Assembly (NCBI RefSeq): GCF_900115615.1
Contig: NZ_FOXB01000007.1
Coordinates: forward strand, 1-64,000
DNA: 64,000 nucleotides
Direction of reading: 5' to 3'
Source: Hydrogenimonas thermophila
GTDB lineage: Bacteria > Campylobacterota > Campylobacteria > Campylobacterales > Hydrogenimonadaceae
This document shows, one piece after another, positions 1 to 64,000 of this stretch. The position numbers and the translations under genes were made by a program. The notes under the pieces were generated by a model that worked only from the letters and a program-made list of their open reading frames with translations, was not told the DNA's origin and made no database searches. Within the stretch, counting starts at the first letter, position 1; every line of letters begins with the position of its first letter.

Positions 1-1
1 A

Positions 2-322
2 ACCATTGACAATCAAGAGACTACAACACACTACTATATATCAAATGAGTATAATGATGCAAAAACTTTTTTAACAAAAATTCTTTATGAATGGAGTGTT
101 GAAACAATGCACTTTTACAAAGATACTGCATTAAATGAAGATAAATGCAAAGTCAATAAAGGTGCTTTTGCATTATCTATTCTTAGAAGCTTCGTTATCA
201 ATATTTTACATTTGAATAAAGTTGAAAATATTGGTAGAAAAATTGTTGAAACAACATATGATCTTACAGAAGCTTTAACACTTATTTGTATGACAAGAAT
301 CAAGTATGGACTTATTAAATGA
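2..322 (+). CDS. ISAs1-family transposase, C-terminal part (partial)
   Basis: The reading frame is open from the window edge to a TAA at 322, so only the C-terminal ~106 residues are visible. The order H-Y-Y-I-S, then a tryptophan followed by S-V-E-T-M-H, then N-E-D and S-I-L-R-S, matches the end of ISAs1/IS1358-type DDE transposases, where HW-x-IEN-x-LHW precedes F-x-ED and a final 'IR-x-x-AxN' helix. The gene ends three bases from the 3' end of a truncated helicase on the other strand, as if the element interrupted that gene. No terminal inverted repeat or target duplication could be identified with confidence. Whether the full element is intact lies outside the window. Confidence 0.75.
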   Translation, partial: TIDNQETTTHYYISNEYNDAKTFLTKILYEWSVETMHFYKDTALNEDKCKVNKGAFALSILRSFVINILHLNKVENIGRKIVETTYDLTEALTLICMTRIKYGLIK

Positions 323-325
323 ATA

Positions 326-1630
326 TTAGGGTTGGAATGGGCTACTTATTGGTACTAATAATTTTTTCTTTATTGCTTCAACTAATGTTAAAGATACTTC
401 ATATTTTCCAAAAATATCTGCAAGACTCTTTTCATCAAGTCTTTTATCAGTAGCAGTTAATCCCAAAAGAGTATTTGGATTAAAGTGTTGAATTACTTTT
501 TGTAAAGTTGGTGCAACAGCATGATGAGCCTCATCAATAGCAATATAGTCAAAATCTGAGCTATTGAATCTTTGATAATATCTACTCATCCAAGAATATG
601 TTTGAATTAAAATTTGTGAATCTGGTTCTTCACCAATTGTTGGAATATCTATAATATCTATATTGTATCTATCTTTAAACCTTATATTAAATTTCTTAAT
701 AGTATCTATCTTTAACTGCTTTGTTGGAACAAGTAATAAAACTTTTAAATCCCTATTTTTTTCATACTGGTCTAAAATATCAGCAATTAAGATTTCTGTC
801 TTTCCTGTACCTGTTGGAAGTACAACTAAAAAATTTTTTTCTCCTTTTGCTCTCTTTGCATTTATAGCTTTTAATGAATCTTCTTGATGTTTTAAAAGAG
901 TTATTTCTCTTGAAATAGATAGTTTTTGTAGGTCTAAGAGATCTTCTTTTTTCCCTATGTATTTTTTAATTTCACTATAAAAATTTTCAGTTGATTTCAT
1001 ACCTTCTAATGACCATCTGAAAACTTTATATCCATAAGCTATAAGAGAGTTCTGTTTTTTTAGTTGAGATTTATATTTTTGTTTTCCAACAATTATAGGA
1101 TGATGATAACTTTCACCATTTTTTTCAATAGCAATATTGTAATCTTTATGTTTTACAACATAATCAATCCATCTTGTTTGACCATCAAAATCAATAATAG
1201 GAAATTCTCTTCTAATTTTTGAAAGAGATTCTCTTCCATAACATTCTATAAAAGCTTGCTCAAAATATGCTTCTGGTACACTAGGATCAATCTCCTTTAA
1301 CTCTCTATTTACTCCACTTTGTTTAATATCATCTTCATTAAAATCATTTTTTAAAATATGGGAGAAAATGGCTACAAACTCACTAAAGTCATTTTCATCA
1401 TCAATCATAAATCTAAAAAGCTTCTTATATTTATGCATAAGAAAGTTTTGCTCTTTTGTATACTCATTGTATTCAAAGTATTTTGATTTATTACAAATAT
1501 CATTATCAATGATAATTGCTGTATTGTCTATAGTATTAACAATCAAATATCCTCTTAATAAATCTTGTTTATAAACATAGAATTTACCTAAAAAATCTAA
1601 AACTTGATCTTTAAAATTTGAATAAGTCAT
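326..1630 (-). CDS. Nuclease-helicase (SF2 DEAD/DEAH), C-terminally truncated
   Basis: Visible domains are an N-terminal region of unknown fold, a possible PD-(D/E)XK/Vsr-like nuclease around residues 120-205 (E124, D156, E169-x-N171 with a YHHP stretch), and a superfamily 2 helicase core. The core shows Walker A PTGTGKT at 272-278, DEAHH at 366-370 and a TAT motif III near 392. The second RecA-like domain (motifs IV-VI) is absent: the protein ends at residue 434 with a short unrelated tail beside the transposase remnant. It is therefore probably non-functional as a helicase. The upstream methyltransferase ends 7 bases before this start, implying one operon. The role is inferred to be restriction or phage defence; the exact family is not recognised. 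Confidence 0.7.
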   Translation of the reverse strand: MTYSNFKDQVLDFLGKFYVYKQDLLRGYLIVNTIDNTAIIIDNDICNKSKYFEYNEYTKEQNFLMHKYKKLFRFMIDDENDFSEFVAIFSHILKNDFNEDDIKQSGVNRELKEIDPSVPEAYFEQAFIECYGRESLSKIRREFPIIDFDGQTRWIDYVVKHKDYNIAIEKNGESYHHPIIVGKQKYKSQLKKQNSLIAYGYKVFRWSLEGMKSTENFYSEIKKYIGKKEDLLDLQKLSISREITLLKHQEDSLKAINAKRAKGEKNFLVVLPTGTGKTEILIADILDQYEKNRDLKVLLLVPTKQLKIDTIKKFNIRFKDRYNIDIIDIPTIGEEPDSQILIQTYSWMSRYYQRFNSSDFDYIAIDEAHHAVAPTLQKVIQHFNPNTLLGLTATDKRLDEKSLADIFGKYEVSLTLVEAIKKKLLVPISSPFQP

Positions 1631-1637
1631 TACTGTT

Positions 1638-2243
1638 CTACTTACTCATTACTAAAGTTAACCACTCTATACCACTTCTATTTAGACCATCATTGTTTGT
1701 TTGTATATTTTCTATTTTAAATCCTGCTTCTTCACAAAGTTCAATCCACTTATTTTGTGGTAAAACTAAAAAAAATCTTCCTTTATCATCAAAGCCGTTT
1801 TTATCAATATCATCTCTAAAAAGAGAAACAGATATTAAAAACTTTCCATCAATGTTAAGTAAGTTAAAAATTTTTAAAAGAGTTAGTTTTAAATCTTCAA
1901 AAGATAGATGCATTAATGTAGCTATCGAATAAATACCATCAAATTTTGTTTTAAATTCTAACTCATGAGGTAAAACTTTAGTATATAGAAAGTTACTAAT
2001 CTCTGGATGTGTTTTTTTTGCTTCTGTTATCATATTTTCAGAACCATCAATTGCAATAACATCAAATCCATTTTTAAACATAAAAGAAGCATCTCTACCA
2101 GATCCACAACCTATTTCTAACAATTTATTCTTTTCCCTAAAAGTCTGCAAAAGTAAGCTTTGAACACTTGATACATTTGCTGACTCATATCTATTTACTA
2201 ATATTTTTGAATTATTTTTATAGTAGTTTAATGTGGTATTCAT
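1638..2243 (-). CDS. Class I SAM-dependent methyltransferase
   Basis: A 201-residue Rossmann-fold methyltransferase. Motif I (LLEIGCGSGRD) is at 41-51 and the acidic residue binding the ribose is in IAIDGSE near 66. The remainder resembles small-molecule or UbiE/Tam-like methyltransferases, so the substrate cannot be named. It lies immediately upstream of the nuclease-helicase in the same direction. Methyltransferase plus DEAD/DEAH helicase pairs occur in defence islands, but no target-recognition domain is visible, so a DNA substrate is not shown. It starts at ATG 2243 after an AT-rich leader with no obvious strong ribosome binding site. It is full length for its family and appears intact even though its partner is truncated. 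Confidence 0.75.
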   Translation of the reverse strand: MNTTLNYYKNNSKILVNRYESANVSSVQSLLLQTFREKNKLLEIGCGSGRDASFMFKNGFDVIAIDGSENMITEAKKTHPEISNFLYTKVLPHELEFKTKFDGIYSIATLMHLSFEDLKLTLLKIFNLLNIDGKFLISVSLFRDDIDKNGFDDKGRFFLVLPQNKWIELCEEAGFKIENIQTNNDGLNRSGIEWLTLVMSK

Positions 2244-2422
2244 ACTTTAACTGCTTTAAAAAAGTTATGTAGTAAATTATAACATATGATTTTTTACATA
2301 AGCTGTATCAATTTGTTAAATAGGATGTTACAAATATCTGAAAATTGTCATCTATTAAATCTACTGTTTAATTACATTACACTTTTATTTACGTCTAACT
2401 TATAATTTTGTTTACTAAAAAG

Positions 2423-2472
2423 TAATGTCTCTATTTTTATCATTACTTTTAGCATTAAAAATAGAGACATTA
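2423..2472 (-). terminator. Rho-independent terminator after trpC, with alternative pairing
   Basis: Perfect 17-base arms lie at 2423-2439 and 2456-2472. Read leftward (the trpC direction) the stem is followed by ACTTTTTAG, a short U tract, which fits an intrinsic terminator. The loop also contains CATTACTTTT (2441-2450), complementary to AAAAGTAATG (2418-2427), which would compete with the main stem. The rest of the 269-base gap (2244-2512) shows nothing else recognisable. Confidence 0.65.
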
Positions 2473-2512
2473 AACTTTAAATCTTTTGTAGTAACTATCA
2501 AACTAAAATTAC

Positions 2513-3301
2513 TTACTGCTTGCCCTTAAGCTTCTTAAGAGCCCCAGAAATGTCATCTTGGCGCATAAAGTGTTCGCCTACCAAAAATGCATCTGCACCT
2601 ACTTCGTGTAAATGTTTAACCTGTTCGTGATCGTAAATACCGCTTTCTGCAACAATTATCTTACTGTTTGGAATAAGCGGTATCAACTTTTCGCTTAAGT
2701 TCATATCCATTTCAAATGTTTCAAGGTTTCGGTGGTTGATGCCTATGATGTTTGCACCTGCAAATATGGCTTTAATAAGATCTTTTTTATCATGAATCTC
2801 AACAAGTGCTTCCATTCCCAAGTGCCATGTATATTCTAGTAGTTCTTTGAGCTGTTTGCGAGTTAGTGCTTTGGCAATGAGCAATACAAAGTCAGCGCCA
2901 TAAACAAGAGCTTCAACAAGCTGGTACTTATCTATAATGAAATCTTTACGAAGTAGCGGCATTGGTACATAGCGTCTTATTTGTGTCAAATACTCAATAT
3001 CACCTTTAAAATAGTGAGGCTCAGTTAAAATAGAAAGTGCATCTGCTCCACCCTCTTCATACTCTTTTGCAATCATAAGAGGGTCAAAATCTTCACGAAT
3101 AACACCTTTTGAAGGGCTTGCTTTTTTAACCTCTGCAATGATTCTGTAAGGGTTCTCTTCTGTTGACTTTAAAACTTTATGAACATCTCTTGGCGGGAAA
3201 GGGTTGTATGCCAAAGAGCGTCCAAGCCACTCTAACGGATACTCTTTTTTCTTTCGCTCAAGATCAATCTTTGTACGGGCAATTATCTCATCTAAAATCA
3301 C
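2513..3301 (-). CDS. trpC: Indole-3-glycerol phosphate synthase
   Basis: TrpC is a TIM-barrel enzyme that closes the indole ring from CdRP in tryptophan synthesis (cytosolic). The 262 residues are the normal length. Diagnostic stretches are [11 protein letters not shown] at 56-66 (catalytic lysine), LLRKDF at 116-121, the IGINHRNL strand and the C-terminal VAESGI and GEHFMR phosphate-binding loops. The start is GTG, overlapping the stop of the TPR lipoprotein gene by four bases (GTGA), so the two are translationally coupled. No other trp gene is nearby. It is the last gene of a leftward operon and is followed by the 2423-2472 hairpin. Confidence 0.95.
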
Positions 3302-4602
3302 TTCTTTTTACTCCTACACTCTTGAATTTTTTTCATATGGTTTTTAATCTCTTCATCTTCCATTCCAAGCTTTTCTACAACTTTTTTCATTAGCTTGTAA
3401 GCTTCATCACATTGATCAAGTTTATAATAACCCCAAGCTAATGAGTCAATATAAAAGGCTGAGTCAGGTTCAGCTTTCAAGGCTTTTTTAACCAGTTTTA
3501 TGCCGCGATTTATGTCAATATCATTGTCAATCAACAAATAACCTAGATAATTATAATAGAGTGGATCATCTAATCCTTGTTCAATAGCGCGATTTAATTT
3601 ATCTACTACACTATTTAAAAGTTTTTTATCATTTTTCTTTTCAGCTGCCTCGAAAAGCAAAATTCCATATTCAGCAAGCCATATAGGATCTAAACTATTA
3701 TCATAAATCTGTTTTGCTAATTTAGCTGCTTTTTTAAATTGACGTATCTGTTTTAAAATAGCTAAAAGAAGACGATTATCCGTTTTAGAAGATTCAAGCA
3801 ATTCTATAGCTTGATCATACTTTTTCTCATATGCGTAAATTTCTGCAGCTTTTTGTGCGTACTCACTCTTTTTAGTAGTTTTATAAAGATTGGCATATAT
3901 TTTTGCCATATTGTTTAAATCACTGCGTTGACGGTAAATCTCTGCCAAAAATGTGCATATTTTCTCAGAACAGCCAATGAACTGTGTATGTGAGCGTAGC
4001 ATTTGAATAGTTTTATTAACATCTTTTAGTTTATGAAATGTTATTGATGCAATTTTGATCAAAGATTGATCATCGTGATGTTTGCTATAGTATTGGTTAT
4101 AAAGGTCTATAGCTTCTTGGTATTTTTGCATTACTAAATAGATTGATGCTACAAGATCAATATTTTCCATACTCTCTGGATCTATTTTTAAAGCTTTTTT
4201 TGCACTTTCAAGTGCTTTATCAACATAATTTAGTTTTAACTCTGCTAGTGTAAGTAGTCTATATAGTGTAACATTGTTGGAGTGATGTTTTAAAAACGAA
4301 ACAATCTCTTTTTGTGCGCTTTCATAACCACCTAAAGAGATTAAAAGCTTTAGTGACTCTATTTTATACTCAATTTTTTTAGTCTCTTTGTAGAGTTTAT
4401 CAAAGAGTGCATATGCTTTAATGTAATCACCATGCTCTTTATAGTAAAGTGCATGCATTATATAACCAAGCTCATTTTCAAACTTCTCTATTTTACTGTC
4501 TACATCTATTTCTGATCTGTTTTGAATATTGCTTTTATCTGCACATCCACCAACAAGCAGAAGTGTTATTAAACTAACTATAAAGAGATTATTCCTGGAC
4601 AT
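3298..4602 (-). CDS. TPR-repeat lipoprotein
   Basis: A 434-residue protein with a short N-terminal hydrophobic segment ending in LVGGC; Cys20 is the predicted lipidation site, so it is likely anchored in the outer or inner membrane facing the periplasm. The body is a chain of degenerate tetratricopeptide repeats (alternating A/L/Y-rich helices with recurring 'ALKxDP' and 'YYNYLGYLL' signatures), typical of scaffolds in envelope assembly. It overlaps the upstream Cys-cluster gene by 25 bases and trpC by 4, inside one operon. Function unknown; TPR lipoproteins of this size are common in Campylobacterota. Confidence 0.8.
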
Positions 4603-4961
4603 TCTGCTTTTAATTCCTCTTCATTATCTTTAAAATATTCCCAAAATGGAAATGTTCGGCACTGAATTGGCCTAACTGGATATATTGCACATCTCTTTTT
4701 TTCACGGTCAAAAAAGATGCAATCATACTCACCTTCAACTACTACTTTCTCTTTGATACTAAAACGATACCCTACTTTTTCCAAGTACTGCTTAATGAAA
4801 CTCTCTTCATCAATATTTAAAAAAGCAGCCATTTCAGGAATTTTTTGAACTGAAACCCATATGTGACCGCTTTCACCTATGCAACAGTTACCTTCACAGG
4901 TTTCACAAGCTTTTGGATCAAATGCGAAATTATATCCATCTTTTTTTATGATATCTGACAT
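4578..4961 (-). CDS. YkgJ/UPF0153-type Cys-cluster protein
   Basis: A 127-residue protein with the YkgJ-family cysteine pattern: C19, C22, C26-C27, then a cysteine in the YDCIFFD strand, one in KKRCAIYPVRP and one in QCRTFPFW, plus a late Cys near the end. The family is thought to bind iron or zinc; its biochemical role is not established. The RP-x-QCR-x-FPF motif is intact, so the protein is probably functional. It overlaps the methyltransferase gene upstream by 16 bases and the TPR lipoprotein downstream by 25, so translation of all three is likely coupled. Confidence 0.85.
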   Translation of the reverse strand: MSDIIKKDGYNFAFDPKACETCEGNCCIGESGHIWVSVQKIPEMAAFLNIDEESFIKQYLEKVGYRFSIKEKVVVEGEYDCIFFDREKKRCAIYPVRPIQCRTFPFWEYFKDNEEELKAECPGIISL

Positions 4962-5641
4962 TTTATCGTATGTGTCCTTGCTTTTTTAAATATCTCTTGT
5001 GCTTCTGTGCTGTATTTATCCCCTTCGAAAACTATAAAAGGTGGTAAAACTTTGAGTCTTGCTTTAGAATTTTTCCTTGCGTGTATCATTACAAGCTTTG
5101 CCGCACGGTCTGTCTTTGGATGAACCATACGCAACTCTTCAGCTCTTAGTGCTACTTTATTTAAACTTTCTAAAAGCTGTGGTAGTTGTGATGCATCATA
5201 ACAAAAAATGAAATGTCCTCTAGAACTAAGAAGAGATGCAACTTTTTTAAAAAAAGGCTCTATTGGCAAATGGGTATTGTACCTGCATGCGTTTATATGG
5301 CTATTTTGACTTTGAATCACATCAGGATGATAAAAAGGAGGGTTTGAGACTATAAAATCAAAAGGCTTAGTAGCATTAAATTCAAGGAAATCACTCTTTA
5401 TAAGCTCTGCATCAATTTTGTTGACTTTTATATTTCTTTGTGCAAGTTTGGCCATAACATCTTGCTTCTCAACCATAGTAAGATCTATATTAAAATCCCT
5501 CGCAAGCAGTAAGCCAATTACACCTACGCCGCATCCAACATCTAAAAGCCTCCCTTTAGGAGAGTAGGATGATATAAAATCGTAAAGAAACATAGAGTCA
5601 CTGTTAAAACAGTAGCCTTTCTGAGGTTGATAAAAAAGCAC
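4946..5641 (-). CDS. TrmN6/YfiC-like N6-adenine methyltransferase
   Basis: A 231-residue SAM methyltransferase with motif I LLDVGCGVG at 32-40 and motif IV NPPF at 100-103, the signature of enzymes that methylate exocyclic amines of adenine or glutamine. The N-terminal YQP-x-x-GY-x-F-x-x-D pattern matches tRNA1(Val) adenine-37 methyltransferases (TrmN6/YfiC), the likely role. The start is GTG at 5641, preceded by a weak GGGTG. It is the first gene of the leftward operon ending in trpC and diverges from kdsB across a 47-base gap that must hold both promoters. Confidence 0.8.
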   Translation of the reverse strand: MLFYQPQKGYCFNSDSMFLYDFISSYSPKGRLLDVGCGVGVIGLLLARDFNIDLTMVEKQDVMAKLAQRNIKVNKIDAELIKSDFLEFNATKPFDFIVSNPPFYHPDVIQSQNSHINACRYNTHLPIEPFFKKVASLLSSRGHFIFCYDASQLPQLLESLNKVALRAEELRMVHPKTDRAAKLVMIHARKNSKARLKVLPPFIVFEGDKYSTEAQEIFKKARTHTIKCQIS

Positions 5642-5653
5642 ATTACACCCAAA

Positions 5654-5677
5654 TTTTTGATAGAATTATATCAAAAA
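5654..5677. promoter_or_regulatory. Inverted repeat with overlapping divergent -10 elements
   Basis: TTTTTGATA (5654-5662) and TATCAAAAA (5669-5677) are perfect 9-base arms around a 6-base centre. On the minus strand the centre reads TATAAT (5670 to 5665), a consensus -10 for the leftward methyltransferase operon. On the plus strand TAGAAT (5661-5666) is a plausible -10 for kdsB. The two genes would compete for overlapping promoters; the symmetry may reflect this or an operator. Confidence 0.45.
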
Positions 5678-5688
5678 AGGTTCAATAG

Positions 5689-6402
5689 ATGATCATAATT
5701 CCGGCAAGATTGGGTTCTACCCGTTTTCCCAAAAAAGTATTGGCAGATATTGGCGGGACTCCTATGGTTGTAGCTACTGCAAATGCAGTTAAAAGTGTAG
5801 ATGATGTAGCTGTAGCAACAGATTCTAAAGAGGTAATGGATATTTGTAAATCAAACAACATAAAAGCTGTTATGACCAGCAGTGAACACAAAAGCGGAAC
5901 TGACCGCATAAATGAAGCAGCTGCACGACTTGGTTTAGATGATAATGAGATAATTATAAATGTACAGGCAGATGAACCATTTATTGAACCAGAAGTTGTT
6001 GAAAAATTAAAACAACTGGTTGAATCAACTTGCAATAACAACCGCATAATGATATGCTCTGCATACAAAGCTATCTCAAAAGAGGATGCCAAAGATCCAA
6101 ATATTGTAAAAGTTATAACAGATGAGAGCGGTTTTGCCATATATTTTTCTAGAAGTATGATTCCTTATGATAGAGACGGAGGATTTGACAGCTACAAAGG
6201 GCATCTTGGACTTTATGGATTTACAAGAAGAATGCTTGAAAATTTTTGCAACCTTCCACACGCACCGCTGGAGCACATTGAAAAGCTTGAACAGTTACGT
6301 GCACTCTCACACGGGTATGCTATAGCTATGACAGAGGTTAAAACAGAGAGTTTTGGCATTGATACGCCAGAAGATTTACAGAGGGCTATTGCCTGTTTAT
6401 AA
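5689..6402 (+). CDS. kdsB: 3-deoxy-manno-octulosonate cytidylyltransferase (CMP-Kdo synthetase)
   Basis: KdsB activates Kdo with CTP for lipopolysaccharide inner-core synthesis, which marks the host as Gram-negative. The 237 residues hold the nucleotidyltransferase start IIPARLGSTRFPKK, the INVQADEPFI strand with the metal-binding aspartate, and the late HIEKLEQLR segment conserved in KdsB. The length is normal. The start at ATG 5689 follows AAAAAGG. It converges with the OppC-like permease gene, stop to stop, with 6 bases between. It is monocistronic as far as can be seen. Confidence 0.95.
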   Translation: MIIIPARLGSTRFPKKVLADIGGTPMVVATANAVKSVDDVAVATDSKEVMDICKSNNIKAVMTSSEHKSGTDRINEAAARLGLDDNEIIINVQADEPFIEPEVVEKLKQLVESTCNNNRIMICSAYKAISKEDAKDPNIVKVITDESGFAIYFSRSMIPYDRDGGFDSYKGHLGLYGFTRRMLENFCNLPHAPLEHIEKLEQLRALSHGYAIAMTEVKTESFGIDTPEDLQRAIACL

Positions 6403-6408
6403 CAGGAA

Positions 6409-7212
6409 TCAGCTCAATACCTCTTTTCTGTTTGTCCTGCTCTGCAGATAGTCTGAAATCTGCATTAGTGAAAATGTAACAAGAAAGATCATAAGTCCTG
6501 GGAAAAAACTGATCCACCAGGCAATCTCCATAACCTCTTTACCTTCGCTAATAAGGCTACCCCAGCTCATTTGTGGTGGTGTAATTCCAAGTCCTAAAAA
6601 GCTAAGTGCACTCTCACTTAAAATTGCACCGCCTACTCCAAAGGTGAAGCTTACAAAAAATATTGGTGCCAGTAGAGGAGCAAAATATTTTAGAATAATT
6701 TTTAGAGGGTTAACATTGGCAATTTTAAGGATTTTAATAAAAGGCTTTTCACTTATAGAAAAACTTTCAGCACGGATCATTCTTGCCATTGTCATCCAAC
6801 CTGTTACTGAAATAACAAAAATCAAAACCCAAACTGATGCTTCAACATAACTAACAAGAGCCAACAAAAGAAAAAATGTAGGAAAAGTTAAAAATAGGTC
6901 AACAAGAATGACAAAACCTTTATCGACTTTTCCTTTAAAAAATCCAGCTGTAATGCCAATAATTAAACCAAGCATAGATGCTATCAAAGCACTTCCTACA
7001 CCAATAATTAAAGATACCCTACCGCCATACATTAAACGGGCAAAAAGGTCTCGTCCCAAACGGTCTGTACCAAAAGGGTGTTCTAATGTTGGCGGCAGCA
7101 AAAGTGCGTCTGGATTTAAGTCATATGGATTTACATTATAAATATAAGGTCCTAAAAAAGAGAATAAAAAAATAGATATTAAAATACCTATACTAATACA
7201 AGGACATCTCAT
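6409..7212 (-). CDS. OppC/DppC-type ABC transporter permease (solitary)
   Basis: A 267-residue inner-membrane permease of the peptide/nickel class. It has an N-terminal transmembrane helix followed by the family signature HPFGTDRLGRDLFARLMYG near residues 45-65, further membrane helices, and an EAA-type loop around EKPFIKILKIANVNPLKI that docks an ATPase. It starts 3 bases after the flgK stop, so it is probably read from the flagellar operon. No matching ATPase, second permease or binding protein is encoded nearby, so its partners must be elsewhere. Substrate (oligopeptide, dipeptide or metal) cannot be told from the permease alone. Confidence 0.85.
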   Translation of the reverse strand: MRCPCISIGILISIFLFSFLGPYIYNVNPYDLNPDALLLPPTLEHPFGTDRLGRDLFARLMYGGRVSLIIGVGSALIASMLGLIIGITAGFFKGKVDKGFVILVDLFLTFPTFFLLLALVSYVEASVWVLIFVISVTGWMTMARMIRAESFSISEKPFIKILKIANVNPLKIILKYFAPLLAPIFFVSFTFGVGGAILSESALSFLGLGITPPQMSWGSLISEGKEVMEIAWWISFFPGLMIFLVTFSLMQISDYLQSRTNRKEVLS

Positions 7213-7215
7213 TGA

Positions 7216-9051
7216 CTACTGTTTCATTCCAAGAAGTGTCTGAATCATCTGATCAATAGTTGTAATGACTTTTGCACTTGCCTGATATCCGGTTTGATAC
7301 TTCATAAGATTGGTCATCTCTTCATCTATATCGACTTTGCTTATGCTGTCGAACTCATCTACTACACTGTTTAAAAGCGCTTTGGATGTCTCATTCATTG
7401 TATGAGCTGATGCAGTAACATCAGCAACTCCAGTGACACTCATTCTAAAAAAACCGCCTAATGTATCAGTTGAATATGGTTTATCTGTTCCATTTATATA
7501 AAAATCTACTTTTTTATACTGCAATTCAACCATACTGTTTGCTAGAGTATTATCTCCAGCAACTGGTGCACTATTTCCAGAAATTTTTGTCGGGTCTTTA
7601 TCAAGAGATGATTCTAATGATATATTTGTAGCATCATCTCCATCTAAAAATCGTTCTAATCCCAATGCACCTGCAAATAGTGTAGGATTGTCAGGGTCTT
7701 TCTCTTCAATGGCAAATGTATATCCTGAGTTTGCTTTATCTGTATTCATACTTATTTGAAAAATATTTGAAGCACTTGCTGATAAATAATCATCAATATC
7801 ATTTGTACCAAGATTGTCTGCATTATCATCCTGCTCAACAGAAAATTGTGCAGCAATATCTTCAAATGTCATATCTTTAGTTAGCGTTATCTCTCTTTTT
7901 GCAACCTCATTGCCATCTATATCATAAACTTTAACATAAAATGATCCTTCATTAATAGGAAGATCTGAATTAGATAATGTATTTTGTGGATCAATTTGCG
8001 TACTGCCGTCCATTTGAGTTGTAGCGTGGGATGCATATAAGTTATTTGTATTTACTATCAAACTATTTGCGAAACTATCTAATTCATCAATGATATTTTG
8101 AATATCTCCATTTGTAAATTTACCTAAATTTTGATCATAATCACTTCCTCGTAAAGAGAGAATTGCTCCAACTTCACCAGTTTTAATATAGTTTGTAATA
8201 TCAAACTTCTCACCATCTTGTCTTTCATAATACAAACTACTGTATTGACTACCTTCAGCTGTTTTATCTAAAATAATAGGATGATATGTAGCTCCATCAA
8301 CAAATGAAGCACCACCTATATTTAGATTATAATCACTTCCTGACTCTCTTAAGTTAGAATCTACAGTAGTATTAGAGCTTAATTCTCCTTTTGAAACAGA
8401 AACATCAATTAACTTACTTAATGTTAACTCTAATTTATCTCTTTGATCTCGAAGATCATTAGCGTTATTTCCACCTGCTTCATTTGCATTTATACGGGCA
8501 TTTAACTCTGCAATATCTTTACCTATTCTATTTATTTCATCTATATTGGTTTTTAATCTATCATCTAGTGACTTCTGAAGTTCATCAAGTTTATCACGAG
8601 TTTCACGTATTGTAGAGGTAAATATCCTTGTCTGCTCTGCTAGGTTTATTTTAAGTGAGCTATCATCACTATTTTTTGCAAAATCATTCCAAGCATTAAA
8701 ATAATCTTGCATTCCATTATAGATACCATTTTTATCTATCTCTGGAAAATATGATGATACCTGATCTAGAACATCTTGACGCAGTTGATTATATTCACTT
8801 GATGCAGAAGAGTCTTTAAGCCGTTTATATACAAACTCATCATGGATTCGAACTATCTGTGTAACTTTTGCACCAAGACCTACATCACCCGGAACAGTGT
8901 TTAGTGGGGTGCGTGGATCAATTGAGACACGCTGACGAGTATAGTATGGGTTCTCAGCATTTGCAATATTGTGCCCTACTGTATCTATTGCTACTTGAGA
9001 AGTTTTTAATCCACTGTACCCTATGTGTAATGCATTGAATATTGAAGACAT
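7216..9051 (-). CDS. flgK: Flagellar hook-associated protein 1 (hook-filament junction)
   Basis: FlgK forms the first junction ring between hook and filament outside the cell. The N-terminus has the rod/hook/HAP motif (SSIFNALHIGYSGLKTSQ, then GHNIANAENPYYTRQRV) and the C-terminus the matching coiled-coil end MKYQTGYQASAKVITT, with a variable surface domain between. The 611 residues are typical of this phylum. It lies 2 bases downstream of flgN, whose product is expected to be its export chaperone. Last flagellar gene of the operon. Confidence 0.95.
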   Translation of the reverse strand: MSSIFNALHIGYSGLKTSQVAIDTVGHNIANAENPYYTRQRVSIDPRTPLNTVPGDVGLGAKVTQIVRIHDEFVYKRLKDSSASSEYNQLRQDVLDQVSSYFPEIDKNGIYNGMQDYFNAWNDFAKNSDDSSLKINLAEQTRIFTSTIRETRDKLDELQKSLDDRLKTNIDEINRIGKDIAELNARINANEAGGNNANDLRDQRDKLELTLSKLIDVSVSKGELSSNTTVDSNLRESGSDYNLNIGGASFVDGATYHPIILDKTAEGSQYSSLYYERQDGEKFDITNYIKTGEVGAILSLRGSDYDQNLGKFTNGDIQNIIDELDSFANSLIVNTNNLYASHATTQMDGSTQIDPQNTLSNSDLPINEGSFYVKVYDIDGNEVAKREITLTKDMTFEDIAAQFSVEQDDNADNLGTNDIDDYLSASASNIFQISMNTDKANSGYTFAIEEKDPDNPTLFAGALGLERFLDGDDATNISLESSLDKDPTKISGNSAPVAGDNTLANSMVELQYKKVDFYINGTDKPYSTDTLGGFFRMSVTGVADVTASAHTMNETSKALLNSVVDEFDSISKVDIDEEMTNLMKYQTGYQASAKVITTIDQMIQTLLGMKQ

Positions 9052-9053
9052 TT

Positions 9054-9482
9054 CTATGCCCTCACTTCTATTAGTGATGCTGTTTTGGTACTTTTACCTG
9101 TATATCCATCTTTTTCAACAGGTATCATCTCTTCATATAATGAGTTGTAGAATTCACCTACTGTTACTACAAACCTTGCGTAGTATTTATTTGTTTCATG
9201 TAGTTTTTCAAGCTGTTTGCGCATTATTTCAAGTTTTTCTTGAATTACTGGTCCTAGAACACTATCTATCTGTTTATTAGGATTCTTTTCAATAAGTGCT
9301 CTTATAGAGTCATCAATCAGAGATTTGTAGTTTTCAAAAGAGACTATTGCATGCTCTTTAGTTTTTATTCGGTCAAACATACTTTGATGTTTGGCTTGTT
9401 TAATATCTTCAATATCTGCTTCAGTAAGTTTAATTAGATTATTTATCTCTTCTATTGCTTTATCAATATAGTGTTCTAACAT
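9054..9482 (-). CDS. flgN: FlgN-like flagellar export chaperone
   Basis: A 142-residue, almost entirely helical protein with heptad-like charged and leucine patterns, as in FlgN chaperones that escort FlgK and FlgL to the flagellar export gate. Primary sequence similarity to enterobacterial FlgN is low, so identification leans on size, helix content and position between flgM and flgK, the same order known in Campylobacter. It starts at ATG 9482, 13 bases after flgM, with GGGGGAAA just upstream as ribosome binding site. It lies 2 bases from flgK. Confidence 0.75.
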   Translation of the reverse strand: MLEHYIDKAIEEINNLIKLTEADIEDIKQAKHQSMFDRIKTKEHAIVSFENYKSLIDDSIRALIEKNPNKQIDSVLGPVIQEKLEIMRKQLEKLHETNKYYARFVVTVGEFYNSLYEEMIPVEKDGYTGKSTKTASLIEVRA

Positions 9483-9495
9483 TATTTCCCCCTTC

Positions 9496-9696
9496 TTATA
9501 AGGGCTTGATCTCCTGAGCCATCTTAGTAGCTGTAGCTTTTAGATCAATGGTATACTCACCATTTCTAATCTGCTCTTTCAGCTTATCTAAACGAGTGGC
9601 TTGGTTATCACCCTTTTTTGTTATAACTTTCTGTTCATTTTTTGTTGTTTCAGTAATCAGTGAATTACTCTGATTAATTCCGATATTTCTTATCAT
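9496..9696 (-). CDS. flgM: Anti-sigma-28 factor
   Basis: FlgM holds sigma-28 (FliA) inactive until the hook is complete and is then exported. This 66-residue protein has the small-size and C-terminal pattern of FlgM: RLDKLKEQIRNGEY followed by a helix with KATATKMAQE, corresponding to the sigma-binding region. The N-terminal third is polar and probably disordered, as expected for an exported anti-sigma factor. It sits between flgJ and flgN and has its own sigma-28-like promoter at 9734-9760, which would give negative feedback. An AAAGGAA ribosome binding site precedes ATG 9696. Confidence 0.85.
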   Translation of the reverse strand: MIRNIGINQSNSLITETTKNEQKVITKKGDNQATRLDKLKEQIRNGEYTIDLKATATKMAQEIKPL

Positions 9697-9733
9697 TAAG
9701 ATTCCTTTTGCCTACCAATAGTTCTTACTTCTA

Positions 9734-9760
9734 ATATCGGCAAAAATAGTAATTTATTAA
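9734..9760 (-). promoter_or_regulatory. Sigma-28 (FliA) type promoter of flgM
   Basis: On the minus strand GCCGATAT (9741 to 9734) matches the sigma-28 -10 consensus GCCGATAA at 7 of 8 positions. TAAT (9759-9756) or TAAA (9756-9753) upstream gives a spacer of 14 or 11 bases. The -35 part overlaps the stop codon of flgJ. The position directly before flgM fits the known sigma-28 control of flgM in this phylum. Confidence 0.6.
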
Positions 9761-10047
9761 CCTTTCATACTTTTTTGCTCAGTCAAATATCCATAAAGAA
9801 GTTCACTGTATCCAAAGCTACCAGACAACTGTTTACTAATCTCATCATTTTGCATTGATTTGTATATTTTACGTCCAGGATCTTCTGGTAATAGTGAATC
9901 TTTTGTATCAAGTGCTTTATCAAGCATCATTTTTAAAATTATTGCTTCAAATGCATCTGTCTGTTCTCTCAACTTTTCTTCATCTTTATTTGAACTAGAG
10001 ATTGTTGGAACAGCAGGTTGATATTGATTAATATTGATAGGTTGCAT
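9757..10047 (-). CDS. flgJ: FlgJ-type rod-binding protein (N-terminal domain only)
   Basis: A 96-residue protein equivalent to the N-terminal rod-scaffold domain of FlgJ: EKLREQTDAFEAIILKMMLDKA, then PGRKIYKSMQNDEISKQLS, the conserved rod-binding helix pair. It lacks the C-terminal muramidase domain of enterobacterial FlgJ, as is normal in Campylobacterota, so wall penetration needs another enzyme. It acts in the periplasm during rod assembly. It lies 12 bases after flgI, with an AAGGAGAAAA ribosome binding site before ATG 10047. Its 3' end carries the -35 region of the flgM promoter. Confidence 0.85.
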   Translation of the reverse strand: MQPININQYQPAVPTISSSNKDEEKLREQTDAFEAIILKMMLDKALDTKDSLLPEDPGRKIYKSMQNDEISKQLSGSFGYSELLYGYLTEQKSMKG

Positions 10048-10059
10048 AATTTTTTCTCC

Positions 10060-11124
10060 TTAAATTATTTCTAAATCAGCTTGAATTGCCCCAGCTTGTT
10101 TCATAGCTTCAATAATAGAGATAATATCTTTTGGTGTAGCACCAAGTTTTTTTAGTGATCTGGCTATATTGGCTACGGTAGATGATTTTTTCTTCATTAA
10201 AACAGCATTATTTTTAGTCTGAACTTGAACATTGTCTCCAATATTAAAACTGTTTGCATCATTACTATCTATTGTAGGCAAACTTTGTGTTGGTTCAATT
10301 TGTATAGTAATATCACCATGTGTTATGACAACAGGTTGAACCTCAATATTTACCCCAGCGACAATTGTTCCTGTTCTTTCATCAATAACGATTTTCTCTT
10401 TTGGAGTGTAGTTAATTGAGAGTTCCTGTACATTTGCAAGAAACTCAATCATACTCATATTTTGAGGCTTTTTTAGTCTTATTGTACGTGAATCAACTGC
10501 AACTGCTATTCTCTCTTTATAGTATCGGTTAAGAATATCTTGAATAGCAATAGCATTTTTAAAGTTAGCCTCTTTAAGACTCAAAGTTGCTGTCTTTTGA
10601 TTATATAGGTTATATGGTACTTCCTGTTCAACTAATGCACCTGCAGGAATTTTACCTGCAGTTGCATGATTTAGTGTTCCACCACCTTTACCATTTCGTC
10701 CTCCTATTGTTACCGAACCTTGTGCAAGAGCATAAATACGCCCATCAACCCCCTTAAGAGGAGTCATTAGCAATGTTCCGCCTTCTAAAGACTTTGCATC
10801 ACCAATTGACGACACAACTACATCAATCTTATCACCCTGTCTAGCAAATGGAGGAAGTGTAGCTGTAACAACAACAGCAGCAACATTTTTTGATTTGATA
10901 TCTTTTGGATCTAGCTTTACATTCATTGTTTGAAGCATATTGGCAACAGTTTGCAAAGTAAACTTTGAAGTTGTTCCATCACCGGTTTTATTGAGACCGA
11001 CAATCAAACCATACCCAATAAGTTGGTTCTCCCTTACTCCTACAATATTACTAATCTCTTTGATTTTTATGGCATTTAAAGCCAAAGGAATAAATAAAAA
11101 GAGTAGAAGAAGACGTACTTTCAC
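10060..11124 (-). CDS. flgI: Flagellar P-ring protein
   Basis: FlgI forms the periplasmic P-ring bushing around the rod. The 354 residues begin with a Sec signal peptide (LLLLFLFIPLALNA, cleavage after about residue 18) and contain the family hallmarks ENQLIGYGLIVGLNKTGD, GRIYALAQGSV, GRNGKGGGTLNHATAGKIPAGALVE and the C-terminal ARSLKKLGATPKDIISI. The start is GTG at 11124, preceded by AAAGGTGGAA. An 8-base stem (TTTGCTTT/AAAGCAAA) lies directly upstream of this ribosome binding site in the 64-base gap after rsmD and could affect initiation. Confidence 0.95.
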   Translation of the reverse strand: MKVRLLLLFLFIPLALNAIKIKEISNIVGVRENQLIGYGLIVGLNKTGDGTTSKFTLQTVANMLQTMNVKLDPKDIKSKNVAAVVVTATLPPFARQGDKIDVVVSSIGDAKSLEGGTLLMTPLKGVDGRIYALAQGSVTIGGRNGKGGGTLNHATAGKIPAGALVEQEVPYNLYNQKTATLSLKEANFKNAIAIQDILNRYYKERIAVAVDSRTIRLKKPQNMSMIEFLANVQELSINYTPKEKIVIDERTGTIVAGVNIEVQPVVITHGDITIQIEPTQSLPTIDSNDANSFNIGDNVQVQTKNNAVLMKKKSSTVANIARSLKKLGATPKDIISIIEAMKQAGAIQADLEII

Positions 11125-11188
11125 AGTTCCACCTTTGCTTTAGTTAGTTACCAAAGCAAAAGCAAAAACTATTCCAGTTTTATATGTT

Positions 11189-11782
11189 TTAGTTAGAAGA
11201 GTAGTAAGAAAGAGAGCTTTTTCCAAATTTTTTTCTTTTTTCCAGTGAAAAAGAACCAATTCTTTCTGGAAAATCAACCTGTGTCATATGTTCAATAATA
11301 ATTTTTATGACAACTTCTTGAGGAATATCTTCAATCATTCTAATTACTTTTTGGTAAATATCTTCATGCCCTTCACGTATAGCAAACGGAGGATCTATGT
11401 ATATGTAAGCTTTTTTATCCTCTTTTAAAAGAGTTTCAATAATTTTAGGCAACTGTATAAATGCATCTGCTAAATATGTTTCACAACGCGATGGATCAAT
11501 TAAACGACAATTAGACTGTAATGTTTTGTAGCTTTCTGAATTTTGCTCTATAAAATAGGCTCTGCTTGCACCTCTACTGATCGCTTCAAGCCCAACTGAA
11601 CCGCTTCCGCCAAAAACTTCAACAAAATTTTGATCTAATATATCAAACTGTAAAGTATTAAACAGAGACTCTTTTAAACGCGATTTCGAACTGCGGGTAA
11701 CTGTTTTAGAAGGAAGCAATAACTTCTTACCTTTATATTTTCCACCGATTATTTTAGTTGTTAATTCACTTGTTTTAGACAT
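11189..11782 (-). CDS. rsmD: 16S rRNA (guanine-966-N2)-methyltransferase
   Basis: RsmD methylates G966 of 16S rRNA during 30S assembly. Visible are the N-terminal IIGGKYKGKKLLLP and a conserved TRSSKSRLKESLFN segment, motif I VEVFGGSGSVGLEA and catalytic motif IV DPPF (IYIDPPFAI). The ATG at 11782 (MSKTSEL, 198 residues) is preferred because AAGGAT lies 10 bases upstream. A start 24 bases earlier would sit inside the upstream gene with no site. It is cotranscribed with the receiver-like gene (4-base gap) and leads into flgI, an arrangement conserved in Campylobacter. Confidence 0.9.
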   Translation of the reverse strand: MSKTSELTTKIIGGKYKGKKLLLPSKTVTRSSKSRLKESLFNTLQFDILDQNFVEVFGGSGSVGLEAISRGASRAYFIEQNSESYKTLQSNCRLIDPSRCETYLADAFIQLPKIIETLLKEDKKAYIYIDPPFAIREGHEDIYQKVIRMIEDIPQEVVIKIIIEHMTQVDFPERIGSFSLEKRKKFGKSSLSYYSSN

Positions 11783-11786
11783 TTTT

Positions 11787-12152
11787 TTAATTATCCTTTT
11801 GGGCATATTTCTTAAATATTTTCAATAAATCATTAGTAAATTGCTTAGTCAATTGTTCAATCTCTTTTTCAATTGTAGTATCTTCTTCAGTAATAATTGA
11901 GTTTAACTCATCTTTTTGCTTTATAGTTTTTAACTTATCTTCTAACTTAATCATAAGTTGTGATCTTGAAAAAGGCTTTTGTAAATCTGCTGTTGGATCG
12001 TTATAACCTATATGAAATATAGGCAAATTGCTTTTAACACTATTGTCAGTAATCAATATATTTGCTTCATTTTCAGATACAATATACTGACTCAAAAAAT
12101 TTTTTAAAGCTTTTTCTAGTAATAAAGATTTACAATTTAATGCAATTTTCAT
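11787..12152 (-). CDS. Degenerate receiver-like protein, function unknown
   Basis: A 121-residue protein of no family I can name. Its first ~85 residues look like a reduced response-regulator receiver: an aspartate at the end of a beta strand (ILITDN, ~residue 36), then PIFHIGYN in place of the T/S strand, and QKPFSRSQLMIKLE, like the KPF loop and final helix. The acidic pair near the N-terminus of true receivers is missing, so phosphorylation is doubtful. The last 35 residues are a charged helix. It is first in the rsmD-flg operon; a hypothetical gene sits in the same place in Campylobacter, as I recall. A link to flagella or ribosome methylation is inference. Confidence 0.65.
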   Translation of the reverse strand: MKIALNCKSLLLEKALKNFLSQYIVSENEANILITDNSVKSNLPIFHIGYNDPTADLQKPFSRSQLMIKLEDKLKTIKQKDELNSIITEEDTTIEKEIEQLTKQFTNDLLKIFKKYAQKDN

Positions 12153-12194
12153 AAATTAACCTGTTTTTTAAATTTATCGTTTAAATATATCTCT

Positions 12195-12200
12195 ATTATA
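12195..12200 (-). promoter_or_regulatory. Sigma-70 -10 element of the rsmD-flg operon
   Basis: TATAAT on the minus strand (12200 to 12195), 42 bases upstream of ATG 12152, in a highly AT-rich context typical of housekeeping promoters in this phylum, which lack a strong -35. It is back to back with the sigma-28 promoter of flaG. Confidence 0.5.
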
Positions 12201-12212
12201 CAAAATGTTATA

Positions 12213-12239
12213 TAAACATTTAAATAAAATGTCCGATAC
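12213..12239 (+). promoter_or_regulatory. Sigma-28 (FliA) type promoter of flaG
   Basis: TAAA (12213-12216), exactly 15 bases, then TCCGATAC (12232-12239), against the consensus TAAA-N15-GCCGATAA. It places flaG-fliS in the late flagellar class and rules out translation starts upstream of it. An AGGAGG ribosome binding site follows at 12256-12261, six bases before ATG 12268. Confidence 0.7.
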
Positions 12240-12267
12240 TATAAACAGAGGTATTAGGAGGTACATC

Positions 12268-12660
12268 ATGGAAATATATAATACTGTAGCAAATGCTCAC
12301 CAACCAATACAAACAAAGCAAGATGGTGCTCAAAGAATTCAAACAGCTGAATCACAATTGAATGAGACTAATCCTTCAAAACAACAGAAGGTAGATGAAA
12401 ATGAAAATGAAGATAAAAAATATAATGAAAAAGAGATAAAAAAGAAACTCCAAGAGATCACTGAACAGTTAAATAAAGAGATGGACACTCTAAATACAAC
12501 AATCAGATTTGGATTTAATGATAAAGTGGAGGAGATGTATGTCAGTGTCATTGATACAAAAGACAACAGAGTAATAAGACAAATTCCATCTGAAGAAGCT
12601 ATGCAATTAGCAGCAAAAATGAGAGAATTAGTTGGCATGCTTTTTGATGAAAAAGGCTAA
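12268..12660 (+). CDS. flaG: FlaG family flagellar protein
   Basis: FlaG proteins limit or shape flagellar filament length in Campylobacterota. The C-terminal ~70 residues carry the FlaG fold: LNKEMDTLNTTIRFGFND, YVSVIDTKDNRVIRQIPSEE and AMQLAAKMRELVGMLFDEKG. The N-terminal half is polar, low-complexity and probably disordered. ATG 12268 is chosen because it follows a perfect AGGAGG at six bases and lies downstream of the sigma-28 promoter; an in-frame ATG at 12205 lies within the promoter. fliS follows after 58 bases; the usual neighbour fliD is missing. Confidence 0.9.
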   Translation: MEIYNTVANAHQPIQTKQDGAQRIQTAESQLNETNPSKQQKVDENENEDKKYNEKEIKKKLQEITEQLNKEMDTLNTTIRFGFNDKVEEMYVSVIDTKDNRVIRQIPSEEAMQLAAKMRELVGMLFDEKG

Positions 12661-12718
12661 ACCTCATTACTTTGCATAATTTAAAAACTAAAAAAATATA
12701 ATAAATAAAGGATTAAAT

Positions 12719-13099
12719 ATGACAGCAGCTAGAGCTTATTCAACTTATTCGCAAAATAATGTACAAATTGAATCACCTGAAAAACTGATTGAAATGCTTT
12801 ATGAAGGAGTTTTACGTTTCTGTTCACAAGCAAAAAAAGCTATTGAGAATAATGATATAGAAAAGAGAGTTTACTGGATCAACAGAGCAATAGCAATATT
12901 TAGTGAATTAATAGTATCCTTAGATCCTGATCGAGGTGGAGAGATTGCTTATTACCTTGAAGGGCTATATGTACAACAGATAAAATTTTTAAATGAGTGT
13001 AATATTAACAATGATGTAAAAAGTCTTGAAATTGTTATGAATGTAACAAAAGAGTTGTTAGAAGCATGGAGAGAAGAGATTAGCCATGAAATGGCTTGA
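12719..13099 (+). CDS. fliS: Flagellin export chaperone
   Basis: FliS binds the C-terminus of flagellin in the cytoplasm and delivers it to the export apparatus. The 126 residues show the family pattern AYSTYSQNNVQIESPEKLIEMLYEGVLRF near the N-terminus and the INRAIAIFSELIVSLDPDRGGEIAYYLEGLYVQ helices. AAAGGA precedes ATG 12719 by 8 bases. It overlaps the next gene by 14 bases and follows flaG without fliD. Probably transcribed from the sigma-28 promoter at 12213. Confidence 0.95.
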   Translation: MTAARAYSTYSQNNVQIESPEKLIEMLYEGVLRFCSQAKKAIENNDIEKRVYWINRAIAIFSELIVSLDPDRGGEIAYYLEGLYVQQIKFLNECNINNDVKSLEIVMNVTKELLEAWREEISHEMA

Positions 13100-13346
13100 T
13101 GAATTTAAAATTGCTCTTATAGAGGAGAATGATACTAAAATCTCCTCTTTACTATCTTCAATACCATCATTTAATACAATTGAAGAGAATCAAGAAGCTA
13201 TGGCATTGATAGACCAGGCACGAAAAACTTATATTTTAAAAAAAAATAGACTTGCAAAACAGATGCAACAACTTGAAAAATCTAGAAAGTTTCTTCTTTC
13301 ATCTGAAAATAAAACTAAACATCCAAAACTCGATATCCACTCATAA
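13086..13346 (+). CDS. Small helical protein in fliS operon, FliT-like
   Basis: An 86-residue, highly charged helical protein overlapping fliS by 14 bases and so translationally coupled to it. Size and position after fliS match FliT-type export chaperones, which pair with FliS in many genomes. Sequence similarity is too weak to name it: the visible features are an N-terminal helix, an SIPSF-x-TIEEN turn and a basic C-terminal helix rich in K/R/Q. Alternatively an unrelated flagellar accessory protein. It is the last gene before argG. Confidence 0.6.
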   Translation: MKWLDEFKIALIEENDTKISSLLSSIPSFNTIEENQEAMALIDQARKTYILKKNRLAKQMQQLEKSRKFLLSSENKTKHPKLDIHS

Positions 13347-13401
13347 TCTTTTCAACTCTTTTTAGATAAAATATCTTTAAATTATTTTTAGAGGTAAGTA
13401 G

Positions 13402-14616
13402 ATGAAAAAAGAGGTTAAAAAAGTTGTTCTAGCCTACTCTGGTGGGCTTGATACAAGTATCATTTTAAAATGGCTTCAAGATGAGTACAATTGTGAAGTT
13501 GTTACTTTTACTGCTGACATAGGCCAAGGTGAAGAGGTAGAACCTGCTAGAGAAAAGGCTCTTAAACTTGGAATCAAACCTGAAAATATCTTTATAGAAG
13601 ATTTGCGTGAAGAGTTTGTACGCGACTATGTTTTTCCAATGTTTAGAGCAAATGCCATCTATGAAGGCGAATATCTACTAGGTACATCTATTGCGCGTCC
13701 TTTAATTGCAAAGCGTCAAATAGAGATTGCCAAACTTACTGGTGCAGATGCTGTTAGTCACGGTGCAACAGGTAAAGGAAATGATCAGGTACGTTTTGAG
13801 CTTGGTTACTTGGCTCTAAATCCTGATATTACTATTATTGCACCTTGGAGAGAGTGGGATCTTAACAGCCGTGAAAAACTTTTAAAATTTGCTGAAGCAC
13901 ACGGTATTCCTATTGAAAAACATGGTAAAAAATCTCCTTACTCTATGGATGCAAACCTTCTACACATCTCATATGAGGGTGGAATTTTAGAAGATCCAAT
14001 GAATGAGCCTGAAGAGGATATGTGGAGATGGACAGTAAGCCCTGAAAATGCTCCAGATAAACCTGAGTATATTACAATTACCTACAAAAATGGTGATCCA
14101 GTTGCTTTAAATGGTAAAGAGTTAACACCAGCACAGATGCTTACAGAGTTAAATGAGTATGGTAAAAAACATGGAATTGGACGACTTGATATTGTTGAAA
14201 ATCGCTATGTCGGTATGAAAAGCCGTGGATGTTACGAAACACCAGGTGGAACCATTATGCTAAAGGCTCACCGTGCAATAGAGTCTATTACTCTTGACAG
14301 AGAAGAGGCACACTTAAAAGATGAACTAATGCCACGATATGCAAAACTCATCTATAATGGTTTCTGGTTCTCACCTGAAAGAGAGATGTTGCAAGCTGCA
14401 ATAGATAAAACACAAGAGAATGTAAACGGAGATGTTCGTCTTAAACTTTACAAAGGAAATGTAATAGTAGTTGGACGACAATCACCAAATACTTTGTTTA
14501 ACTCAGAGTTCTGTACATTTGAAGAAGATAGTGTTTATAACCAAAAAGATGCTGAAGGCTTCATTCGCCTAAATGCCCTTCGGTTTATTATTGAAGGTCA
14601 CGCAAGAAAAAAATAG
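13402..14616 (+). CDS. argG: Argininosuccinate synthase
   Basis: ArgG joins citrulline and aspartate with ATP in arginine synthesis. The 404-residue protein is the normal length for the type 1 family, with the ATP pyrophosphatase loop AYSGGLDTS at 11-19, [30 protein letters not shown], and the citrulline-binding [16 protein letters not shown]. The start at ATG 13402 follows AGAGGTAAG. A GATAAAATATC segment in the 55-base gap is a plausible -10 region. No other arg genes lie nearby. Confidence 0.97.
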
Positions 14617-14652
14617 CGATAACAGATAAATGAAAACAATGGAAAGAAAAAA

Positions 14653-14766
14653 ATGACACTCAACAACCTTATATGGGAAATCTTTTCCGTTGTTTTCGTT
14701 GTCGCTTTTGTAGTAATAATCTCTCTTGTTTATCAAAAGTGGATACAGAAAAAGTTTGATGAGTAA
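14653..14766 (+). CDS. Small single-span membrane protein (37 residues)
   Basis: ATG 14653 to TAA 14766 encodes 37 residues: a short N-terminal MTLNNLIWE, a clear transmembrane helix (FSVVFVVAFVVIISLVY, ~11-27) and a basic tail QKWIQKKFDE. The strong hydrophobic core with charged ends is unlikely by chance. GGAAAG stands 7-12 bases upstream. An 8-codon mini-ORF (14630-14656) ends in TGA overlapping the ATG, which could couple translation. It lies 36 bases after argG in the same direction. Function unknown; not a recognised family. Confidence 0.5.
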   Translation: MTLNNLIWEIFSVVFVVAFVVIISLVYQKWIQKKFDE

Positions 14767-14782
14767 ATTGAATAACAATTTT

Positions 14783-15970
14783 TTAATACAAAAATCCAAA
14801 CAACCATAACGGTATGGTGTTATCATACCCGCTCTCAATATCATCAATAGCAAGATATGCTTCTTTAAGACCTTTTATTTGTTTAATATCTTTTGATCTG
14901 CCACCTACCTCAATTGTATATCGTTCATCTACTAAAAAATCTCCTTGATGATGATAATGCACTTGGTGCGATGGTAAAAGTTGTGAAACAATAAAACTCT
15001 CTCTAATTGCACCAACATCTGCTTTTGCACATAAAACACTAAATAGATTTGGATTATTAAGAAGTATCTTATTTGGTGTATGCAAAGTTTTATGTCCTTT
15101 AGATCCTCTTACAATATGAAGTAGTGAGCCTTTTTGCATATACTCAAGATATTTTGCAAGTGTACTCCAAGAGATGCCTACACCATTTGAGAGTTTTGAT
15201 TTATTAACTTCATAAGGTGTAGTGCTACAGAGCATATATAGTACCTTTTTTAAAGCATCAAGTTTTTCATAATTTATGCTAAATATTGAAGCGAGATCAC
15301 TATCTATTGTTGTATGTACAACTTCAAGAAGTCTCTCACTATAAGAGTTTATACCCTCTTTAAAAAATGGATAAGCTCCATATTCCAAATAGTCGCTAAA
15401 ATATTCAAGCGGTTTTATTTCACTGATTATTTCTACAACAATATCTTCGTGTGAGTGGAGTATCTCTTCTAAACTATAGCTTTTTAAATGTACTATGTTT
15501 TTTAGTGCTAAAAACTCTCTAAATGAAAGTATAGGCAGATCATACACCAAAGCTCTTCTTGAAAGATCAGCAAGCTCATGTCTAATGCTCATTGCAGATG
15601 AACCAGAAAAAATAACCTGTAAGTCGGTAAAATCATAGATAGCTTTAAGATGTGATGGGAAATCTTTAACTTTATGTATTTCATCAAGTAGTAAAAGTTT
15701 TCCACCATGAGTATAAAAGTCATCAGCAATCTCATATATGTTTTCATTGAGTATGGAAGGATGGTCGCAAGATATATAGAGTATTTGTGAAGGTTTGTAT
15801 TTTGAGGACTTTGCATACTGGTGCATTAAAGTTGTTTTACCACTTCCTCTTCCACCTACAATCCCAATGATTTGTGCAGAAAAATCTATTTTATCGTATA
15901 AAAAACGTCTAAATGAGGATGGTTTAATACTCAAAAATCGTTTTGAAAGTTTTGCTAAAATGGGTATCAT
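14783..15970 (-). CDS. AAA ATPase with DUF4143-type C-terminal domain
   Basis: A 395-residue member of the widespread AAA_14/DUF4143 class. Walker A GGRGSGKTT is at 39-47, Walker B LLLLDEIHK at 92-100, a sensor-like VIFSGSSA near 120, a winged-helix-like middle and a C-terminal nuclease-like fold with DFLVDERYTIEVGG, where the usual IEVK lysine is replaced by glycine, so nuclease activity is doubtful. Biochemical roles of this class are poorly known and links to toxin-antitoxin and mobile DNA are frequent. It is preceded by two palindromes (15984-16001, 16017-16034), and GGAG lies 7 bases before ATG 15970. Confidence 0.8.
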   Translation of the reverse strand: MIPILAKLSKRFLSIKPSSFRRFLYDKIDFSAQIIGIVGGRGSGKTTLMHQYAKSSKYKPSQILYISCDHPSILNENIYEIADDFYTHGGKLLLLDEIHKVKDFPSHLKAIYDFTDLQVIFSGSSAMSIRHELADLSRRALVYDLPILSFREFLALKNIVHLKSYSLEEILHSHEDIVVEIISEIKPLEYFSDYLEYGAYPFFKEGINSYSERLLEVVHTTIDSDLASIFSINYEKLDALKKVLYMLCSTTPYEVNKSKLSNGVGISWSTLAKYLEYMQKGSLLHIVRGSKGHKTLHTPNKILLNNPNLFSVLCAKADVGAIRESFIVSQLLPSHQVHYHHQGDFLVDERYTIEVGGRSKDIKQIKGLKEAYLAIDDIESGYDNTIPLWLFGFLY

Positions 15971-15983
15971 ATCAACTCCAGAC

Positions 15984-16001
15984 TATTAAATGTATTTAAT
16001 A
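15984..16001. promoter_or_regulatory. Palindromic operator-like site 1
   Basis: An 18-base near-perfect palindrome (TATTAAATGTATTTAATA, one central mismatch), 14 bases upstream of the ATPase start. It is the first of two copies 33 bases apart. Confidence 0.5.
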
Positions 16002-16016
16002 TATTTACTATTGTAC

Positions 16017-16034
16017 TATTAAATGCATTTAATA
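16017..16034. promoter_or_regulatory. Palindromic operator-like site 2
   Basis: A perfect 18-base palindrome (TATTAAATGCATTTAATA). The 23-base block containing it (16015-16037) repeats site 1 (15982-16004) with a single base difference, exactly 33 bases (three helical turns) away, placing both on one face of the DNA. It probably binds a dimeric regulator of the ATPase gene, perhaps the ATPase itself. Confidence 0.55.
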
Positions 16035-16098
16035 TATCAAAATTTCAACATTTTCACTATTGAAATCAACTGCTTTCTTAACCATTAAAACTCCAATA

Positions 16099-16911
16099 TT
16101 AGTAGTTAACTACAACAACCTCTTTTATTTTATCTCTTCCATCGCCTTTGCAATTAATTGCACGATTAGCCATTACTATTTTAATATTATAATCTTTGTA
16201 AAGATTTAGTATGAAATCTGTATATGAGTTTGAGAGCATAAAATATGCACCTATGCTATTAATATAGTCGCAAAACTCTTTAAGTCTAAACTGCATATCG
16301 TCATCAAAGCCCTTGTCGGTATAGGCAGTAAAACTAGAAGTTGTATTTAAAGGTACATAAGGTGGATCAAGATAGATGAAATCTTCTTTTTTAATCAAAG
16401 GTTTGATTATCTCAAAATCACCATTTAAAATCTCTGTATCTTTTAATACTTGGCTACAAGCTCTTAAATTATCTTCATCTAACCATTTAGGGTTTTTATA
16501 TCTTCCAAAAGGAACATTACATTGCCCTTTTTTATTTACTCTGTACAGTCCATTAAAACCAGTTTTATTGAGATAGATAAAACGGCTTGCCTTTTCAACA
16601 TCTGACAATTGTTCATAACTCTCTTTATCTCTGTCAAGCTCTCTTATTTTATAATAATACTCTTCTGTATTTTGATGCTTTTTTAGATCCTCTATCAATT
16701 CATTAACTCTATCTCTAACAACACAATAAAGGTTTGTTAACTCTGTATTGTAATCGTTTATTACTCCATTTTTTGGTTTTAAAGCAAAGAACAAAGCTCC
16801 ACCGCCAATGAATGGTTCAAAGTATCGATTGTAGTTTGTTGGCATAAATCTCATTAAATCATCGAGTAACTGACGCTTGCCACCTACCCACTTTACGATT
16901 GGTTTGCACAT
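16099..16911 (-). CDS. Dam-family DNA N6-adenine methyltransferase
   Basis: A 270-residue class alpha adenine methyltransferase (D12/Dam/DpnM type). N-terminal VKWVGGKRQLL, motif I FEPFIGGGALFF at 31-42, catalytic DPPY at 182-185, and the NKTGFNGLYRVNKKGQCNVPFG block shared by GATC-specific enzymes. The target is therefore probably GATC, but this is inferred from family. No restriction endonuclease gene is adjacent, so it may be a solitary regulator or a remnant of a restriction system. It sits between a small membrane protein gene (7-base gap) and the ATPase gene. Confidence 0.88.
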   Translation of the reverse strand: MCKPIVKWVGGKRQLLDDLMRFMPTNYNRYFEPFIGGGALFFALKPKNGVINDYNTELTNLYCVVRDRVNELIEDLKKHQNTEEYYYKIRELDRDKESYEQLSDVEKASRFIYLNKTGFNGLYRVNKKGQCNVPFGRYKNPKWLDEDNLRACSQVLKDTEILNGDFEIIKPLIKKEDFIYLDPPYVPLNTTSSFTAYTDKGFDDDMQFRLKEFCDYINSIGAYFMLSNSYTDFILNLYKDYNIKIVMANRAINCKGDGRDKIKEVVVVNY

Positions 16912-16918
16912 ATTTCTA

Positions 16919-17227
16919 CTATTTTTTTAGAGCTATTTCAGCCCTCTCTATAAGATCAGAGATACTAAAGCGAATCACTGCATCATCAATTCGTAACATT
17001 GCCGGTACAATCTCAAGGAGAAAATGAAATAGTAAAAGCATTGGAAAGAAAACAGTCAACTCTCTCATAAATACTTTAAAGCTATAGCGTTTTTTTAACC
17101 ACTCTACTGCTTCAGGTCGTCCGTGAAGCAGTAAAAGTCCTTGAATAGCAAAAACAAATCCCCAACATATATAGGTTAATATTGCTCCATAAACAAGTAC
17201 ATAACCCCAAAACTCTAAATCACTCAT
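16919..17227 (-). CDS. Small integral membrane protein
   Basis: About 102 residues with two long hydrophobic stretches (GYVLVYGAILTYICWGFVFAI near 10-30 and FFPMLLLFHFLLEIVPAML near 60-80), so two or three membrane helices, then a charged C-terminal helix. The family is not recognised. ATG 17227 (MSDLEFW) is preferred over an in-frame ATG 12 bases upstream because TTGGAAA lies just before it; it overlaps the oligopeptidase stop by 8 bases, so the two are probably cotranscribed. Confidence 0.65.
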   Translation of the reverse strand: MSDLEFWGYVLVYGAILTYICWGFVFAIQGLLLLHGRPEAVEWLKKRYSFKVFMRELTVFFPMLLLFHFLLEIVPAMLRIDDAVIRFSISDLIERAEIALKK

Positions 17228-19178
17228 TTTCCAAACCATAAAGTTTAATCAACGCTTTTGGATCAGGATCACGTCCAAGCCACTCTCTATAAAGCTCACT
17301 CATTGGCCTGCTTGCCCCTTTTTGGAGTATGTGATGTTTATATCCATCAGTCATATCTTTTTTTATTTTACTCTCAAAACATGCAAAAAATGCATCAGCA
17401 CTCAATACTTCTGCCCATTTATAACTGTAATATCCTGCAGCATATCCACCGGCAAAAATATGTGCAAATCCCCACTGAAAGCGGTTATAGCTTGGTGGTT
17501 TAATAAGTGATAGACGGTCTCTAAGAGAGTCTAAAAGTTTTTGTACTTCATCTCCTTGATAGAGTTTTTGATGAAGCATAAAGTCAAAAAGTGCAAACTC
17601 CAACTGGCGAAGCATACCCATTGCAGCAAGAAAGTTTTTACTCTTTTTAATCTTTGTCATCAAGTCATCAGGCATCAACTCACCTGTCTCTATATGGCGT
17701 GCAAAGCGTTTAAGAACTTCGCTTTCATAGGCAAAATTTTCTAAAAACTGAGATGGAAACTCAACTGCATCCCACTCTACTCCATGAATACCACTGACAA
17801 AACGCTCTTTGACCTGACTAAAAAGGTGGTGAATAGCATGTCCCATTTCGTGGAAAAGAGTCACTACATCATCGTGTCGCAAAAGTGATGGTGTATCTTT
17901 TGTAGAAGGAGGGAAATTACAAACAACAAAAGCAGATGCCGGATACTCTTTACCGTCAGCATCTTCATGATGTGTTTGCCAATCATTCATCCAAGCCCCG
18001 CCACGTTTACTCTCTCTAGCATCCAAATCAAAGTAGATTCGAGCAAAAGCAGAACCAGCCTCTTTTAAATCATAAACTTTTACCTTTTCATTCCAAACAG
18101 GTACATCAACTTGCTCAAAAGTTATGCTAAAGAGTTCACTTACAAAATCTAAAAGCCCTTGAAGAACTCTTCCTTGCTCAAAGTATGGACGTGTTATCTC
18201 ATCATCAAAATCTAATTCAAGTTTTTTTAGTTTTTCACTGTAGTAAGCAACATCATAACTTTCTAGACTCTCACACCCATCCTCTTTTGCCAAAGCCTCA
18301 AGTTTTTCAACCTCTTTTTTAGCAAATGGAAGACTTGCATCAGCCAATTCATTTAAAAAGCCAACAACTGCATCATCATTTGGTGCCATTTTACTTGCAA
18401 GTGATAGTTCACTGAAGTGATCAAAGCCAAGAAGTTTAGCCTTCTCATCACGAAGTCTTAGAATCTCATCTATAACTTCCTGGTTTTCAGGAGCTCTTGT
18501 AACATACGCTTTGTAAAGCTCTTCTCTAAGTTTACGGTTTGGTCCATAAGTCATATATGCCATATAACTTGGAATTTGAAGCGTAAATCTCCAAACAGTT
18601 TTTCCATCCTTTTCGGTTTTTGCCAACTCCAAATCACTTTCAGGCAAACCTTCTACATCTTTTGGATCTTCTATTATGAGTTCATAAGCATTTGTTGCAT
18701 CCAAAAGGTTTTGAGAAAAGCGGTTGTTTAATTCACTCAAACGAAGATTAATCTCTTCAAGTCTTTTTTTCTCATTTTCAGGAAGATCAACACCAGAAAG
18801 CTTGAAGTCACGGATCTCTTGACGAATAACCTCTTTTTGAGCCAAATCATTAGAATCAATCTTTGAAAAAGCCTCATACAGCTCTCTGTTTTGAGAAAGT
18901 TTGGTATGGTAACGTGAAAGCAAAGGTAAAGAGTTTTCATAAGCTGTTTGGGTATCTTTTGAATTTTCTACACTGTTAAGATGCGAAAGTGGAGTAAAAA
19001 ATAGATCCAGCTTTTCAAAACTCTCCATATATGGACGTACAAAGTTATTGTACGTTTTATCTTCTTTACTAAGCAACTCTTCAATTAACTTTTCATTCTT
19101 TTCCAAAATAGTATTAAGTTCTTTAGAAAAATTTTCAAAATCAGGGGTTTTAAAAGGTACAAACATCTTGCCATCCAT
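17220..19178 (-). CDS. prlC: M3-family oligopeptidase A (PrlC-like)
   Basis: A cytosolic zinc metallopeptidase that degrades short peptides, including cleaved signal peptides. The 652 residues show the zinc site HEMGH at 443-447 with the downstream glutamate in VEFPSQFLENF, and the C-terminal FQWGFAHIFAGGYAAGYYSYKWAE stretch typical of M3A enzymes. The length is normal for OpdA/PrlC. The ATG at 19178 or an in-frame ATG four codons later are both possible. It diverges from rplI across an 82-base gap containing the rplI promoter. Confidence 0.9.
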   Translation of the reverse strand: MDGKMFVPFKTPDFENFSKELNTILEKNEKLIEELLSKEDKTYNNFVRPYMESFEKLDLFFTPLSHLNSVENSKDTQTAYENSLPLLSRYHTKLSQNRELYEAFSKIDSNDLAQKEVIRQEIRDFKLSGVDLPENEKKRLEEINLRLSELNNRFSQNLLDATNAYELIIEDPKDVEGLPESDLELAKTEKDGKTVWRFTLQIPSYMAYMTYGPNRKLREELYKAYVTRAPENQEVIDEILRLRDEKAKLLGFDHFSELSLASKMAPNDDAVVGFLNELADASLPFAKKEVEKLEALAKEDGCESLESYDVAYYSEKLKKLELDFDDEITRPYFEQGRVLQGLLDFVSELFSITFEQVDVPVWNEKVKVYDLKEAGSAFARIYFDLDARESKRGGAWMNDWQTHHEDADGKEYPASAFVVCNFPPSTKDTPSLLRHDDVVTLFHEMGHAIHHLFSQVKERFVSGIHGVEWDAVEFPSQFLENFAYESEVLKRFARHIETGELMPDDLMTKIKKSKNFLAAMGMLRQLEFALFDFMLHQKLYQGDEVQKLLDSLRDRLSLIKPPSYNRFQWGFAHIFAGGYAAGYYSYKWAEVLSADAFFACFESKIKKDMTDGYKHHILQKGASRPMSELYREWLGRDPDPKALIKLYGLENE

Positions 19179-19222
19179 TCAGAGTTTTTTTATAATTATA
19201 GCCGATTTTACGCTATTTTCGA

Positions 19223-19228
19223 TATAAT
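19223..19228 (+). promoter_or_regulatory. -10 element of the rplI-hslV-hslU-era operon
   Basis: TATAAT within TTCGATATAATC, 33 bases upstream of ATG 19261. The same 12 bases occur upstream of valS (31885-31896). Confidence 0.55.
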
Positions 19229-19260
19229 CTCTCCAATATTGAGTGAAGGAGAATATTTTT

Positions 19261-19704
19261 ATGAAAGTTTTACTTATAAAAGATGTAAAAAGTCTAGGAA
19301 AAGCCGGAGAAATCAAAGAAGTTAAAGATGGATACGGTAAAAACTTTCTTGTTGCAAAAGGATTTGCAAAAGTAGCAACAGATGAAGTAATAGAAGCTTG
19401 GAAGGAAGAGCAAAAGCGAAAAGCCCAAGAGGAAGCAGCTGAGATTGCTCGTTTGGAAGATTTAAAAAAGAGACTTGAGAGTACAAACCTTGTAATTTCT
19501 AAAAAGCTTGGTGCCAACGGATCTCTTTTTGGGGCAATTACAAACACAGATGTAGCTGATGCTCTTAAAAAGAGCGGTATTGAAATAGATAAAAAATTGA
19601 TTCATATAGACCATGCAATTAAAGCTACTGGTTCTTATGAAGCAGATGTTAAGCTTGGTCACGGTATACACGCAAAGCTAAAGTTTGAAGTAATTGGAGA
19701 GTAA
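19261..19704 (+). CDS. rplI: 50S ribosomal protein L9
   Basis: L9 binds 23S rRNA and limits frame slippage. The N-terminal domain MKVLLIKDVKSLGKAGEIKEVKDGYGKNFL is textbook, followed by the long connecting helix (~41-75) and the C-terminal GSLFGAIT domain, 148 residues in all. ATG 19261 is taken because AAGGAG lies 9 bases upstream; an earlier in-frame GTG at 19243 would place that site within the gene. First gene of the rplI-hslV-hslU-era operon. Confidence 0.97.
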   Translation: MKVLLIKDVKSLGKAGEIKEVKDGYGKNFLVAKGFAKVATDEVIEAWKEEQKRKAQEEAAEIARLEDLKKRLESTNLVISKKLGANGSLFGAITNTDVADALKKSGIEIDKKLIHIDHAIKATGSYEADVKLGHGIHAKLKFEVIGE

Positions 19705-19707
19705 TGA

Positions 19708-20244
19708 ATGTTTGAAGCAACAACCATACTTGCATATAGATCAGATGACTACTCCGTCATTGGCGGTGATGGTCAAGTAACATTTGGTCATGCCGTTTTA
19801 AAAGGCAATGCCACCAAAATCAGATCTCTTTACAATGGGCAAGTACTTGCCGGTTTTGCCGGAAGTACTGCAGATGCCTTTAATCTTTTTGATATGTTTG
19901 AAGGATTCTTACAAAGCCGTAAAGGTGATATACTAAAAGCTGTTATAGATTTTTCCAAAGAGTGGAGAAAAGATAAAGTACTTAGACGACTAGAAGCAAT
20001 GATGATTGTACTTAACAATGATCACATTTTTATATTAAGCGGAAATGGTGATGTAGTTGAACCAGAAGATGGAAAGATAGCAGCCATTGGAAGTGGTGGC
20101 AACTTTGCTATTTCAGCAGCAAGAGCATTAGACAAACATGCTGATTTAAATCCTAAAAAACTCGTTGAAGAGAGTCTTCATATAGCAGCAGATCTTTGTA
20201 TCTATACAAACCACAATATCAAAACATTGGAATTGAAAAGATGA
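19708..20244 (+). CDS. hslV: ATP-dependent protease subunit HslV (ClpQ)
   Basis: HslV is the threonine-protease core of the HslUV proteasome-like complex. The sequence begins [11 protein letters not shown]; Thr5 would be the catalytic N-terminal nucleophile after removal of a four-residue propeptide. The conserved [18 protein letters not shown] and AIGSGGNFA segments are present. The 178-residue length is normal. It starts 3 bases after rplI and overlaps hslU by four bases (ATGA), ensuring balanced synthesis of the two subunits. Confidence 0.97.
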
Positions 20245-21575
20245 GTAAAATAGAAAATATGACACCAAAAGCGATAGTAGAATATCTAGATAACTATGTA
20301 ATCGGACAAACTAAAGCTAAAAAGACTATTGCAGTAGCGTTGCGTAACCGTTTTAGACGAATGCAGCTTCCTAAAGATATTCAAGATGAGATTATGCCAA
20401 AAAACATCCTGATGATCGGTTCAACAGGTGTTGGTAAAACTGAAATAGCAAGACGTTTGGCAAAGATGCTTGGATACCCTTTTGTTAAAGTGGAAGCAAG
20501 CAAATATACAGAAGTCGGTTTTGTAGGTCGTGATGTTGAGTCTATGATACGTGACCTTGTTTCAACATCTATCAATCTTGTCAAGCAAGAGCAAAAAGAG
20601 CTCAAAAAAACTGAGATTGATGAGTATGTTGAAAAGATGATTATAGAAAAACTTCTACCACCTCTTCCAAAAGGTGCAACAGAAGCAAAACAGCAAGAGT
20701 ATGAAAACAGTTTTGAAAAAATGCGCCAAAGATTAAAAAATGGTGAATTGGATAATCTAAAAATAGAGATTGAAGCTCCTTCATTTACAGTTGAAATAGA
20801 TTCAAATCTGCCACCAGAACTTGGCAAAGTACAAGAGTCGCTTGCAAAAGTATTTGGTGGTCTAAATAAAGAGAATAAAAAAGAGGTCACTGTAAAAGAG
20901 GCTAAAAATATTCTTCGACAAACAGCAAGTGAACGAATTCTTGATGAAGAGCAGATAAAACAAGAGGCTTTACGCCGTGCACAAGAGGGAGGAATAATCT
21001 TCCTTGATGAGATTGATAAAATTGCAGTTTCAAGTCAAAACAGCGGTCGCCAAGACCCAAGCAAAGAGGGAGTTCAACGAGATCTTCTTCCAATTGTAGA
21101 AGGTAGCACTGTAAATACAAAATATGGTCCTGTAGAGACTGATCACATTCTGTTTATAGCAGCTGGGGCTTTCCATGTTAGTAAGCCAAGTGATCTGATT
21201 CCTGAACTACAGGGACGTTTCCCTCTTAGAGTAGAACTTGACAGTTTAACAGAAGAAGCTCTTTATGAAATCTTGACTAAGCCTAAAAATTCTCTGATTA
21301 AACAGTATCAGGCTCTGCTTAGTGTTGAAGGAATGGAGCTTGAGTTTGAAGAAGAGGCTCTTAAAGCTATTGCAAAACTAAGTTTCCAGGCAAATGAAAG
21401 AACTGAAGATATCGGTGCAAGAAGATTACATACTGTCATTGAAAAAGTACTAGAAGAGATCAGCTTTGATGCTGATACATATGAAGGTCAAACATTTACT
21501 ATTACAGCTGAATATGTACATGAAAAACTAGATATGATTGTAGAGAATGAAGATGTTGCACGATACATCCTCTAA
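20241..21575 (+). CDS. hslU: HslU (ClpY) unfoldase ATPase
   Basis: The AAA+ ring ATPase that unfolds substrates for HslV. The 444 residues from ATG 20241 include [17 protein letters not shown], Walker [10 protein letters not shown], the pore loop motif GYVGRD variant ([11 protein letters not shown]), the intermediate I-domain, Walker [12 protein letters not shown] and the C-terminal [17 protein letters not shown] arginine-finger/sensor region; the C-terminus (DVARYIL) is the tail that inserts into HslV. An in-frame start 45 bases upstream lies inside hslV and is rejected because the ATGA overlap is standard. It overlaps era by 29 bases. Confidence 0.97.
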
Positions 21576-22461
21576 TATTGCGACGAAAGCAGGCTTTGTA
21601 GCCGTCGTCGGTCGTCCTAATGCCGGTAAAAGCACTCTGCTTAACTGGCTTGTGGGCGAAAAACTTGCAATGGTCAGCAAAAAGGCGCAGGCTACACGAA
21701 AGCGTATGAACATCATTGTTATGCATGAAAATGCACAAATCATCTTTGTTGATACTCCTGGTATTCATGAAAAAGAGCGTCTTTTAAATCAGTTTATGCT
21801 CTCTGAAGCGATCAAAGCTATAGGTGATTGCGATCTTGTACTCTTTTTAGCTCCTGCTAAAGATAAACTGGAACACTACAAAAAGTTTTTAGAACTTAAT
21901 GCTAAAAATAGACCTCACATTGTTGTTTTGACAAAAATTGATGAAGTAAGTCAAGAAGCACTGCTTGCCAAGATAGCTGAATATCAAGCATTTCAAGATA
22001 AATTTTTAGCACTGATTCCAGTCTCTGTTACAAAAGGTGTAGGGAAAGATCAGCTTCTAGATGAGATAACCAAACATCTGCCCCACTCTCCTTGGCTTTA
22101 TGATCCTGAACTTTTGACGACAACAAATATTCGTGAGATTTACAAAGAGATGATTCGTGAATCTATTTTCGATAATCTGAGTGACGAAATTCCTTATGAA
22201 ACGGATGTCATTATAGAAAAGATTGATGAATTACCACATTTGGATCGCGTTCAAGCAACCATTATTACTGAAAAAAAGAGTCAAAAGATGATCATTGTCG
22301 GTAAAGGCGGTTCAACAATAAAGCGTATTGGACGAGATGCCAGAATGAAAATGGAGCAGTTTTCTCAAAAAAAGATATATCTAGAACTTTTTGTTTCAGT
22401 AAAAAGCGGCTGGTCTAAGAACAAAAAATCACTCTCTGAAATTGGTTATAATTTTGATTAA
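21547..22461 (+). CDS. era: Ribosome-assembly GTPase Era
   Basis: Era is an essential GTPase that binds the 3' end of 16S rRNA in 30S maturation. G1 GRPNAGKST, G3 DTPGIHE and G4 TKID are visible, followed by the C-terminal KH domain with VGKGGSTIKRIG. The 304-residue length is usual. ATG 21547 or 21553 are both possible starts; either overlaps the end of hslU. Last gene of the rplI operon. Confidence 0.95.
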   Translation: MKMLHDTSSNIATKAGFVAVVGRPNAGKSTLLNWLVGEKLAMVSKKAQATRKRMNIIVMHENAQIIFVDTPGIHEKERLLNQFMLSEAIKAIGDCDLVLFLAPAKDKLEHYKKFLELNAKNRPHIVVLTKIDEVSQEALLAKIAEYQAFQDKFLALIPVSVTKGVGKDQLLDEITKHLPHSPWLYDPELLTTTNIREIYKEMIRESIFDNLSDEIPYETDVIIEKIDELPHLDRVQATIITEKKSQKMIIVGKGGSTIKRIGRDARMKMEQFSQKKIYLELFVSVKSGWSKNKKSLSEIGYNFD

Positions 22462-22573
22462 ATTATAATATTTTTCTATATTGCTCTATTTATTGTTCAA
22501 ACATCTTTTTAAGTTCATTTCAGATAGAATTTAAATACCGAAGATGTATGATCAATAAAATGAGAGTGATATT

Positions 22574-24121
22574 ATGTTTTTTTCAAAAAAAAGTATATCT
22601 AAATCTGAACAGACCGACCTTAATAAAATAGTTTCTATTGATCCTTATAACTCAATCTACTATCAACTTCAAAACAATACACTGAATAAAGTTAAAAAAC
22701 TTGAGTTCAATAAAAAAAATCATGTTGTATCTACACTAAATACAAAAGATTTTATTTCTACTGTTATTGAACTTAGTATTAATATTCCAAATGAAGATTT
22801 AAAAGATGCTATTGAATTAAAAACATATGAAGATTTAGGGCTAGATCAAACTTTAGCATATGTTATACGCTTTGAAGAGATTTTAGATCGCAACTCTGAA
22901 AACAAGCGTTTTTTTAATGTATTTGTTACTGAACCTAATACAATAGAAGAGACTTTTCAATCTATTAAAGAGCAAGTAAAATTCATAGATGCTATATATC
23001 CAAAACCTTATTTAATTCAAAACTTATATGAAAAAAATATTCTCAGCCCATTTGGAATACATGGATTTTTATATTTTCAAAGAGAAGATGCCTTTGTTGC
23101 TCTTTTTAAGGATGGTAAATATTTATACTCTAAATCTATTAAATTTTCATTTGAAACTATATATGAACATTTTTGCGAACTATATGGTGAAAGAGTAGAT
23201 GAAGATACTTTTTTTGAAATTATACGCAAAGATGGTATAAACAGTTCAAATTTAGACTACCAAAGTCATTTAAAAAAACTTTTTACAGAAATATTTTTAC
23301 ATATAAATGATATTTTTTTATATACCAAAAGAGCTTTTGAAATAGATTCAATCGATCTTTTTTTTGTGGGTTCATACTTTGGCAAAATAGAAGGAATTGA
23401 TGAATATATAACTACCTATTTAGGCATAAATTCATCAAACTTTGATTTTGATTATGGAATAGAAAATATAGGTAATGAGTATATAGACCAGTTTCACTAT
23501 TTAAGTTGTATAGAAGCGCAAAAAACTCTTCAAGGAACTTCAACAGCTCCAAACTTTACACTATTTTTTAGACCTCCTCCATTTGTTATGAGGCGCAGTG
23601 GAAAGTTCATTATTACTCTATCTGCGGCTACACTGATAGTGCTTTCTCTTCCTGTTTATAACTACATATATGACTCTTTTATTAAAATAGATATTAAATT
23701 ACTGCAAAATGAGACAAATAAAATAACCAAACTGAGCAATGCTATTCGTAGTGAAATAAAAAGTAAAGAAAATATTAAAAAAAGCATTGAATCAAAAATA
23801 GAGTTAGAAAAAAATCTTTTAGAAAAAAAGAGAAAAATCTTACAAGCCGTGTATGATAAAAAAGTAAACTATCTTATGAAAGCTAAAACTATTGTACAGC
23901 TTGGTAACGATATGTCAAAATTTAATGTATATGTTACAAAAATCACAAATAAAGATAATCAATTTATTCTTTCATTATATGCATCAAATGAAAAAAATAT
24001 AACCAACTTCATAAAATACTTGACAAATCATTACAATCAAATAGTTTACACCGATATAGAAAAGATATATAAAGATAAAAATGGTATATATAGAGGTGAT
24101 TTAAAGGTCAAAATGTTATGA
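22574..24121 (+). CDS. PilM-PilN (GspL/MshI)-like inner-membrane assembly protein
   Basis: A 515-residue bitopic protein: a cytoplasmic part (~1-335) resembling the actin-like PilM/GspL domain, one transmembrane helix at 344-362, and a periplasmic part with a coiled coil (~370-430) and a small PilN-like fold. This is the arrangement of GspL/MshI, where PilM and PilN functions share one chain. It would link the secretion ATPase to periplasmic components. It begins the six-gene Msh/Cts-type cluster and overlaps the PilO-like gene by four bases. The sequence is divergent; assignment rests on topology and gene order. Confidence 0.65.
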   Translation: MFFSKKSISKSEQTDLNKIVSIDPYNSIYYQLQNNTLNKVKKLEFNKKNHVVSTLNTKDFISTVIELSINIPNEDLKDAIELKTYEDLGLDQTLAYVIRFEEILDRNSENKRFFNVFVTEPNTIEETFQSIKEQVKFIDAIYPKPYLIQNLYEKNILSPFGIHGFLYFQREDAFVALFKDGKYLYSKSIKFSFETIYEHFCELYGERVDEDTFFEIIRKDGINSSNLDYQSHLKKLFTEIFLHINDIFLYTKRAFEIDSIDLFFVGSYFGKIEGIDEYITTYLGINSSNFDFDYGIENIGNEYIDQFHYLSCIEAQKTLQGTSTAPNFTLFFRPPPFVMRRSGKFIITLSAATLIVLSLPVYNYIYDSFIKIDIKLLQNETNKITKLSNAIRSEIKSKENIKKSIESKIELEKNLLEKKRKILQAVYDKKVNYLMKAKTIVQLGNDMSKFNVYVTKITNKDNQFILSLYASNEKNITNFIKYLTNHYNQIVYTDIEKIYKDKNGIYRGDLKVKML

Positions 24122-24762
24122 AAATAGTCGAAGATATTCTTGAAAAACTTGATAACTATTTTGAGCATAAAAAAGAGAGTGAATTTTACATTATAGTACT
24201 GGGTACAGTTTTTGCAATAGGAATGTTTTCATACAACATTCTTATTCCAGAAACAGAAGATATGCTCAAAAAAGATTTACAAATTCAAAACAGGCTGAAA
24301 GCTCAACTGACAAAAGAGAAAAACTATTTAAAGTCTGTAACAGTAAATGGTGATAACAGATACAAAATTAAAAAATTGCAAAAAGAGATTAAAACCTTAA
24401 AAGCAACTCTTAATAATTTAAAAGAGTTAAATGAATATTCTGACTATCAGATTCGCAAACTTCAAGAGCTGCTTTTCAATGAAGAGAATTGGGCAAAGTT
24501 TCTTGATTCAATAGCAAAAAAGGCTAATGACAATAGCGTTGATATCGATATTATTTCAAATACTTTTATTCAAAATCAAAAAAACTTTGGACATGTTCTT
24601 GAGATTGGTATAGAGTGTGAAGGTAATTATCAAAGTATCATATCATTTATAAACGATATTGAAGAGAGTGAACTTGTTGTTGATGTATATGATATTGTAC
24701 TTGAAAAAGAAAAAAAATTAAGAGCAAACTTTAAGGTATCGGTATGGGGTATAAGTTATTAA
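24118..24762 (+). CDS. PilO (MshJ/GspM)-like protein
   Basis: A 214-residue bitopic protein: ~22 cytoplasmic residues, one membrane helix (23-42), a coiled coil (~50-125) and a C-terminal ferredoxin-like fold (VLEIGIECEGNYQSIISFINDIEES), which is the PilO plan. PilO pairs with PilN in the inner-membrane platform. The gene starts inside the end of the PilM-PilN gene (ATGA-type overlap) and overlaps the next gene by 19 bases, as in MSHA clusters where mshI, mshJ and mshK follow one another. Confidence 0.65.
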   Translation: MKIVEDILEKLDNYFEHKKESEFYIIVLGTVFAIGMFSYNILIPETEDMLKKDLQIQNRLKAQLTKEKNYLKSVTVNGDNRYKIKKLQKEIKTLKATLNNLKELNEYSDYQIRKLQELLFNEENWAKFLDSIAKKANDNSVDIDIISNTFIQNQKNFGHVLEIGIECEGNYQSIISFINDIEESELVVDVYDIVLEKEKKLRANFKVSVWGISY

Positions 24763-25172
24763 TAAAAATTTTTTTATTGTCGATTCTAACTGTTGAAGCA
24801 GTTTTTGCTTTAACAGATATTGAAAGAATCGATAAACTTGTAAAAGATATTAAAAAAGAGCGTATTGGTTTAAGTAAAACTGATGCAAAGAAAGCTAAAA
24901 ATCCTTTTGTAAAAGCTGTACAAAAGAGACAAGAGCTTAAACATGTAAAAAAATATAAAAAGAGAAAATATAATAAAAGGCTTTCTTTAAAAGCAATTGT
25001 AAATAACAGAGCAAAAATAAACTATAAATGGTACAGTCATAACTCTACTATTAATGGCTATAAAATAATAAAAATTTCAAATGACTATGTTGTACTTAAA
25101 AGAGGTAACAGAACTATATATCTTTACCTAAAAAACAAAAAAAACAAAAATATAAAATTTTCTTCTAATTAA
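24744..25172 (+). CDS. MshK/PilP-like periplasmic protein
   Basis: A 142-residue protein with an N-terminal signal or anchor (LLIKIFLLSILTVEAVFA), a strongly basic linker rich in K/R (~45-85) and a small C-terminal beta region (NSTINGYKIIKISNDYVVLKRGNRTIYLYL) resembling the HR-like domain of PilP/GspC/MshK that contacts the secretin. Position between PilO-like and secretin genes supports this. Identification is by structure and order, as sequence is poorly conserved. Confidence 0.6.
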   Translation: MGYKLLIKIFLLSILTVEAVFALTDIERIDKLVKDIKKERIGLSKTDAKKAKNPFVKAVQKRQELKHVKKYKKRKYNKRLSLKAIVNNRAKINYKWYSHNSTINGYKIIKISNDYVVLKRGNRTIYLYLKNKKNKNIKFSSN

Positions 25173-25183
25173 AGGTTAAAGCA

Positions 25184-26737
25184 ATGAGATTACAAAATTT
25201 AACACTATCACTTCTTTCTACAATACTTTGTATATCTGTTTATACAACAGACATATATGCTGCATGTGAAGAGAATATTTTCAATATAAAAGCTAAAGCT
25301 GGAGTTCGTATATCTGAAATTATTGATCAATTAGCCCAAGAGTGCGATTTAACACTTATTATAAAAGACAACGATGCAAAAAAAAAGCTAAACACTCCTA
25401 TGAACAGACTCTCATTAAAAGATGCTACTCTACAGGAAGTTTTGAATGTAGTTTTAAATGAGTATAACTTGAACTACTCAATTGAAGGAAATGTTTTAAA
25501 AATATCATACTTACTTACAAAAACATTTCACGTTGATTATATTGGAACAGAAAGACAAAGTAATAGCAATACAAAAGTTTCGCTGACAAGCGGTTCATCA
25601 TCTACACAAAGTATGAGTTCTGGCGACTCTGAAAGTGGAATGGAAATTACATCTGATGATATATTTATTTTTTGGTCAGAATTTTCAGAACAGATAAAAA
25701 ATATTTTGAATCGACCAGGAGATGAGTACCAAGCTGGGGAACCTGTTATTGACAGAGAGTCTGGTCTTATAACAATTACAGGGACAAAAAAACAGCTTGA
25801 TCGTGTTGAAAACTACATTAAACAACTAATGGACCGCCTGCATAAACAGGTAATGATTGATGTAAAAATGTATGCTGTTGTCTTAAATGAAGGAAAACAG
25901 ACAGGTATTGACTGGAGACAAATTTATAGTATTCAAAATATAAAGTTATCTGCCGGAGCATCAAGAACAAACAGTGCAATAATATCTGCACCAGCAACAT
26001 CAGGTATTAGTGGAATTATTGGTAGAACTGCTATTTTTACAGACTTTGTTATGAATGCAGAGATTGGAACAATTATTAAGTTTTTAAAATCGCAAGGAGA
26101 TGTTCACTCTGTATCTAATCCAAAAATATTAACACTAAATAATCAAGCTGCTATGATTACTGTTGGGAAACAGTACTTTTATAAAGTGACAAATAGTACA
26201 ACTACAAGTAACACAGGTGGAAGTACAGTTTCACAAAATGAGATCATTGACTCTGTTTTTGCCGGCGTTTTGCTAGATATTACACCTGAAATTTCATCTG
26301 ATGAAACAATCACTCTAAAAATAAATCCTTCTGTAAGTGATACAATAAATGCCATTGTAGAGAGTGTAAGCAGAACTATGCCTCCAGATTTGGAACGTCG
26401 TCAAATGTCAACTGTTGTAACAGTAAAAAATGGCGATCATGTGATTTTAGGTGGATTAATTACAGAAAAAGAGAATATTCAAAATAACAAAGTTCCTATT
26501 TTAGGAGATATTCCTCTACTTGGATATGCTTTTAAGTATGAAGAGAAAACAAAAGAGACAGTTGAGTTGGTTATAATAGTTACACCTTATCTAATAAAAA
26601 AAGAAGCACCTGTAAATATGGAAAAGCTGGGTTACAATCAGGTTAATGGTAAAAAATTCAAACAAAGTAAAACTATAATAATAGAGAGTTCAAATAGAGA
26701 CTCTAAACTTAACAAGAAACAAGTATACATAAAGTAA
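25184..26737 (+). CDS. Secretin (MshL/CtsD type)
   Basis: An outer-membrane secretin of 517 residues: signal peptide (~1-26), an N-terminal STN/N0-like domain (FNIKAKAGVRISEIIDQLAQE), a Ser-rich linker (~125-155), an N1-like domain (VIDRESGLITITGTKKQLDRVENYIKQL) and the C-terminal secretin barrel with VILGGLITEKE and VPILGDIPLLGYAF plus VELVIIVTPYLI. It matches MshL of MSHA pili and the CtsD secretin of Campylobacter natural transformation. It probably forms the channel for a pilus-like DNA-uptake or secretion fibre. Confidence 0.88.
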   Translation: MRLQNLTLSLLSTILCISVYTTDIYAACEENIFNIKAKAGVRISEIIDQLAQECDLTLIIKDNDAKKKLNTPMNRLSLKDATLQEVLNVVLNEYNLNYSIEGNVLKISYLLTKTFHVDYIGTERQSNSNTKVSLTSGSSSTQSMSSGDSESGMEITSDDIFIFWSEFSEQIKNILNRPGDEYQAGEPVIDRESGLITITGTKKQLDRVENYIKQLMDRLHKQVMIDVKMYAVVLNEGKQTGIDWRQIYSIQNIKLSAGASRTNSAIISAPATSGISGIIGRTAIFTDFVMNAEIGTIIKFLKSQGDVHSVSNPKILTLNNQAAMITVGKQYFYKVTNSTTTSNTGGSTVSQNEIIDSVFAGVLLDITPEISSDETITLKINPSVSDTINAIVESVSRTMPPDLERRQMSTVVTVKNGDHVILGGLITEKENIQNNKVPILGDIPLLGYAFKYEEKTKETVELVIIVTPYLIKKEAPVNMEKLGYNQVNGKKFKQSKTIIIESSNRDSKLNKKQVYIK

Positions 26738-26786
26738 AATAAACTAAATTATAAAGTGTATTGATAATATTAAGTGAGTGTAATAT

Positions 26787-28529
26787 ATGGACAAAATCAT
26801 AGATCTTTTAATTTCAGCTGAGCTGATTACAAAAGATAAAATTAATGAGTTTTTAAAAGACAAGAAAGAGAAAAAGGTTACACTTAAAACATTAATAACA
26901 AATAGAGTTATAGATCCACAAAAAGCTTATACTATTATTGCCGATGAAATTAGAAATGGCAATTTAACTATCAGTATGATAGAACAAAACATAAGTCCAG
27001 AACATGCAGATAAGATCCTTGAACATTTAGCAAAATTGATGCATATGGAGTATGTTGATCTTGATGAAGTGGACTTTGATCTTCATCTGTTATCTAAACT
27101 GCCACTTAGTAAATTAGAAAAAATAGGCGCTCTTCCTATAAAAGAGAGTGATCTTAATATATTGGTTGCATTTAAAGACCCGTTTGATATAAATGCTCAA
27201 GAGTCAATTCAAAGAATGCTTCCAAAAAAGCCAATAACAGCCGGTATTGCCCGTCCTTCTCAAATAGAGTATCATTTAAATCGCCTTGAAATGTCTGAAA
27301 GCATTAAAGGATTGATAAATGAGATACGAGAAGAGATTTCAAAAAATGTATCAACAAGTGAAGCCAGTGAATCATCTGCTATTTTAAAACTAATTGAAGT
27401 TATATTAAAATCAGCAATTCTTTCAAGAGGGAGTGATATACATATTGAACCAACAGAAAATAGCTGTATCATACGAACACGTATTGACGGTATGCTGACA
27501 GAAAGTTTTAGGTTCAATAAAGATATCTACCCTCCTCTATCTTCTAGAATTAAACTTCTTTCAAACCTTGATATTGCAGAGAGACGTAAACCTCAAGATG
27601 GACGTTTCAGTGCCACAGTCTTACAAAAAACGTATGATTTCAGGGTTTCAACTCTTCCAATAATCAATGGAGAATCGATAGTTTTAAGAATTTTGGATAA
27701 ATCTAAAGCTATGATCAAGCTTGAAGATGCTGGTATGAGCCAGAAAAACTTCAATATTTTTTCTGAAGCACTAAAAGTACCTTACGGCATAGTACTTGTA
27801 ACAGGACCGACAGGAAGTGGTAAAACAACTACTCTTTATGGTGCACTTAACAATCTTAAAAGTATTGATAGAAAAGTAATTACAGTAGAAGACCCTGTAG
27901 AGTACCAGATGAACCTTATACAACAGGTTCAAGTTAATCAAAAAGTAGGCTTAACTTTTGCCAATACACTTCGTTCTATATTGCGTCAAGACCCTGATAT
28001 CATTATGATTGGTGAGATTAGAGATCACGAAACTTTGCGTATTGCTATACAAGCTGCTTTAACAGGACACCTTGTTCTTTCAACACTTCATACAAATGAT
28101 GCAATAAGCGCAATAACAAGAATGGCAGATATGGGAATAGAGCCATACCTTATCAGCGGATCATTAATTGCTATAGAGGCTCAAAGGCTTGTTAGAAAAA
28201 TTTGCCCACACTGTAAACAAGCAGTAGAGATTCCAGAACATGCAATAGAAGAGTTACATCAATACTTGCCAGAAAATTACCAGTTTTACAAAGGTAAAGG
28301 GTGCAAAGAGTGTCATAGCACAGGGTACATTGGTCGTGAAATGATAAGTGAAGTACTTAGAGTTGATGATACTCTTTCAAGCCTGATTGCAAAAGAGGCT
28401 TCCAAGGCAGAAATATTGGAAGTTGCTTACAAAAATGGTTATGTATCAATGATCCAAGATGGTATAAACAAGGTACTTAATGGCACTACAACAATAGATG
28501 AAGTTCTTCGTGTTGCAAGGTTAACATAA
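26787..28529 (+). CDS. GspE/PilB-family assembly ATPase (MshE/CtsE type)
   Basis: A 580-residue hexameric traffic ATPase: N-terminal GspEII-like domain (~60-165), Walker A GPTGSGKTT at 340-348, Asp box VITVEDPVEYQ, Walker B DIIMIGEIRD at 404-413, His box LSTLHTNDA, and the zinc tetracysteine C473, C476, C506, C509. All catalytic elements are intact. It powers pseudopilus or pilus extension. It follows the secretin gene by 49 bases and precedes the platform gene, as in msh and cts clusters. Confidence 0.9.
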   Translation: MDKIIDLLISAELITKDKINEFLKDKKEKKVTLKTLITNRVIDPQKAYTIIADEIRNGNLTISMIEQNISPEHADKILEHLAKLMHMEYVDLDEVDFDLHLLSKLPLSKLEKIGALPIKESDLNILVAFKDPFDINAQESIQRMLPKKPITAGIARPSQIEYHLNRLEMSESIKGLINEIREEISKNVSTSEASESSAILKLIEVILKSAILSRGSDIHIEPTENSCIIRTRIDGMLTESFRFNKDIYPPLSSRIKLLSNLDIAERRKPQDGRFSATVLQKTYDFRVSTLPIINGESIVLRILDKSKAMIKLEDAGMSQKNFNIFSEALKVPYGIVLVTGPTGSGKTTTLYGALNNLKSIDRKVITVEDPVEYQMNLIQQVQVNQKVGLTFANTLRSILRQDPDIIMIGEIRDHETLRIAIQAALTGHLVLSTLHTNDAISAITRMADMGIEPYLISGSLIAIEAQRLVRKICPHCKQAVEIPEHAIEELHQYLPENYQFYKGKGCKECHSTGYIGREMISEVLRVDDTLSSLIAKEASKAEILEVAYKNGYVSMIQDGINKVLNGTTTIDEVLRVARLT

Positions 28530-28542
28530 TGGAGATTTGTTT

Positions 28543-29787
28543 GTGAAATATTATCTAGCGACTATGCTATTGAAAGGAATTAAACAGAGTCATCTTGTAA
28601 AAGCAGAAGATAGAGCTGATGCCATAAATCGTATTAAAAAAGAGTACAAGGGAACTTTGTTAAAAGTTGAAGAGGTATCACCGCCTCTTGAAGATATCAT
28701 AAAAGAGTATTTAAGTACTTTCCAATCATTGTTAGGAGCCCGTAAAGTACAAATAAAACACTTAATTGCTGCTATAAGACAATTGGCAGTAATGACAAAT
28801 GCCGGAATCTCCATACACGATGCACTGCATGAAATTGCCAACTCTACAACAGATAAACAGTTAAAAAAGATTTTACTTGAAGCTTTCGAAGATATAAATG
28901 CCGGACTCAGCCTCTCTCATACATTTAACCGATATAAAACTAGTGTCGGTGGATTAACAATAGCAATGATAGAACTTGGTGAGCAGACAGGAAATATCTC
29001 AGAAGCACTGGCAAGTCTGGCAGATATGCTTGAAGAGATAGAAGACAATATAATGAAATTTAAAAAAGCTATGCGATATCCAATGATAACATTGGGAGCT
29101 ATGGCAATTGCCTTTACAATTCTCATTTTGATGGTTGTTCCAAAATTCAAATCTATCTTTGAAAAATTTCATACAGAACTTCCTTTACCAACAAAAATCC
29201 TTCTAAGCATAGAAAGTGTTTTAAACAATTATGGGTTACTTGTACTAGGTGGATTGATTCTTACAACTACTATAACTATGTATTTGTATAGAAAAAATTA
29301 TGACTTCAAATATTATGTAGATGCTTTTTTGTTAAAAATATACCTTATAAAAGATATTATATTTTTCGCCACTCTAAACCGTTTTGCAATTATCTTTACA
29401 GAACTTGTTCACGCAGGTATTCCTATTGCTGATGCACTTGATACTGCAACAAGTATGATCGATAATGCTATTTTAAAAGAGAAACTTGAAACTGTAAAAA
29501 TCTCAGTTTCTAGGGGAGTTAGCTTAACAGAGTCATTCAAAGAGACAGGTGTATTTGAAAACATGATTATTCAAATGATAAATGCCGGAGAGAGCAGCGG
29601 ACAGTTAGATAGCATGATGCGCAAAGTTACAGACTACTACAGAATGAGATTTAACTACATTCTAGACAACCTCTCATCTTATATAGAGCCTGTTATGTTA
29701 ACAATTATAGCTGCACTTGTATTATTGCTTGCTCTGGGCATATTCTTGCCTATGTGGGATATGGCAGGAGCCGTCAATGGTCACTAA
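28543..29787 (+). CDS. GspF/PilC-family inner-membrane platform protein (MshG/CtsF type)
   Basis: About 414 residues with two tandem T2SF domains, each with a cytoplasmic helix bundle (IRQLAVMTNAGISIHDAL and LNRFAIIFTELVHAGIPIADAL) and three membrane helices in all. It rotates or couples the ATPase to fibre assembly. GTG 28543 is chosen over TTG 28537 because GGAG at 28531-28534 is 8 bases from the GTG but only 2 from the TTG. Last gene of the cluster; its 3' end overlaps the converging uvrD-like gene by 14 bases. Confidence 0.88.
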   Translation: MKYYLATMLLKGIKQSHLVKAEDRADAINRIKKEYKGTLLKVEEVSPPLEDIIKEYLSTFQSLLGARKVQIKHLIAAIRQLAVMTNAGISIHDALHEIANSTTDKQLKKILLEAFEDINAGLSLSHTFNRYKTSVGGLTIAMIELGEQTGNISEALASLADMLEEIEDNIMKFKKAMRYPMITLGAMAIAFTILILMVVPKFKSIFEKFHTELPLPTKILLSIESVLNNYGLLVLGGLILTTTITMYLYRKNYDFKYYVDAFLLKIYLIKDIIFFATLNRFAIIFTELVHAGIPIADALDTATSMIDNAILKEKLETVKISVSRGVSLTESFKETGVFENMIIQMINAGESSGQLDSMMRKVTDYYRMRFNYILDNLSSYIEPVMLTIIAALVLLLALGIFLPMWDMAGAVNGH

Positions 29788-31837
29788 GGGCCTTTAGCTT
29801 TTCAAAAGTCTGATCTTTTTTCAAAAGACCCGCTTCATACAGAAACTGTGACGGCATAAAATTTGTATCTTTAAAACTATCATACTTTGCATACGAAAGA
29901 TAGAGCAAATCTTTTGCTCTTGTCACAGCTACATAAAATAGTCGTCTCTCCTCTTCTATTTGACCAGCTTGACTTGCTAACTTGCGGTTAGGAAACCTGC
30001 CATCCATCAAATCAATAATATATACTTCACTAAATTCCAGCCCCTTGCTGGCGTGAACTGTTAAAAGGTTAACTCCCTCCCCTTCACTAAGCTCTTTTCC
30101 GCCAAGTACCATAGCATTAATAAATTTTTCCAAAGTGTTGTATGCATTAGCCAATTGAACAAGCAAACCGCCCTTTCGTTTAATTCGATCAAGTGCTTCA
30201 TCTTTTTTTGCCTCATCAATTTCACCATTTTTAAGAGTAGCCCTTTTGCGTGCTAACTGCTCTATTATAAAACCATATGTAGCAGATGATAAAATGGTAC
30301 GAATTATAGAAACAGGCTGTTTTTTAGCTTTCAGATCTTTAGCCAACTTGAAAAAGTCATAAATAAATCTTACTCCATCAGCATTAAGTGAAGGGTGCTT
30401 TAAAATTGGATGAGCCATAAAGTTTTCATCCAATCCAAGATGAGCAAATCTAGATACAGAACCAATCTGCGTAGGGTGATCAAAAAGTCCAAGCTGATAG
30501 TTTGTTGACCTTGTTTTAAATGGATTTGTCATAGATTTGGGATGAAAAATCCCCTCTAGCATATTCCCATCTCCAAGAGTTATCAACCCTTCAAAAAGCT
30601 CTTTTGCTGTAGCACTTCCTATCCCCTTGGCATACTCAAAAATATGGATAAATGCCATCATATCTTTAGGGTTAGCAATTAAAGTTGCAATATCAAGTGC
30701 CGCTTTTACCTCTTTTGCATCAAAAAAGCTTCTTCCTCCTTTACGTTTACAAGCAATGCCCTGCTCTCTTAGCATCGCTTCAACACCATCAGCAGATGCA
30801 TTATTTCTAAAAATTATAGCTATCTCTTTATGAGGAGTTGTACTTCTGCGAATCATATGTGCAATAGTTTCATACTGCTGTAAAAGATTATCAAAAATAA
30901 GCAGTTTAGGCATTTGAGCATTGCCCTGCCTGACAACTTCAAGCTGTTTTGGGTATATGCGTTCATTATACTCAATTACACGGTTTGCCAACGATAAAAT
31001 CGGTGCTGTAGATCGATAGTTCTTTGTTAGTGTAAATACTTTTGCATCAGCAAACTTCTTTGTAAATGAACCTATAATATTGATATTTGCACCATTAAAA
31101 GCATAGATACTCTGATCGTAATCACCTACACAAAATAGTGAAGGCGGCTCCATAGCATCTATCATTGATCCTTGAAGCTCATTAGTATCTTGATATTCGT
31201 CAATAAGCACCTCTTTAAAAGGAAGCTCACTCTCTTTAACTGCTTCTCTCATCAAGATAAGAAGATCGTTAAAGTTTACAAAACCGTAAGACTCTTTAGT
31301 CTCTTCAAACTCTCTGATAATATCAAGATAAATTTCAATAAAAGGCTCCTGCCCCTCGTGCCTGCGATTTAGCCAACTCTCAAAATCTTCCATCGTAGCA
31401 TTTTGATATAGAGAATAGAGATCATAAAGAAAGTTTGCAGAAAATGGTTGACCCTCAGCTTGCAAATGATGAAACTGCCGTTTATCATAGATACTTCTAA
31501 AAAGTGTTTTAAGTTCACTTGGCTGCTTTAAAATAATTTGGCGATCCATCTTTTTTAGCCATCTATAGCTTACAGCGTGAAAAGTTCCCGCCTCAATTCG
31601 AGTTGCAACCTCTTTACTAAAGTAACCCGCAACACGTTCAACCATTTCTGCTGCCGCCTTGTTGGTAAATGTAAGCAGTAAAATCTCTTCAGGCTTAACT
31701 CCCTCTTTTAACAGATACCCAATACGACCAACAATAGTCGAAGTTTTACCTGTACCGGCGGAAGCAATAATAAGATTATGACCAAATGGTGCTTTTGCAG
31801 CTTGAAGCTGTTCTGGATTAAGTCTACTTAATGGCAT
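29774..31837 (-). CDS. UvrD/Rep/PcrA-type DNA helicase
   Basis: A 687-residue superfamily 1A helicase. The Q motif LNPEQLQAA, Walker A ASAGTGKTST at 25-34, LLLTFTNKAA, DEYQDTN, GDYDQSIYAFNGA, NYRS and the late LLTVHASKGLEF and VAVTRAKDLLYLS motifs are all present, so it is probably active. It unwinds DNA in repair and replication restart. Whether it is the UvrD or Rep orthologue cannot be settled from motifs. It converges with the platform gene (14-base overlap) and diverges from valS. Confidence 0.9.
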   Translation of the reverse strand: MPLSRLNPEQLQAAKAPFGHNLIIASAGTGKTSTIVGRIGYLLKEGVKPEEILLLTFTNKAAAEMVERVAGYFSKEVATRIEAGTFHAVSYRWLKKMDRQIILKQPSELKTLFRSIYDKRQFHHLQAEGQPFSANFLYDLYSLYQNATMEDFESWLNRRHEGQEPFIEIYLDIIREFEETKESYGFVNFNDLLILMREAVKESELPFKEVLIDEYQDTNELQGSMIDAMEPPSLFCVGDYDQSIYAFNGANINIIGSFTKKFADAKVFTLTKNYRSTAPILSLANRVIEYNERIYPKQLEVVRQGNAQMPKLLIFDNLLQQYETIAHMIRRSTTPHKEIAIIFRNNASADGVEAMLREQGIACKRKGGRSFFDAKEVKAALDIATLIANPKDMMAFIHIFEYAKGIGSATAKELFEGLITLGDGNMLEGIFHPKSMTNPFKTRSTNYQLGLFDHPTQIGSVSRFAHLGLDENFMAHPILKHPSLNADGVRFIYDFFKLAKDLKAKKQPVSIIRTILSSATYGFIIEQLARKRATLKNGEIDEAKKDEALDRIKRKGGLLVQLANAYNTLEKFINAMVLGGKELSEGEGVNLLTVHASKGLEFSEVYIIDLMDGRFPNRKLASQAGQIEEERRLFYVAVTRAKDLLYLSYAKYDSFKDTNFMPSQFLYEAGLLKKDQTFEKLKALSDH

Positions 31838-31888
31838 GAATTTCTTTTTATTTTCTATTTTTTAACGCGAATATTACCCTTCCTTCGA

Positions 31889-31894
31889 TATAAT
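31889..31894 (+). promoter_or_regulatory. -10 element of valS
   Basis: TATAAT within TTCGATATAATC, 34 bases upstream of ATG 31928; the same 12-mer precedes rplI. GAGG at 31917-31920 is the ribosome binding site. Confidence 0.55.
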
Positions 31895-31927
31895 CACGAT
31901 TAATTTTAAAGTTTACGAGGTTAATCT

Positions 31928-34558
31928 ATGAGTGAAAAAAAAGGATACAATCCCCACGAATTTGAAGAGAAATTTTATAAAATCTGGGAAGAGCGTGGCT
32001 ACTTTGAAGTAGATGGTAACAAAAATATTCAAAAAGAGGGCAAAAACTTCTCTATTATGATGCCTCCTCCTAATGTTACAGGAAGCTTGCACATTGGACA
32101 TGCTCTAACCTTTACACTGCAAGATATCATTGTCCGATACAAAAGAATGGATGGATATAAAACACTCTGGCAGCCAGGTACTGACCACGCAGGTATTGCT
32201 ACACAAAATGTTGTTGAAAAGCAGTTGCTGGCTGAAGGTAAAACCAAAGAGGAGCTTGGACGAGAAGCATTTTTAGAGCGTGTATGGAAGTGGAAAGAGC
32301 ATAGCGGCGGTATGATTGTTCATCAAATGCGTAAACTTGGCGTATCTCCAGCTTGGAGTCGTGAGCGTTTTACAATGGATGATGGACTAAAAAATGCTGT
32401 TAAAAAAGCTTTTGTTCAACTTTATGATGAAGGGCTTATAGTTCGTGGAAACTATATGGTTAACTGGTGTACTCACGATGGCGCACTAAGCGACATTGAA
32501 GTTGAGTATGAAGAGCATAATGGTAAACTCTACCACATCCGCTACCCTCTTGTAGATGAAGAGGGATGTGTCATCGTTGCAACTACACGTCCAGAAACAT
32601 ACTTTGGCGATACAGCTGTTATGGTTCATCCTGATGATGAACGTTACAAACATTTAATAGGTAAAAAAGTTCGATTGCCACTGATTGATCGTGAAATCAC
32701 TATAATTGCTGATGAACACGTAGATATGGAGTTTGGTACCGGTGTGGTTAAAGTTACTCCAGCACACGACCCTAATGACTATGAAGTAGGAAAACGCCAT
32801 AATCTTGAGTTTATAACAGTATTTGATGAAAAGGGAATTTTAAATAAATTTGCCGGAGAGTTTGAAGGTCATGAACGGCTTGATGCACGTGAAAAGATTG
32901 TTGCACGCTTGGATGAAGAAGGATTTATTGAAAAAATAGAAGAACATCAGCATCAAGTTGGTCACTGCTACCGATGCCATAATGTTGTTGAGCCTTACAT
33001 CTCTAAACAGTGGTTTGTTAAAAAAGAGGTAGCTACAAGAGCTATTGAAAAAGTAAATGCAGGAGAAGCTAAATTTTTCCCGCCACACTGGATCAACAGC
33101 TATAATGCTTGGATGAATGATTTGCGTGACTGGTGTATCAGCCGTCAGTTATGGTGGGGACACCGCATACCGGTATTCTACTGCGATGAGTGTGGTCATG
33201 AGTGGGCAACAAGTGAAGATGATCCACAAAGTTGTCCAAAATGTGCATCTTCTAAAATACATCAAGATCCTGATGTATTAGATACTTGGTTTAGTTCAGC
33301 TCTATGGCCTTTCTCTACACTTGGCTGGGGTAATGGCGATGCATTGAAAAACAGCAAATGGTTTGAAGGTGATCTATCAAGCTTCTACCCTAATGACTTG
33401 TTAATTACCGGATTTGATATTCTCTTCTTCTGGGTTGCCCGTATGATAATGATGGGCGAACACTTTATGGGTGAACTACCATTTAAAGATATCTATCTTC
33501 ACGCCCTGGTGCGTGACGAGCACGGAAACAAGATGTCAAAATCGCGCGGTAACGTCATAGACCCACTTGATACAATAGAAGAGTATAGTGCCGATGCACT
33601 ACGCTTTACATTGGCAGTCCTTGCTGTACAGGGGCGAGATATTAAACTAAGCCAAGAGAAACTTGAACTAAGCCGTAACTTTACAAACAAACTTTACAAT
33701 GCAGCAAAATATCTGCAAATGAATGTAGAAACATTTGATAATCTTGAAAATATTGAGGTTAAAACACCTCTTGGCAAATATATGCTGTCACGCTTTGCTC
33801 TTGCAGTTGAAGAGACAAGGAGCTTTATAGATCAGTATAGATTTAATGATGCGGCAACAACACTTTACCGATTCTTATGGGGAGAGTTCTGCGACTGGGG
33901 AATTGAACTTAGTAAAGCAAGCAAGACAAGTGTAGCAGAGCTTGGAGCAATATTTAAAGAGGCTATGAAACTGCTTCATCCATTTATGCCGTTTATTACA
34001 GAATATCTGTGGCATCAACTCTCAAATACATCTGTAGAAACAGAGAGTTCAATTATGGTACAACCATACCCTGCTGATCTAAAAAGAGATGAAGCAATAG
34101 AAAAAGAGTTTGCAAACATCATTGAAGCAATTGTATCTATTCGCCGCGCAAAAGCAACTGTTGATATGCCGGGTAAAAAAATTGAAATTGCTTACATTAA
34201 AGCAGACGAGCCAATGGATGACAAACTTGCAACTCCATTTATTAAACTGCTCGCCAAAACAGAAAATGTTGAGTTTGTAGATCAAAAGGTTAAAAACGCC
34301 ATTACAGATGTAAGCGACCATATGGAAGTTTACCTGCCACTAACAGGTATAGATTTAAAACCAATTTTAGAAAGACTTGAAAAACAGCAGGCAAAACTGA
34401 CTAAAGAGGTAATTAAATTATCTAATATGTTAAAAAATGAAAAATTTGTTGCCAATGCTCCAGCACACGTTGTTGAAGAGAATAGAAAAGCTTTAGAAGA
34501 GGCAGAAACAAAACTTAAAAAAGTTGAAGCAGAGCTACTGCAACTAACTCAAATATAA
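31928..34558 (+). CDS. valS: Valyl-tRNA synthetase
   Basis: A class I synthetase of 876 residues, normal length. PPPNVTGSLHIGHALTFT carries the HIGH motif, NKMSKSRGNVIDP the KMSKS loop, TTRPETYFGDTAV the editing domain, and two Cys pairs (YCDECGH, CPKC) a zinc knuckle. The C-terminal ~65 residues form the tRNA-binding coiled coil (LERLEKQQAKLTKEVIKL). It ends just before a strong intrinsic terminator at 34561-34596. Confidence 0.97.
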   Translation: MSEKKGYNPHEFEEKFYKIWEERGYFEVDGNKNIQKEGKNFSIMMPPPNVTGSLHIGHALTFTLQDIIVRYKRMDGYKTLWQPGTDHAGIATQNVVEKQLLAEGKTKEELGREAFLERVWKWKEHSGGMIVHQMRKLGVSPAWSRERFTMDDGLKNAVKKAFVQLYDEGLIVRGNYMVNWCTHDGALSDIEVEYEEHNGKLYHIRYPLVDEEGCVIVATTRPETYFGDTAVMVHPDDERYKHLIGKKVRLPLIDREITIIADEHVDMEFGTGVVKVTPAHDPNDYEVGKRHNLEFITVFDEKGILNKFAGEFEGHERLDAREKIVARLDEEGFIEKIEEHQHQVGHCYRCHNVVEPYISKQWFVKKEVATRAIEKVNAGEAKFFPPHWINSYNAWMNDLRDWCISRQLWWGHRIPVFYCDECGHEWATSEDDPQSCPKCASSKIHQDPDVLDTWFSSALWPFSTLGWGNGDALKNSKWFEGDLSSFYPNDLLITGFDILFFWVARMIMMGEHFMGELPFKDIYLHALVRDEHGNKMSKSRGNVIDPLDTIEEYSADALRFTLAVLAVQGRDIKLSQEKLELSRNFTNKLYNAAKYLQMNVETFDNLENIEVKTPLGKYMLSRFALAVEETRSFIDQYRFNDAATTLYRFLWGEFCDWGIELSKASKTSVAELGAIFKEAMKLLHPFMPFITEYLWHQLSNTSVETESSIMVQPYPADLKRDEAIEKEFANIIEAIVSIRRAKATVDMPGKKIEIAYIKADEPMDDKLATPFIKLLAKTENVEFVDQKVKNAITDVSDHMEVYLPLTGIDLKPILERLEKQQAKLTKEVIKLSNMLKNEKFVANAPAHVVEENRKALEEAETKLKKVEAELLQLTQI

Positions 34559-34560
34559 TG

Positions 34561-34596
34561 CAATCTCTCCTTTTTTAAGGAGAGATTGTTCTTTTT
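34561..34596 (+). terminator. Rho-independent terminator of valS
   Basis: A perfect 12-base stem (CAATCTCTCCTT/AAGGAGAGATTG, 34561-34572 and 34577-34588) with a TTTT loop, followed by TTCTTTTT. It ends next to the stop codon of the converging Uma2 gene. Confidence 0.85.
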
Positions 34597-35146
34597 AAAC
34601 TATCTCATCAAATAGCTCTTTAAAATCAAACTCTATTTCGCAACCGTTTAGATTAAAAATATAACTATCTTTTTCAAAAATACCATCCAATAAAAATTTA
34701 TCATCTTTCAGTTTTAAAATTTCAGCACTAAAATCAACTGGATCAACCATTACATAGTAAGGAACTCTCTCTTGCTCATAAATAAGTTTTTTCAAGCCTA
34801 AATCTTTACTTTTAGTAGATGGAGAAAGAATTTCAAATATAATTTCAGGAGTCTTTGAAACAAATGCGCCCTTCTTTTTTTGATCACAAACAACCAATAC
34901 ATCAGGTCGGACAACTATATCTTCTTTGATTTTCCAATCCATTTCATAAACAGCTTTGCACCTTTTGCAATCTTTTAGCTTTGAGTGCAATTGATATATT
35001 GCTCTTACACCTATCTCTTGATGAACAAAATTAGGAGAAGACATAGCATAAGGTATGCCATATATCAACTCCCAATCCCCTTCCCACTCTTTATAATCAT
35101 CATAGGTATAGTGCGGTAAAAACTCTTTTTTTATTGCAACAGACAT
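34595..35146 (-). CDS. Uma2-family (DUF820) endonuclease-like protein, copy 1
   Basis: A 183-residue member of the Uma2/DUF820 PD-(D/E)XK superfamily: YTYDDYKEWEGDWELIYG, then VVRPDVLVVCD (acidic metal ligand) and PEIIFEILSPSTKSKD (E-x-x-x-K-like). Biochemical function is unestablished; the family is expanded in cyanobacteria and spreads with mobile DNA. ATG 35146 (MSVAIKK) is preferred because AGAGG precedes it by about 8 bases. It is the leftmost gene of the cobamide cluster and resembles copy 2 at 51894-52433. Confidence 0.8.
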   Translation of the reverse strand: MSVAIKKEFLPHYTYDDYKEWEGDWELIYGIPYAMSSPNFVHQEIGVRAIYQLHSKLKDCKRCKAVYEMDWKIKEDIVVRPDVLVVCDQKKKGAFVSKTPEIIFEILSPSTKSKDLGLKKLIYEQERVPYYVMVDPVDFSAEILKLKDDKFLLDGIFEKDSYIFNLNGCEIEFDFKELFDEIV

Positions 35147-35186
35147 AATTTTTACCTCTACTTTCAAAAATTATCTTAATTGCTAC

Positions 35187-35612
35187 TCAAATATAATAAC
35201 ACACTTTTGACATAACCTCAAACCAATCTCTACTAAAGTGCTTTTTTATAAAACTCTCTTTATGAGGCAGAGTGCAAGAAGAGCAGTTTAAATGTACTAC
35301 ACCATCATGTTCGATGGTTGAACTGTCTTTAGCATTTATAGAGCATTTACTCTTTATTGTCAACCCATCTCTAAACTCTAACCCATTATCATCAAATCTA
35401 AAGTATGGACAAGCACATAAATAGCAGTTTAGCGACTCCATTTCGTGGCACTTTCTGTTTTCAGCATATAAAGGACAAAAATCTGGCTCATTTTTTACCA
35501 TATTTTCAAATCTGAAATACTCTATAATCTCATCATCACTTAAGTGCGATAACTTATCTACTATCTTTTTATGCTTTTTACCGTGAGCTTCAAACCAATC
35601 TAAATATCCCAT
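35187..35612 (-). CDS. Cys-rich metal-binding protein of the cobamide cluster
   Basis: A 141-residue protein with a dense cysteine array: C46, C55, C63, C66, C68, C90, C110, C113, the order FCPLY, NCYLCACPYF, KSKCS and NCSSCTLPH. This is the 'cysteine-rich small domain' pattern (PF04071-like) found next to or fused with corrinoid salvage and synthesis genes. It probably binds zinc or an iron-sulphur cluster. It overlaps cobC by 13 bases. The enzymatic role is unknown; sensor, scaffold or electron carrier are all possible. Confidence 0.65.
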   Translation of the reverse strand: MGYLDWFEAHGKKHKKIVDKLSHLSDDEIIEYFRFENMVKNEPDFCPLYAENRKCHEMESLNCYLCACPYFRFDDNGLEFRDGLTIKSKCSINAKDSSTIEHDGVVHLNCSSCTLPHKESFIKKHFSRDWFEVMSKVCYYI

Positions 35613-36115
35613 ATTTTTACCATCTCCAAATAATCGATATTATCTATTTTATGACCTAAAATTTCTCCAACAACCCTAATGACACCTGCGTGCGTACAAA
35701 TGAGTATCTCTTTCTCTTTTGGTAGTTCACTTAAGAAACTCTCTACTCTACTATAAAAGCTATTCTTGTCTTCTTTGCAGATAAACCTGTGCCAACTATC
35801 CATACTATTTAAAAATTTACTATCAAAGGTATCAAGCTTAGAAATTTCATCAAAACTCTTACCCTCTATATGATCTTTAAATGCAACCTCTTTTAGTCTA
35901 TCATCCAAAATAAATTCTTTAAAACCCAACTCTTTTAAAGTATTGATAGCTCTTACAAGGGTAGAACTATATACACTGTCAAAACTTAGTCTCTTTATCT
36001 CGTTTGCTTTTGTTTGATCCCAAAAGTTTAAATCTATATCTATATCACTCCAACCAATATAACGCTTTTGATACTTTTTACCTAAAGAGGCGTGTCTAAT
36101 AAGAGTCAAAGACAT
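35600..36115 (-). CDS. cobC: Alpha-ribazole phosphatase (histidine phosphatase)
   Basis: CobC removes the 5'-phosphate from alpha-ribazole (or cobamide) phosphate in lower-ligand assembly. The 171-residue protein has the histidine-phosphatase start LIRHAS, the CobC-like YIGWSDIDIDL, VYSSTLVRAINT, and a late CTHAGVIRV with the second catalytic histidine. A full family identification rests on its place between cobS and the Cys-rich gene. It overlaps cobS by 10 bases. Confidence 0.8.
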   Translation of the reverse strand: MSLTLIRHASLGKKYQKRYIGWSDIDIDLNFWDQTKANEIKRLSFDSVYSSTLVRAINTLKELGFKEFILDDRLKEVAFKDHIEGKSFDEISKLDTFDSKFLNSMDSWHRFICKEDKNSFYSRVESFLSELPKEKEILICTHAGVIRVVGEILGHKIDNIDYLEMVKIWDI

Positions 36116-36852
36116 AGTATTACCCCTGTTAGTCCTATTACCTCTGCAAACTCTAATGTAGTTCCCATAACATCACCATTTGCAAATCCTAGTCTATAGA
36201 TGATATATTTTGCAACAAAAAAAGAGATTAAAACCATAAATAGCAAAAGTATCACGGCTTGTAATCCTGCGATATTGTATAAAATCAAAGTATAGAGTGC
36301 AGTAGCAAACCAAAATATCTTTCTATCAAAAGATGCTTTTAAACTCTCTAAAAACTTTGATCTAAACTCTAAAACCCTAAATAGAACTAAAAGCCCAACT
36401 CTACTAGAGATTGCAACTACAACTAAAAACAGATACTTTTTTGTCAAAAATAGATAAACAATAGATGCTATCTTTACAATTAATAAACTAACTCCCCATA
36501 AAACACCCATCGCACCTACTGTAGGCTCTTTGATTATCTCATACGCATCTTTACTAGAGTGTGAAGCATAAATTGCATCTGCTACATCAATTACAGCTTC
36601 TGTATGCAAAAATCCATAAAGCCACATATATAAAACTGCCGCTATCAATGCTCCATACCAGTGTAAACTCTCTAAAACACCAAAAGCAAAAATAGTCAAA
36701 TACCCTAAAACTGCTCCAACAAAAGGAAAGAATAGAAGCATAAATTTTAAAATATCACTTTTAGTTAAATCATCACTCTCTTTAAACCTAATAGGCAAAA
36801 TTGAAAAATATGATACAGACAGTTTTAATCCTAAATATATATCTTTTAACAA
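36106..36852 (-). CDS. cobS: Cobalamin (5'-phosphate) synthase
   Basis: CobS joins adenosylcobinamide-GDP with alpha-ribazole (phosphate) at the membrane. The 248-residue protein has about six hydrophobic helices and the signature block FLHTEAVIDVADAIYASHSSK with acidic metal ligands, then EIIKEPTVGAMGV, and a late FANGDVMGTTLEFAEV. It overlaps cbiB by 7 bases and cobC by 10, so the three are coupled. Confidence 0.93.
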   Translation of the reverse strand: MLKDIYLGLKLSVSYFSILPIRFKESDDLTKSDILKFMLLFFPFVGAVLGYLTIFAFGVLESLHWYGALIAAVLYMWLYGFLHTEAVIDVADAIYASHSSKDAYEIIKEPTVGAMGVLWGVSLLIVKIASIVYLFLTKKYLFLVVVAISSRVGLLVLFRVLEFRSKFLESLKASFDRKIFWFATALYTLILYNIAGLQAVILLLFMVLISFFVAKYIIYRLGFANGDVMGTTLEFAEVIGLTGVILCL

Positions 36853-37733
36853 AACAACACCCCTAAAGATAGAGTAACTATTATAAAAATATCCAATCTC
36901 TTTTTTATTTTTAAAGCTCTATAGATATCTTCACGCTTAATCTCTTCTCTTCCATCGCCAAAGTATGGCTTGTTTACTATTTGTCCAAAGTAACTTGTAG
37001 CTCCTCCAAGTTTAATGCCCAAAGCCAAAGCAATAGCAGATATTGGATAACCTGCATTTGGACTTTTGTGAAGTTTACCAAACTTCCAAAGCTTTAGAAT
37101 TGCCCTTTTGCTCATAAAAAGTAAGCTTATCAAAATAGCTGTAATTCTAGATGGGAGTAAGTTAGCTACATCATCAAGCTTTGCACTAAATTTACCAAAG
37201 TTTGCATAACGGCTATTTTGATACCCAACCATAGAGTCAAGTGTATTTATAGCTTTATAAACAAATGCTCCAGTAAGTCCAAAAACAGCCAGATAAAATA
37301 GCGGTGCTATTACACCATCACTTAGATTTTCTGCATAAGTTTCAATAGCTGCTCTGTTTATCTCACTTTGTGTTAGATTATCGGTATCTCTGCTTACTAA
37401 AAATCTTATCTCTTCTGGATGGTTAATAACCCTTTTTACACTCTCATAGAGCATATTGTTGGCTATTGCCATAGAACCTAAACCTGCAGCTGCTAATACC
37501 CCAAAACTTCCAAGAGATAGTAAAATATTTTCTAAAATATAGCTAACCACTCCAACAATCAAGACTAAAGATACTCCAAGAGCAGCACCTGCAAAAACGC
37601 TATCTTTATAAAACTTACTCTCAAACCACTTTATATAGTTACCCATCAAAACTACAGGATGGGTAATTTTAAACTCTCCAAATATTAAATCTATCACATA
37701 AGCAATCAAAGCTATTTCAAGATACACCATCAA
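36846..37733 (-). CDS. cbiB: Adenosylcobinamide-phosphate synthase
   Basis: CbiB (CobD of aerobes) attaches aminopropanol phosphate to cobyric acid at the membrane. The 295-residue protein has several membrane helices, an N-terminal GEFKITHPVVLMGNYIKWFE, then AAIETYAENLSDGVIAPLFY and NTLDSMVGYQNSRYANFGKFSAKLDDV, all diagnostic. Its start overlaps the stop of the AAA/PD-(D/E)XK gene by 4 bases, so it is translationally coupled to an apparently foreign gene. Confidence 0.93.
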   Translation of the reverse strand: MMVYLEIALIAYVIDLIFGEFKITHPVVLMGNYIKWFESKFYKDSVFAGAALGVSLVLIVGVVSYILENILLSLGSFGVLAAAGLGSMAIANNMLYESVKRVINHPEEIRFLVSRDTDNLTQSEINRAAIETYAENLSDGVIAPLFYLAVFGLTGAFVYKAINTLDSMVGYQNSRYANFGKFSAKLDDVANLLPSRITAILISLLFMSKRAILKLWKFGKLHKSPNAGYPISAIALALGIKLGGATSYFGQIVNKPYFGDGREEIKREDIYRALKIKKRLDIFIIVTLSLGVLFC

Positions 37734-39415
37734 ATTCTTTTAACCCAACACCTTTTTCCATCAAAGACAAGTCCAAAAGCTAAAATATTGTTATATCCTC
37801 TTTTTTTAACTAAAGAGATGTAACTATGCTTTTTTATCTGCTCTATAGCCTTATTTAGTGCATCATCTTTATCTTCTTCTTCAAACTCATCTATAGCTTT
37901 TAGCTCCATTACAATGGCAGGTTTTTCTTTGTCAGTTTTATGTAGCAAAATTATGTCAACCCTACCATACCCTGCTTCACTGTTTGAGATGATCTCATAC
38001 TCATAACTTAAATTTGTAAGCACTCCAAGTAAAAACATATGGTAGCTATTTTCATTTTTTGTATCAAAGTAACTGACACTGTCTCTTAAAAGGTATGAAA
38101 ATAGTTTTTCAAAGAGTTTAATTTCACCATTTACCAAAGCTTGTAGCAACTCATTTATATCTTGATTATTAAAACTATCTCTTACATATGATTTTATAAC
38201 ATCTCTAAAAATCATTCTACACTCACTATTTGTTGGCTCAAGCTTACAAAATAGTGCATCTTCATCATCTACTGTTTTTATATACTTCTCTTTACACTTT
38301 AAATATCCACTAAAAAACAAAAATGAAAAGAGATTATCTTTTTGATAAAGCTCACCATCTCTAAAAGAGAGATTTTCATTTATCTGAATTTCTATAGATT
38401 CATTTTTTAAAAGCTTCTCTAAATTGGTTCTAAAATCTTTAGATTTGCCTATTAAAAATCTTATGAAATCATTTGAGCTTGTATTTGCCCAGTAGGCTTT
38501 AAATTTTTTCTCTACTACAAAGTTTAAGATACTCCAAGGATTAAAAATTAGAGTATCTTTGCCAAATATGTAGCCATTGTACATCTTTATAGCTTTTTCA
38601 TGTAACTCTTTTTCTATTTTGTACTCTTGCATCAATCTTATAGTTTCATCTTTAGTAAATCCACAAGCAGTAGATAATTCATCTTCTAAAATTGTAAGAT
38701 TTCTTAAGTTATTTAAACCGCTAAACATACTCTCTTTACTAATTTTTAGTATTCCTGTAATTAGTGCTTTTTTTACATAAAGATCATTATCTTTAAAGAC
38801 TGCTGTAAAAAGATTTCTGAAAAAGTTTATAGCCTTATCATAGTAGTTCTCTAAGTATGCTGTCTGAATTGGAGTATCATACTCATCTATTAGAACTATG
38901 CAGGGAGTATTGTAGTATTTAGTTAAAAGAACAGATAGAGCTTTTAGGGAGTTTTCATAATATGCAAGTGAGGCTTGACCTTTTAAAATATTTTCTAAAT
39001 ATACTTTATACTCAATCTCATTTTCAATCTCTTCAACATTAATACTATCTAACAATCTTCTAATCTCAACTTTAATAGTACCCTTTATCTTCTCTATCAT
39101 TAGATCATAATTTAACTCTCTTATATCTTTAAATGTTAAGTATATTACAGGGTATTTACCAAAGTGGTTTTTAAAAAAATCACTATTGTAAATATAAGTA
39201 TTCTTAAAAAGATGTTCTTTTTTTTCTTGGTTTGAAAAGAAATATTTCAGAGTTGTTAAAAAGAGAGTTTTTCCAAAACGACGGGGTCTTGGCATAAGCA
39301 CTATCGAACCGTCTGTTTTAAAAAACTCTTCTATATACTTAGTTTTATCTATATAGTATTCATCATTTTCTATCAAAACCTTAAAATCACTTCTTCCTAT
39401 GGGGATCTTTTTCAT
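37730..39415 (-). CDS. AAA-ATPase-like protein with PD-(D/E)XK nuclease domain
   Basis: A 561-residue protein of the AAA-ATPase_like/PDDEXK_9 class. The N-terminus (KKIPIGRSDFKVLIENDEYYIDKT) and PRPRRFGKT Walker-A-like loop, a CIVLIDEYDTP Walker B and the C-terminal nuclease with GYGRVDIIL and AIVMELKA (D...E-x-K) are all present. The class is multiplied in many gut and environmental genomes and behaves like mobile or selfish DNA. ATG 39415 has AAGGAG 8 bases upstream. It lies between cbiP (28-base gap) and cbiB. Confidence 0.85.
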   Translation of the reverse strand: MKKIPIGRSDFKVLIENDEYYIDKTKYIEEFFKTDGSIVLMPRPRRFGKTLFLTTLKYFFSNQEKKEHLFKNTYIYNSDFFKNHFGKYPVIYLTFKDIRELNYDLMIEKIKGTIKVEIRRLLDSINVEEIENEIEYKVYLENILKGQASLAYYENSLKALSVLLTKYYNTPCIVLIDEYDTPIQTAYLENYYDKAINFFRNLFTAVFKDNDLYVKKALITGILKISKESMFSGLNNLRNLTILEDELSTACGFTKDETIRLMQEYKIEKELHEKAIKMYNGYIFGKDTLIFNPWSILNFVVEKKFKAYWANTSSNDFIRFLIGKSKDFRTNLEKLLKNESIEIQINENLSFRDGELYQKDNLFSFLFFSGYLKCKEKYIKTVDDEDALFCKLEPTNSECRMIFRDVIKSYVRDSFNNQDINELLQALVNGEIKLFEKLFSYLLRDSVSYFDTKNENSYHMFLLGVLTNLSYEYEIISNSEAGYGRVDIILLHKTDKEKPAIVMELKAIDEFEEEDKDDALNKAIEQIKKHSYISLVKKRGYNNILAFGLVFDGKRCWVKRI

Positions 39416-39443
39416 TTTATTATCTCCTTGCAACTCTACTTAA

Positions 39444-40784
39444 TTATACTATCTCTTTAATAACTCTATCTATATCCAAAAATTTTTCCATCTCTTTTAC
39501 GAAGCTATCAATTTCACTTTTTTGATAAGCTTTAAATGATTCATCTTCAAATATTGCGTGTACAAATGTACCTTTTATATTGCCTTTTTCAAAAAAGAGT
39601 GGATACTTTTTACTTATACCATTGTGTATCTCAAAACCATCTAACTCTTTGTTAAAAATCCTATATTTTCCTCTTTTAACAATTTTTTTATTTTGGAAAT
39701 AGATAGTATCATCTATAAATCCAAGCCCTCTCATCTCTTTGGTAGATGACTCAATGGAGTCTTTGTCAATGAGCTTTTCAAACATCATCTCATATCCACC
39801 GCAAATACCTAAAATCTCCCCTTTTCTGCTCTTTAGCCTACTATCTAATCCTGTCTTTTTGAGCCACTGTAAATCACTCATTACCAATTTTGAACCAGGC
39901 AGTATTACTAAATCGTAACTATCTAAAGGTATGTTTGACTTTATAAAATCAACTTCAATATCACTTCTGACAATCAAAGGTTCAAAATCGTTATAGTTAC
40001 TCATTGTAGGATAGGCAATTATGGCTACTCTTTTAGTTGTATTCTCTTTTCTTTGTGTATAATTTAGCAGACTTTGAGAATCTTCAAAACCAAGATTGAG
40101 AGGTCTATAAGGTAATACTCCAAGAACAGGTATTTTAAACCTCTCCTCTATAATCTTGACCCCATCATAAAAGAGACTCATATCACCTCTAAATTTATTT
40201 ACTATAACACCTATTACACTGTCTCTTAACTCTTTTGGCAAAAGATTATAGACTCCATAGATAGAGGCAAAGACTCCACCTTTTTCTATATCTGCTACTA
40301 AGATAATTTTGGTATTAAACTCTTTGGCTACAAATATATTTGATAAATCTTTATCCATCAAATTTAGCTCAACAGGGCTACCTGCTCCCTCTGCTACCAC
40401 AATATCGTAAGCTTTATCCAGATATAAAAACGCCTCTTTTACAATTGGTTTTAGAGAGTCTAAATCTTTGTAATACTCTCTTACACTTTGGACGGATATA
40501 GCTTGACCTTTAACTATTAAAGATGCACTATTACCTCTTCCAGATTTAAGCAATACTGGATTGTTGTGCCAAGAGCTTTTTATACCAAGAGCTTCAGATT
40601 GGAAATATTGTGCAATTGCAATCTCACTATTATCATTGGCAACTCTTGCATTATTTGAGACATTTTGAGCCTTAAATGGAGCTACACTAAAACCTCTTTG
40701 TTGTAGCAGTTTAGAGAGTATTAGTGTAACTGTAGATTTACCAGCATCACTGCTTGTACCAAAAATTGAGATGTTAGAAGGCAT
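39444..40784 (-). CDS. cbiP: Cobyric acid synthase
   Basis: CbiP/CobQ amidates four side chains (b, d, e, g) of adenosylcobyrinate a,c-diamide using glutamine. It has the N-terminal P-loop-like GTSSDAGKST, FKAQNVSNNA, VVAEGAGSPVELNL, and a C-terminal class I glutaminase with the nucleophile in ILGICGGYEMM and the histidine in GTFVHAIFE. At 446 residues it is somewhat shorter than the usual ~490-510. It is flanked on both sides by accessory genes rather than cob genes. Confidence 0.93.
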   Translation of the reverse strand: MPSNISIFGTSSDAGKSTVTLILSKLLQQRGFSVAPFKAQNVSNNARVANDNSEIAIAQYFQSEALGIKSSWHNNPVLLKSGRGNSASLIVKGQAISVQSVREYYKDLDSLKPIVKEAFLYLDKAYDIVVAEGAGSPVELNLMDKDLSNIFVAKEFNTKIILVADIEKGGVFASIYGVYNLLPKELRDSVIGVIVNKFRGDMSLFYDGVKIIEERFKIPVLGVLPYRPLNLGFEDSQSLLNYTQRKENTTKRVAIIAYPTMSNYNDFEPLIVRSDIEVDFIKSNIPLDSYDLVILPGSKLVMSDLQWLKKTGLDSRLKSRKGEILGICGGYEMMFEKLIDKDSIESSTKEMRGLGFIDDTIYFQNKKIVKRGKYRIFNKELDGFEIHNGISKKYPLFFEKGNIKGTFVHAIFEDESFKAYQKSEIDSFVKEMEKFLDIDRVIKEIV

Positions 40785-40876
40785 ATTTTAATACTGTTAC
40801 ATCAATAACTATCTGCATAAAATGTTCCTATTGATATTAACTAAATTTAATATTAGGGAAATTGTTGATCATAGAC

Positions 40877-41614
40877 TCAATCTAAAGAAAAAAAATTACA
40901 TATTTTATTGGCTTCTTCACATTCACTACATACTTTTTCCAGATTGTCTGTTATTCGTTGAGCATAAGTTTTATAAATTTTTAAATCTTTTTTTAATTTT
41001 TTCATTCCTTCTCTATCAATATATGAGGCATATCCTAAATCAAATAATCTGTTAATTACATCATTAATATCTTCAAAATCAAAATCACTTGGTAAATCAT
41101 TAAAAATGTTTTCTATTCTATCATGTGTAGCTAATATCCAAGTTTCTGTTGAAGTAGTTGAAAGTAATAAATATATTTCATTAGGAATCTCTTCTTCTCC
41201 TAACCAACTTAAAATAGCTTTTTGTGCAAATTGTTTCCTTGAATTTTTTGTTAAACCTGTTGAACTATTGTACCTTGGAATTAAGTCAGTTATATATTCA
41301 ATAATATCAGTATCCATTTGAATAATCAAACCATTTGCATTAGATATTTTTAATAATGCTCTCCAATTTCTTTTTTGTATTAACTTAGCAAATGGATTAT
41401 CGTCTGTATCAGCATTTTTACCATAAACTTTACACCATTTTCTAACTTCTTCCCAACCATGACTAGGATAACGATATGTAGTAGCATCTCTTTGTGGTGC
41501 AAGTTCTTGAATTTCTATAGTATCATTTATGTTTTCAGAAATATTTTTTGCTATTTTATCAATAACTAATATATCAGTAGGTCCTTCACAAACAAGTAAA
41601 TATTTCTTTGACAT
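40877..41614 (-). CDS. TOPRIM-like protein paired with AAA ATPase (putative defence effector)
   Basis: A 245-residue protein whose N-terminus LLVCEGPTDILVIDKI (E10, D14) and IIQMDTDIIEYI (D101, D103) give the acidic E plus D-x-D layout of a TOPRIM fold, as in OLD-type nucleases and the DUF4435/DUF4276 partners of ATPases. A cluster of cysteines closes the C-terminus (CSECEEANKIC). The start shares a base with the upstream ATPase stop (TAATG), so the two are coupled. Pairing of an SMC-like ATPase with a TOPRIM protein recalls PARIS (AriA-AriB) and related anti-phage systems; the exact family is not certain. Confidence 0.6.
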   Translation of the reverse strand: MSKKYLLVCEGPTDILVIDKIAKNISENINDTIEIQELAPQRDATTYRYPSHGWEEVRKWCKVYGKNADTDDNPFAKLIQKRNWRALLKISNANGLIIQMDTDIIEYITDLIPRYNSSTGLTKNSRKQFAQKAILSWLGEEEIPNEIYLLLSTTSTETWILATHDRIENIFNDLPSDFDFEDINDVINRLFDLGYASYIDREGMKKLKKDLKIYKTYAQRITDNLEKVCSECEEANKICNFFSLD

Positions 41615-42804
41615 TAAAAACCTTTAGGTAATCCACCAATAGCTCCAGACAGCCATATCTCTGATAATTTCAAACCATAATATTTTTCTTCCCATTCCTC
41701 TTTAGTTGTTCCTTGAGGTGGTTTTATCTGTTTAAATTCTGTTTTTCCTGCTTCATTTCTAGCAACAACAAATAATCTATGATTAGGATCAAATAAGTCG
41801 ATAGAATCTAATGCAGTAGGATTATGAGTTGTTAAAAAAACCTGTTTTTCAGGATGTTTTTTTAATATATCTACTATCTGATTCATTAATTCTCTAACAA
41901 GACCAGGATTTAAAGTATTATCAATATTATCAACTGCAAAGATATCAGGAGTATTTTCATGTATTAAAAGTACAAGAACAAATAAAATATATAAAGCTCC
42001 TTCACTAACATCATAAGCATAAAGATCATTAAAATTTGTTTTCATAAATTTATCTTTATAAGTTACCAATATATTGCCTAAAATACTCTGTTCAGGAGCT
42101 ATATCTGTATTAATTTGATCTGTTACACCAATAGATTGAAACCAATCAAGTAGATGAAAGAAGCGTTGCAATTCATGACGACTATTATTATTCAAAATAT
42201 CAGTTAATGCTTTTGCCAATCCTCCACCATATAAGCCTAAAGGTTCCTGAAAACTATTATCACTAGCAACACCTCTTAAAATAGGTGTAGAAGGAGAAAA
42301 AATAGCAAATTCACTCAATTTATTTATAATATTATTATGTGAACCTTCATAATTTTGAATAATACTTATTATGCTTCTATTTTGTGTGATTTTAGGGATT
42401 GATTCTTTAAATAATGTTGCACCTGCTCTAGAACGTCCAGCAATCTTTTTATTATTCTTTAATAATTTTTCAGAAAAGTAAGATAAAGATTCTTTATTTG
42501 TATTAAGTTTGAAATTATAGTAAAAATCTTGCATTTTAATAGCTAACTCAAAATAATTTTTTCTTTCTACATTTCTAAATGAGCTTCTTAAAATTTCTGG
42601 TGAAGAAAGTCTAGCACCTCTTGATGAAAGCTTTTTATAATCAATTCCACCCTCTGCTGAAGCTGAAATCATTGCTAAAGCTTCTAAAAAATTACTTTTA
42701 CCTGCTCCATTAGTACCAATAAAGATATTGAGTTGCCCAAGATTGAGAGTTTGGTTTTCTATTGATTTAAAACCTTTGATCTCAATTTCTTTAATAATAT
42801 CCAC
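41614..42804 (-). CDS. AAA-family (AAA_15/AAA_21, SMC-like) ATPase of a two-gene cassette
   Basis: A 396-residue ABC/SMC-type ATPase. The N-terminus IKEIEIKGFKSIENQTLNLG leads into Walker A GTNGAGKSN at 30-38; a signature-like YDVSEGALYILF is at 265-275; the Walker B region reads FAVDNIDNTLNP at 289-300, with asparagine where the catalytic glutamate usually lies, then a switch histidine in FLTTHNPTALD. The class acts as the sensor or regulator in defence systems. It is followed by the TOPRIM-like gene and preceded by a repeat-rich control region (42824-42884). Confidence 0.78.
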   Translation of the reverse strand: MDIIKEIEIKGFKSIENQTLNLGQLNIFIGTNGAGKSNFLEALAMISASAEGGIDYKKLSSRGARLSSPEILRSSFRNVERKNYFELAIKMQDFYYNFKLNTNKESLSYFSEKLLKNNKKIAGRSRAGATLFKESIPKITQNRSIISIIQNYEGSHNNIINKLSEFAIFSPSTPILRGVASDNSFQEPLGLYGGGLAKALTDILNNNSRHELQRFFHLLDWFQSIGVTDQINTDIAPEQSILGNILVTYKDKFMKTNFNDLYAYDVSEGALYILFVLVLLIHENTPDIFAVDNIDNTLNPGLVRELMNQIVDILKKHPEKQVFLTTHNPTALDSIDLFDPNHRLFVVARNEAGKTEFKQIKPPQGTTKEEWEEKYYGLKLSEIWLSGAIGGLPKGF

Positions 42805-42823
42805 ATTATTTCCTAATATTATA

Positions 42824-42838
42824 TTAGATAATATCTAA
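42824..42838. promoter_or_regulatory. Perfect palindrome upstream of the ATPase gene
   Basis: TTAGATA-A-TATCTAA, a perfect 15-base inverted repeat, 20 bases before the ATPase ATG (42804). An operator candidate for self-regulation of the cassette. Confidence 0.4.
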
Positions 42839-42852
42839 ACCTTAGTATTATA

Positions 42853-42884
42853 CTATAGTTAAATTTATCTATAGTTAAATTTAT
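42853..42884. repeat. Two tandem 16-base direct repeats
   Basis: CTATAGTTAAATTTAT occurs twice in direct tandem (42853-42868 and 42869-42884), 49-80 bases upstream of the ATPase start. It is AT-rich but identical over all 16 bases. It may be a regulator-binding iteron or a slippage product. It lies in the 141-base gap between cobD and the ATPase gene, which holds nothing else recognisable. Confidence 0.6.
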
Positions 42885-42945
42885 CCAATAAGTTGCAGTT
42901 AATTTATTTATTTATTTTGTATTATTCTTTGCATCTTTAACACTT

Positions 42946-43968
42946 TTAATCTATACCATCCAAAGCCTTTTTTAAAACCCTTAAATCTCTCATCTCTTTT
43001 ACAGCTACTCTTATGTGGTAACTATCTAAAAAATCAAAGTTACTGCAATCTCTAACCATTATCTTATAAGGCTCAAAAAAAGATTGAAACCTACTAGCAT
43101 CTATTTCTAGCTGAGATAATATAAAATTTGCTTGTGATGGATATATCTTTTTGACTATAGGTGAACTTTTTAGTATCTTGGTCAAATACTCTTTTGAGGC
43201 AACATTTGCCAATTTTGAGCGTTTGTCAAAAGAGTTGTCTTTAAGAGCAGATATGATGTAAGCACTGTCAAAAGATGATATTTTCCAAAGTGGCTCTTTT
43301 AAACTTAGCTTTTGTATTGCATCTTTGTTTGATACTACTACTCCTACCCTAACACCGGCACAAGCATAATATTTAGTTAAAGATTTAACTATATACAGGT
43401 TTTCAAAACTCTCAATATATTTTGTGGCAGAGCCGCAGTTACAAAAGTCTAAAAATGACTCATCTACAATAACTTTACAACTCTTGCTCTTCCAAAGATC
43501 TAAAAGAGGCTTGATATCATAAAATTTTCCATCTGGAGTAGAAGGGTTTACAAAAATTACTATGCTACCATTTGAAGGCTCTTTGTCTAAATCATCAAAT
43601 CTATTAATATGCTCTATTTTAAAGCCGTACTTTAACGCAACTCTTTTGTACTCTAAGTATGCAGGGGAGTAGATAGTGCAAACTTTTTCAGCCCGGCAAG
43701 TTGCAAGCTCTCTAAGAAGAGAATCTATTGCTACACTAGCACCATTAAAAAGCTCTATATTACAGCTGCTAACATCATATCTTTTAGCAATTACAGAGAT
43801 AAGCTCTTCATAATTTGGATATGAATCTATCTTTAAACTATTAAAGTCAACATCAATTTTTGGCTTAATAAAATTGATATTTGATGATAGATCTATTATA
43901 TCTTCTAAATTAGAGCCAATTTTCTTGGCAAAGTTAGCAACATCTCCACCGTGGGCAAACTCTGTCAC
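42946..43968 (-). CDS. cobD: Threonine-phosphate decarboxylase (PLP enzyme)
   Basis: CobD makes (R)-1-aminopropanol phosphate (the nucleotide-loop linker) from threonine phosphate. The 340-residue class I/II aminotransferase-fold protein begins with the HGGDVANFA typical of CobD, and has IDLSSNINF, IFVNPSTPDG, the strand VIVDESFLDF and the PLP lysine in KSLTKYYACAGVRVG. In Sulfurospirillum a CobD relative uses serine phosphate to give norcobamides, so the true substrate is uncertain. It overlaps cobU by 4 bases. Confidence 0.88.
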   Translation of the reverse strand: MTEFAHGGDVANFAKKIGSNLEDIIDLSSNINFIKPKIDVDFNSLKIDSYPNYEELISVIAKRYDVSSCNIELFNGASVAIDSLLRELATCRAEKVCTIYSPAYLEYKRVALKYGFKIEHINRFDDLDKEPSNGSIVIFVNPSTPDGKFYDIKPLLDLWKSKSCKVIVDESFLDFCNCGSATKYIESFENLYIVKSLTKYYACAGVRVGVVVSNKDAIQKLSLKEPLWKISSFDSAYIISALKDNSFDKRSKLANVASKEYLTKILKSSPIVKKIYPSQANFILSQLEIDASRFQSFFEPYKIMVRDCSNFDFLDSYHIRVAVKEMRDLRVLKKALDGID

Positions 43969-44462
43969 TTAAGCCTAACTCCCAACCCAAATTTTACTTC
44001 ATATACCTCATCACAAATTGATGTCAGCTTTTGTCCTACTATTCCTGTTCTATCTACAAACTCTCTACTGACTTTGTCTATAGGTATCACTCCAGAACCT
44101 ACCTCATTTAAGACAAACAAAATATTTGCATCACACTTAGAAAGTGTTTCTAACTCTTGTAAAACCTCATCTTGAGACCAACTAATAGTGTTTAATATCC
44201 ACATACTCATACAATCTATTAAGTATGTATGACCACTGCTAATAACACTATTTAGATGCCTACTCTCCTCTATAGTGATAAAACTATCTCCCCTGCTATC
44301 TTGATGATTATCTATCCTTTGTTGCATTTGCAAATCGCCAAAGCTATTATCATAAGTAGCAATGTAGTATGGCTTTTTTTCATTAGAGATGGCCAAAGCC
44401 CTATCTTGAGCCAATTGACTCTTTCCAGATTTTTGACCACCGAAGTATAAGACTTTGATCAT
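43965..44462 (-). CDS. cobU: Adenosylcobinamide kinase / guanylyltransferase
   Basis: CobU phosphorylates adenosylcobinamide and transfers GMP to give adenosylcobinamide-GDP. The 165-residue protein has the P-loop FGGQKSGKSQLA near 8-19, RIDNHQDSRGDSFITIEE (guanylylated histidine region), LIDCMSMW and NEVGSGVIP. It is slightly shorter than the ~180-residue enterobacterial enzyme. It lies 6 bases after cobT and overlaps cobD. Confidence 0.92.
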   Translation of the reverse strand: MIKVLYFGGQKSGKSQLAQDRALAISNEKKPYYIATYDNSFGDLQMQQRIDNHQDSRGDSFITIEESRHLNSVISSGHTYLIDCMSMWILNTISWSQDEVLQELETLSKCDANILFVLNEVGSGVIPIDKVSREFVDRTGIVGQKLTSICDEVYEVKFGLGVRLK

Positions 44463-44468
44463 TAAATC

Positions 44469-45524
44469 TTATCTCAAAAAGTTCTCTATCTCTTTTGTAA
44501 TAGGCTCTTTTGATAAGCCATTTAGTAGTCCATAAACCAAAGCTCCTCCAGCTCCTACACCCTCTTTTGCTTCACCTTCATCATAGAGTTTAAGAGCAGG
44601 ATGATTAGAATGACTAAAATCAAAATCTGCATAATAGCCATCTATTTTAAAATCCAACATTTCCAAAAGTGCTTTAAGATTACTGTTTTTATCATTAGCT
44701 ACCCACTTGGTAGTACATAAAGCACAGTTGTTAAGCTCTAACTCTATACCAAGCTCTTTTGCTAAAGAGTTAGCTACTAAAAGTACACCAGCCATCTGTG
44801 TACCTCCTGCCAAAACTACATCAAATCTATCCCTGCAACCAAGAATAAATCCAGCATTGAAAATAAGCATATTATCAGAAGCTTTACCCAATCTATCAAA
44901 TATAGTATCACTATCTTTAATATTTGATAGAGTTTTTTCTATAGTTGTTTTGCGTACAGAGTTAGGTACTTCTTTAAAACTTGAGCTAAAAAACTTTTCA
45001 GCATTATAACCCAAAGCCAAAGCTGTAGTAGTAGCTGTAGTAGTTCCAGATGGAACACTCTCTGCCAATATTACATAGTCTCCATCTGGTGTATACTCTT
45101 TTCCAAACTTAAACCCTTTTTCAAAAACCTCTTTTGCATCTATATTTGCACCCTCATCAATTCTTCCACTAGGAGGTATATCAAAGCGGTGAATGGTATT
45201 TGGTACTTTTGGCTCTACTTTTAATCCTAAATTTAAAAACTCTATTGTTTCAAATGGATTTAGCAGATGAATAGCTCTAGTGATCAAAGCCGGTGTAGGT
45301 ACTCCTGTTGGAGTCTCTGCTATCTCTGTAAGACTAAAAACTTGACCTGTTGCTACAAATTCTCCATCAAGAGTTGGTGTCAGATATATAACTCCTGGTA
45401 TTCCAGCTTGAGTAATCCCAGGTATATCGGCTGTTTGTGTATTTGACAAAGAGAGCATAAATGTAGCTTTTTTACTTTTAAGTCTATCTATATCCCCTCT
45501 ATTTTTTGTAATTTGCTTTATCAT
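44469..45524 (-). CDS. cobT: Nicotinate-nucleotide:base phosphoribosyltransferase (CobT-like)
   Basis: CobT activates the lower-ligand base for transfer to the corrinoid. The 351-residue protein fits the cyanobacterial/archaeal-type CobT rather than the enterobacterial sequence: LSNTQTADIPGITQAG, the ALITRAIHLL block, ILAESVPSGTTTATTTALALG, VVLAGGTQMAGVLLVA and a late EGVGAGGALVYGLL. Base preference (benzimidazole, phenol or purine) cannot be read from sequence, and no bluB or bza gene is nearby. It lies 50 bases after the kinase-like gene. Confidence 0.88.
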   Translation of the reverse strand: MIKQITKNRGDIDRLKSKKATFMLSLSNTQTADIPGITQAGIPGVIYLTPTLDGEFVATGQVFSLTEIAETPTGVPTPALITRAIHLLNPFETIEFLNLGLKVEPKVPNTIHRFDIPPSGRIDEGANIDAKEVFEKGFKFGKEYTPDGDYVILAESVPSGTTTATTTALALGYNAEKFFSSSFKEVPNSVRKTTIEKTLSNIKDSDTIFDRLGKASDNMLIFNAGFILGCRDRFDVVLAGGTQMAGVLLVANSLAKELGIELELNNCALCTTKWVANDKNSNLKALLEMLDFKIDGYYADFDFSHSNHPALKLYDEGEAKEGVGAGGALVYGLLNGLSKEPITKEIENFLR

Positions 45525-45574
45525 AAATTTTAAATCTCCTTTTAATAGTCTGCAATTGAAAAATATTTTGTAGT

Positions 45575-46384
45575 TTACTTTTTCTTAACGTATTTTGCAC
45601 TTAAATTATAAAATATCTCAAGAAGCTCTTTATAGTCTCTATTTCCAATATATCTTGTAGCAGCATAATATAAAGAGACAAATTTCATATACTCCACAAA
45701 CTCTTTTAAGCAAATTTCTTCGCTATATCCATTAAACAGAGCTTTTAATTTATCTTGATTTAAATTTAAATTATCTATACACCAAGATATAGCTACAACT
45801 CCTAAATCAAAATATCTATCACCCATTGATGCATCGCTAAAGTCATATACACCACTCAATCTATTGCCAATAAATTTAACATTATCTCTAAATAGGTCTG
45901 CGTGGATTAAAGTATCAACTTTAGGATTGCACTCTATAAAATCAAGACACTCTTTAATTGGAGCAATATTATATTTATCTACCAAAGACTCTAAACTATC
46001 TTTACTATATTTGCCACTATCTAACTCAAAATCAAACTCAATCCTGTGCAATTTAGCTAAAAACTCTCCAATAGCCTCTACCTGAGCCGGTGTAGTCTCT
46101 TTTAAACTATTGCCTGGTATCTGCTCATAAACTAAAACCTCTCCCCCGTCTATTTCAAAGCTATCTACAATTTTTGGCACCAATAGATTGTGCTTTATCA
46201 TCTGCTGATGTAGTTTTATCTCTTTATCTATTTGAGTTTTAGATCTATCATCAAATATTTTTAGAACAAACTGCTTACCAAGAAGATATACACTTTGACT
46301 CACTCCATCACTTGTTGGGATTAAAGAGAAGTTTTGATACCTTTTTGGCAAGAGAGATTTTTCTATTTTATATTTAACTCCCAT
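45575..46384 (-). CDS. APH/choline-kinase-fold kinase in the cobamide operon
   Basis: A 269-residue kinase of the aminoglycoside-phosphotransferase/choline-kinase fold: an N-lobe lysine in FVLKIFDD, catalytic HADLFRDN (H-x-D-x4-N) and metal-binding GVYDFSDAS, DRYFDLGV. The start at ATG 46384 (MGVKYKIEK) follows GAGG and overlaps cbiA by 11 bases; an in-frame ATG 60 bases upstream lacks a site. Its neighbours are all cobamide enzymes, so it is unlikely to be a drug-resistance gene. A plausible role is making threonine (or serine) phosphate for CobD, replacing PduX; this is inference. Confidence 0.75.
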   Translation of the reverse strand: MGVKYKIEKSLLPKRYQNFSLIPTSDGVSQSVYLLGKQFVLKIFDDRSKTQIDKEIKLHQQMIKHNLLVPKIVDSFEIDGGEVLVYEQIPGNSLKETTPAQVEAIGEFLAKLHRIEFDFELDSGKYSKDSLESLVDKYNIAPIKECLDFIECNPKVDTLIHADLFRDNVKFIGNRLSGVYDFSDASMGDRYFDLGVVAISWCIDNLNLNQDKLKALFNGYSEEICLKEFVEYMKFVSLYYAATRYIGNRDYKELLEIFYNLSAKYVKKK

Positions 46385-47651
46385 CAAAAAACCTCTCAAT
46401 AATCTTAGGATTGACTCTAAATAGAGTATGCAAATATGTCCCAAAGACTTTTTTTTGATTAGTAGCCCAACTTCCCACCTCTCCTTTAGAGCCTACTCTT
46501 TTATATAGAGTATCAAACCCCTTCTTGAGTGTAGAAACAGTTGGTTTTGTGTAGTGGAATGCGTGCCCCTTGACTCCATCACTGTTATAGTAGTATCCAA
46601 GTCTGGCAAACCTATTCCCAAGCTCAAACTCTATATCTAAAACTCCACTCATTACCTTATCATCTACCTTTTTAGATAGATATAAAAGTCCTGCACACTC
46701 TGCATATATTGGCTTTGTTTTACTATGTTCAACAATTGAGTTTTTGAAACTGTTTGAATGTTTTATTCTATTATAGGCATCAACACTCTCTACATAACCA
46801 CCAGGAATATAGAGAAAGTCTGTATCATTTGGAACTGCTTCATCTTTGGTACTGTCAATTACTACTACCTCTTTAAACATCTCTTTTAAAAACTGCAAAT
46901 TATCATAGTACAAAAATGAGAAGTTCTCATCATTTACAATGGTAATCTTTTTATCTAATCTTTTAAATTTTGGAAATGGATAAGAGTTTTTGACTCTTTT
47001 TTTATGAGTTTCAGCAATTTTAGAAAGCCTGTATATATCTATATGCTCCAAAACCTCTTTAGAGATAGCTTCAATCTTTGATAAATCTCTTAAATCCAAT
47101 CCCAAGTGGGTGTCTCTTAAGCTTTCCAAATCTTTTCTTATCCATCCTAAAACCTCTATTTGATGGAACTCTTTAGAGATTAAGTTTTTAATAAGCTCAT
47201 AGTGACTCTTTGATGAGACTCTATTTATTACAACAGCTTTGATTGTATTATCTTTTCTATACTCAAGTAACCCCTTTAATAGTGCTACAATTGTAATGTA
47301 ACTCCCACTTCCATCTAAAAGCATCACTACCGGAGTATCTAAGTCTCTTGCTATGGAGTAGGTACTACAGCCTCTATCATCTCCATCATAAAAGCCCATA
47401 ACCCCTTCAATTACAGCCCACTCCTCTGTGGCATAATGATAGTAAATCCACTCTACTTGCTCTTTACTCATCATAAAGGAATCAAGGTTGATTGACTCTT
47501 TGAGAGCTACTCTTTTGTGAAATTGAGGATCTATAAAATCAGGACCAACTTTAAATGGTCTAACGTTACCTCTAAAGTGGTAAAGCAAAGCTGTAGTGAG
47601 TATTGTTTTACCTCTATTTGACCCACAAGCTGATATAGCAACTCTTTTCAT
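46374..47651 (-). CDS. cbiA: Cobyrinic acid a,c-diamide synthase
   Basis: CbiA amidates the a and c side chains of (cobalt-)cobyrinic acid. The 425-residue protein has the ATP loop ACGSNRGKTILT, a deviant form of the usual G-T-x-SG-x-GKT, then FKVGPDFIDPQFH, VIEGVMGFYDG, LYIPGGYVE and a C-terminal glutaminase with the nucleophile in AECAGLLYLS and GTYLHTLFR. hipB ends only 12 bases upstream, so cbiA is likely read from the hipA-hipB transcript or through it. Confidence 0.93.
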   Translation of the reverse strand: MKRVAISACGSNRGKTILTTALLYHFRGNVRPFKVGPDFIDPQFHKRVALKESINLDSFMMSKEQVEWIYYHYATEEWAVIEGVMGFYDGDDRGCSTYSIARDLDTPVVMLLDGSGSYITIVALLKGLLEYRKDNTIKAVVINRVSSKSHYELIKNLISKEFHQIEVLGWIRKDLESLRDTHLGLDLRDLSKIEAISKEVLEHIDIYRLSKIAETHKKRVKNSYPFPKFKRLDKKITIVNDENFSFLYYDNLQFLKEMFKEVVVIDSTKDEAVPNDTDFLYIPGGYVESVDAYNRIKHSNSFKNSIVEHSKTKPIYAECAGLLYLSKKVDDKVMSGVLDIEFELGNRFARLGYYYNSDGVKGHAFHYTKPTVSTLKKGFDTLYKRVGSKGEVGSWATNQKKVFGTYLHTLFRVNPKIIERFFDGS

Positions 47652-47663
47652 ATTTTGTCTTAG

Positions 47664-47888
47664 TTAAATCTTACAAAATGGATTTCTTGGTTTAAGCTCT
47701 ATTGCATACCCTAAAATAGAAAGTATATTATCTAGGGTTGCAACGCTAATATTTCCAAAATACCCATTTTCAAGCTTTGAAAGTGTTGTTCGGCTAAGTC
47801 CTGCCATCTTGGCTAGCTCCTCTTGTTTTAGCCCTTTCTCTTTTCGCTTTATTCTAATAACTTCTCCAATTTCTGATAACATCATCAT
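47664..47888 (-). CDS. HipB-like XRE antitoxin
   Basis: A 74-residue helix-turn-helix protein of the XRE/HipB class: IGEVIRIKRKEKGLKQEELAKMAGLSRTTLSKLENG gives the full HTH. The rest is a short dimerisation segment. It overlaps the upstream hipA gene by 35 bases. It is expected to neutralise HipA and repress the pair. The order hipA then hipB is the reverse of the E. coli hipBA operon. Confidence 0.85.
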   Translation of the reverse strand: MMMLSEIGEVIRIKRKEKGLKQEELAKMAGLSRTTLSKLENGYFGNISVATLDNILSILGYAIELKPRNPFCKI

Positions 47889-49056
47889 CTATCTCCTTAA
47901 TCGGAATTTCTAATAATGACAACTTCCAACTATCTATCATTCTCTTACCTATCTTGTTAAAATGAGGATTCTCTTTAATGTAAATTTCAAGCTCATCTAT
48001 TGAACTTTCAAGAGCTTTTTTACACTCTTCATAGAAAAGTGTAGCTTTTGTTTTAGATAAATTGCAATGCTTTACGCCAAAATTGATAAGTTCATTTTTA
48101 GTGTGCCATATCTTTTTACCATTTAGTGTCAAAGCTGGTTTATCTTTAAAAATATAAGCAGTAGTTGTAACAATATCATAAGCAGGTGCAAATCTAATCT
48201 CACTAAAGTCATCATTAAACAAAAGTCCAAAATTTTTAAGATGTGCATCTCCATTTTTTAATAAATAGTTCATCACCACAGTTTTAAAAAAATATTCCAT
48301 CGATTTTGTACTGTTTGTTACAAAAGAGTTAATGACTTTTGCAACCTGTTCATAGCTTCCTTGATATTTACTGTTTCTATTTTTATCCATCAAAGATAAA
48401 ACCTCTTCAAACCCATAAACTAAATCTCCATCATAAATAAATTTTTCAACTATCAAAAATCTTCTGTTTTTAGAAAGATATATATTTGGAATAGGCACAC
48501 CCGCTTTTTGAACAGCTTTTAGACAAAAATACTCATTTTCAGCCAAATTTTCGAACTCATCTCCCCAAGTTTTGACAATATACTCTTTTAAATCTAGTCT
48601 CTCTTTATCTCTTATTAAAGCAATAGTTTTAGGTTGAACTCCTGAGATAGCATTTTTATCTAAAAATTGATTTAGTAGATAGTTAAAAGTATCTTGCGTA
48701 TCATTATTTAAAATTTCATCAATATCTAAAAAATCAAAATTTAGTTTTTTATTTTCACTTTCAAAAGTTATTCGTCCATCTATATTTGGAGATAAAAGAG
48801 AAAATAGAAGATAATCATCAATATACCCATACTCTTTTGTCAAAAGATTTTTAAATATTTCAAAAAGATAACCCTCTGGTAAAAATGTCTCAAAATATGG
48901 TGGAAATCTATACTCCCAACTATAAATTTTCTGTGTATTTGGAAGAGAAAGAGATATAGAGTTTTCCAATTCAAGATTTTTATAATTTAAAAAGTATCTT
49001 TTTTTATCGTATATAAAATCTGCAATCTCTATATCTGAATGGAATATTTTGATCAT
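47854..49056 (-). CDS. HipA-like serine/threonine kinase toxin
   Basis: A 400-residue HipA-family kinase. The SGVQPKTIAL loop matches the HipA activation/phosphate-binding loop, and the active site is visible as KNGDAHLKNFG (catalytic D and N) followed by FAPAYDIVTTTAY (metal-binding D). HipA kinases inactivate tRNA synthetases and arrest growth. It lacks the longest N-terminal subdomain of E. coli HipA but all catalytic residues are present. It sits between cbiH and cbiA and has its own promoter-like region at 49068-49091. Confidence 0.85.
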   Translation of the reverse strand: MIKIFHSDIEIADFIYDKKRYFLNYKNLELENSISLSLPNTQKIYSWEYRFPPYFETFLPEGYLFEIFKNLLTKEYGYIDDYLLFSLLSPNIDGRITFESENKKLNFDFLDIDEILNNDTQDTFNYLLNQFLDKNAISGVQPKTIALIRDKERLDLKEYIVKTWGDEFENLAENEYFCLKAVQKAGVPIPNIYLSKNRRFLIVEKFIYDGDLVYGFEEVLSLMDKNRNSKYQGSYEQVAKVINSFVTNSTKSMEYFFKTVVMNYLLKNGDAHLKNFGLLFNDDFSEIRFAPAYDIVTTTAYIFKDKPALTLNGKKIWHTKNELINFGVKHCNLSKTKATLFYEECKKALESSIDELEIYIKENPHFNKIGKRMIDSWKLSLLEIPIKEIDDDVIRNWRSY

Positions 49057-49067
49057 TTTTCCACTTT

Positions 49068-49091
49068 ATGTTCATTTTACTTAACATTATA
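49068..49091 (-). promoter_or_regulatory. Promoter and operator-like repeat of hipA
   Basis: On the minus strand TATAAT (49091 to 49086) forms a -10 about 30 bases before ATG 49056. It overlaps the inverted repeat ATGTT-N10-AACAT (49068-49087), placed where an autorepressor (HipB) would act. Confidence 0.4.
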
Positions 49092-49156
49092 GTCAAATAT
49101 ATATATTTTGTAAAGTATTTTAAACATATAAACCCAAAGAAACGACTCTTTTCAAC

Positions 49157-49942
49157 TTAGTCCTTTTTTAACTCTCCACTTAAATCATACTTGTTTAGAT
49201 AGCCTCTAGGAGTGAGTAATAGTCCATTTTTAGTGAGCTTTGTATTTGAATTGCCAACTAGTATTAAAGTTGACATTGTAATATCTGGATGCTCTATATC
49301 TTTATCAATTAAATCTTGACTATTTGTGATAGTAACTCTCTCTTTGGCTCTTCCTACATTTGAAGCAATTACTACCGGCCTATCGTCAACTTTTGATAAC
49401 TCTTTTAGAAAATCTCTATATGGCTCTACTCTTGTTTTTGATTTTGGATTATATATTCCAATTACAAAATCACCCTCTAACGCTAACCTAACTCTTTTTT
49501 TGATTAACTCTTTATCTGTAAGTCTGTCCGATAGTGAAATGATTGCAAAATCTTGGCTAACAGGAGCTCCAACCCTTGAAGCTACAGCTAAAAATGAAGT
49601 AACTCCAGCAATAGTAATAACCTCTATCTCATCCCACAGATCCATCTCATCAACAAGCTCTACTACCAATGTGGCCATTCCATAAACATTTACATCACCA
49701 TTTGAGATAATAGCAGTTGTTTTACCACTCCTTGCTGACTCTATAGCCTCTTTGCATCTATCTATCTCTTTTGTCATTCCAGATGTGTATATCTCTTTGC
49801 CAATTAACAACTCTTTTAACTCTTTGGCATATTTAACATATGAAACAACCACTTCACACTCTTCAATTGCTTTTCTAGCTTCAAGAGTCATAAAGTCTAC
49901 TCCACCAGCACCACTACTTAAAATATACAACCTCTTTGCCAC
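49157..49942 (-). CDS. cbiH: Cobalt-precorrin-3B C17-methyltransferase
   Basis: CbiH methylates C17 with ring contraction in the anaerobic corrin route. The 261-residue tetrapyrrole methylase has ILSSGAGGVDFMT near the start, ISNGDVNVYGM, ITIAGVTSFLAVASRVGAP, FVIGIYNPKSKTR and a late LILVGN. The start is GTG at 49942, sharing one base with the cbiG stop (TAGTG). The hipA-hipB pair follows after 100 bases. Confidence 0.9.
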   Translation of the reverse strand: MAKRLYILSSGAGGVDFMTLEARKAIEECEVVVSYVKYAKELKELLIGKEIYTSGMTKEIDRCKEAIESARSGKTTAIISNGDVNVYGMATLVVELVDEMDLWDEIEVITIAGVTSFLAVASRVGAPVSQDFAIISLSDRLTDKELIKKRVRLALEGDFVIGIYNPKSKTRVEPYRDFLKELSKVDDRPVVIASNVGRAKERVTITNSQDLIDKDIEHPDITMSTLILVGNSNTKLTKNGLLLTPRGYLNKYDLSGELKKD

Positions 49943-50952
49943 TATATTGCTCCTGCTAATGTTATTTTTTTGTGTAAAGCAACTTTTTTAATAACTAACT
50001 CTTTATAGTGTGAAGCCAAAATAGCACTTGGTTCTGCTACCCCTTTAATACCAAAAAATTTTTTGGATGCTGATGAGCTAAACTCCATCTCAAGAGAGTT
50101 TATATCTTCCTTTTTAAAAAATTTTATCTCTTTGCCAAGAGACTTTACAAACTCCAACAGTCCCAATTCAGAGGACTTTGCTTCAAATGATGCAAAAAGG
50201 GCAATGTCATCTTTTGAAATCTTATAGTTTTCAATAAACTCTGCGAAAGCCTCTTCTATCTCCTCTTTGGTAGTACCTTGATTACACCCTATACCAATAT
50301 AAATCTTTGGTCTCAAAGTCAAGTTTTCAAAGTTTCCAAAAGGAGATATAACCACACTGTTATCATCTACACTATCAAAGTCTATTAACTCTAAATTATC
50401 TTTTTTTGGCAGAGAGTCAAAGATTGATTCATATGTTGCTACTTTTACCGCTTTTTTATTAAGAAGATTATTTGAGATTTTTGCCAAGCATTTTATATTC
50501 TCTATCCTCCAGCCTCTTTTTTTGGCTACCATATCAAAAGCTAAAGTATTGGTCTGATCTGTAGCTGTAGATATAAACACAGATGCATTAAGCCTGCTTG
50601 CAAGTAAGTTTGCTAACTCATTTGCTCCACCTAAATGTCCACTAAGCAATGGTACAATCTTGCTAAGAGCCAAGTCTATTACCAAAACAGCTGGATCGCT
50701 GGATTTATCTTTTAAAAAAGGGGCAATCTTTCTTACTACTGCTCCTATAGCCAATATTGCTATGATTGCATCATACTTTTGCCAAGCTAAGCCCATAATA
50801 TCATCAAGCTTTTGATAGTTTATTACTCTATGTTCACTGGAGCTAAACCCTTCTTTGGCATATATATCCACATCAAAATCACTCATAAATGAGCTAAGCT
50901 TCAAACTAGCATTAAAGCTTGGTTGATTTATTGAAACTATTGCTACTTTCAA
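49942..50952 (-). CDS. cbiG: Cobalt-precorrin-5A hydrolase
   Basis: CbiG opens the ring-A lactone and releases acetaldehyde. The 336-residue protein has the N-terminal domain with LAIGAVVRKIAPFLKDKSSDPAVLVID and LSGHLGGANELA, then the central VISPFGN linker and C-terminal IYIGIGCNQGTTKEEIEEA with GVAEPSAIL. The length is normal for a stand-alone CbiG. It lies 96 bases after cbiF across two hairpins and is joined to cbiH. Confidence 0.92.
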   Translation of the reverse strand: MKVAIVSINQPSFNASLKLSSFMSDFDVDIYAKEGFSSSEHRVINYQKLDDIMGLAWQKYDAIIAILAIGAVVRKIAPFLKDKSSDPAVLVIDLALSKIVPLLSGHLGGANELANLLASRLNASVFISTATDQTNTLAFDMVAKKRGWRIENIKCLAKISNNLLNKKAVKVATYESIFDSLPKKDNLELIDFDSVDDNSVVISPFGNFENLTLRPKIYIGIGCNQGTTKEEIEEAFAEFIENYKISKDDIALFASFEAKSSELGLLEFVKSLGKEIKFFKKEDINSLEMEFSSSASKKFFGIKGVAEPSAILASHYKELVIKKVALHKKITLAGAI

Positions 50953-50979
50953 AAAAACTCCTTAAATTAGGTAAACAGT

Positions 50980-51010
50980 GTTTTTGGATGCAAATATGCA
51001 TACCAAAAAC
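50980..51010 (-). repeat. Hairpin 2 between cbiF and cbiG
   Basis: GTTTTTGGATGCA (50980-50992) pairs with TGCAT-A-CCAAAAAC (50997-51010) with one bulged base and an AATA loop, a 13-base stem just upstream of cbiG. It might be an attenuator or mRNA stability element. Confidence 0.5.
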
Positions 51011-51022
51011 TCACAAAATGCT

Positions 51023-51048
51023 ATGAAAGTGAAACAGTTCACTTTCAT
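51023..51048 (-). repeat. Hairpin 1 directly after cbiF stop codon
   Basis: ATGAAAGTGAA and TTCACTTTCAT are perfect 11-base arms with a 4-base loop, beginning the base after the cbiF stop. Read leftward it is followed by only a weak T run (AGCATTTTG), so it is probably a partial terminator or 3'-end stabiliser rather than a full stop. Confidence 0.5.
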
Positions 51049-51780
51049 TTAACATATTTTGCCTTTATACTCTTTGCTATACAGATGTGAGCTAACACTC
51101 TCTTTTTGATTTAAAAAGTCACCAAGTAAAATCAAAGCTACACCTTTAATATGCTCTACCATAGGCGATATTGAATCAAGAGTTCCTTTGTAGATAGCTT
51201 CATCTTCCCACGTAGCTTTCTCTACCACCCAACAAGGGGTATCTTTGCTATATCCTAAAGAGAGAGCTTTTTTTACCAATTTATCTATTAAATTAATAGA
51301 AAGATAGAAGACTAAAGATGAATTTTTACATCTTAAGATATTCTCTAAATCCTCTGGATTTGGAGTTCGTCCTGCTACTCTTGATATGATTAGAGTCTGA
51401 GATACTCCAGGAATTGTATACTCAATCCCCAAACTAGCACTAGCCCCAAAAGCTGCACTCACTCCAGGAATTACCTCATAAGTAATACCTTCAGCATTTA
51501 AAAACTCTATCTGCTTTGCTATAGTAGAGTATATAGTAGGATCTCCTGTATGAAGTCTTACTAATGTTTTATCTTTATGCATTTTCAAAAACTCGAAAAT
51601 TTCATCATAACTCATTTTATGAGAGTTTTTAATGAGAGCTGTATCTTTACACCATTTTAGTAACTCTTTTGGAACAAGTGAACCTGTATATAACACTACA
51701 TCAGCTGCTTTTAATATATTAAAAGCTTTTAGAGTAATAAGCTCAGGATCTCCCGGACCCGCACCAATAAAATATATCAT
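51049..51780 (-). CDS. cbiF: Cobalt-precorrin-4 C11-methyltransferase
   Basis: CbiF methylates C11 of cobalt-precorrin-4. The 243-residue tetrapyrrole methylase begins MIYFIGAGPGDPELIT and has VVLYTGSLVPKELL, VRLHTGDPTIYS, VIPGVSAAFGASASLG, TLIISRVAGRTP and FYLSI, all CbiF/CobM features. A strong GGGGGAG ribosome binding site precedes ATG 51780 by 9 bases. A Uma2 gene separates it from cbiET. Confidence 0.95.
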   Translation of the reverse strand: MIYFIGAGPGDPELITLKAFNILKAADVVLYTGSLVPKELLKWCKDTALIKNSHKMSYDEIFEFLKMHKDKTLVRLHTGDPTIYSTIAKQIEFLNAEGITYEVIPGVSAAFGASASLGIEYTIPGVSQTLIISRVAGRTPNPEDLENILRCKNSSLVFYLSINLIDKLVKKALSLGYSKDTPCWVVEKATWEDEAIYKGTLDSISPMVEHIKGVALILLGDFLNQKESVSSHLYSKEYKGKIC

Positions 51781-51893
51781 TGACTATAGCTCCCCCATTT
51801 TTATTTAGTAGATTAATAAAAATATTTCTATTATGAAGTTTCAGATTCTAATTTGTTTAGCAGTTTAAAGAGAATAATCTATCTTTATATTAT

Positions 51894-52433
51894 TTACTTT
51901 TTCTTAAACTTTTTAAAAACTTTACTAAAATTTATGTCAACACTACAACTTAAACCTTCAAACTTATAAACTTGATCAAAAAAATCTCCCTCTTTATCAA
52001 ATTTACCATCTTTAAGCTTATATATTTTTGCTTTTAAATCATCTGGATAGACTAAAATGTAGTAAGGCACCTTTTCGCTTTCATAAATTTTAAATTTATA
52101 CTTCTCATCTCTTTTGCTACTGCTTTTACTTATTATTTCTACAACAATCTCTGGAGTTTTTGTTATATATGCTTCATTTGGTTCATCACATATCAAAGAT
52201 ACATCCGGTTTTAAAACAGTATCGTCACTGATTTTCCAATCTTCTTCCGCAACTACCAAACATTTATCACAATTTTCTATTGATCTTTCAAGTTCGAAAG
52301 CTACTTGCATAGCTAATGCTTGATGAGTAATCATTGGACTTGGAGCCATTGCATAAGCTATACCATCAATTAGTTCCCATTTCCCTTCCCAATGAACATA
52401 ATCATCATAAGTATAATACTCAATCGCACACAT
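51894..52433 (-). CDS. Uma2-family (DUF820) endonuclease-like protein, copy 2
   Basis: A 179-residue Uma2/DUF820 protein with YTYDDYVHWEGKWELIDG, VLKPDVSLICD and PEIVVEIISKSSSKRD. Its layout follows copy 1 at 34595-35146 block by block, so the two are paralogues. The start at ATG 52433 (MCAIEYY) has AAGGA 7 bases upstream and is preferred over an earlier ATG. It is inserted between cbiET and cbiF, 52 bases after the former and 113 before the latter. Confidence 0.8.
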   Translation of the reverse strand: MCAIEYYTYDDYVHWEGKWELIDGIAYAMAPSPMITHQALAMQVAFELERSIENCDKCLVVAEEDWKISDDTVLKPDVSLICDEPNEAYITKTPEIVVEIISKSSSKRDEKYKFKIYESEKVPYYILVYPDDLKAKIYKLKDGKFDKEGDFFDQVYKFEGLSCSVDINFSKVFKKFKKK

Positions 52434-52485
52434 AACACAATCCTTACTATCTTTAGTTTTCAAACTATATTTTACTAAAATATTT

Positions 52486-53637
52486 CTACTTTGTTATCCT
52501 TATTTGAAAAAGCTCTCTTTGGGGTTCTGCCATCTTTAATTTACCTTTGTAAGTGGTAAGTGATAGAGAGATTACCTCATAATCTATATGAAACTTTTCT
52601 AAGATACCCAGTATTGCAGTCAAGTTACTTAGTGTTACAGCAACTATTAACATAACTCCATCTCTATTTAATCTATCATAAAGATATGGTAACTTTTCAA
52701 AGAGCTTCTTGCCACCACCCCCTACAAAGATTCTATCTGGATCTTCTACAATTGTGTCAAAGTGTTCTACAGCATCACCTTCAAAAAGATGTGTATCGCA
52801 TACTCTATGCCTTTTTAGATTTGTTTTGATAAAGTCAACCCTTTTTGGATTTTTCTCAAAAAATATTACTTTTGTGCTATATCTGCAAAAGGCTTCAATC
52901 CCACAACTTCCACTTCCAGCTCCTACATCCCAAAGAGTCAAATTTGGAAGCAGATCTAAGTGCTGAAGAGACAACTCCCTTTTATACCTTTTTGTGATCA
53001 TCCCTCGTTCTGTATCAAACTCACTATCTTCTAATATCTTTAAAGTGTTGTCAAAATTACGCTTGAGCAAGATAGTAAATGGAGCTTTTAGATTGAAATT
53101 GTGGTTGTCTGGGTCAAACTCACCTATATACTCATCGCTATACCCCATCTTATAGCCAATTATCCAGCTTATATCATCTTTACACAGATACTTTGTAGCC
53201 TCTTTTAATCTATCTAAGCTTTTCTCATCACATAAAATTAGAGTATATTTTTGTTTTAAAAAGGCTCTCAAATCTAAATTTTGTCTTCCGTGAAGAGATA
53301 TAGATGATACATCTGTTTCACTAATAGCCAATTTTGACAATAGATAGGATTTTGATGAAGTATTATCTATAATCGTTAGATATTTTTTAGGTATTAACCT
53401 AGCTAAAACAGTTCCTGCTGAAAAGAATAGAGGTGAACCTGTAACAACATACAAAATATTTTGGCTCTTATAGTTAGATAATATATACTCTTTTGTCTCT
53501 TTATATGAGAGTTTTAGTATATTTTTTCCCTCTTCTTTGAAGTTTTTATCGCACACTACTACATCAAAATCTTCTAGCTTTACTGAAATATTATCAAAGG
53601 TATAATCACCCATTCCATTACCAACTATCGTTACCAT
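52486..53637 (-). CDS. cbiET: Precorrin-6Y methylase/decarboxylase, CbiE-CbiT fusion
   Basis: A 383-residue fusion of CbiE (C5-methyltransferase, ~1-190: MVTIVGNGMGDYTF, VVTGSPLFFSAG, SSISLHGRQN) and CbiT (C15-methylase/C12 decarboxylase, ~195-383: GMITKRYKRELSLQHLDLLPNLTLWDVGAGSGSCGIEA with SAM motif I, IFVGGGGKKLF). The fusion is equivalent to aerobic CobL and common in anaerobic pathways. It shares one base with the end of cbiD. Confidence 0.92.
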   Translation of the reverse strand: MVTIVGNGMGDYTFDNISVKLEDFDVVVCDKNFKEEGKNILKLSYKETKEYILSNYKSQNILYVVTGSPLFFSAGTVLARLIPKKYLTIIDNTSSKSYLLSKLAISETDVSSISLHGRQNLDLRAFLKQKYTLILCDEKSLDRLKEATKYLCKDDISWIIGYKMGYSDEYIGEFDPDNHNFNLKAPFTILLKRNFDNTLKILEDSEFDTERGMITKRYKRELSLQHLDLLPNLTLWDVGAGSGSCGIEAFCRYSTKVIFFEKNPKRVDFIKTNLKRHRVCDTHLFEGDAVEHFDTIVEDPDRIFVGGGGKKLFEKLPYLYDRLNRDGVMLIVAVTLSNLTAILGILEKFHIDYEVISLSLTTYKGKLKMAEPQRELFQIRITK

Positions 53638-54581
53638 TAGACAATCCTAATATCTATATCTTTATCAAACCACTCTTTGAGCCTCTTTTTGCTCTTTGAA
53701 AGCACCATTTTTTTAAACTGAACCTCATCTACCATCTCACAAAGAGCTTTTACTGTAATAACTCCACTTAAATCAACATTCCACTTTTCTCTTGCCCACT
53801 CTTGAAGCTCTTTAAAATCTATACTTCCAAAGCGATTATGGGTATTTTTAAACCCTTGAGCAACTTTTACTGCTTTTGCTATACCTATATAAAGAGTGAC
53901 ATCTAACCCTAAGTTGATTGCGATCTTTATCCCATCATAGATAAAGTTGCCAATCTCTACTATCTCCTCTTCTGAGTAAACTTTCAAAGCTTCTCTTTTA
54001 GAGCTGTTGCCAAGAGTAAAGACTACTTTTTTATAGGTTTGTTTGATTACACTTAACTCTGCTTCTATACTATCAAGATAGGCTTCAGCTGAAACTGGCT
54101 TAACCCATCCGGTAGTGCCAAGTATAGACAAGCCTCCAACCACTCCAACCTTTTTGTTAGCTGTATCTTTAGCTATCTTTTCACCATCTTCAATACCTAT
54201 ACTGCAATAAACTCTATCAGATGACGCAAAAGGTTCATAATATTTAAATATAGCCTCCAAAGGAGTAGGATTGATGGCTGGATACCCTTTTGGAGGTTTT
54301 AGTCCATCTTTAGTAACTACCCCTACTCCCTCTCCTGCAAAGATTTGGAGATTTTTATATCTATATGGCTTATGAGGAGTCGGATTGAGTTTTAGCTCAT
54401 TTTTTTGATTTGAGATGACAACTACAATAGTAGCCCCTTTGGTTACATCCAAATCATCATTATCTATCTTTTGATTTTTGGCTACTGCAGTCTCTTTGGT
54501 AGCCAAAAAGACACCTAAAGCTGATCTAAAAGCTAAAAGAGCGTGTACCCCTGTAGTATAACCCTTCTTTAACTCAGACAT
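53637..54581 (-). CDS. cbiD: Cobalt-precorrin-5B C1-methyltransferase
   Basis: CbiD installs the C1 methyl group in the anaerobic route. The 314-residue protein has the N-terminal GYTTG loop (here GYTTGVHALLAF), GEGVGVVTKDGLKPPKGYPAINPTP, VVGGLSILGTTGWVKPVSAEAY and VFTLGNSSKREAL. Length and order are normal. It lies 3 bases after the ferredoxin gene and touches cbiET. Confidence 0.92.
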   Translation of the reverse strand: MSELKKGYTTGVHALLAFRSALGVFLATKETAVAKNQKIDNDDLDVTKGATIVVVISNQKNELKLNPTPHKPYRYKNLQIFAGEGVGVVTKDGLKPPKGYPAINPTPLEAIFKYYEPFASSDRVYCSIGIEDGEKIAKDTANKKVGVVGGLSILGTTGWVKPVSAEAYLDSIEAELSVIKQTYKKVVFTLGNSSKREALKVYSEEEIVEIGNFIYDGIKIAINLGLDVTLYIGIAKAVKVAQGFKNTHNRFGSIDFKELQEWAREKWNVDLSGVITVKALCEMVDEVQFKKMVLSKSKKRLKEWFDKDIDIRIV

Positions 54582-54584
54582 CTA

Positions 54585-55025
54585 TTAATAATATGCCATC
54601 TCGATTTGCTCAAATTTTGTACTATCTAACTCTCTATTGTCTCTTAAAGCTTCGAAAAGCTCTATCCAATCCTCTTTGGAATATAGATGAGTATGCTTTA
54701 GCCAGATATTATTGTTTTGCAAGCAACCACCATTTTTTGTATTCTCATAGATATTTGCTACTCCTCTAAATCTACAAGCACCAAAACAGCCACTTCTTGA
54801 GATTTTAATTCTATTTTTGCCTTTATGCAAATCTATCTCTTTTAGGATATCTCTCAACATATTAGCGACATCCTGATCTTTATGAGCTTTTTTGCATCTA
54901 GCATCATCACATACAAAAATATGGCTTTTAAAGTGCATTATTGGCTTATTTGGATCTAGTTTTTTAGGCTTACACTTAAAACCCTCTTCTACTTCTGAAC
55001 CCATTAAATTGATTTTATTTGCCAT
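54585..55025 (-). CDS. 2Fe-2S (thioredoxin-like) ferredoxin of the cobamide cluster
   Basis: A ~146-residue protein with a thioredoxin-like 2Fe-2S ferredoxin domain: VCDDARCKKAHKDQDVA, then RISRSGCFGACRFRGVANIY give the C-x4-C and C-x3-C ligands. ATG 55025 (MANKINL) is preferred because GAGAG lies upstream; an earlier in-frame ATG has no site. The start overlaps cbiC by 11 bases and the stop is 3 bases from cbiD. Position suggests electron supply or a redox step in corrin synthesis, perhaps for the missing reductase; that is inference. Confidence 0.82.
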   Translation of the reverse strand: MANKINLMGSEVEEGFKCKPKKLDPNKPIMHFKSHIFVCDDARCKKAHKDQDVANMLRDILKEIDLHKGKNRIKISRSGCFGACRFRGVANIYENTKNGGCLQNNNIWLKHTHLYSKEDWIELFEALRDNRELDSTKFEQIEMAYY

Positions 55026-55725
55026 TGTATCTCTCTTTGCCGTCATAATCTTTTATCAATTTATAGATAGCGTGAAGCGTAGCTACTCCCATAGTGGAGC
55101 TGCCAAATCTACCCTGCATTAAGATAGCAGGCACATTGAAATGTTCACAAAATCTTTTGCCATAATCTTTAGACTCAACTACATTTACAAAACCAACAGG
55201 AAATAGAATAAAGCCAACCTTTGATAAATCTACACCTTCATCTAGCAGAGTATTTATAGCTCCATATATGAAAGTTGGAGCATTTCCGCATACAAAAACC
55301 AAAGGTGAATCTTTATGCCTCTTTACAGCTTCTACTACAGCCATATAGCTTCTTGTAGTACCATTTTTTTTGGCTGATTCAAAGGTAAAAGGCTCATTAA
55401 TGTAGCAAATCACCTCATTGTTATACTTTTTTAGATAAAACTCACTAAGCCCTACTTTTATCATATTGACATCTACAACAATTTTTGCCTCATCTAAAAG
55501 GAGCTTTTGAATTCCATCTATCGCATTTGGAGTAAAGTAGATATTCTCCAAAACCTGCTCAAAACAGGTAGATGTATGGATCAATCTACTAATAACCTCT
55601 ATCTCGTTACTGTCAAACTCTTTTGCTTTTGGATAAGCCTTTAACTCCTGCTCTATAATTTCAAACGACTTTACAGATATGTTTGCTCCAATAGCAACTG
55701 GTGGTTCTTCTTTGACAAACTTCAC
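55015..55725 (-). CDS. cbiC: Cobalt-precorrin-8 methylmutase
   Basis: CbiC moves the methyl group from C11 to C12, giving cobyrinic acid. The 236-residue protein has the family core EVISRLIHTSTCFEQ with the catalytic histidine, VVDVNMIKVGL, VCGNAPTFIYGAINTL and FPVGFVNVVESKD, plus an N-terminal extension. Standard length for the anaerobic enzyme. Lies 8 bases after cbiL and overlaps the ferredoxin gene. Confidence 0.93.
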   Translation of the reverse strand: MKFVKEEPPVAIGANISVKSFEIIEQELKAYPKAKEFDSNEIEVISRLIHTSTCFEQVLENIYFTPNAIDGIQKLLLDEAKIVVDVNMIKVGLSEFYLKKYNNEVICYINEPFTFESAKKNGTTRSYMAVVEAVKRHKDSPLVFVCGNAPTFIYGAINTLLDEGVDLSKVGFILFPVGFVNVVESKDYGKRFCEHFNVPAILMQGRFGSSTMGVATLHAIYKLIKDYDGKERYNGK

Positions 55726-55733
55726 AATCTTTC

Positions 55734-56402
55734 CTATTTGAAAAAGTCTATAAATAGAGTCATATACTTTGATACGACCTCTTTTTTTTGCGGGACTATA
55801 GATTCATCTTTAAAGTTTAGATTTTCAAATGTATACATCTCCCCCTCCTCTTTGATACTTTCAGTATCCATTCCAATCTTTGGTCTCATATATACTTTTG
55901 TCTTTGGCAAATCTCTCTTTGGAAGAGGAATAATCTCTAATGCACTCTCCCCAACACATAGAGGCTTTTTGACTTTGGCTGATGCTTGCGAGAATGATGT
56001 AACTCCGGCAATCACCTCTGTAACTGCGTACAAAGATGGATTTTGCACTTTAATAATATCTAGAAGATAGTAAATAGTACTATATATAGCACTATCTCCT
56101 AAAGTTACAAAACTTAAAGTATCATATGTTTTAAATCCATCATAGATACAATCTACTTGATACTGCCAATCTTCCTTGTTATATTGCATTGGTGTATAGA
56201 TTGGGATTAGAGGCTTATTGAAGTTATGCTCATTCATCAAAGCAGATACTATTTTATGTGTCAAAGATTTTTTAAAACTTCTATCTTCACTCTTTGTAGG
56301 CACACAAATAGCATCACAACTTTTTAAAGCTTTTAATGCTTTAATAGTCACTAAATCTATATCACCAGGTCCCAATGAGACCATAAACAGTTTCTTATCC
56401 AA
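55734..56402 (-). CDS. cbiL: Cobalt-precorrin-2 C20-methyltransferase
   Basis: CbiL methylates C20 of cobalt-sirohydrochlorin. The 222-residue tetrapyrrole methylase begins MVSLGPGDIDLVTIKA and has CDAICVPTKSEDRS, FVTLGDSAIYSTIYYL, VIAGVTSFSQASA and a C-terminal substrate-binding strand. Overlaps cbiK by 8 bases. Confidence 0.92.
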   Translation of the reverse strand: MDKKLFMVSLGPGDIDLVTIKALKALKSCDAICVPTKSEDRSFKKSLTHKIVSALMNEHNFNKPLIPIYTPMQYNKEDWQYQVDCIYDGFKTYDTLSFVTLGDSAIYSTIYYLLDIIKVQNPSLYAVTEVIAGVTSFSQASAKVKKPLCVGESALEIIPLPKRDLPKTKVYMRPKIGMDTESIKEEGEMYTFENLNFKDESIVPQKKEVVSKYMTLFIDFFK

Positions 56403-57210
56403 GTTTGATTATCTCTTCTTTGATATTTTGGATAATAATTTTTCTAACAGCCTCTATCTCAAGCAGATTAAATCTATCTGACTCTGTAATTGATGGTACT
56501 AAAGAAGCGTCAAAATATTGACTTAGTTCATCTTTTATCTCTACCATATCTTTAATATAGTGATTACCGCTAACAAGCAGCATAGGTACTACTTGAACGC
56601 TTTTTACACCATCTCTTTGCATCTTCTCAATCAAACTCTCTTTTGTCGCATACCAAGGGAAAGCTCCCTCTAGTGAGCAAGTATAGTTACTGTCACTAAG
56701 TAACTTTAAAAAGTTTTCACTATACTCTACTGATGACAATCCAGCCAAATCAAGAAGAGGTACACCGTGAATAATGTACAAGTTTGCTATTCCATCTCTT
56801 GATATACGGCTATTTAACTCTTTTAAAAAGAGTGATGTCTCTTTAGTTTTGTTAATTATCGCTTTTGTGTAGCGAATATTTGCCATAGAGAAGTTGTTAA
56901 ACCCCTTGACTGTACGAATTAGCAATTCGTGTTCATCTGTTGGGAAAAGATTTATAGATGCTACTATAATATTTTTATAACCCAGCCAATCTACATCTGC
57001 CAATACTTGAGGTAGATTTTTATATTCCATGCCTCTTTTGTGCAAATCCTTTAGCACCATTCTAGAGCTAAATGATAAATATACATCTACCCCTTCAAAC
57101 TCTTTTGAGATTTGCTCTTTTAAGTCTAAATACAACTGCTGTTCAATGACAGAGCCAAAGCAAGATAGAATTATAGCTTTGTCTCTTTTATAGTGCCTAT
57201 ATCTCTTCAC
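56395..57210 (-). CDS. cbiK: Sirohydrochlorin cobaltochelatase (CbiK type)
   Basis: CbiK inserts cobalt into sirohydrochlorin, the committed step of the anaerobic route. The 271-residue class II chelatase has ILSCFGSVIEQQLY, the metal-site histidine in YIIHGVPLLDLAG, EGAFPWYAT and the second site in LLVSGNHYIKDM. Some positions differ from the enterobacterial enzyme but the two-histidine layout is present. Lies 3 bases after cbiM and overlaps cbiL by 8. Confidence 0.88.
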   Translation of the reverse strand: MKRYRHYKRDKAIILSCFGSVIEQQLYLDLKEQISKEFEGVDVYLSFSSRMVLKDLHKRGMEYKNLPQVLADVDWLGYKNIIVASINLFPTDEHELLIRTVKGFNNFSMANIRYTKAIINKTKETSLFLKELNSRISRDGIANLYIIHGVPLLDLAGLSSVEYSENFLKLLSDSNYTCSLEGAFPWYATKESLIEKMQRDGVKSVQVVPMLLVSGNHYIKDMVEIKDELSQYFDASLVPSITESDRFNLLEIEAVRKIIIQNIKEEIIKLG

Positions 57211-57213
57211 GCT

Positions 57214-57897
57214 TTAAACTCTGCAGTTATTTAATCTCTTATCAAAGAGAATATTGCAATCTAGGTCTTTATAAAAGGCTTTTACCAAAGATAAAAGTGC
57301 CAAATCAATTAAAGGCTCTATCATCACTACAAGCATATATGAGCTACCAAAAGCTAAGACATTATTTATATTTTCTGCTCCAAATCCTTGACCGTAAAAT
57401 GCCCAAAAAGCAACCCAAGATACAATTGAACCTTCCCAGATTATTGACATTTTAAGAAGCTGAGTATAACTGATATCTTTATAAGCTAATTTAGCAGGAA
57501 TAATTTTTTTACTAGCAAAATGAAGTAACATCATACTGGCTAAAAGTGTAGTTACATTTATGCCATACTGTGGCAGATCAAATGGAGCAAAAAAGATCCC
57601 TTGAATAAGTAACCCTAGAGCTAAGCCAACCATAGCTGGAGCTATACCAAAAATTAAAAATATAGTAGTGCCTAAAATCAAATGCACTTCACTTACACCT
57701 ACCGGATAGTGTGGAAGAATCTCAAAACAGCTAAATATTACTATAGTTGCCAATATACTTTTAACTATAAAAGAGGCTATACCACTCTCTTTAATATGTT
57801 CCCAAACAACTTTAGCACCAAAACTAAGTGTAACTCCGGCAGTAGCATAGCCAAGTGCCATCTTTGCACCATTTACAACGCCCGGTTCTATATGCAT
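57214..57897 (-). CDS. cbiM: CbiM-type cobalt transport membrane protein
   Basis: CbiM is the substrate-capture subunit of the energy-coupling-factor cobalt importer. The 227-residue protein starts MHIEPGVVNGAK, keeping the Met-His-Ile metal-binding N-terminus, then has about six membrane helices with EVHLILGTTIFLIFGIAPAMVGLALG. No CbiN, CbiQ or CbiO gene follows; those partners must be elsewhere or absent. First gene of the leftward cobamide operon; GAGGAG precedes ATG 57897 by 7 bases and TATAAT lies at 57954-57959. Confidence 0.9.
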   Translation of the reverse strand: MHIEPGVVNGAKMALGYATAGVTLSFGAKVVWEHIKESGIASFIVKSILATIVIFSCFEILPHYPVGVSEVHLILGTTIFLIFGIAPAMVGLALGLLIQGIFFAPFDLPQYGINVTTLLASMMLLHFASKKIIPAKLAYKDISYTQLLKMSIIWEGSIVSWVAFWAFYGQGFGAENINNVLAFGSSYMLVVMIEPLIDLALLSLVKAFYKDLDCNILFDKRLNNCRV

Positions 57898-57953
57898 TTT
57901 AAACTCCTCGTTTTTCAGTAAAAAGTAGATTTCATCAAGCCATTATGGAGGAG

Positions 57954-57959
57954 ATTATA
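57954..57959 (-). promoter_or_regulatory. -10 element of the cobamide operon
   Basis: TATAAT on the minus strand (57959 to 57954), about 57 bases upstream of the cbiM start, in a strongly AT-rich stretch. No B12 box or cobalamin riboswitch was recognised in the 195-base gap to the EAL-GGDEF gene. Confidence 0.5.
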
Positions 57960-58092
57960 CTATAACAAATTTAAAACAAACCATCTTATATTACAGGCTA
58001 AAGCAGTCATTAAAGCTCAATTTCAAGCACTATTTGAGTTTTGTATTTTGAAGTTAAATTAAATTATAAAGGATTGTATTTTCAAGCAAATT

Positions 58093-59841
58093 TTATAGAA
58101 TAGAGCTTACATTGATATTATTAATATCTGCTTTTGCAGCTTTCTTTTGAGATGCAAAACATTTATGTATAAAATCTAAAGATCTATTTTGACTGTTTTT
58201 ATATATGCATATCACAACTGCACTTACACTTAAAAGATCAAACTTTTTCACATTTCCTTCTCTATCTTTTGCAATAATATAACCAGCTTCACGATCTTTT
58301 TTGTCATACATTTGAAGAACATCTTGTTTGAACTTATTTACCACAAAAGTGATTTTTTCTACTATTTCTTCAAAATTTTCATCATTGACCAAAACTCCTG
58401 CGAAGAAATCATCTCCACCAATATGCCCTTTAAAAAAACTTTTAGGCAAATTTTTATTTAAAATATCTGAAAAGAGCTGAATAACACGATCACCCTGCCT
58501 AAATCCATATGTATCATTATATGCTTTAAAATTGTTAAGATCAAAATAACTCATAACTGCTTGTCTGTTTTCAGCGAGAGTATCATTGATATATCTGTCT
58601 ATCTGATGATTTCCAGGCATTCTAGTCAATGGATTTTGGTCACGTGCACTAACCAAATTTCGCTCATTAATAATAGAAATTATATTGGAAGCACTAAGAA
58701 AACCATAGTACTTCATCGCTTTGGTAATGATTATTCCTTTAGCCTCTTTATAATTAGAAAAACTCTCTACTATTTGGTTCATATTACTATTTATATCAAC
58801 AACTGCATACGGTATGATATATTTTTTGACTTTAGGCATTTTTTCAGTTTCGTTAATAAGTAACGATCTGCCATATGGTGATGAAACAAAAGATTTTAGC
58901 TTCTCTTCATCTAAAATACCTAATGGTTTTCCCTCTTTATTAATAACAGGAATAGCTGGATCACGACTTTTTTTAAATCTTTCCAGCACTGCATTCATTC
59001 TATCTGTAACCACTATAGGCTCTATTTTTTCAAGATAATTCTTAATTTGCTCTCTATTTGTATTAAAACGAGGATGACTTACTTTTATAATATGCTCATA
59101 ACTTTTTAATATTTTATTAGTATCGAGTTGAGGCCTTTGTACAAAATAGCCTTGGGCTAAATGACATCCCAACTCTTTACAAACTAAAACCTCTTTTTCT
59201 GTCTCTATACCCTCTGCAATTACTGTTATACCCAGTTGAATGGATAACTGAACAATACTTTGAACAAGTATTTTCTTCTTAAAATCTTTATGAATTGAGT
59301 CAATAAAAAATCTGTCTATCTTTATAAACTTAGGAGTTGACCGATAAAGCATTTGAAACCCAGAAACCCCTACTCCAAAATCATCCACAGCAATGCTATA
59401 AGACTCATTTTTATAATGAGTCAACACCTTTTCAAATATAGAAATATTTGATATTGCATGCTGTTCAGAGATTTCAAAGCAGAGCATCTCTTTATCAAGA
59501 TTAAACTTTTCAAGAAGTTTTTGCGTATTTCCTCCTGAAAAGTCAGGCATTTCAAAAAGACGGTTATCGATATTTATAAATAATTTTATTTTATCATAGT
59601 CTTTTAAAGAGGTAAATTTTCTAATAACCTTTTCACGTAAAGCCAAATCAAGTGTATATAAGATATTTTCCTGATATGCACTATCAAAAAAATCTGCAAT
59701 AGTATTAAAACCTATCTTATCTACACCACGTAAAAGTGCTTCTACACCATATATGTTTCCACTATGTACGCATACTATTGGCTGAAAAGCTATATCTAAT
59801 TTTTTTAAATAATTGATCCAATTTTGTTCTAACTCTTCCAT
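58093..59841 (-). CDS. EAL-CBS-GGDEF cyclic-di-GMP protein
   Basis: A 582-residue cytoplasmic protein: EAL phosphodiesterase domain first (~15-250) with EALLR at 34-38, FEISE, DDFGVG at 153-158, EGIE and QGYFVQRP, all catalytic residues apparently intact; then two CBS repeats (~272-325, 335-395); then a GGDEF domain (~405-575) with GGDDF at 475-479 in place of GGDEF. Cyclase activity is doubtful because the catalytic glutamate is aspartate. It would degrade c-di-GMP under control of a ligand bound by CBS, perhaps affecting motility. Monocistronic. Confidence 0.9.
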   Translation of the reverse strand: MEELEQNWINYLKKLDIAFQPIVCVHSGNIYGVEALLRGVDKIGFNTIADFFDSAYQENILYTLDLALREKVIRKFTSLKDYDKIKLFINIDNRLFEMPDFSGGNTQKLLEKFNLDKEMLCFEISEQHAISNISIFEKVLTHYKNESYSIAVDDFGVGVSGFQMLYRSTPKFIKIDRFFIDSIHKDFKKKILVQSIVQLSIQLGITVIAEGIETEKEVLVCKELGCHLAQGYFVQRPQLDTNKILKSYEHIIKVSHPRFNTNREQIKNYLEKIEPIVVTDRMNAVLERFKKSRDPAIPVINKEGKPLGILDEEKLKSFVSSPYGRSLLINETEKMPKVKKYIIPYAVVDINSNMNQIVESFSNYKEAKGIIITKAMKYYGFLSASNIISIINERNLVSARDQNPLTRMPGNHQIDRYINDTLAENRQAVMSYFDLNNFKAYNDTYGFRQGDRVIQLFSDILNKNLPKSFFKGHIGGDDFFAGVLVNDENFEEIVEKITFVVNKFKQDVLQMYDKKDREAGYIIAKDREGNVKKFDLLSVSAVVICIYKNSQNRSLDFIHKCFASQKKAAKADINNINVSSIL

Positions 59842-59890
59842 ACCATAATGGTATCAAACACGTATTACAGTTGAATTACATTAAAACTAA

Positions 59891-60106
59891 CTAGTATTCG
59901 CCTTTAACCTTTTCCATCTCTTCTTCATGTACTTTATCAACTAATTCTAAAGCTTCAATTGTATTTTTTATAATCTGTTTTTTACTTGTCAGAGGTTTCA
60001 TTGCCAGATTTTTTGTTCTTTTATCAGTTTTAGGATCACTTAAAATTTTCATTACCTCAGATTCAAGCTCTTTTATATACTCATTTAAACATAATTGTAT
60101 ATCCAC
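59891..60106 (-). CDS. Small helical protein, unknown function
   Basis: A 71-residue, highly charged protein predicted to be helical throughout: KELESEVMKILSDPKTDKRTKN, AMKPLTSKKQIIKNTIEALELVDKVHEEEMEKVKGEY. No known domain. It lies just before ppk2 on the opposite strand, 49 bases from the EAL-GGDEF start, with GGAGAG before the ATG. Coding potential is supported by composition and a plausible ribosome binding site only. Confidence 0.5.
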   Translation of the reverse strand: MDIQLCLNEYIKELESEVMKILSDPKTDKRTKNLAMKPLTSKKQIIKNTIEALELVDKVHEEEMEKVKGEY

Positions 60107-60174
60107 TATTCTCTCCTCATACTATTTATGTAAGTTTTGTAACATATTTTACATATCATTACGCTCTAAAATGA

Positions 60175-60180
60175 TACAAT
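60175..60180 (+). promoter_or_regulatory. -10-like element of ppk2
   Basis: TACAAT, 24 bases upstream of the TTG start at 60205, in an AT-rich gap. Confidence 0.4.
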
Positions 60181-60204
60181 AAAAAAAAGTGAAAGGTTGT
60201 AGCT

Positions 60205-61089
60205 TTGGCAAAAGAAGAGAACAGCTTTAATGAGTTAAGTATTAATGATATTGAGGTTTGTAGCAATTCAGATCCATTACCAGTCCTTTTAAAAAAGAAA
60301 AAAGCTATTAGAAAATATCTTGAAGCTGAAGAGCTTAAACCATATCAAGCTGAACTTATAAAACTTCAAAGACATCTTGAAGCCAATAAACTAAAGATGA
60401 TTATTCTCTTTGAAGGACGTGATGCTGCTGGTAAAGGTGGAACTATTCGCCGTGTAACAAGATATATGAATGAGAAGCACTACCGTGTAGTTGCACTGGG
60501 AAAACCGACAGAAGAGCAGAGAACGCAGTGGTATTTTCAGCGTTATGTTGAACACTTTCCACGAGGTGGTGAGATAGTACTTTTTGACAGAAGTTGGTAC
60601 AACCGTGCAATGGTTGAGCCAGTTTTTGGATTTTGTACACCAGAAGAATATCAAATATTTATAGAAGATACTCCAAGCTTTGAAAAAACATTGGTAAGAA
60701 ACGGTATTATTCTTATTAAACTATATTTCAGTGTTACAAAAGAGGAGCAGCGCCGACGCTTTGAGCGTAGAAAAACAGATCCTCTCAGACAATGGAAACT
60801 TAGTGAAGTTGACCTTCAGGCACAAGAGAAGTGGGATGACTTTACAAAAATGAAATATGAGATGCTAAAGCATACACATACAACCATTGCACCTTGGACA
60901 ATAATCCGCTCAGACAATAAACACCTTGCAAGACTAAATGCAATGCGTGTAATTCTTAATTCTATACATTATGAAGATAGAGATGAGATGCTTGACTTTG
61001 TACCTGACAGCAATATTGTAGTATCTGGAGCAAGAGAGATAGAGCTGATGGAAGCACAAAGATTAAGAAGCGGTAAGTTCATAGGTTAA
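60205..61089 (+). CDS. ppk2: Polyphosphate kinase 2
   Basis: PPK2 moves phosphate between polyphosphate and nucleoside phosphates, often favouring GTP or ADP/GDP synthesis. The 294-residue single-domain protein has Walker A FEGRDAAGKGGTIRR at 69-83, the lid FDRSWYNRAMVEPVFGFC, the FSVTKEEQRRRFERR segment and YEMLKHTHTTIAPW. The initiator is TTG with AAAGG 9 bases upstream. Class (I, II or III) cannot be told with certainty; one domain suggests class I or III. Confidence 0.9.
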   Translation: MAKEENSFNELSINDIEVCSNSDPLPVLLKKKKAIRKYLEAEELKPYQAELIKLQRHLEANKLKMIILFEGRDAAGKGGTIRRVTRYMNEKHYRVVALGKPTEEQRTQWYFQRYVEHFPRGGEIVLFDRSWYNRAMVEPVFGFCTPEEYQIFIEDTPSFEKTLVRNGIILIKLYFSVTKEEQRRRFERRKTDPLRQWKLSEVDLQAQEKWDDFTKMKYEMLKHTHTTIAPWTIIRSDNKHLARLNAMRVILNSIHYEDRDEMLDFVPDSNIVVSGAREIELMEAQRLRSGKFIG

Positions 61090-61173
61090 AAATAAAAAAT
61101 TAATAGCAAAATATTATTTATCTGGACTATTTAGATTGCTATTATGGCACATAAAAAACGGAGTAGTTCTATT

Positions 61174-61821
61174 ATGAGAGTATATAATCTATTAAATTAT
61201 CAGGTTGAGGTAGAAAAAAGTATATTTTTAAATGCAATAAATGCGCAAAAACCGATTGCTATCACATTGGAAGGAGAGATCATCGAAGGTGAACAAAACA
61301 CCCTTCCTGCTCAACCATATATCTTTGTAGGTAAACCAAAATCACTTGTTGGATCAACACTGATCAAACCTACACCACTGGCCAAAATACTTGGTGACGA
61401 TTATGAAGTAAAAGATAATGGCAATAAAATTTCTATATATGCTGGACGAGCTTGGCAAGAAGTTTTAAAAGCAAATGAACCTTTCTACCTATATCACGAT
61501 GGTACAAGTGATGGAATAACAGAGTTTTCAGATAAAGAGCTTGATGATCTAATCTGGTATAGCTGTGAATTTAGTATTAATTACAGAGAAGTTGCTGAGT
61601 TTTTAGAAGAAAATCTTGAAGGAATATTAATATGTGTTGAAAGTGAGAAACCTTACCACTTTAATGGATGTGCTTATGTTGACAATATTGAAGAAGCTAG
61701 AAAAAAAGCGTTTGAATTTATAAAAGATACTTTGAAAAAGCGTATAGAAGATAAAAAGATTGAGTTAAATAATCTTGAAGATGAGGAAGAGGAAGCACTT
61801 AAGTTTTTCGGACTCATTTAA
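61174..61821 (+). CDS. Conserved-looking protein of unknown function
   Basis: A 215-residue protein that I cannot assign. It has a beta-rich first half (RVYNLLNYQVEVEKSIFLN, PYIFVGKPKSLVGSTLIKPTPL), a YLYHDGTSDGITEF turn, and a helical, acidic C-terminal third ending in a Glu/Asp-rich tail. No signal peptide or membrane helix. ATG 61174 is taken because GGAG lies upstream; an in-frame ATG 30 bases earlier is possible. Lies 84 bases after ppk2 and 101 before pyrD. Could be a soluble accessory protein. Confidence 0.65.
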   Translation: MRVYNLLNYQVEVEKSIFLNAINAQKPIAITLEGEIIEGEQNTLPAQPYIFVGKPKSLVGSTLIKPTPLAKILGDDYEVKDNGNKISIYAGRAWQEVLKANEPFYLYHDGTSDGITEFSDKELDDLIWYSCEFSINYREVAEFLEENLEGILICVESEKPYHFNGCAYVDNIEEARKKAFEFIKDTLKKRIEDKKIELNNLEDEEEEALKFFGLI

Positions 61822-61887
61822 CTAACTATTTTTGCTGCACATATTATAAATAAAGTCAAATTTAAGGGATTTTTATTTTACATCAAG

Positions 61888-61893
61888 TATAAT
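61888..61893 (+). promoter_or_regulatory. -10 element of pyrD
   Basis: TATAAT within AAGTATAATC, 30 bases upstream of ATG 61923. Confidence 0.5.
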
Positions 61894-61922
61894 CAGCAAA
61901 AATTAAATAAAGAGAAAATATT

Positions 61923-62981
61923 ATGATAAATTATGAAAAAGTTAAACCGCTATTTTTTAAACTTGATCCTGAAGATGCTCATCACTTAGTAGCTAATACT
62001 CTTCAAATTGGGGAATTAATTCCTCAACTTTTTAATCCATTCATTAAGAGGAATTTTGTAGATGATGAGCGACTGCATCAAGAGATATTTGGATGTAAAT
62101 TTCTAAATCCTGTTGGTTTGGCAGCAGGATTTGACAAAGATGCTGAAATGATCCGCTCAATGACGGCATTGGGATTTGGGTACACAGAAGTTGGAACAGT
62201 TACGCCAAAGCCACAACCTGGAAATCCAAAACCAAGACTTTGGCGGCATGTTAAAGAAGAGAGCCTGCAAAATGCTATGGGCTTTAACAACAAAGGAAGC
62301 TTCTATATGCAAAAGAAGCTTAAAAAACGCTACCCTTATGTAACACCAATTGGAGTTAATATTGGAAAAAACAAAGTAACTCCTGAAAATGAAGCTTTAA
62401 AAGATTATGAGCACGGAATTAAAGCATTTAGAGAGCTTTGTGATTATCTTGTAATCAATATATCATCACCAAACACCCCTGGACTTCGCAATCTACAAAA
62501 TGAAACTTTTATAGATGCACTTTTTGATATGGCAAAATCTCTTACAAATAAGCCAATTTTACTAAAAATTGCCCCTGATATGAGCAAAGAACAAGCAGTG
62601 GCACTATGTAGTAAAGCAGTTGAAGCTGGAGCAGATGGTATTATAGCAACAAATACAAGTATAGACTATTCGCTTGTTAAAGAGCCTAAAGATGTTGGTG
62701 GTATCAGCGGTCGTGTTATTAGAGACAAAAGTTTTGAAATATTTGATGCCATAGCTGATGAACTTTATGGAAAAACTGTTCTTATCTCAGTTGGCGGCAT
62801 AGATAGTGGTTATGAAGCCTATAGACGTATCCGTGCAGGAGCTAACTTGGTACAAGTTTTAACTGGACTCATCTTTAAAGGTCCGGAAATTGCCGGTAAT
62901 ATCAACCGAACACTTTTAAAACTTTTAGAAAAAGATGGTTTTAAGAATATAACAGAGGCAATTGGAGCCGACAGAAAATGA
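61923..62981 (+). CDS. pyrD: Dihydroorotate dehydrogenase (quinone), class 2
   Basis: PyrD oxidises dihydroorotate to orotate in pyrimidine synthesis, passing electrons to membrane quinones. The 352-residue protein has the class 2 N-terminal helical extension, NPVGLAAGFDKDAEMI, YTEVGTVTPKPQPGNPKPRL, LVINISSPNTPGLRNLQN with the catalytic serine, ADGIIATNTSI and LISVGGIDSG. Normal length. Its stop overlaps the M16 peptidase start (ATGA). Confidence 0.96.
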   Translation: MINYEKVKPLFFKLDPEDAHHLVANTLQIGELIPQLFNPFIKRNFVDDERLHQEIFGCKFLNPVGLAAGFDKDAEMIRSMTALGFGYTEVGTVTPKPQPGNPKPRLWRHVKEESLQNAMGFNNKGSFYMQKKLKKRYPYVTPIGVNIGKNKVTPENEALKDYEHGIKAFRELCDYLVINISSPNTPGLRNLQNETFIDALFDMAKSLTNKPILLKIAPDMSKEQAVALCSKAVEAGADGIIATNTSIDYSLVKEPKDVGGISGRVIRDKSFEIFDAIADELYGKTVLISVGGIDSGYEAYRRIRAGANLVQVLTGLIFKGPEIAGNINRTLLKLLEKDGFKNITEAIGADRK

Positions 62982-64000
62982 ACTTAAAAAAAATATTCAC
63001 TCTTTACATTTCACTACTTATTTTATCAACAGGAGCCCTAATGGCAAGTAATCTACCTAAGTACTATACAAAAACCCTGAAAAACGGCCTTAAAATTGTC
63101 GTTATCCCTCTTAAAAATGAGAGTGAGGTTATTACAACCGATGTCTTCTACAAGGTAGGAAGTCGAAATGAAGTAATGGGAAAAAGCGGTATTGCCCATA
63201 TGCTAGAACATATGAACTTCAAATCTACAAAAAATATGGAAGCTGGTGAATTTGACAAGATTGTCAAACGTTTTGGAGGTATAGATAATGCTTCTACAGG
63301 GTTTGACTATACCCACTACTTTATTAAAAGTTCGAACAAAAATCTAGATAAATCACTATCACTTTTTGCCGATATGATGGCAAATTTGAGTTTAAAAGAT
63401 GAAGAGTTTCAACCTGAAAGAAAAGTTGTCGCTGAAGAGAGACGCTGGAGAACCGACAATAATCCGGTAGGTTACCTATATTTCCGCCTTTTTAACAATG
63501 CTTATATTTATCATCCATACCATTGGACACCAATCGGTTTTATGAATGATATTTTAAACTGGAGCATAGAAGATATCCGCAATTTCCATAAAACATACTA
63601 TCAACCAAAAAATGCCATTATTGTTGTAGCAGGCGATATAGAGCCGGAAACTGTTTTTGAAGCAGCTAAGAAACATTTTGAAAAGATTGAAAACTGCTGT
63701 GACATTCCTGAAGTTCATGCAAAAGAACCAGAACCAGATGGTCCAAAACGAGTTGTTATTTACAAAGAGAGTGAAGTTGAGATAGTTGCTATCACCTTCC
63801 CTATTCCAAATTTCCAGCATGAAGACCAACCGGCACTTTCAGCACTTAGTGAACTTTTAAGTCAGGGAAAAAGTAGCCGTCTGGTTGAAGAACTTGTTGA
63901 TAAAAAGAAGATGGTAAATCAACTATATGCCTATAATATGGAGTTAAAAGATCCTGGAGTATTTCTATTTCTTGCAGTTTGTAACCCTGGTGTTAAAGCT
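62978..64000 (+). CDS. M16-family zinc peptidase (partial, runs off window)
   Basis: Only the first ~341 residues are present. After a hydrophobic N-terminal segment (IFTLYISLLILSTGALMA), a signal peptide, the zinc motif H-x-x-E-H appears as AHMLEHMNFKST, with the downstream glutamate in VVAEERRWRTDNNP. It is thus an exported or periplasmic member of the insulinase/mitochondrial-processing-peptidase family. The second domain lies beyond the window. ATG 62978 overlaps the pyrD stop by four bases, so the two are coupled. Confidence 0.9.
   Translation, partial: MNLKKIFTLYISLLILSTGALMASNLPKYYTKTLKNGLKIVVIPLKNESEVITTDVFYKVGSRNEVMGKSGIAHMLEHMNFKSTKNMEAGEFDKIVKRFGGIDNASTGFDYTHYFIKSSNKNLDKSLSLFADMMANLSLKDEEFQPERKVVAEERRWRTDNNPVGYLYFRLFNNAYIYHPYHWTPIGFMNDILNWSIEDIRNFHKTYYQPKNAIIVVAGDIEPETVFEAAKKHFEKIENCCDIPEVHAKEPEPDGPKRVVIYKESEVEIVAITFPIPNFQHEDQPALSALSELLSQGKSSRLVEELVDKKKMVNQLYAYNMELKDPGVFLFLAVCNPGVKA

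Follow-up and report, generated by a model that had tools for sequence, protein, structure and literature searches.

An APH-fold kinase of Campylobacterota cobamide clusters as a candidate L-threonine kinase

Gene content of the cobamide cluster

The window analyzed here, a 64,000-nucleotide stretch of the Hydrogenimonas thermophila genome, contains a cobamide cluster in which a kinase gene is found among cbiA, cobT, cobU, a cobD homologue, cobQ, cbiB, cobS, and a gene for a CobC-like phosphatase; the corrin-ring genes lie upstream of these (Table 1). The names cbiH, G, F, ET, D, C, L, X, and M were assigned by reading the sequences together with gene order. The kinase open reading frame, on the minus strand, starts with an ATG at 46,384–46,382, preceded by a purine-rich site, and encodes 269 amino acids up to a stop codon ending at 45,575. 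Its start codon lies within the 3′ end of cbiA, whose own stop codon occupies 46,376–46,374 (11-nt overlap), and cobT starts 50 nt past the kinase stop, an arrangement that bears out the sequence-only reading of a kinase overlapping cbiA and followed by cobT. The same reading had placed cobD, cobU, cobT, and cbiA in the cluster, and these assignments stood. For CobD, TIGR01140 was the best model but scored 207 bits, under its cut-off of 290.55, as was also the case for a g9 relative (212.9 bits). CobT reached 239.4 bits against TIGR00303 (cut-off 240).

Table 1. Features of the cobamide cluster considered in this study (window coordinates)
Feature	Position	Strand	Evidence
Cysteine-rich small protein, conserved in Campylobacterota cobamide clusters, possible accessory	35202..35612	-	weak PF04071
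CbiB, would use aminopropanol phosphate	36846..37733	-	PF03186 288.6 bits; TIGR00380 over cut-off
CobD-like threonine-phosphate decarboxylase, proposed user of the kinase product	42946..43968	-	best NCBIfam model TIGR01140
CobU	43965..44462	-	PF02283 130.5 bits; P-loop and guanylylation-site His intact
CobT, TIGR00303/PRK04447 type, next gene after the kinase	44469..45524	-	PRK04447.1-5 over cut-off
APH-fold kinase, candidate for the L-threonine kinase step in cobamide synthesis	45575..46384	-	Pfam APH, genome-wide PF01636 scan, fold model
CbiA, 11-nt overlap with the kinase start	46374..47651	-	NCBIfam PRK01077 over cut-off

The cluster is interrupted by non-cobamide genes at 37,730–39,433, 40,877–42,804, 47,854–49,056, and 51,894–52,463 (minus strand). 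These encode an AAA-ATPase/PD-(D/E)XK protein, an ATPase beside an unassigned open reading frame, a HipA-like protein, and a Uma2 nuclease, and look like defence or mobile insertions. In several genomes of family f7, the cobamide cluster also includes a gene for a MarC-family membrane protein adjoining cobU or cobT, detected by profile scan at L066:13492-14091 and by sequence likeness at L069:5485-6087 and L038:7065-7664.

The cysteine-rich small protein of the window is 56% identical to a protein from locus L043, and its similarity to PF04071 is weak (18.3 bits vs a cut-off of 27). Of the 51 stretches scanned, which came from Campylobacterota cobamide loci and adjacent DNA, 22 contained relatives, frequently adjoining cbiB, cobC, or the kinase gene. 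The protein may bind metal and act together with CobD or CbiB. Proteins over the PF04071 cut-off were found in four of 36 genomes, each without an APH gene in the cluster. We nevertheless rejected PF04071 cysteine-rich proteins as a replacement for the APH protein, since the weaker relative accompanies APH-positive and APH-negative clusters alike.

Fold, active site, and nearest relatives of the kinase

The kinase scored 94 bits with the Pfam APH profile (PF01636; cut-off 23.2), which places it in the APH phosphotransferase fold, and it was the only match to this profile in the whole 2.44-Mb genome. Five residues that we take to be catalytic (K42, H161, D163, N168, and D181) correspond to the Lys, HxDxxxxN, and Asp motifs of the APH fold and are invariant in 26 aligned family members. 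The gene encodes an intact APH-fold kinase. An AlphaFold model of the protein (pLDDT 90, pTM 0.87) was closest in fold to the homoserine kinase 2ppq (Z 25.3, next match 20.5), a result that the 36 homoserine-kinase-like rows in the model alignment may favor.

Outside of the class, the nearest relatives were APH-type homoserine kinases, with seven of the ten scanned passing both curated cut-offs. In a tree of 72 proteins, built with 34 homoserine-kinase-like rows of 300–345 aa (every second row) and leaving out L137, whose contig is as long as that of the G233 locus, 30 cluster-type kinases formed one group (support 83/98, recovered in 82% of bootstraps) located near homoserine kinases and thiamine-kinase-like rows. 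The origin of the cluster kinase probably lies close to the APH-type homoserine kinases. When residues were compared between 28 family rows and 34 homoserine-kinase rows, excluding the long-branch sequences L045 and L050, H161, D163, N168, D181, Y220, and R244 were common to both, with Arg244 in all 28 and all 34 rows. Position 42, however, was K in 28/28 cluster kinases vs T in 31/34 homoserine kinases, and the homoserine-kinase set N30/N32/T42 was not kept, the window protein having Q30, V32, and K42 (window numbering). The homoserine kinase equivalog models TIGR00938 and PRK05231 likewise scored under their cut-offs (67.7 vs 255.9 and 98.6 vs 271 bits). Judged by its fold and sequence, the protein would act like a small amino-acid hydroxyl kinase, yet by the cut-offs of that family it is not a homoserine kinase.

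Distribution and linkage across Campylobacterota

The absence of a PduX- or BluE-type kinase from the cluster, noted in the sequence-only reading, was borne out. The H. thermophila genome encodes two GHMP proteins, IspE and ThrB, each over its curated cut-off, and hence no PduX; ThrB already fills the role of homoserine kinase, which weakens a homoserine kinase reading of the APH-fold protein. A PduX query used with a positive control, a protein from a Klebsiella record that is named L-threonine kinase there, matches PF00288 at 46 bits, and is encoded beside cobD, retrieved nothing from this genome at E ≤ 0.1. Across 35 genomes, the search returned no PduX counterpart; the control found itself, and the best other matches (E 0.02–0.1) were mostly frames of ~300 aa that PF00288 also matched. 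PF00288 had two matches in each of 36 related genomes and a third in G010, G122, G209, and G240. Among the matches named individually (the two of H. thermophila and these four), the third proteins were rejected as a hidden PduX: heptose-7-phosphate kinase matched them best, over its cut-off in G010 and under it in G122, G209, and G240. For BluE, the query was a Rhodobacterales protein encoded beside cbiB (L214), which is presumably BluE although its record reads propanediol utilization protein, and which itself is a weak GHMP match (17.8 bits); this yielded no match at E 0.1 in the 35 genomes, a search set without a positive genome. The CbiU family TIGR02535 was over its cut-off in none of the 35 genomes, the match being confined to part of a ~500-aa frame.

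We then counted the kinase family (E < 1e-10) and CobD (at least 200 bits) in a sample of 298 genomes of the class. Five genomes with weaker matches only were left out of the kinase count (G117, G123, G218, G263, G284), as were G044 (35% identity, 185 bits, no CbiB) and a second G291 match from the CobD count. This survey identified the kinase family in 26 genomes, CobD in 29, and CbiB in 34. CobD was present in 25 of the 26 kinase genomes (contingency 25/1/4/268), a co-occurrence which exceeds chance (Fisher P 4e-31, relatedness ignored) and extends over 13 of the 16 CobD genera. The kinase thus accompanies CobD in genomes in which searches for PduX, BluE-like proteins, and CbiU detected none of these, with four CobD genomes lacking it, and both distribution patterns proposed as checks in the sequence-only reading, co-occurrence with cobD and absence of pduX, were recovered. 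Within the 35 cobamide genomes, the kinase again goes with CobD (P 0.002, relatedness ignored) while showing no association with CbiC (P 1), which is found in 12 of the 26 kinase genomes and missing in 14. The kinase tracks CobD, not corrin-ring synthesis, and we dropped a link to the latter on this basis.

The 14 kinase genomes without CbiC could also be accommodated by a kinase for aminopropanol or ethanolamine, which would salvage the free amino alcohol as a phosphate for CbiB. This phosphate would feed into the same reaction, and choline and ethanolamine kinases have a fold related to APH. However, a route that bypasses CobD would not need CobD, which the kinase accompanies in all but one genome, and the nearest relatives, with which the family shares Arg244 throughout, act on an amino acid. 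We thus regard amino alcohol salvage as very unlikely.

Exceptions to the co-occurrence were few. Only G233 encodes the kinase without CobD (none at E ≤ 1e-25), while CobD without the kinase family was observed in G009, G202, G209, and G290. The G209 assembly is fragmented, and its divergent APH protein (L120, 296 aa, 78 bits), retrieved without cob neighbours, is a doubtful candidate for the missing family member, as it groups with thiamine-kinase-like rows on a long branch. In G009, G202, and G290 (loci L065, L066, and L069), the CobD clusters include neither a kinase candidate nor CbiC, and a search for a substitute kinase in these three genomes found none; they may either encode a further unknown threonine kinase or carry a decaying pathway. 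A rival reading of the clusters in general would be that CobD itself is a bifunctional kinase/decarboxylase, as reportedly is the case for Methanosarcina mazei MM2060, and that the APH protein has an unrelated role. These three genomes would fit such a scheme, as would the presence of the cysteine-rich small protein even in clusters without the APH gene. Still, it leaves the linkage between CobD and the APH gene unexplained, and the window CobD, at 340 aa, has no visible long C-terminal extension, so that we consider it highly improbable. CbiB was found without the kinase and without CobD (200-bit count) in G056, G205, G234, G247, and G265, and three other sampled genomes of the genus to which the window belongs have no kinase, no CbiB, and no CobD.

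At the level of gene order, the kinase lies beside cob/cbi genes in 24 of the 26 genomes, the exceptions being G233 and G003, and shares a stretch with CobD in 19 of 26. Five loci (L034, L036, L051, L052, L053) show a 4-nt overlap between the kinase stop and the cobD start. Elsewhere the arrangement is looser: in four genomes of genus g50 the kinase adjoins cbiL with cobD located elsewhere, and in G015 cobD is ~12 kb away. G116 carries a compact BluB–APH kinase–CobD–CbiB group, and BluB was found beside the kinase in 6/6 loci tested, which suggests that these loci serve aminopropanol-linked cobalamin. A wider contig scan was based on a single peptide pattern, and 80 of 582 relatives were retained, so that other phyla may also have APH genes linked to cob genes. 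Among these 80, the only loci with cob genes were three further Campylobacterota loci (L135, L136, L138), in each of which the kinase directly precedes CobD.

Proximity to cobT, seen in eight loci including the window, could instead indicate that the kinase phosphorylates another cobamide intermediate, such as cobinamide or alpha-ribazole, or that it plays a regulatory role in the cluster. Yet the CobU P-loop and guanylylation-site histidine are intact in 22/22 clusters, which weakens a cobinamide kinase reading, CobT is present in many kinase-bearing clusters, and the position of the kinase varies while its presence follows CobD. We consider any such role quite unlikely.

Clusters of the norcobamide type provide a contrast. 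Serine synthesis normally proceeds through serine phosphate, while threonine phosphate has no such source, and norcobamide clusters would hence need no dedicated kinase. Four genomes (G056, G205, G234, G247) have a cluster that resembles the one in Sulfurospirillum multivorans and from which the family kinase is missing, although they represent one near-identical group and thus one event. Their CobD is divergent, scoring 60 bits against that of the window, and a protein with the same score on a named Sulfurospirillum plasmid is annotated as norcobamide biosynthesis serine-O-phosphate decarboxylase. In the portion of the published record available for the S. multivorans cluster, the gene table lists no kinase (PMC7755780), and SMUL_1544 is linked to ethanolamine phosphate (PMC4585668, in the part accessible). 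G264, from the same genus as this group, encodes both a regular CobD and the kinase. The absence of the kinase from norcobamide-type clusters favors threonine as its substrate. The kinase might alternatively phosphorylate L-serine, alone or along with threonine, with the serine phosphate passing through CobD into a norcobamide with an ethanolamine linker. The chemistry would be the same on a close analogue, and the name of the Sulfurospirillum CobD homologue is in line with such a route. This alternative is nonetheless improbable, given that serine phosphate is already available from serine synthesis, that the four norcobamide-type clusters do without the kinase, and that BluB beside the kinase points to cobalamin.

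Proposed function and comparison with known systems

We consider it likely that the kinase is the L-threonine kinase feeding CobD, for which it is the best candidate, and that it represents a further non-orthologous threonine kinase. The enzyme would have the APH fold and act as an ATP-dependent L-threonine O-3-kinase, making L-threonine phosphate, which CobD would decarboxylate to (R)-1-aminopropan-2-ol O-phosphate, to be joined by CbiB to cobyric acid; it would thereby do the job of PduX from an unrelated fold. The substrate of the nearest characterized relatives, L-homoserine, closely resembles L-threonine, which counts for threonine. We infer this substrate and reaction from the gene, its fold and catalytic residues, its linkage, its co-occurrence with CobD, and the absence of the alternatives searched for, so that the sequence-only proposal of an APH-fold kinase as a non-orthologous replacement is supported on genomic grounds, namely CobD co-occurrence without pduX.

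More tentatively, Campylobacterota may have evolved their own cobamide L-threonine kinase from APH/homoserine-kinase stock, the presence or absence of which would read out aminopropanol cobamide vs norcobamide, a broader scenario to which we assign slightly less than even chances. If true, this would be a further independent origin of the threonine kinase step and another case in which proteins of different folds have come to serve a single step. Cobamide producers often have no threonine kinase gene, and a named candidate would fill this gap for Campylobacterota and could help predict which cobamide these bacteria make. According to the part of the study available, pduX was left out of genome-based cobamide predictions as most verified producers are without it (PMC6461909). 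Our literature search turned up no earlier suggestion that an APH-type protein serves as threonine kinase; subscription papers were mostly out of reach, and an earlier proposal is possible.

Several known systems resemble the kinase in part. APH-type homoserine kinases (TIGR00938 thrB_alt/PRK05231; 2ppq) have the same fold, a similar N-terminal start, and, on the substrate proposed here, a shared substrate class, i.e. an amino acid hydroxyl, but differ in the family cut-offs, in K42 for T, and in N30/N32; moreover, homoserine kinase function in H. thermophila is held by the GHMP ThrB, unlike the APH type. PduX catalyzes the reaction proposed here for the kinase and, like the kinase, adjoins cobD in some genomes, but belongs to the unrelated GHMP family (PF00288) and gives no meaningful alignment with the window protein, which is therefore no PduX. 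BluE of Rhodobacterales, for which L-threonine kinase activity is reported in the accessible text of PMC6249242, performs the reaction that we propose here. The logic is also the same for CbiU (Dehre_1608) of Dehalobacter, described in the available part of PMC4285132 as a proposed L-threonine kinase encoded by a kinase-like gene in a cobamide operon without pduX. CbiU, however, is of the phosphoglycerate mutase-like family TIGR02535, whereas the window kinase matches PF01636 and not TIGR02535, and is hence not a CbiU. Finally, M. mazei is said to solve the same missing step with one enzyme, its CobD, whereas in Campylobacterota the kinase and CobD are encoded by separate genes.
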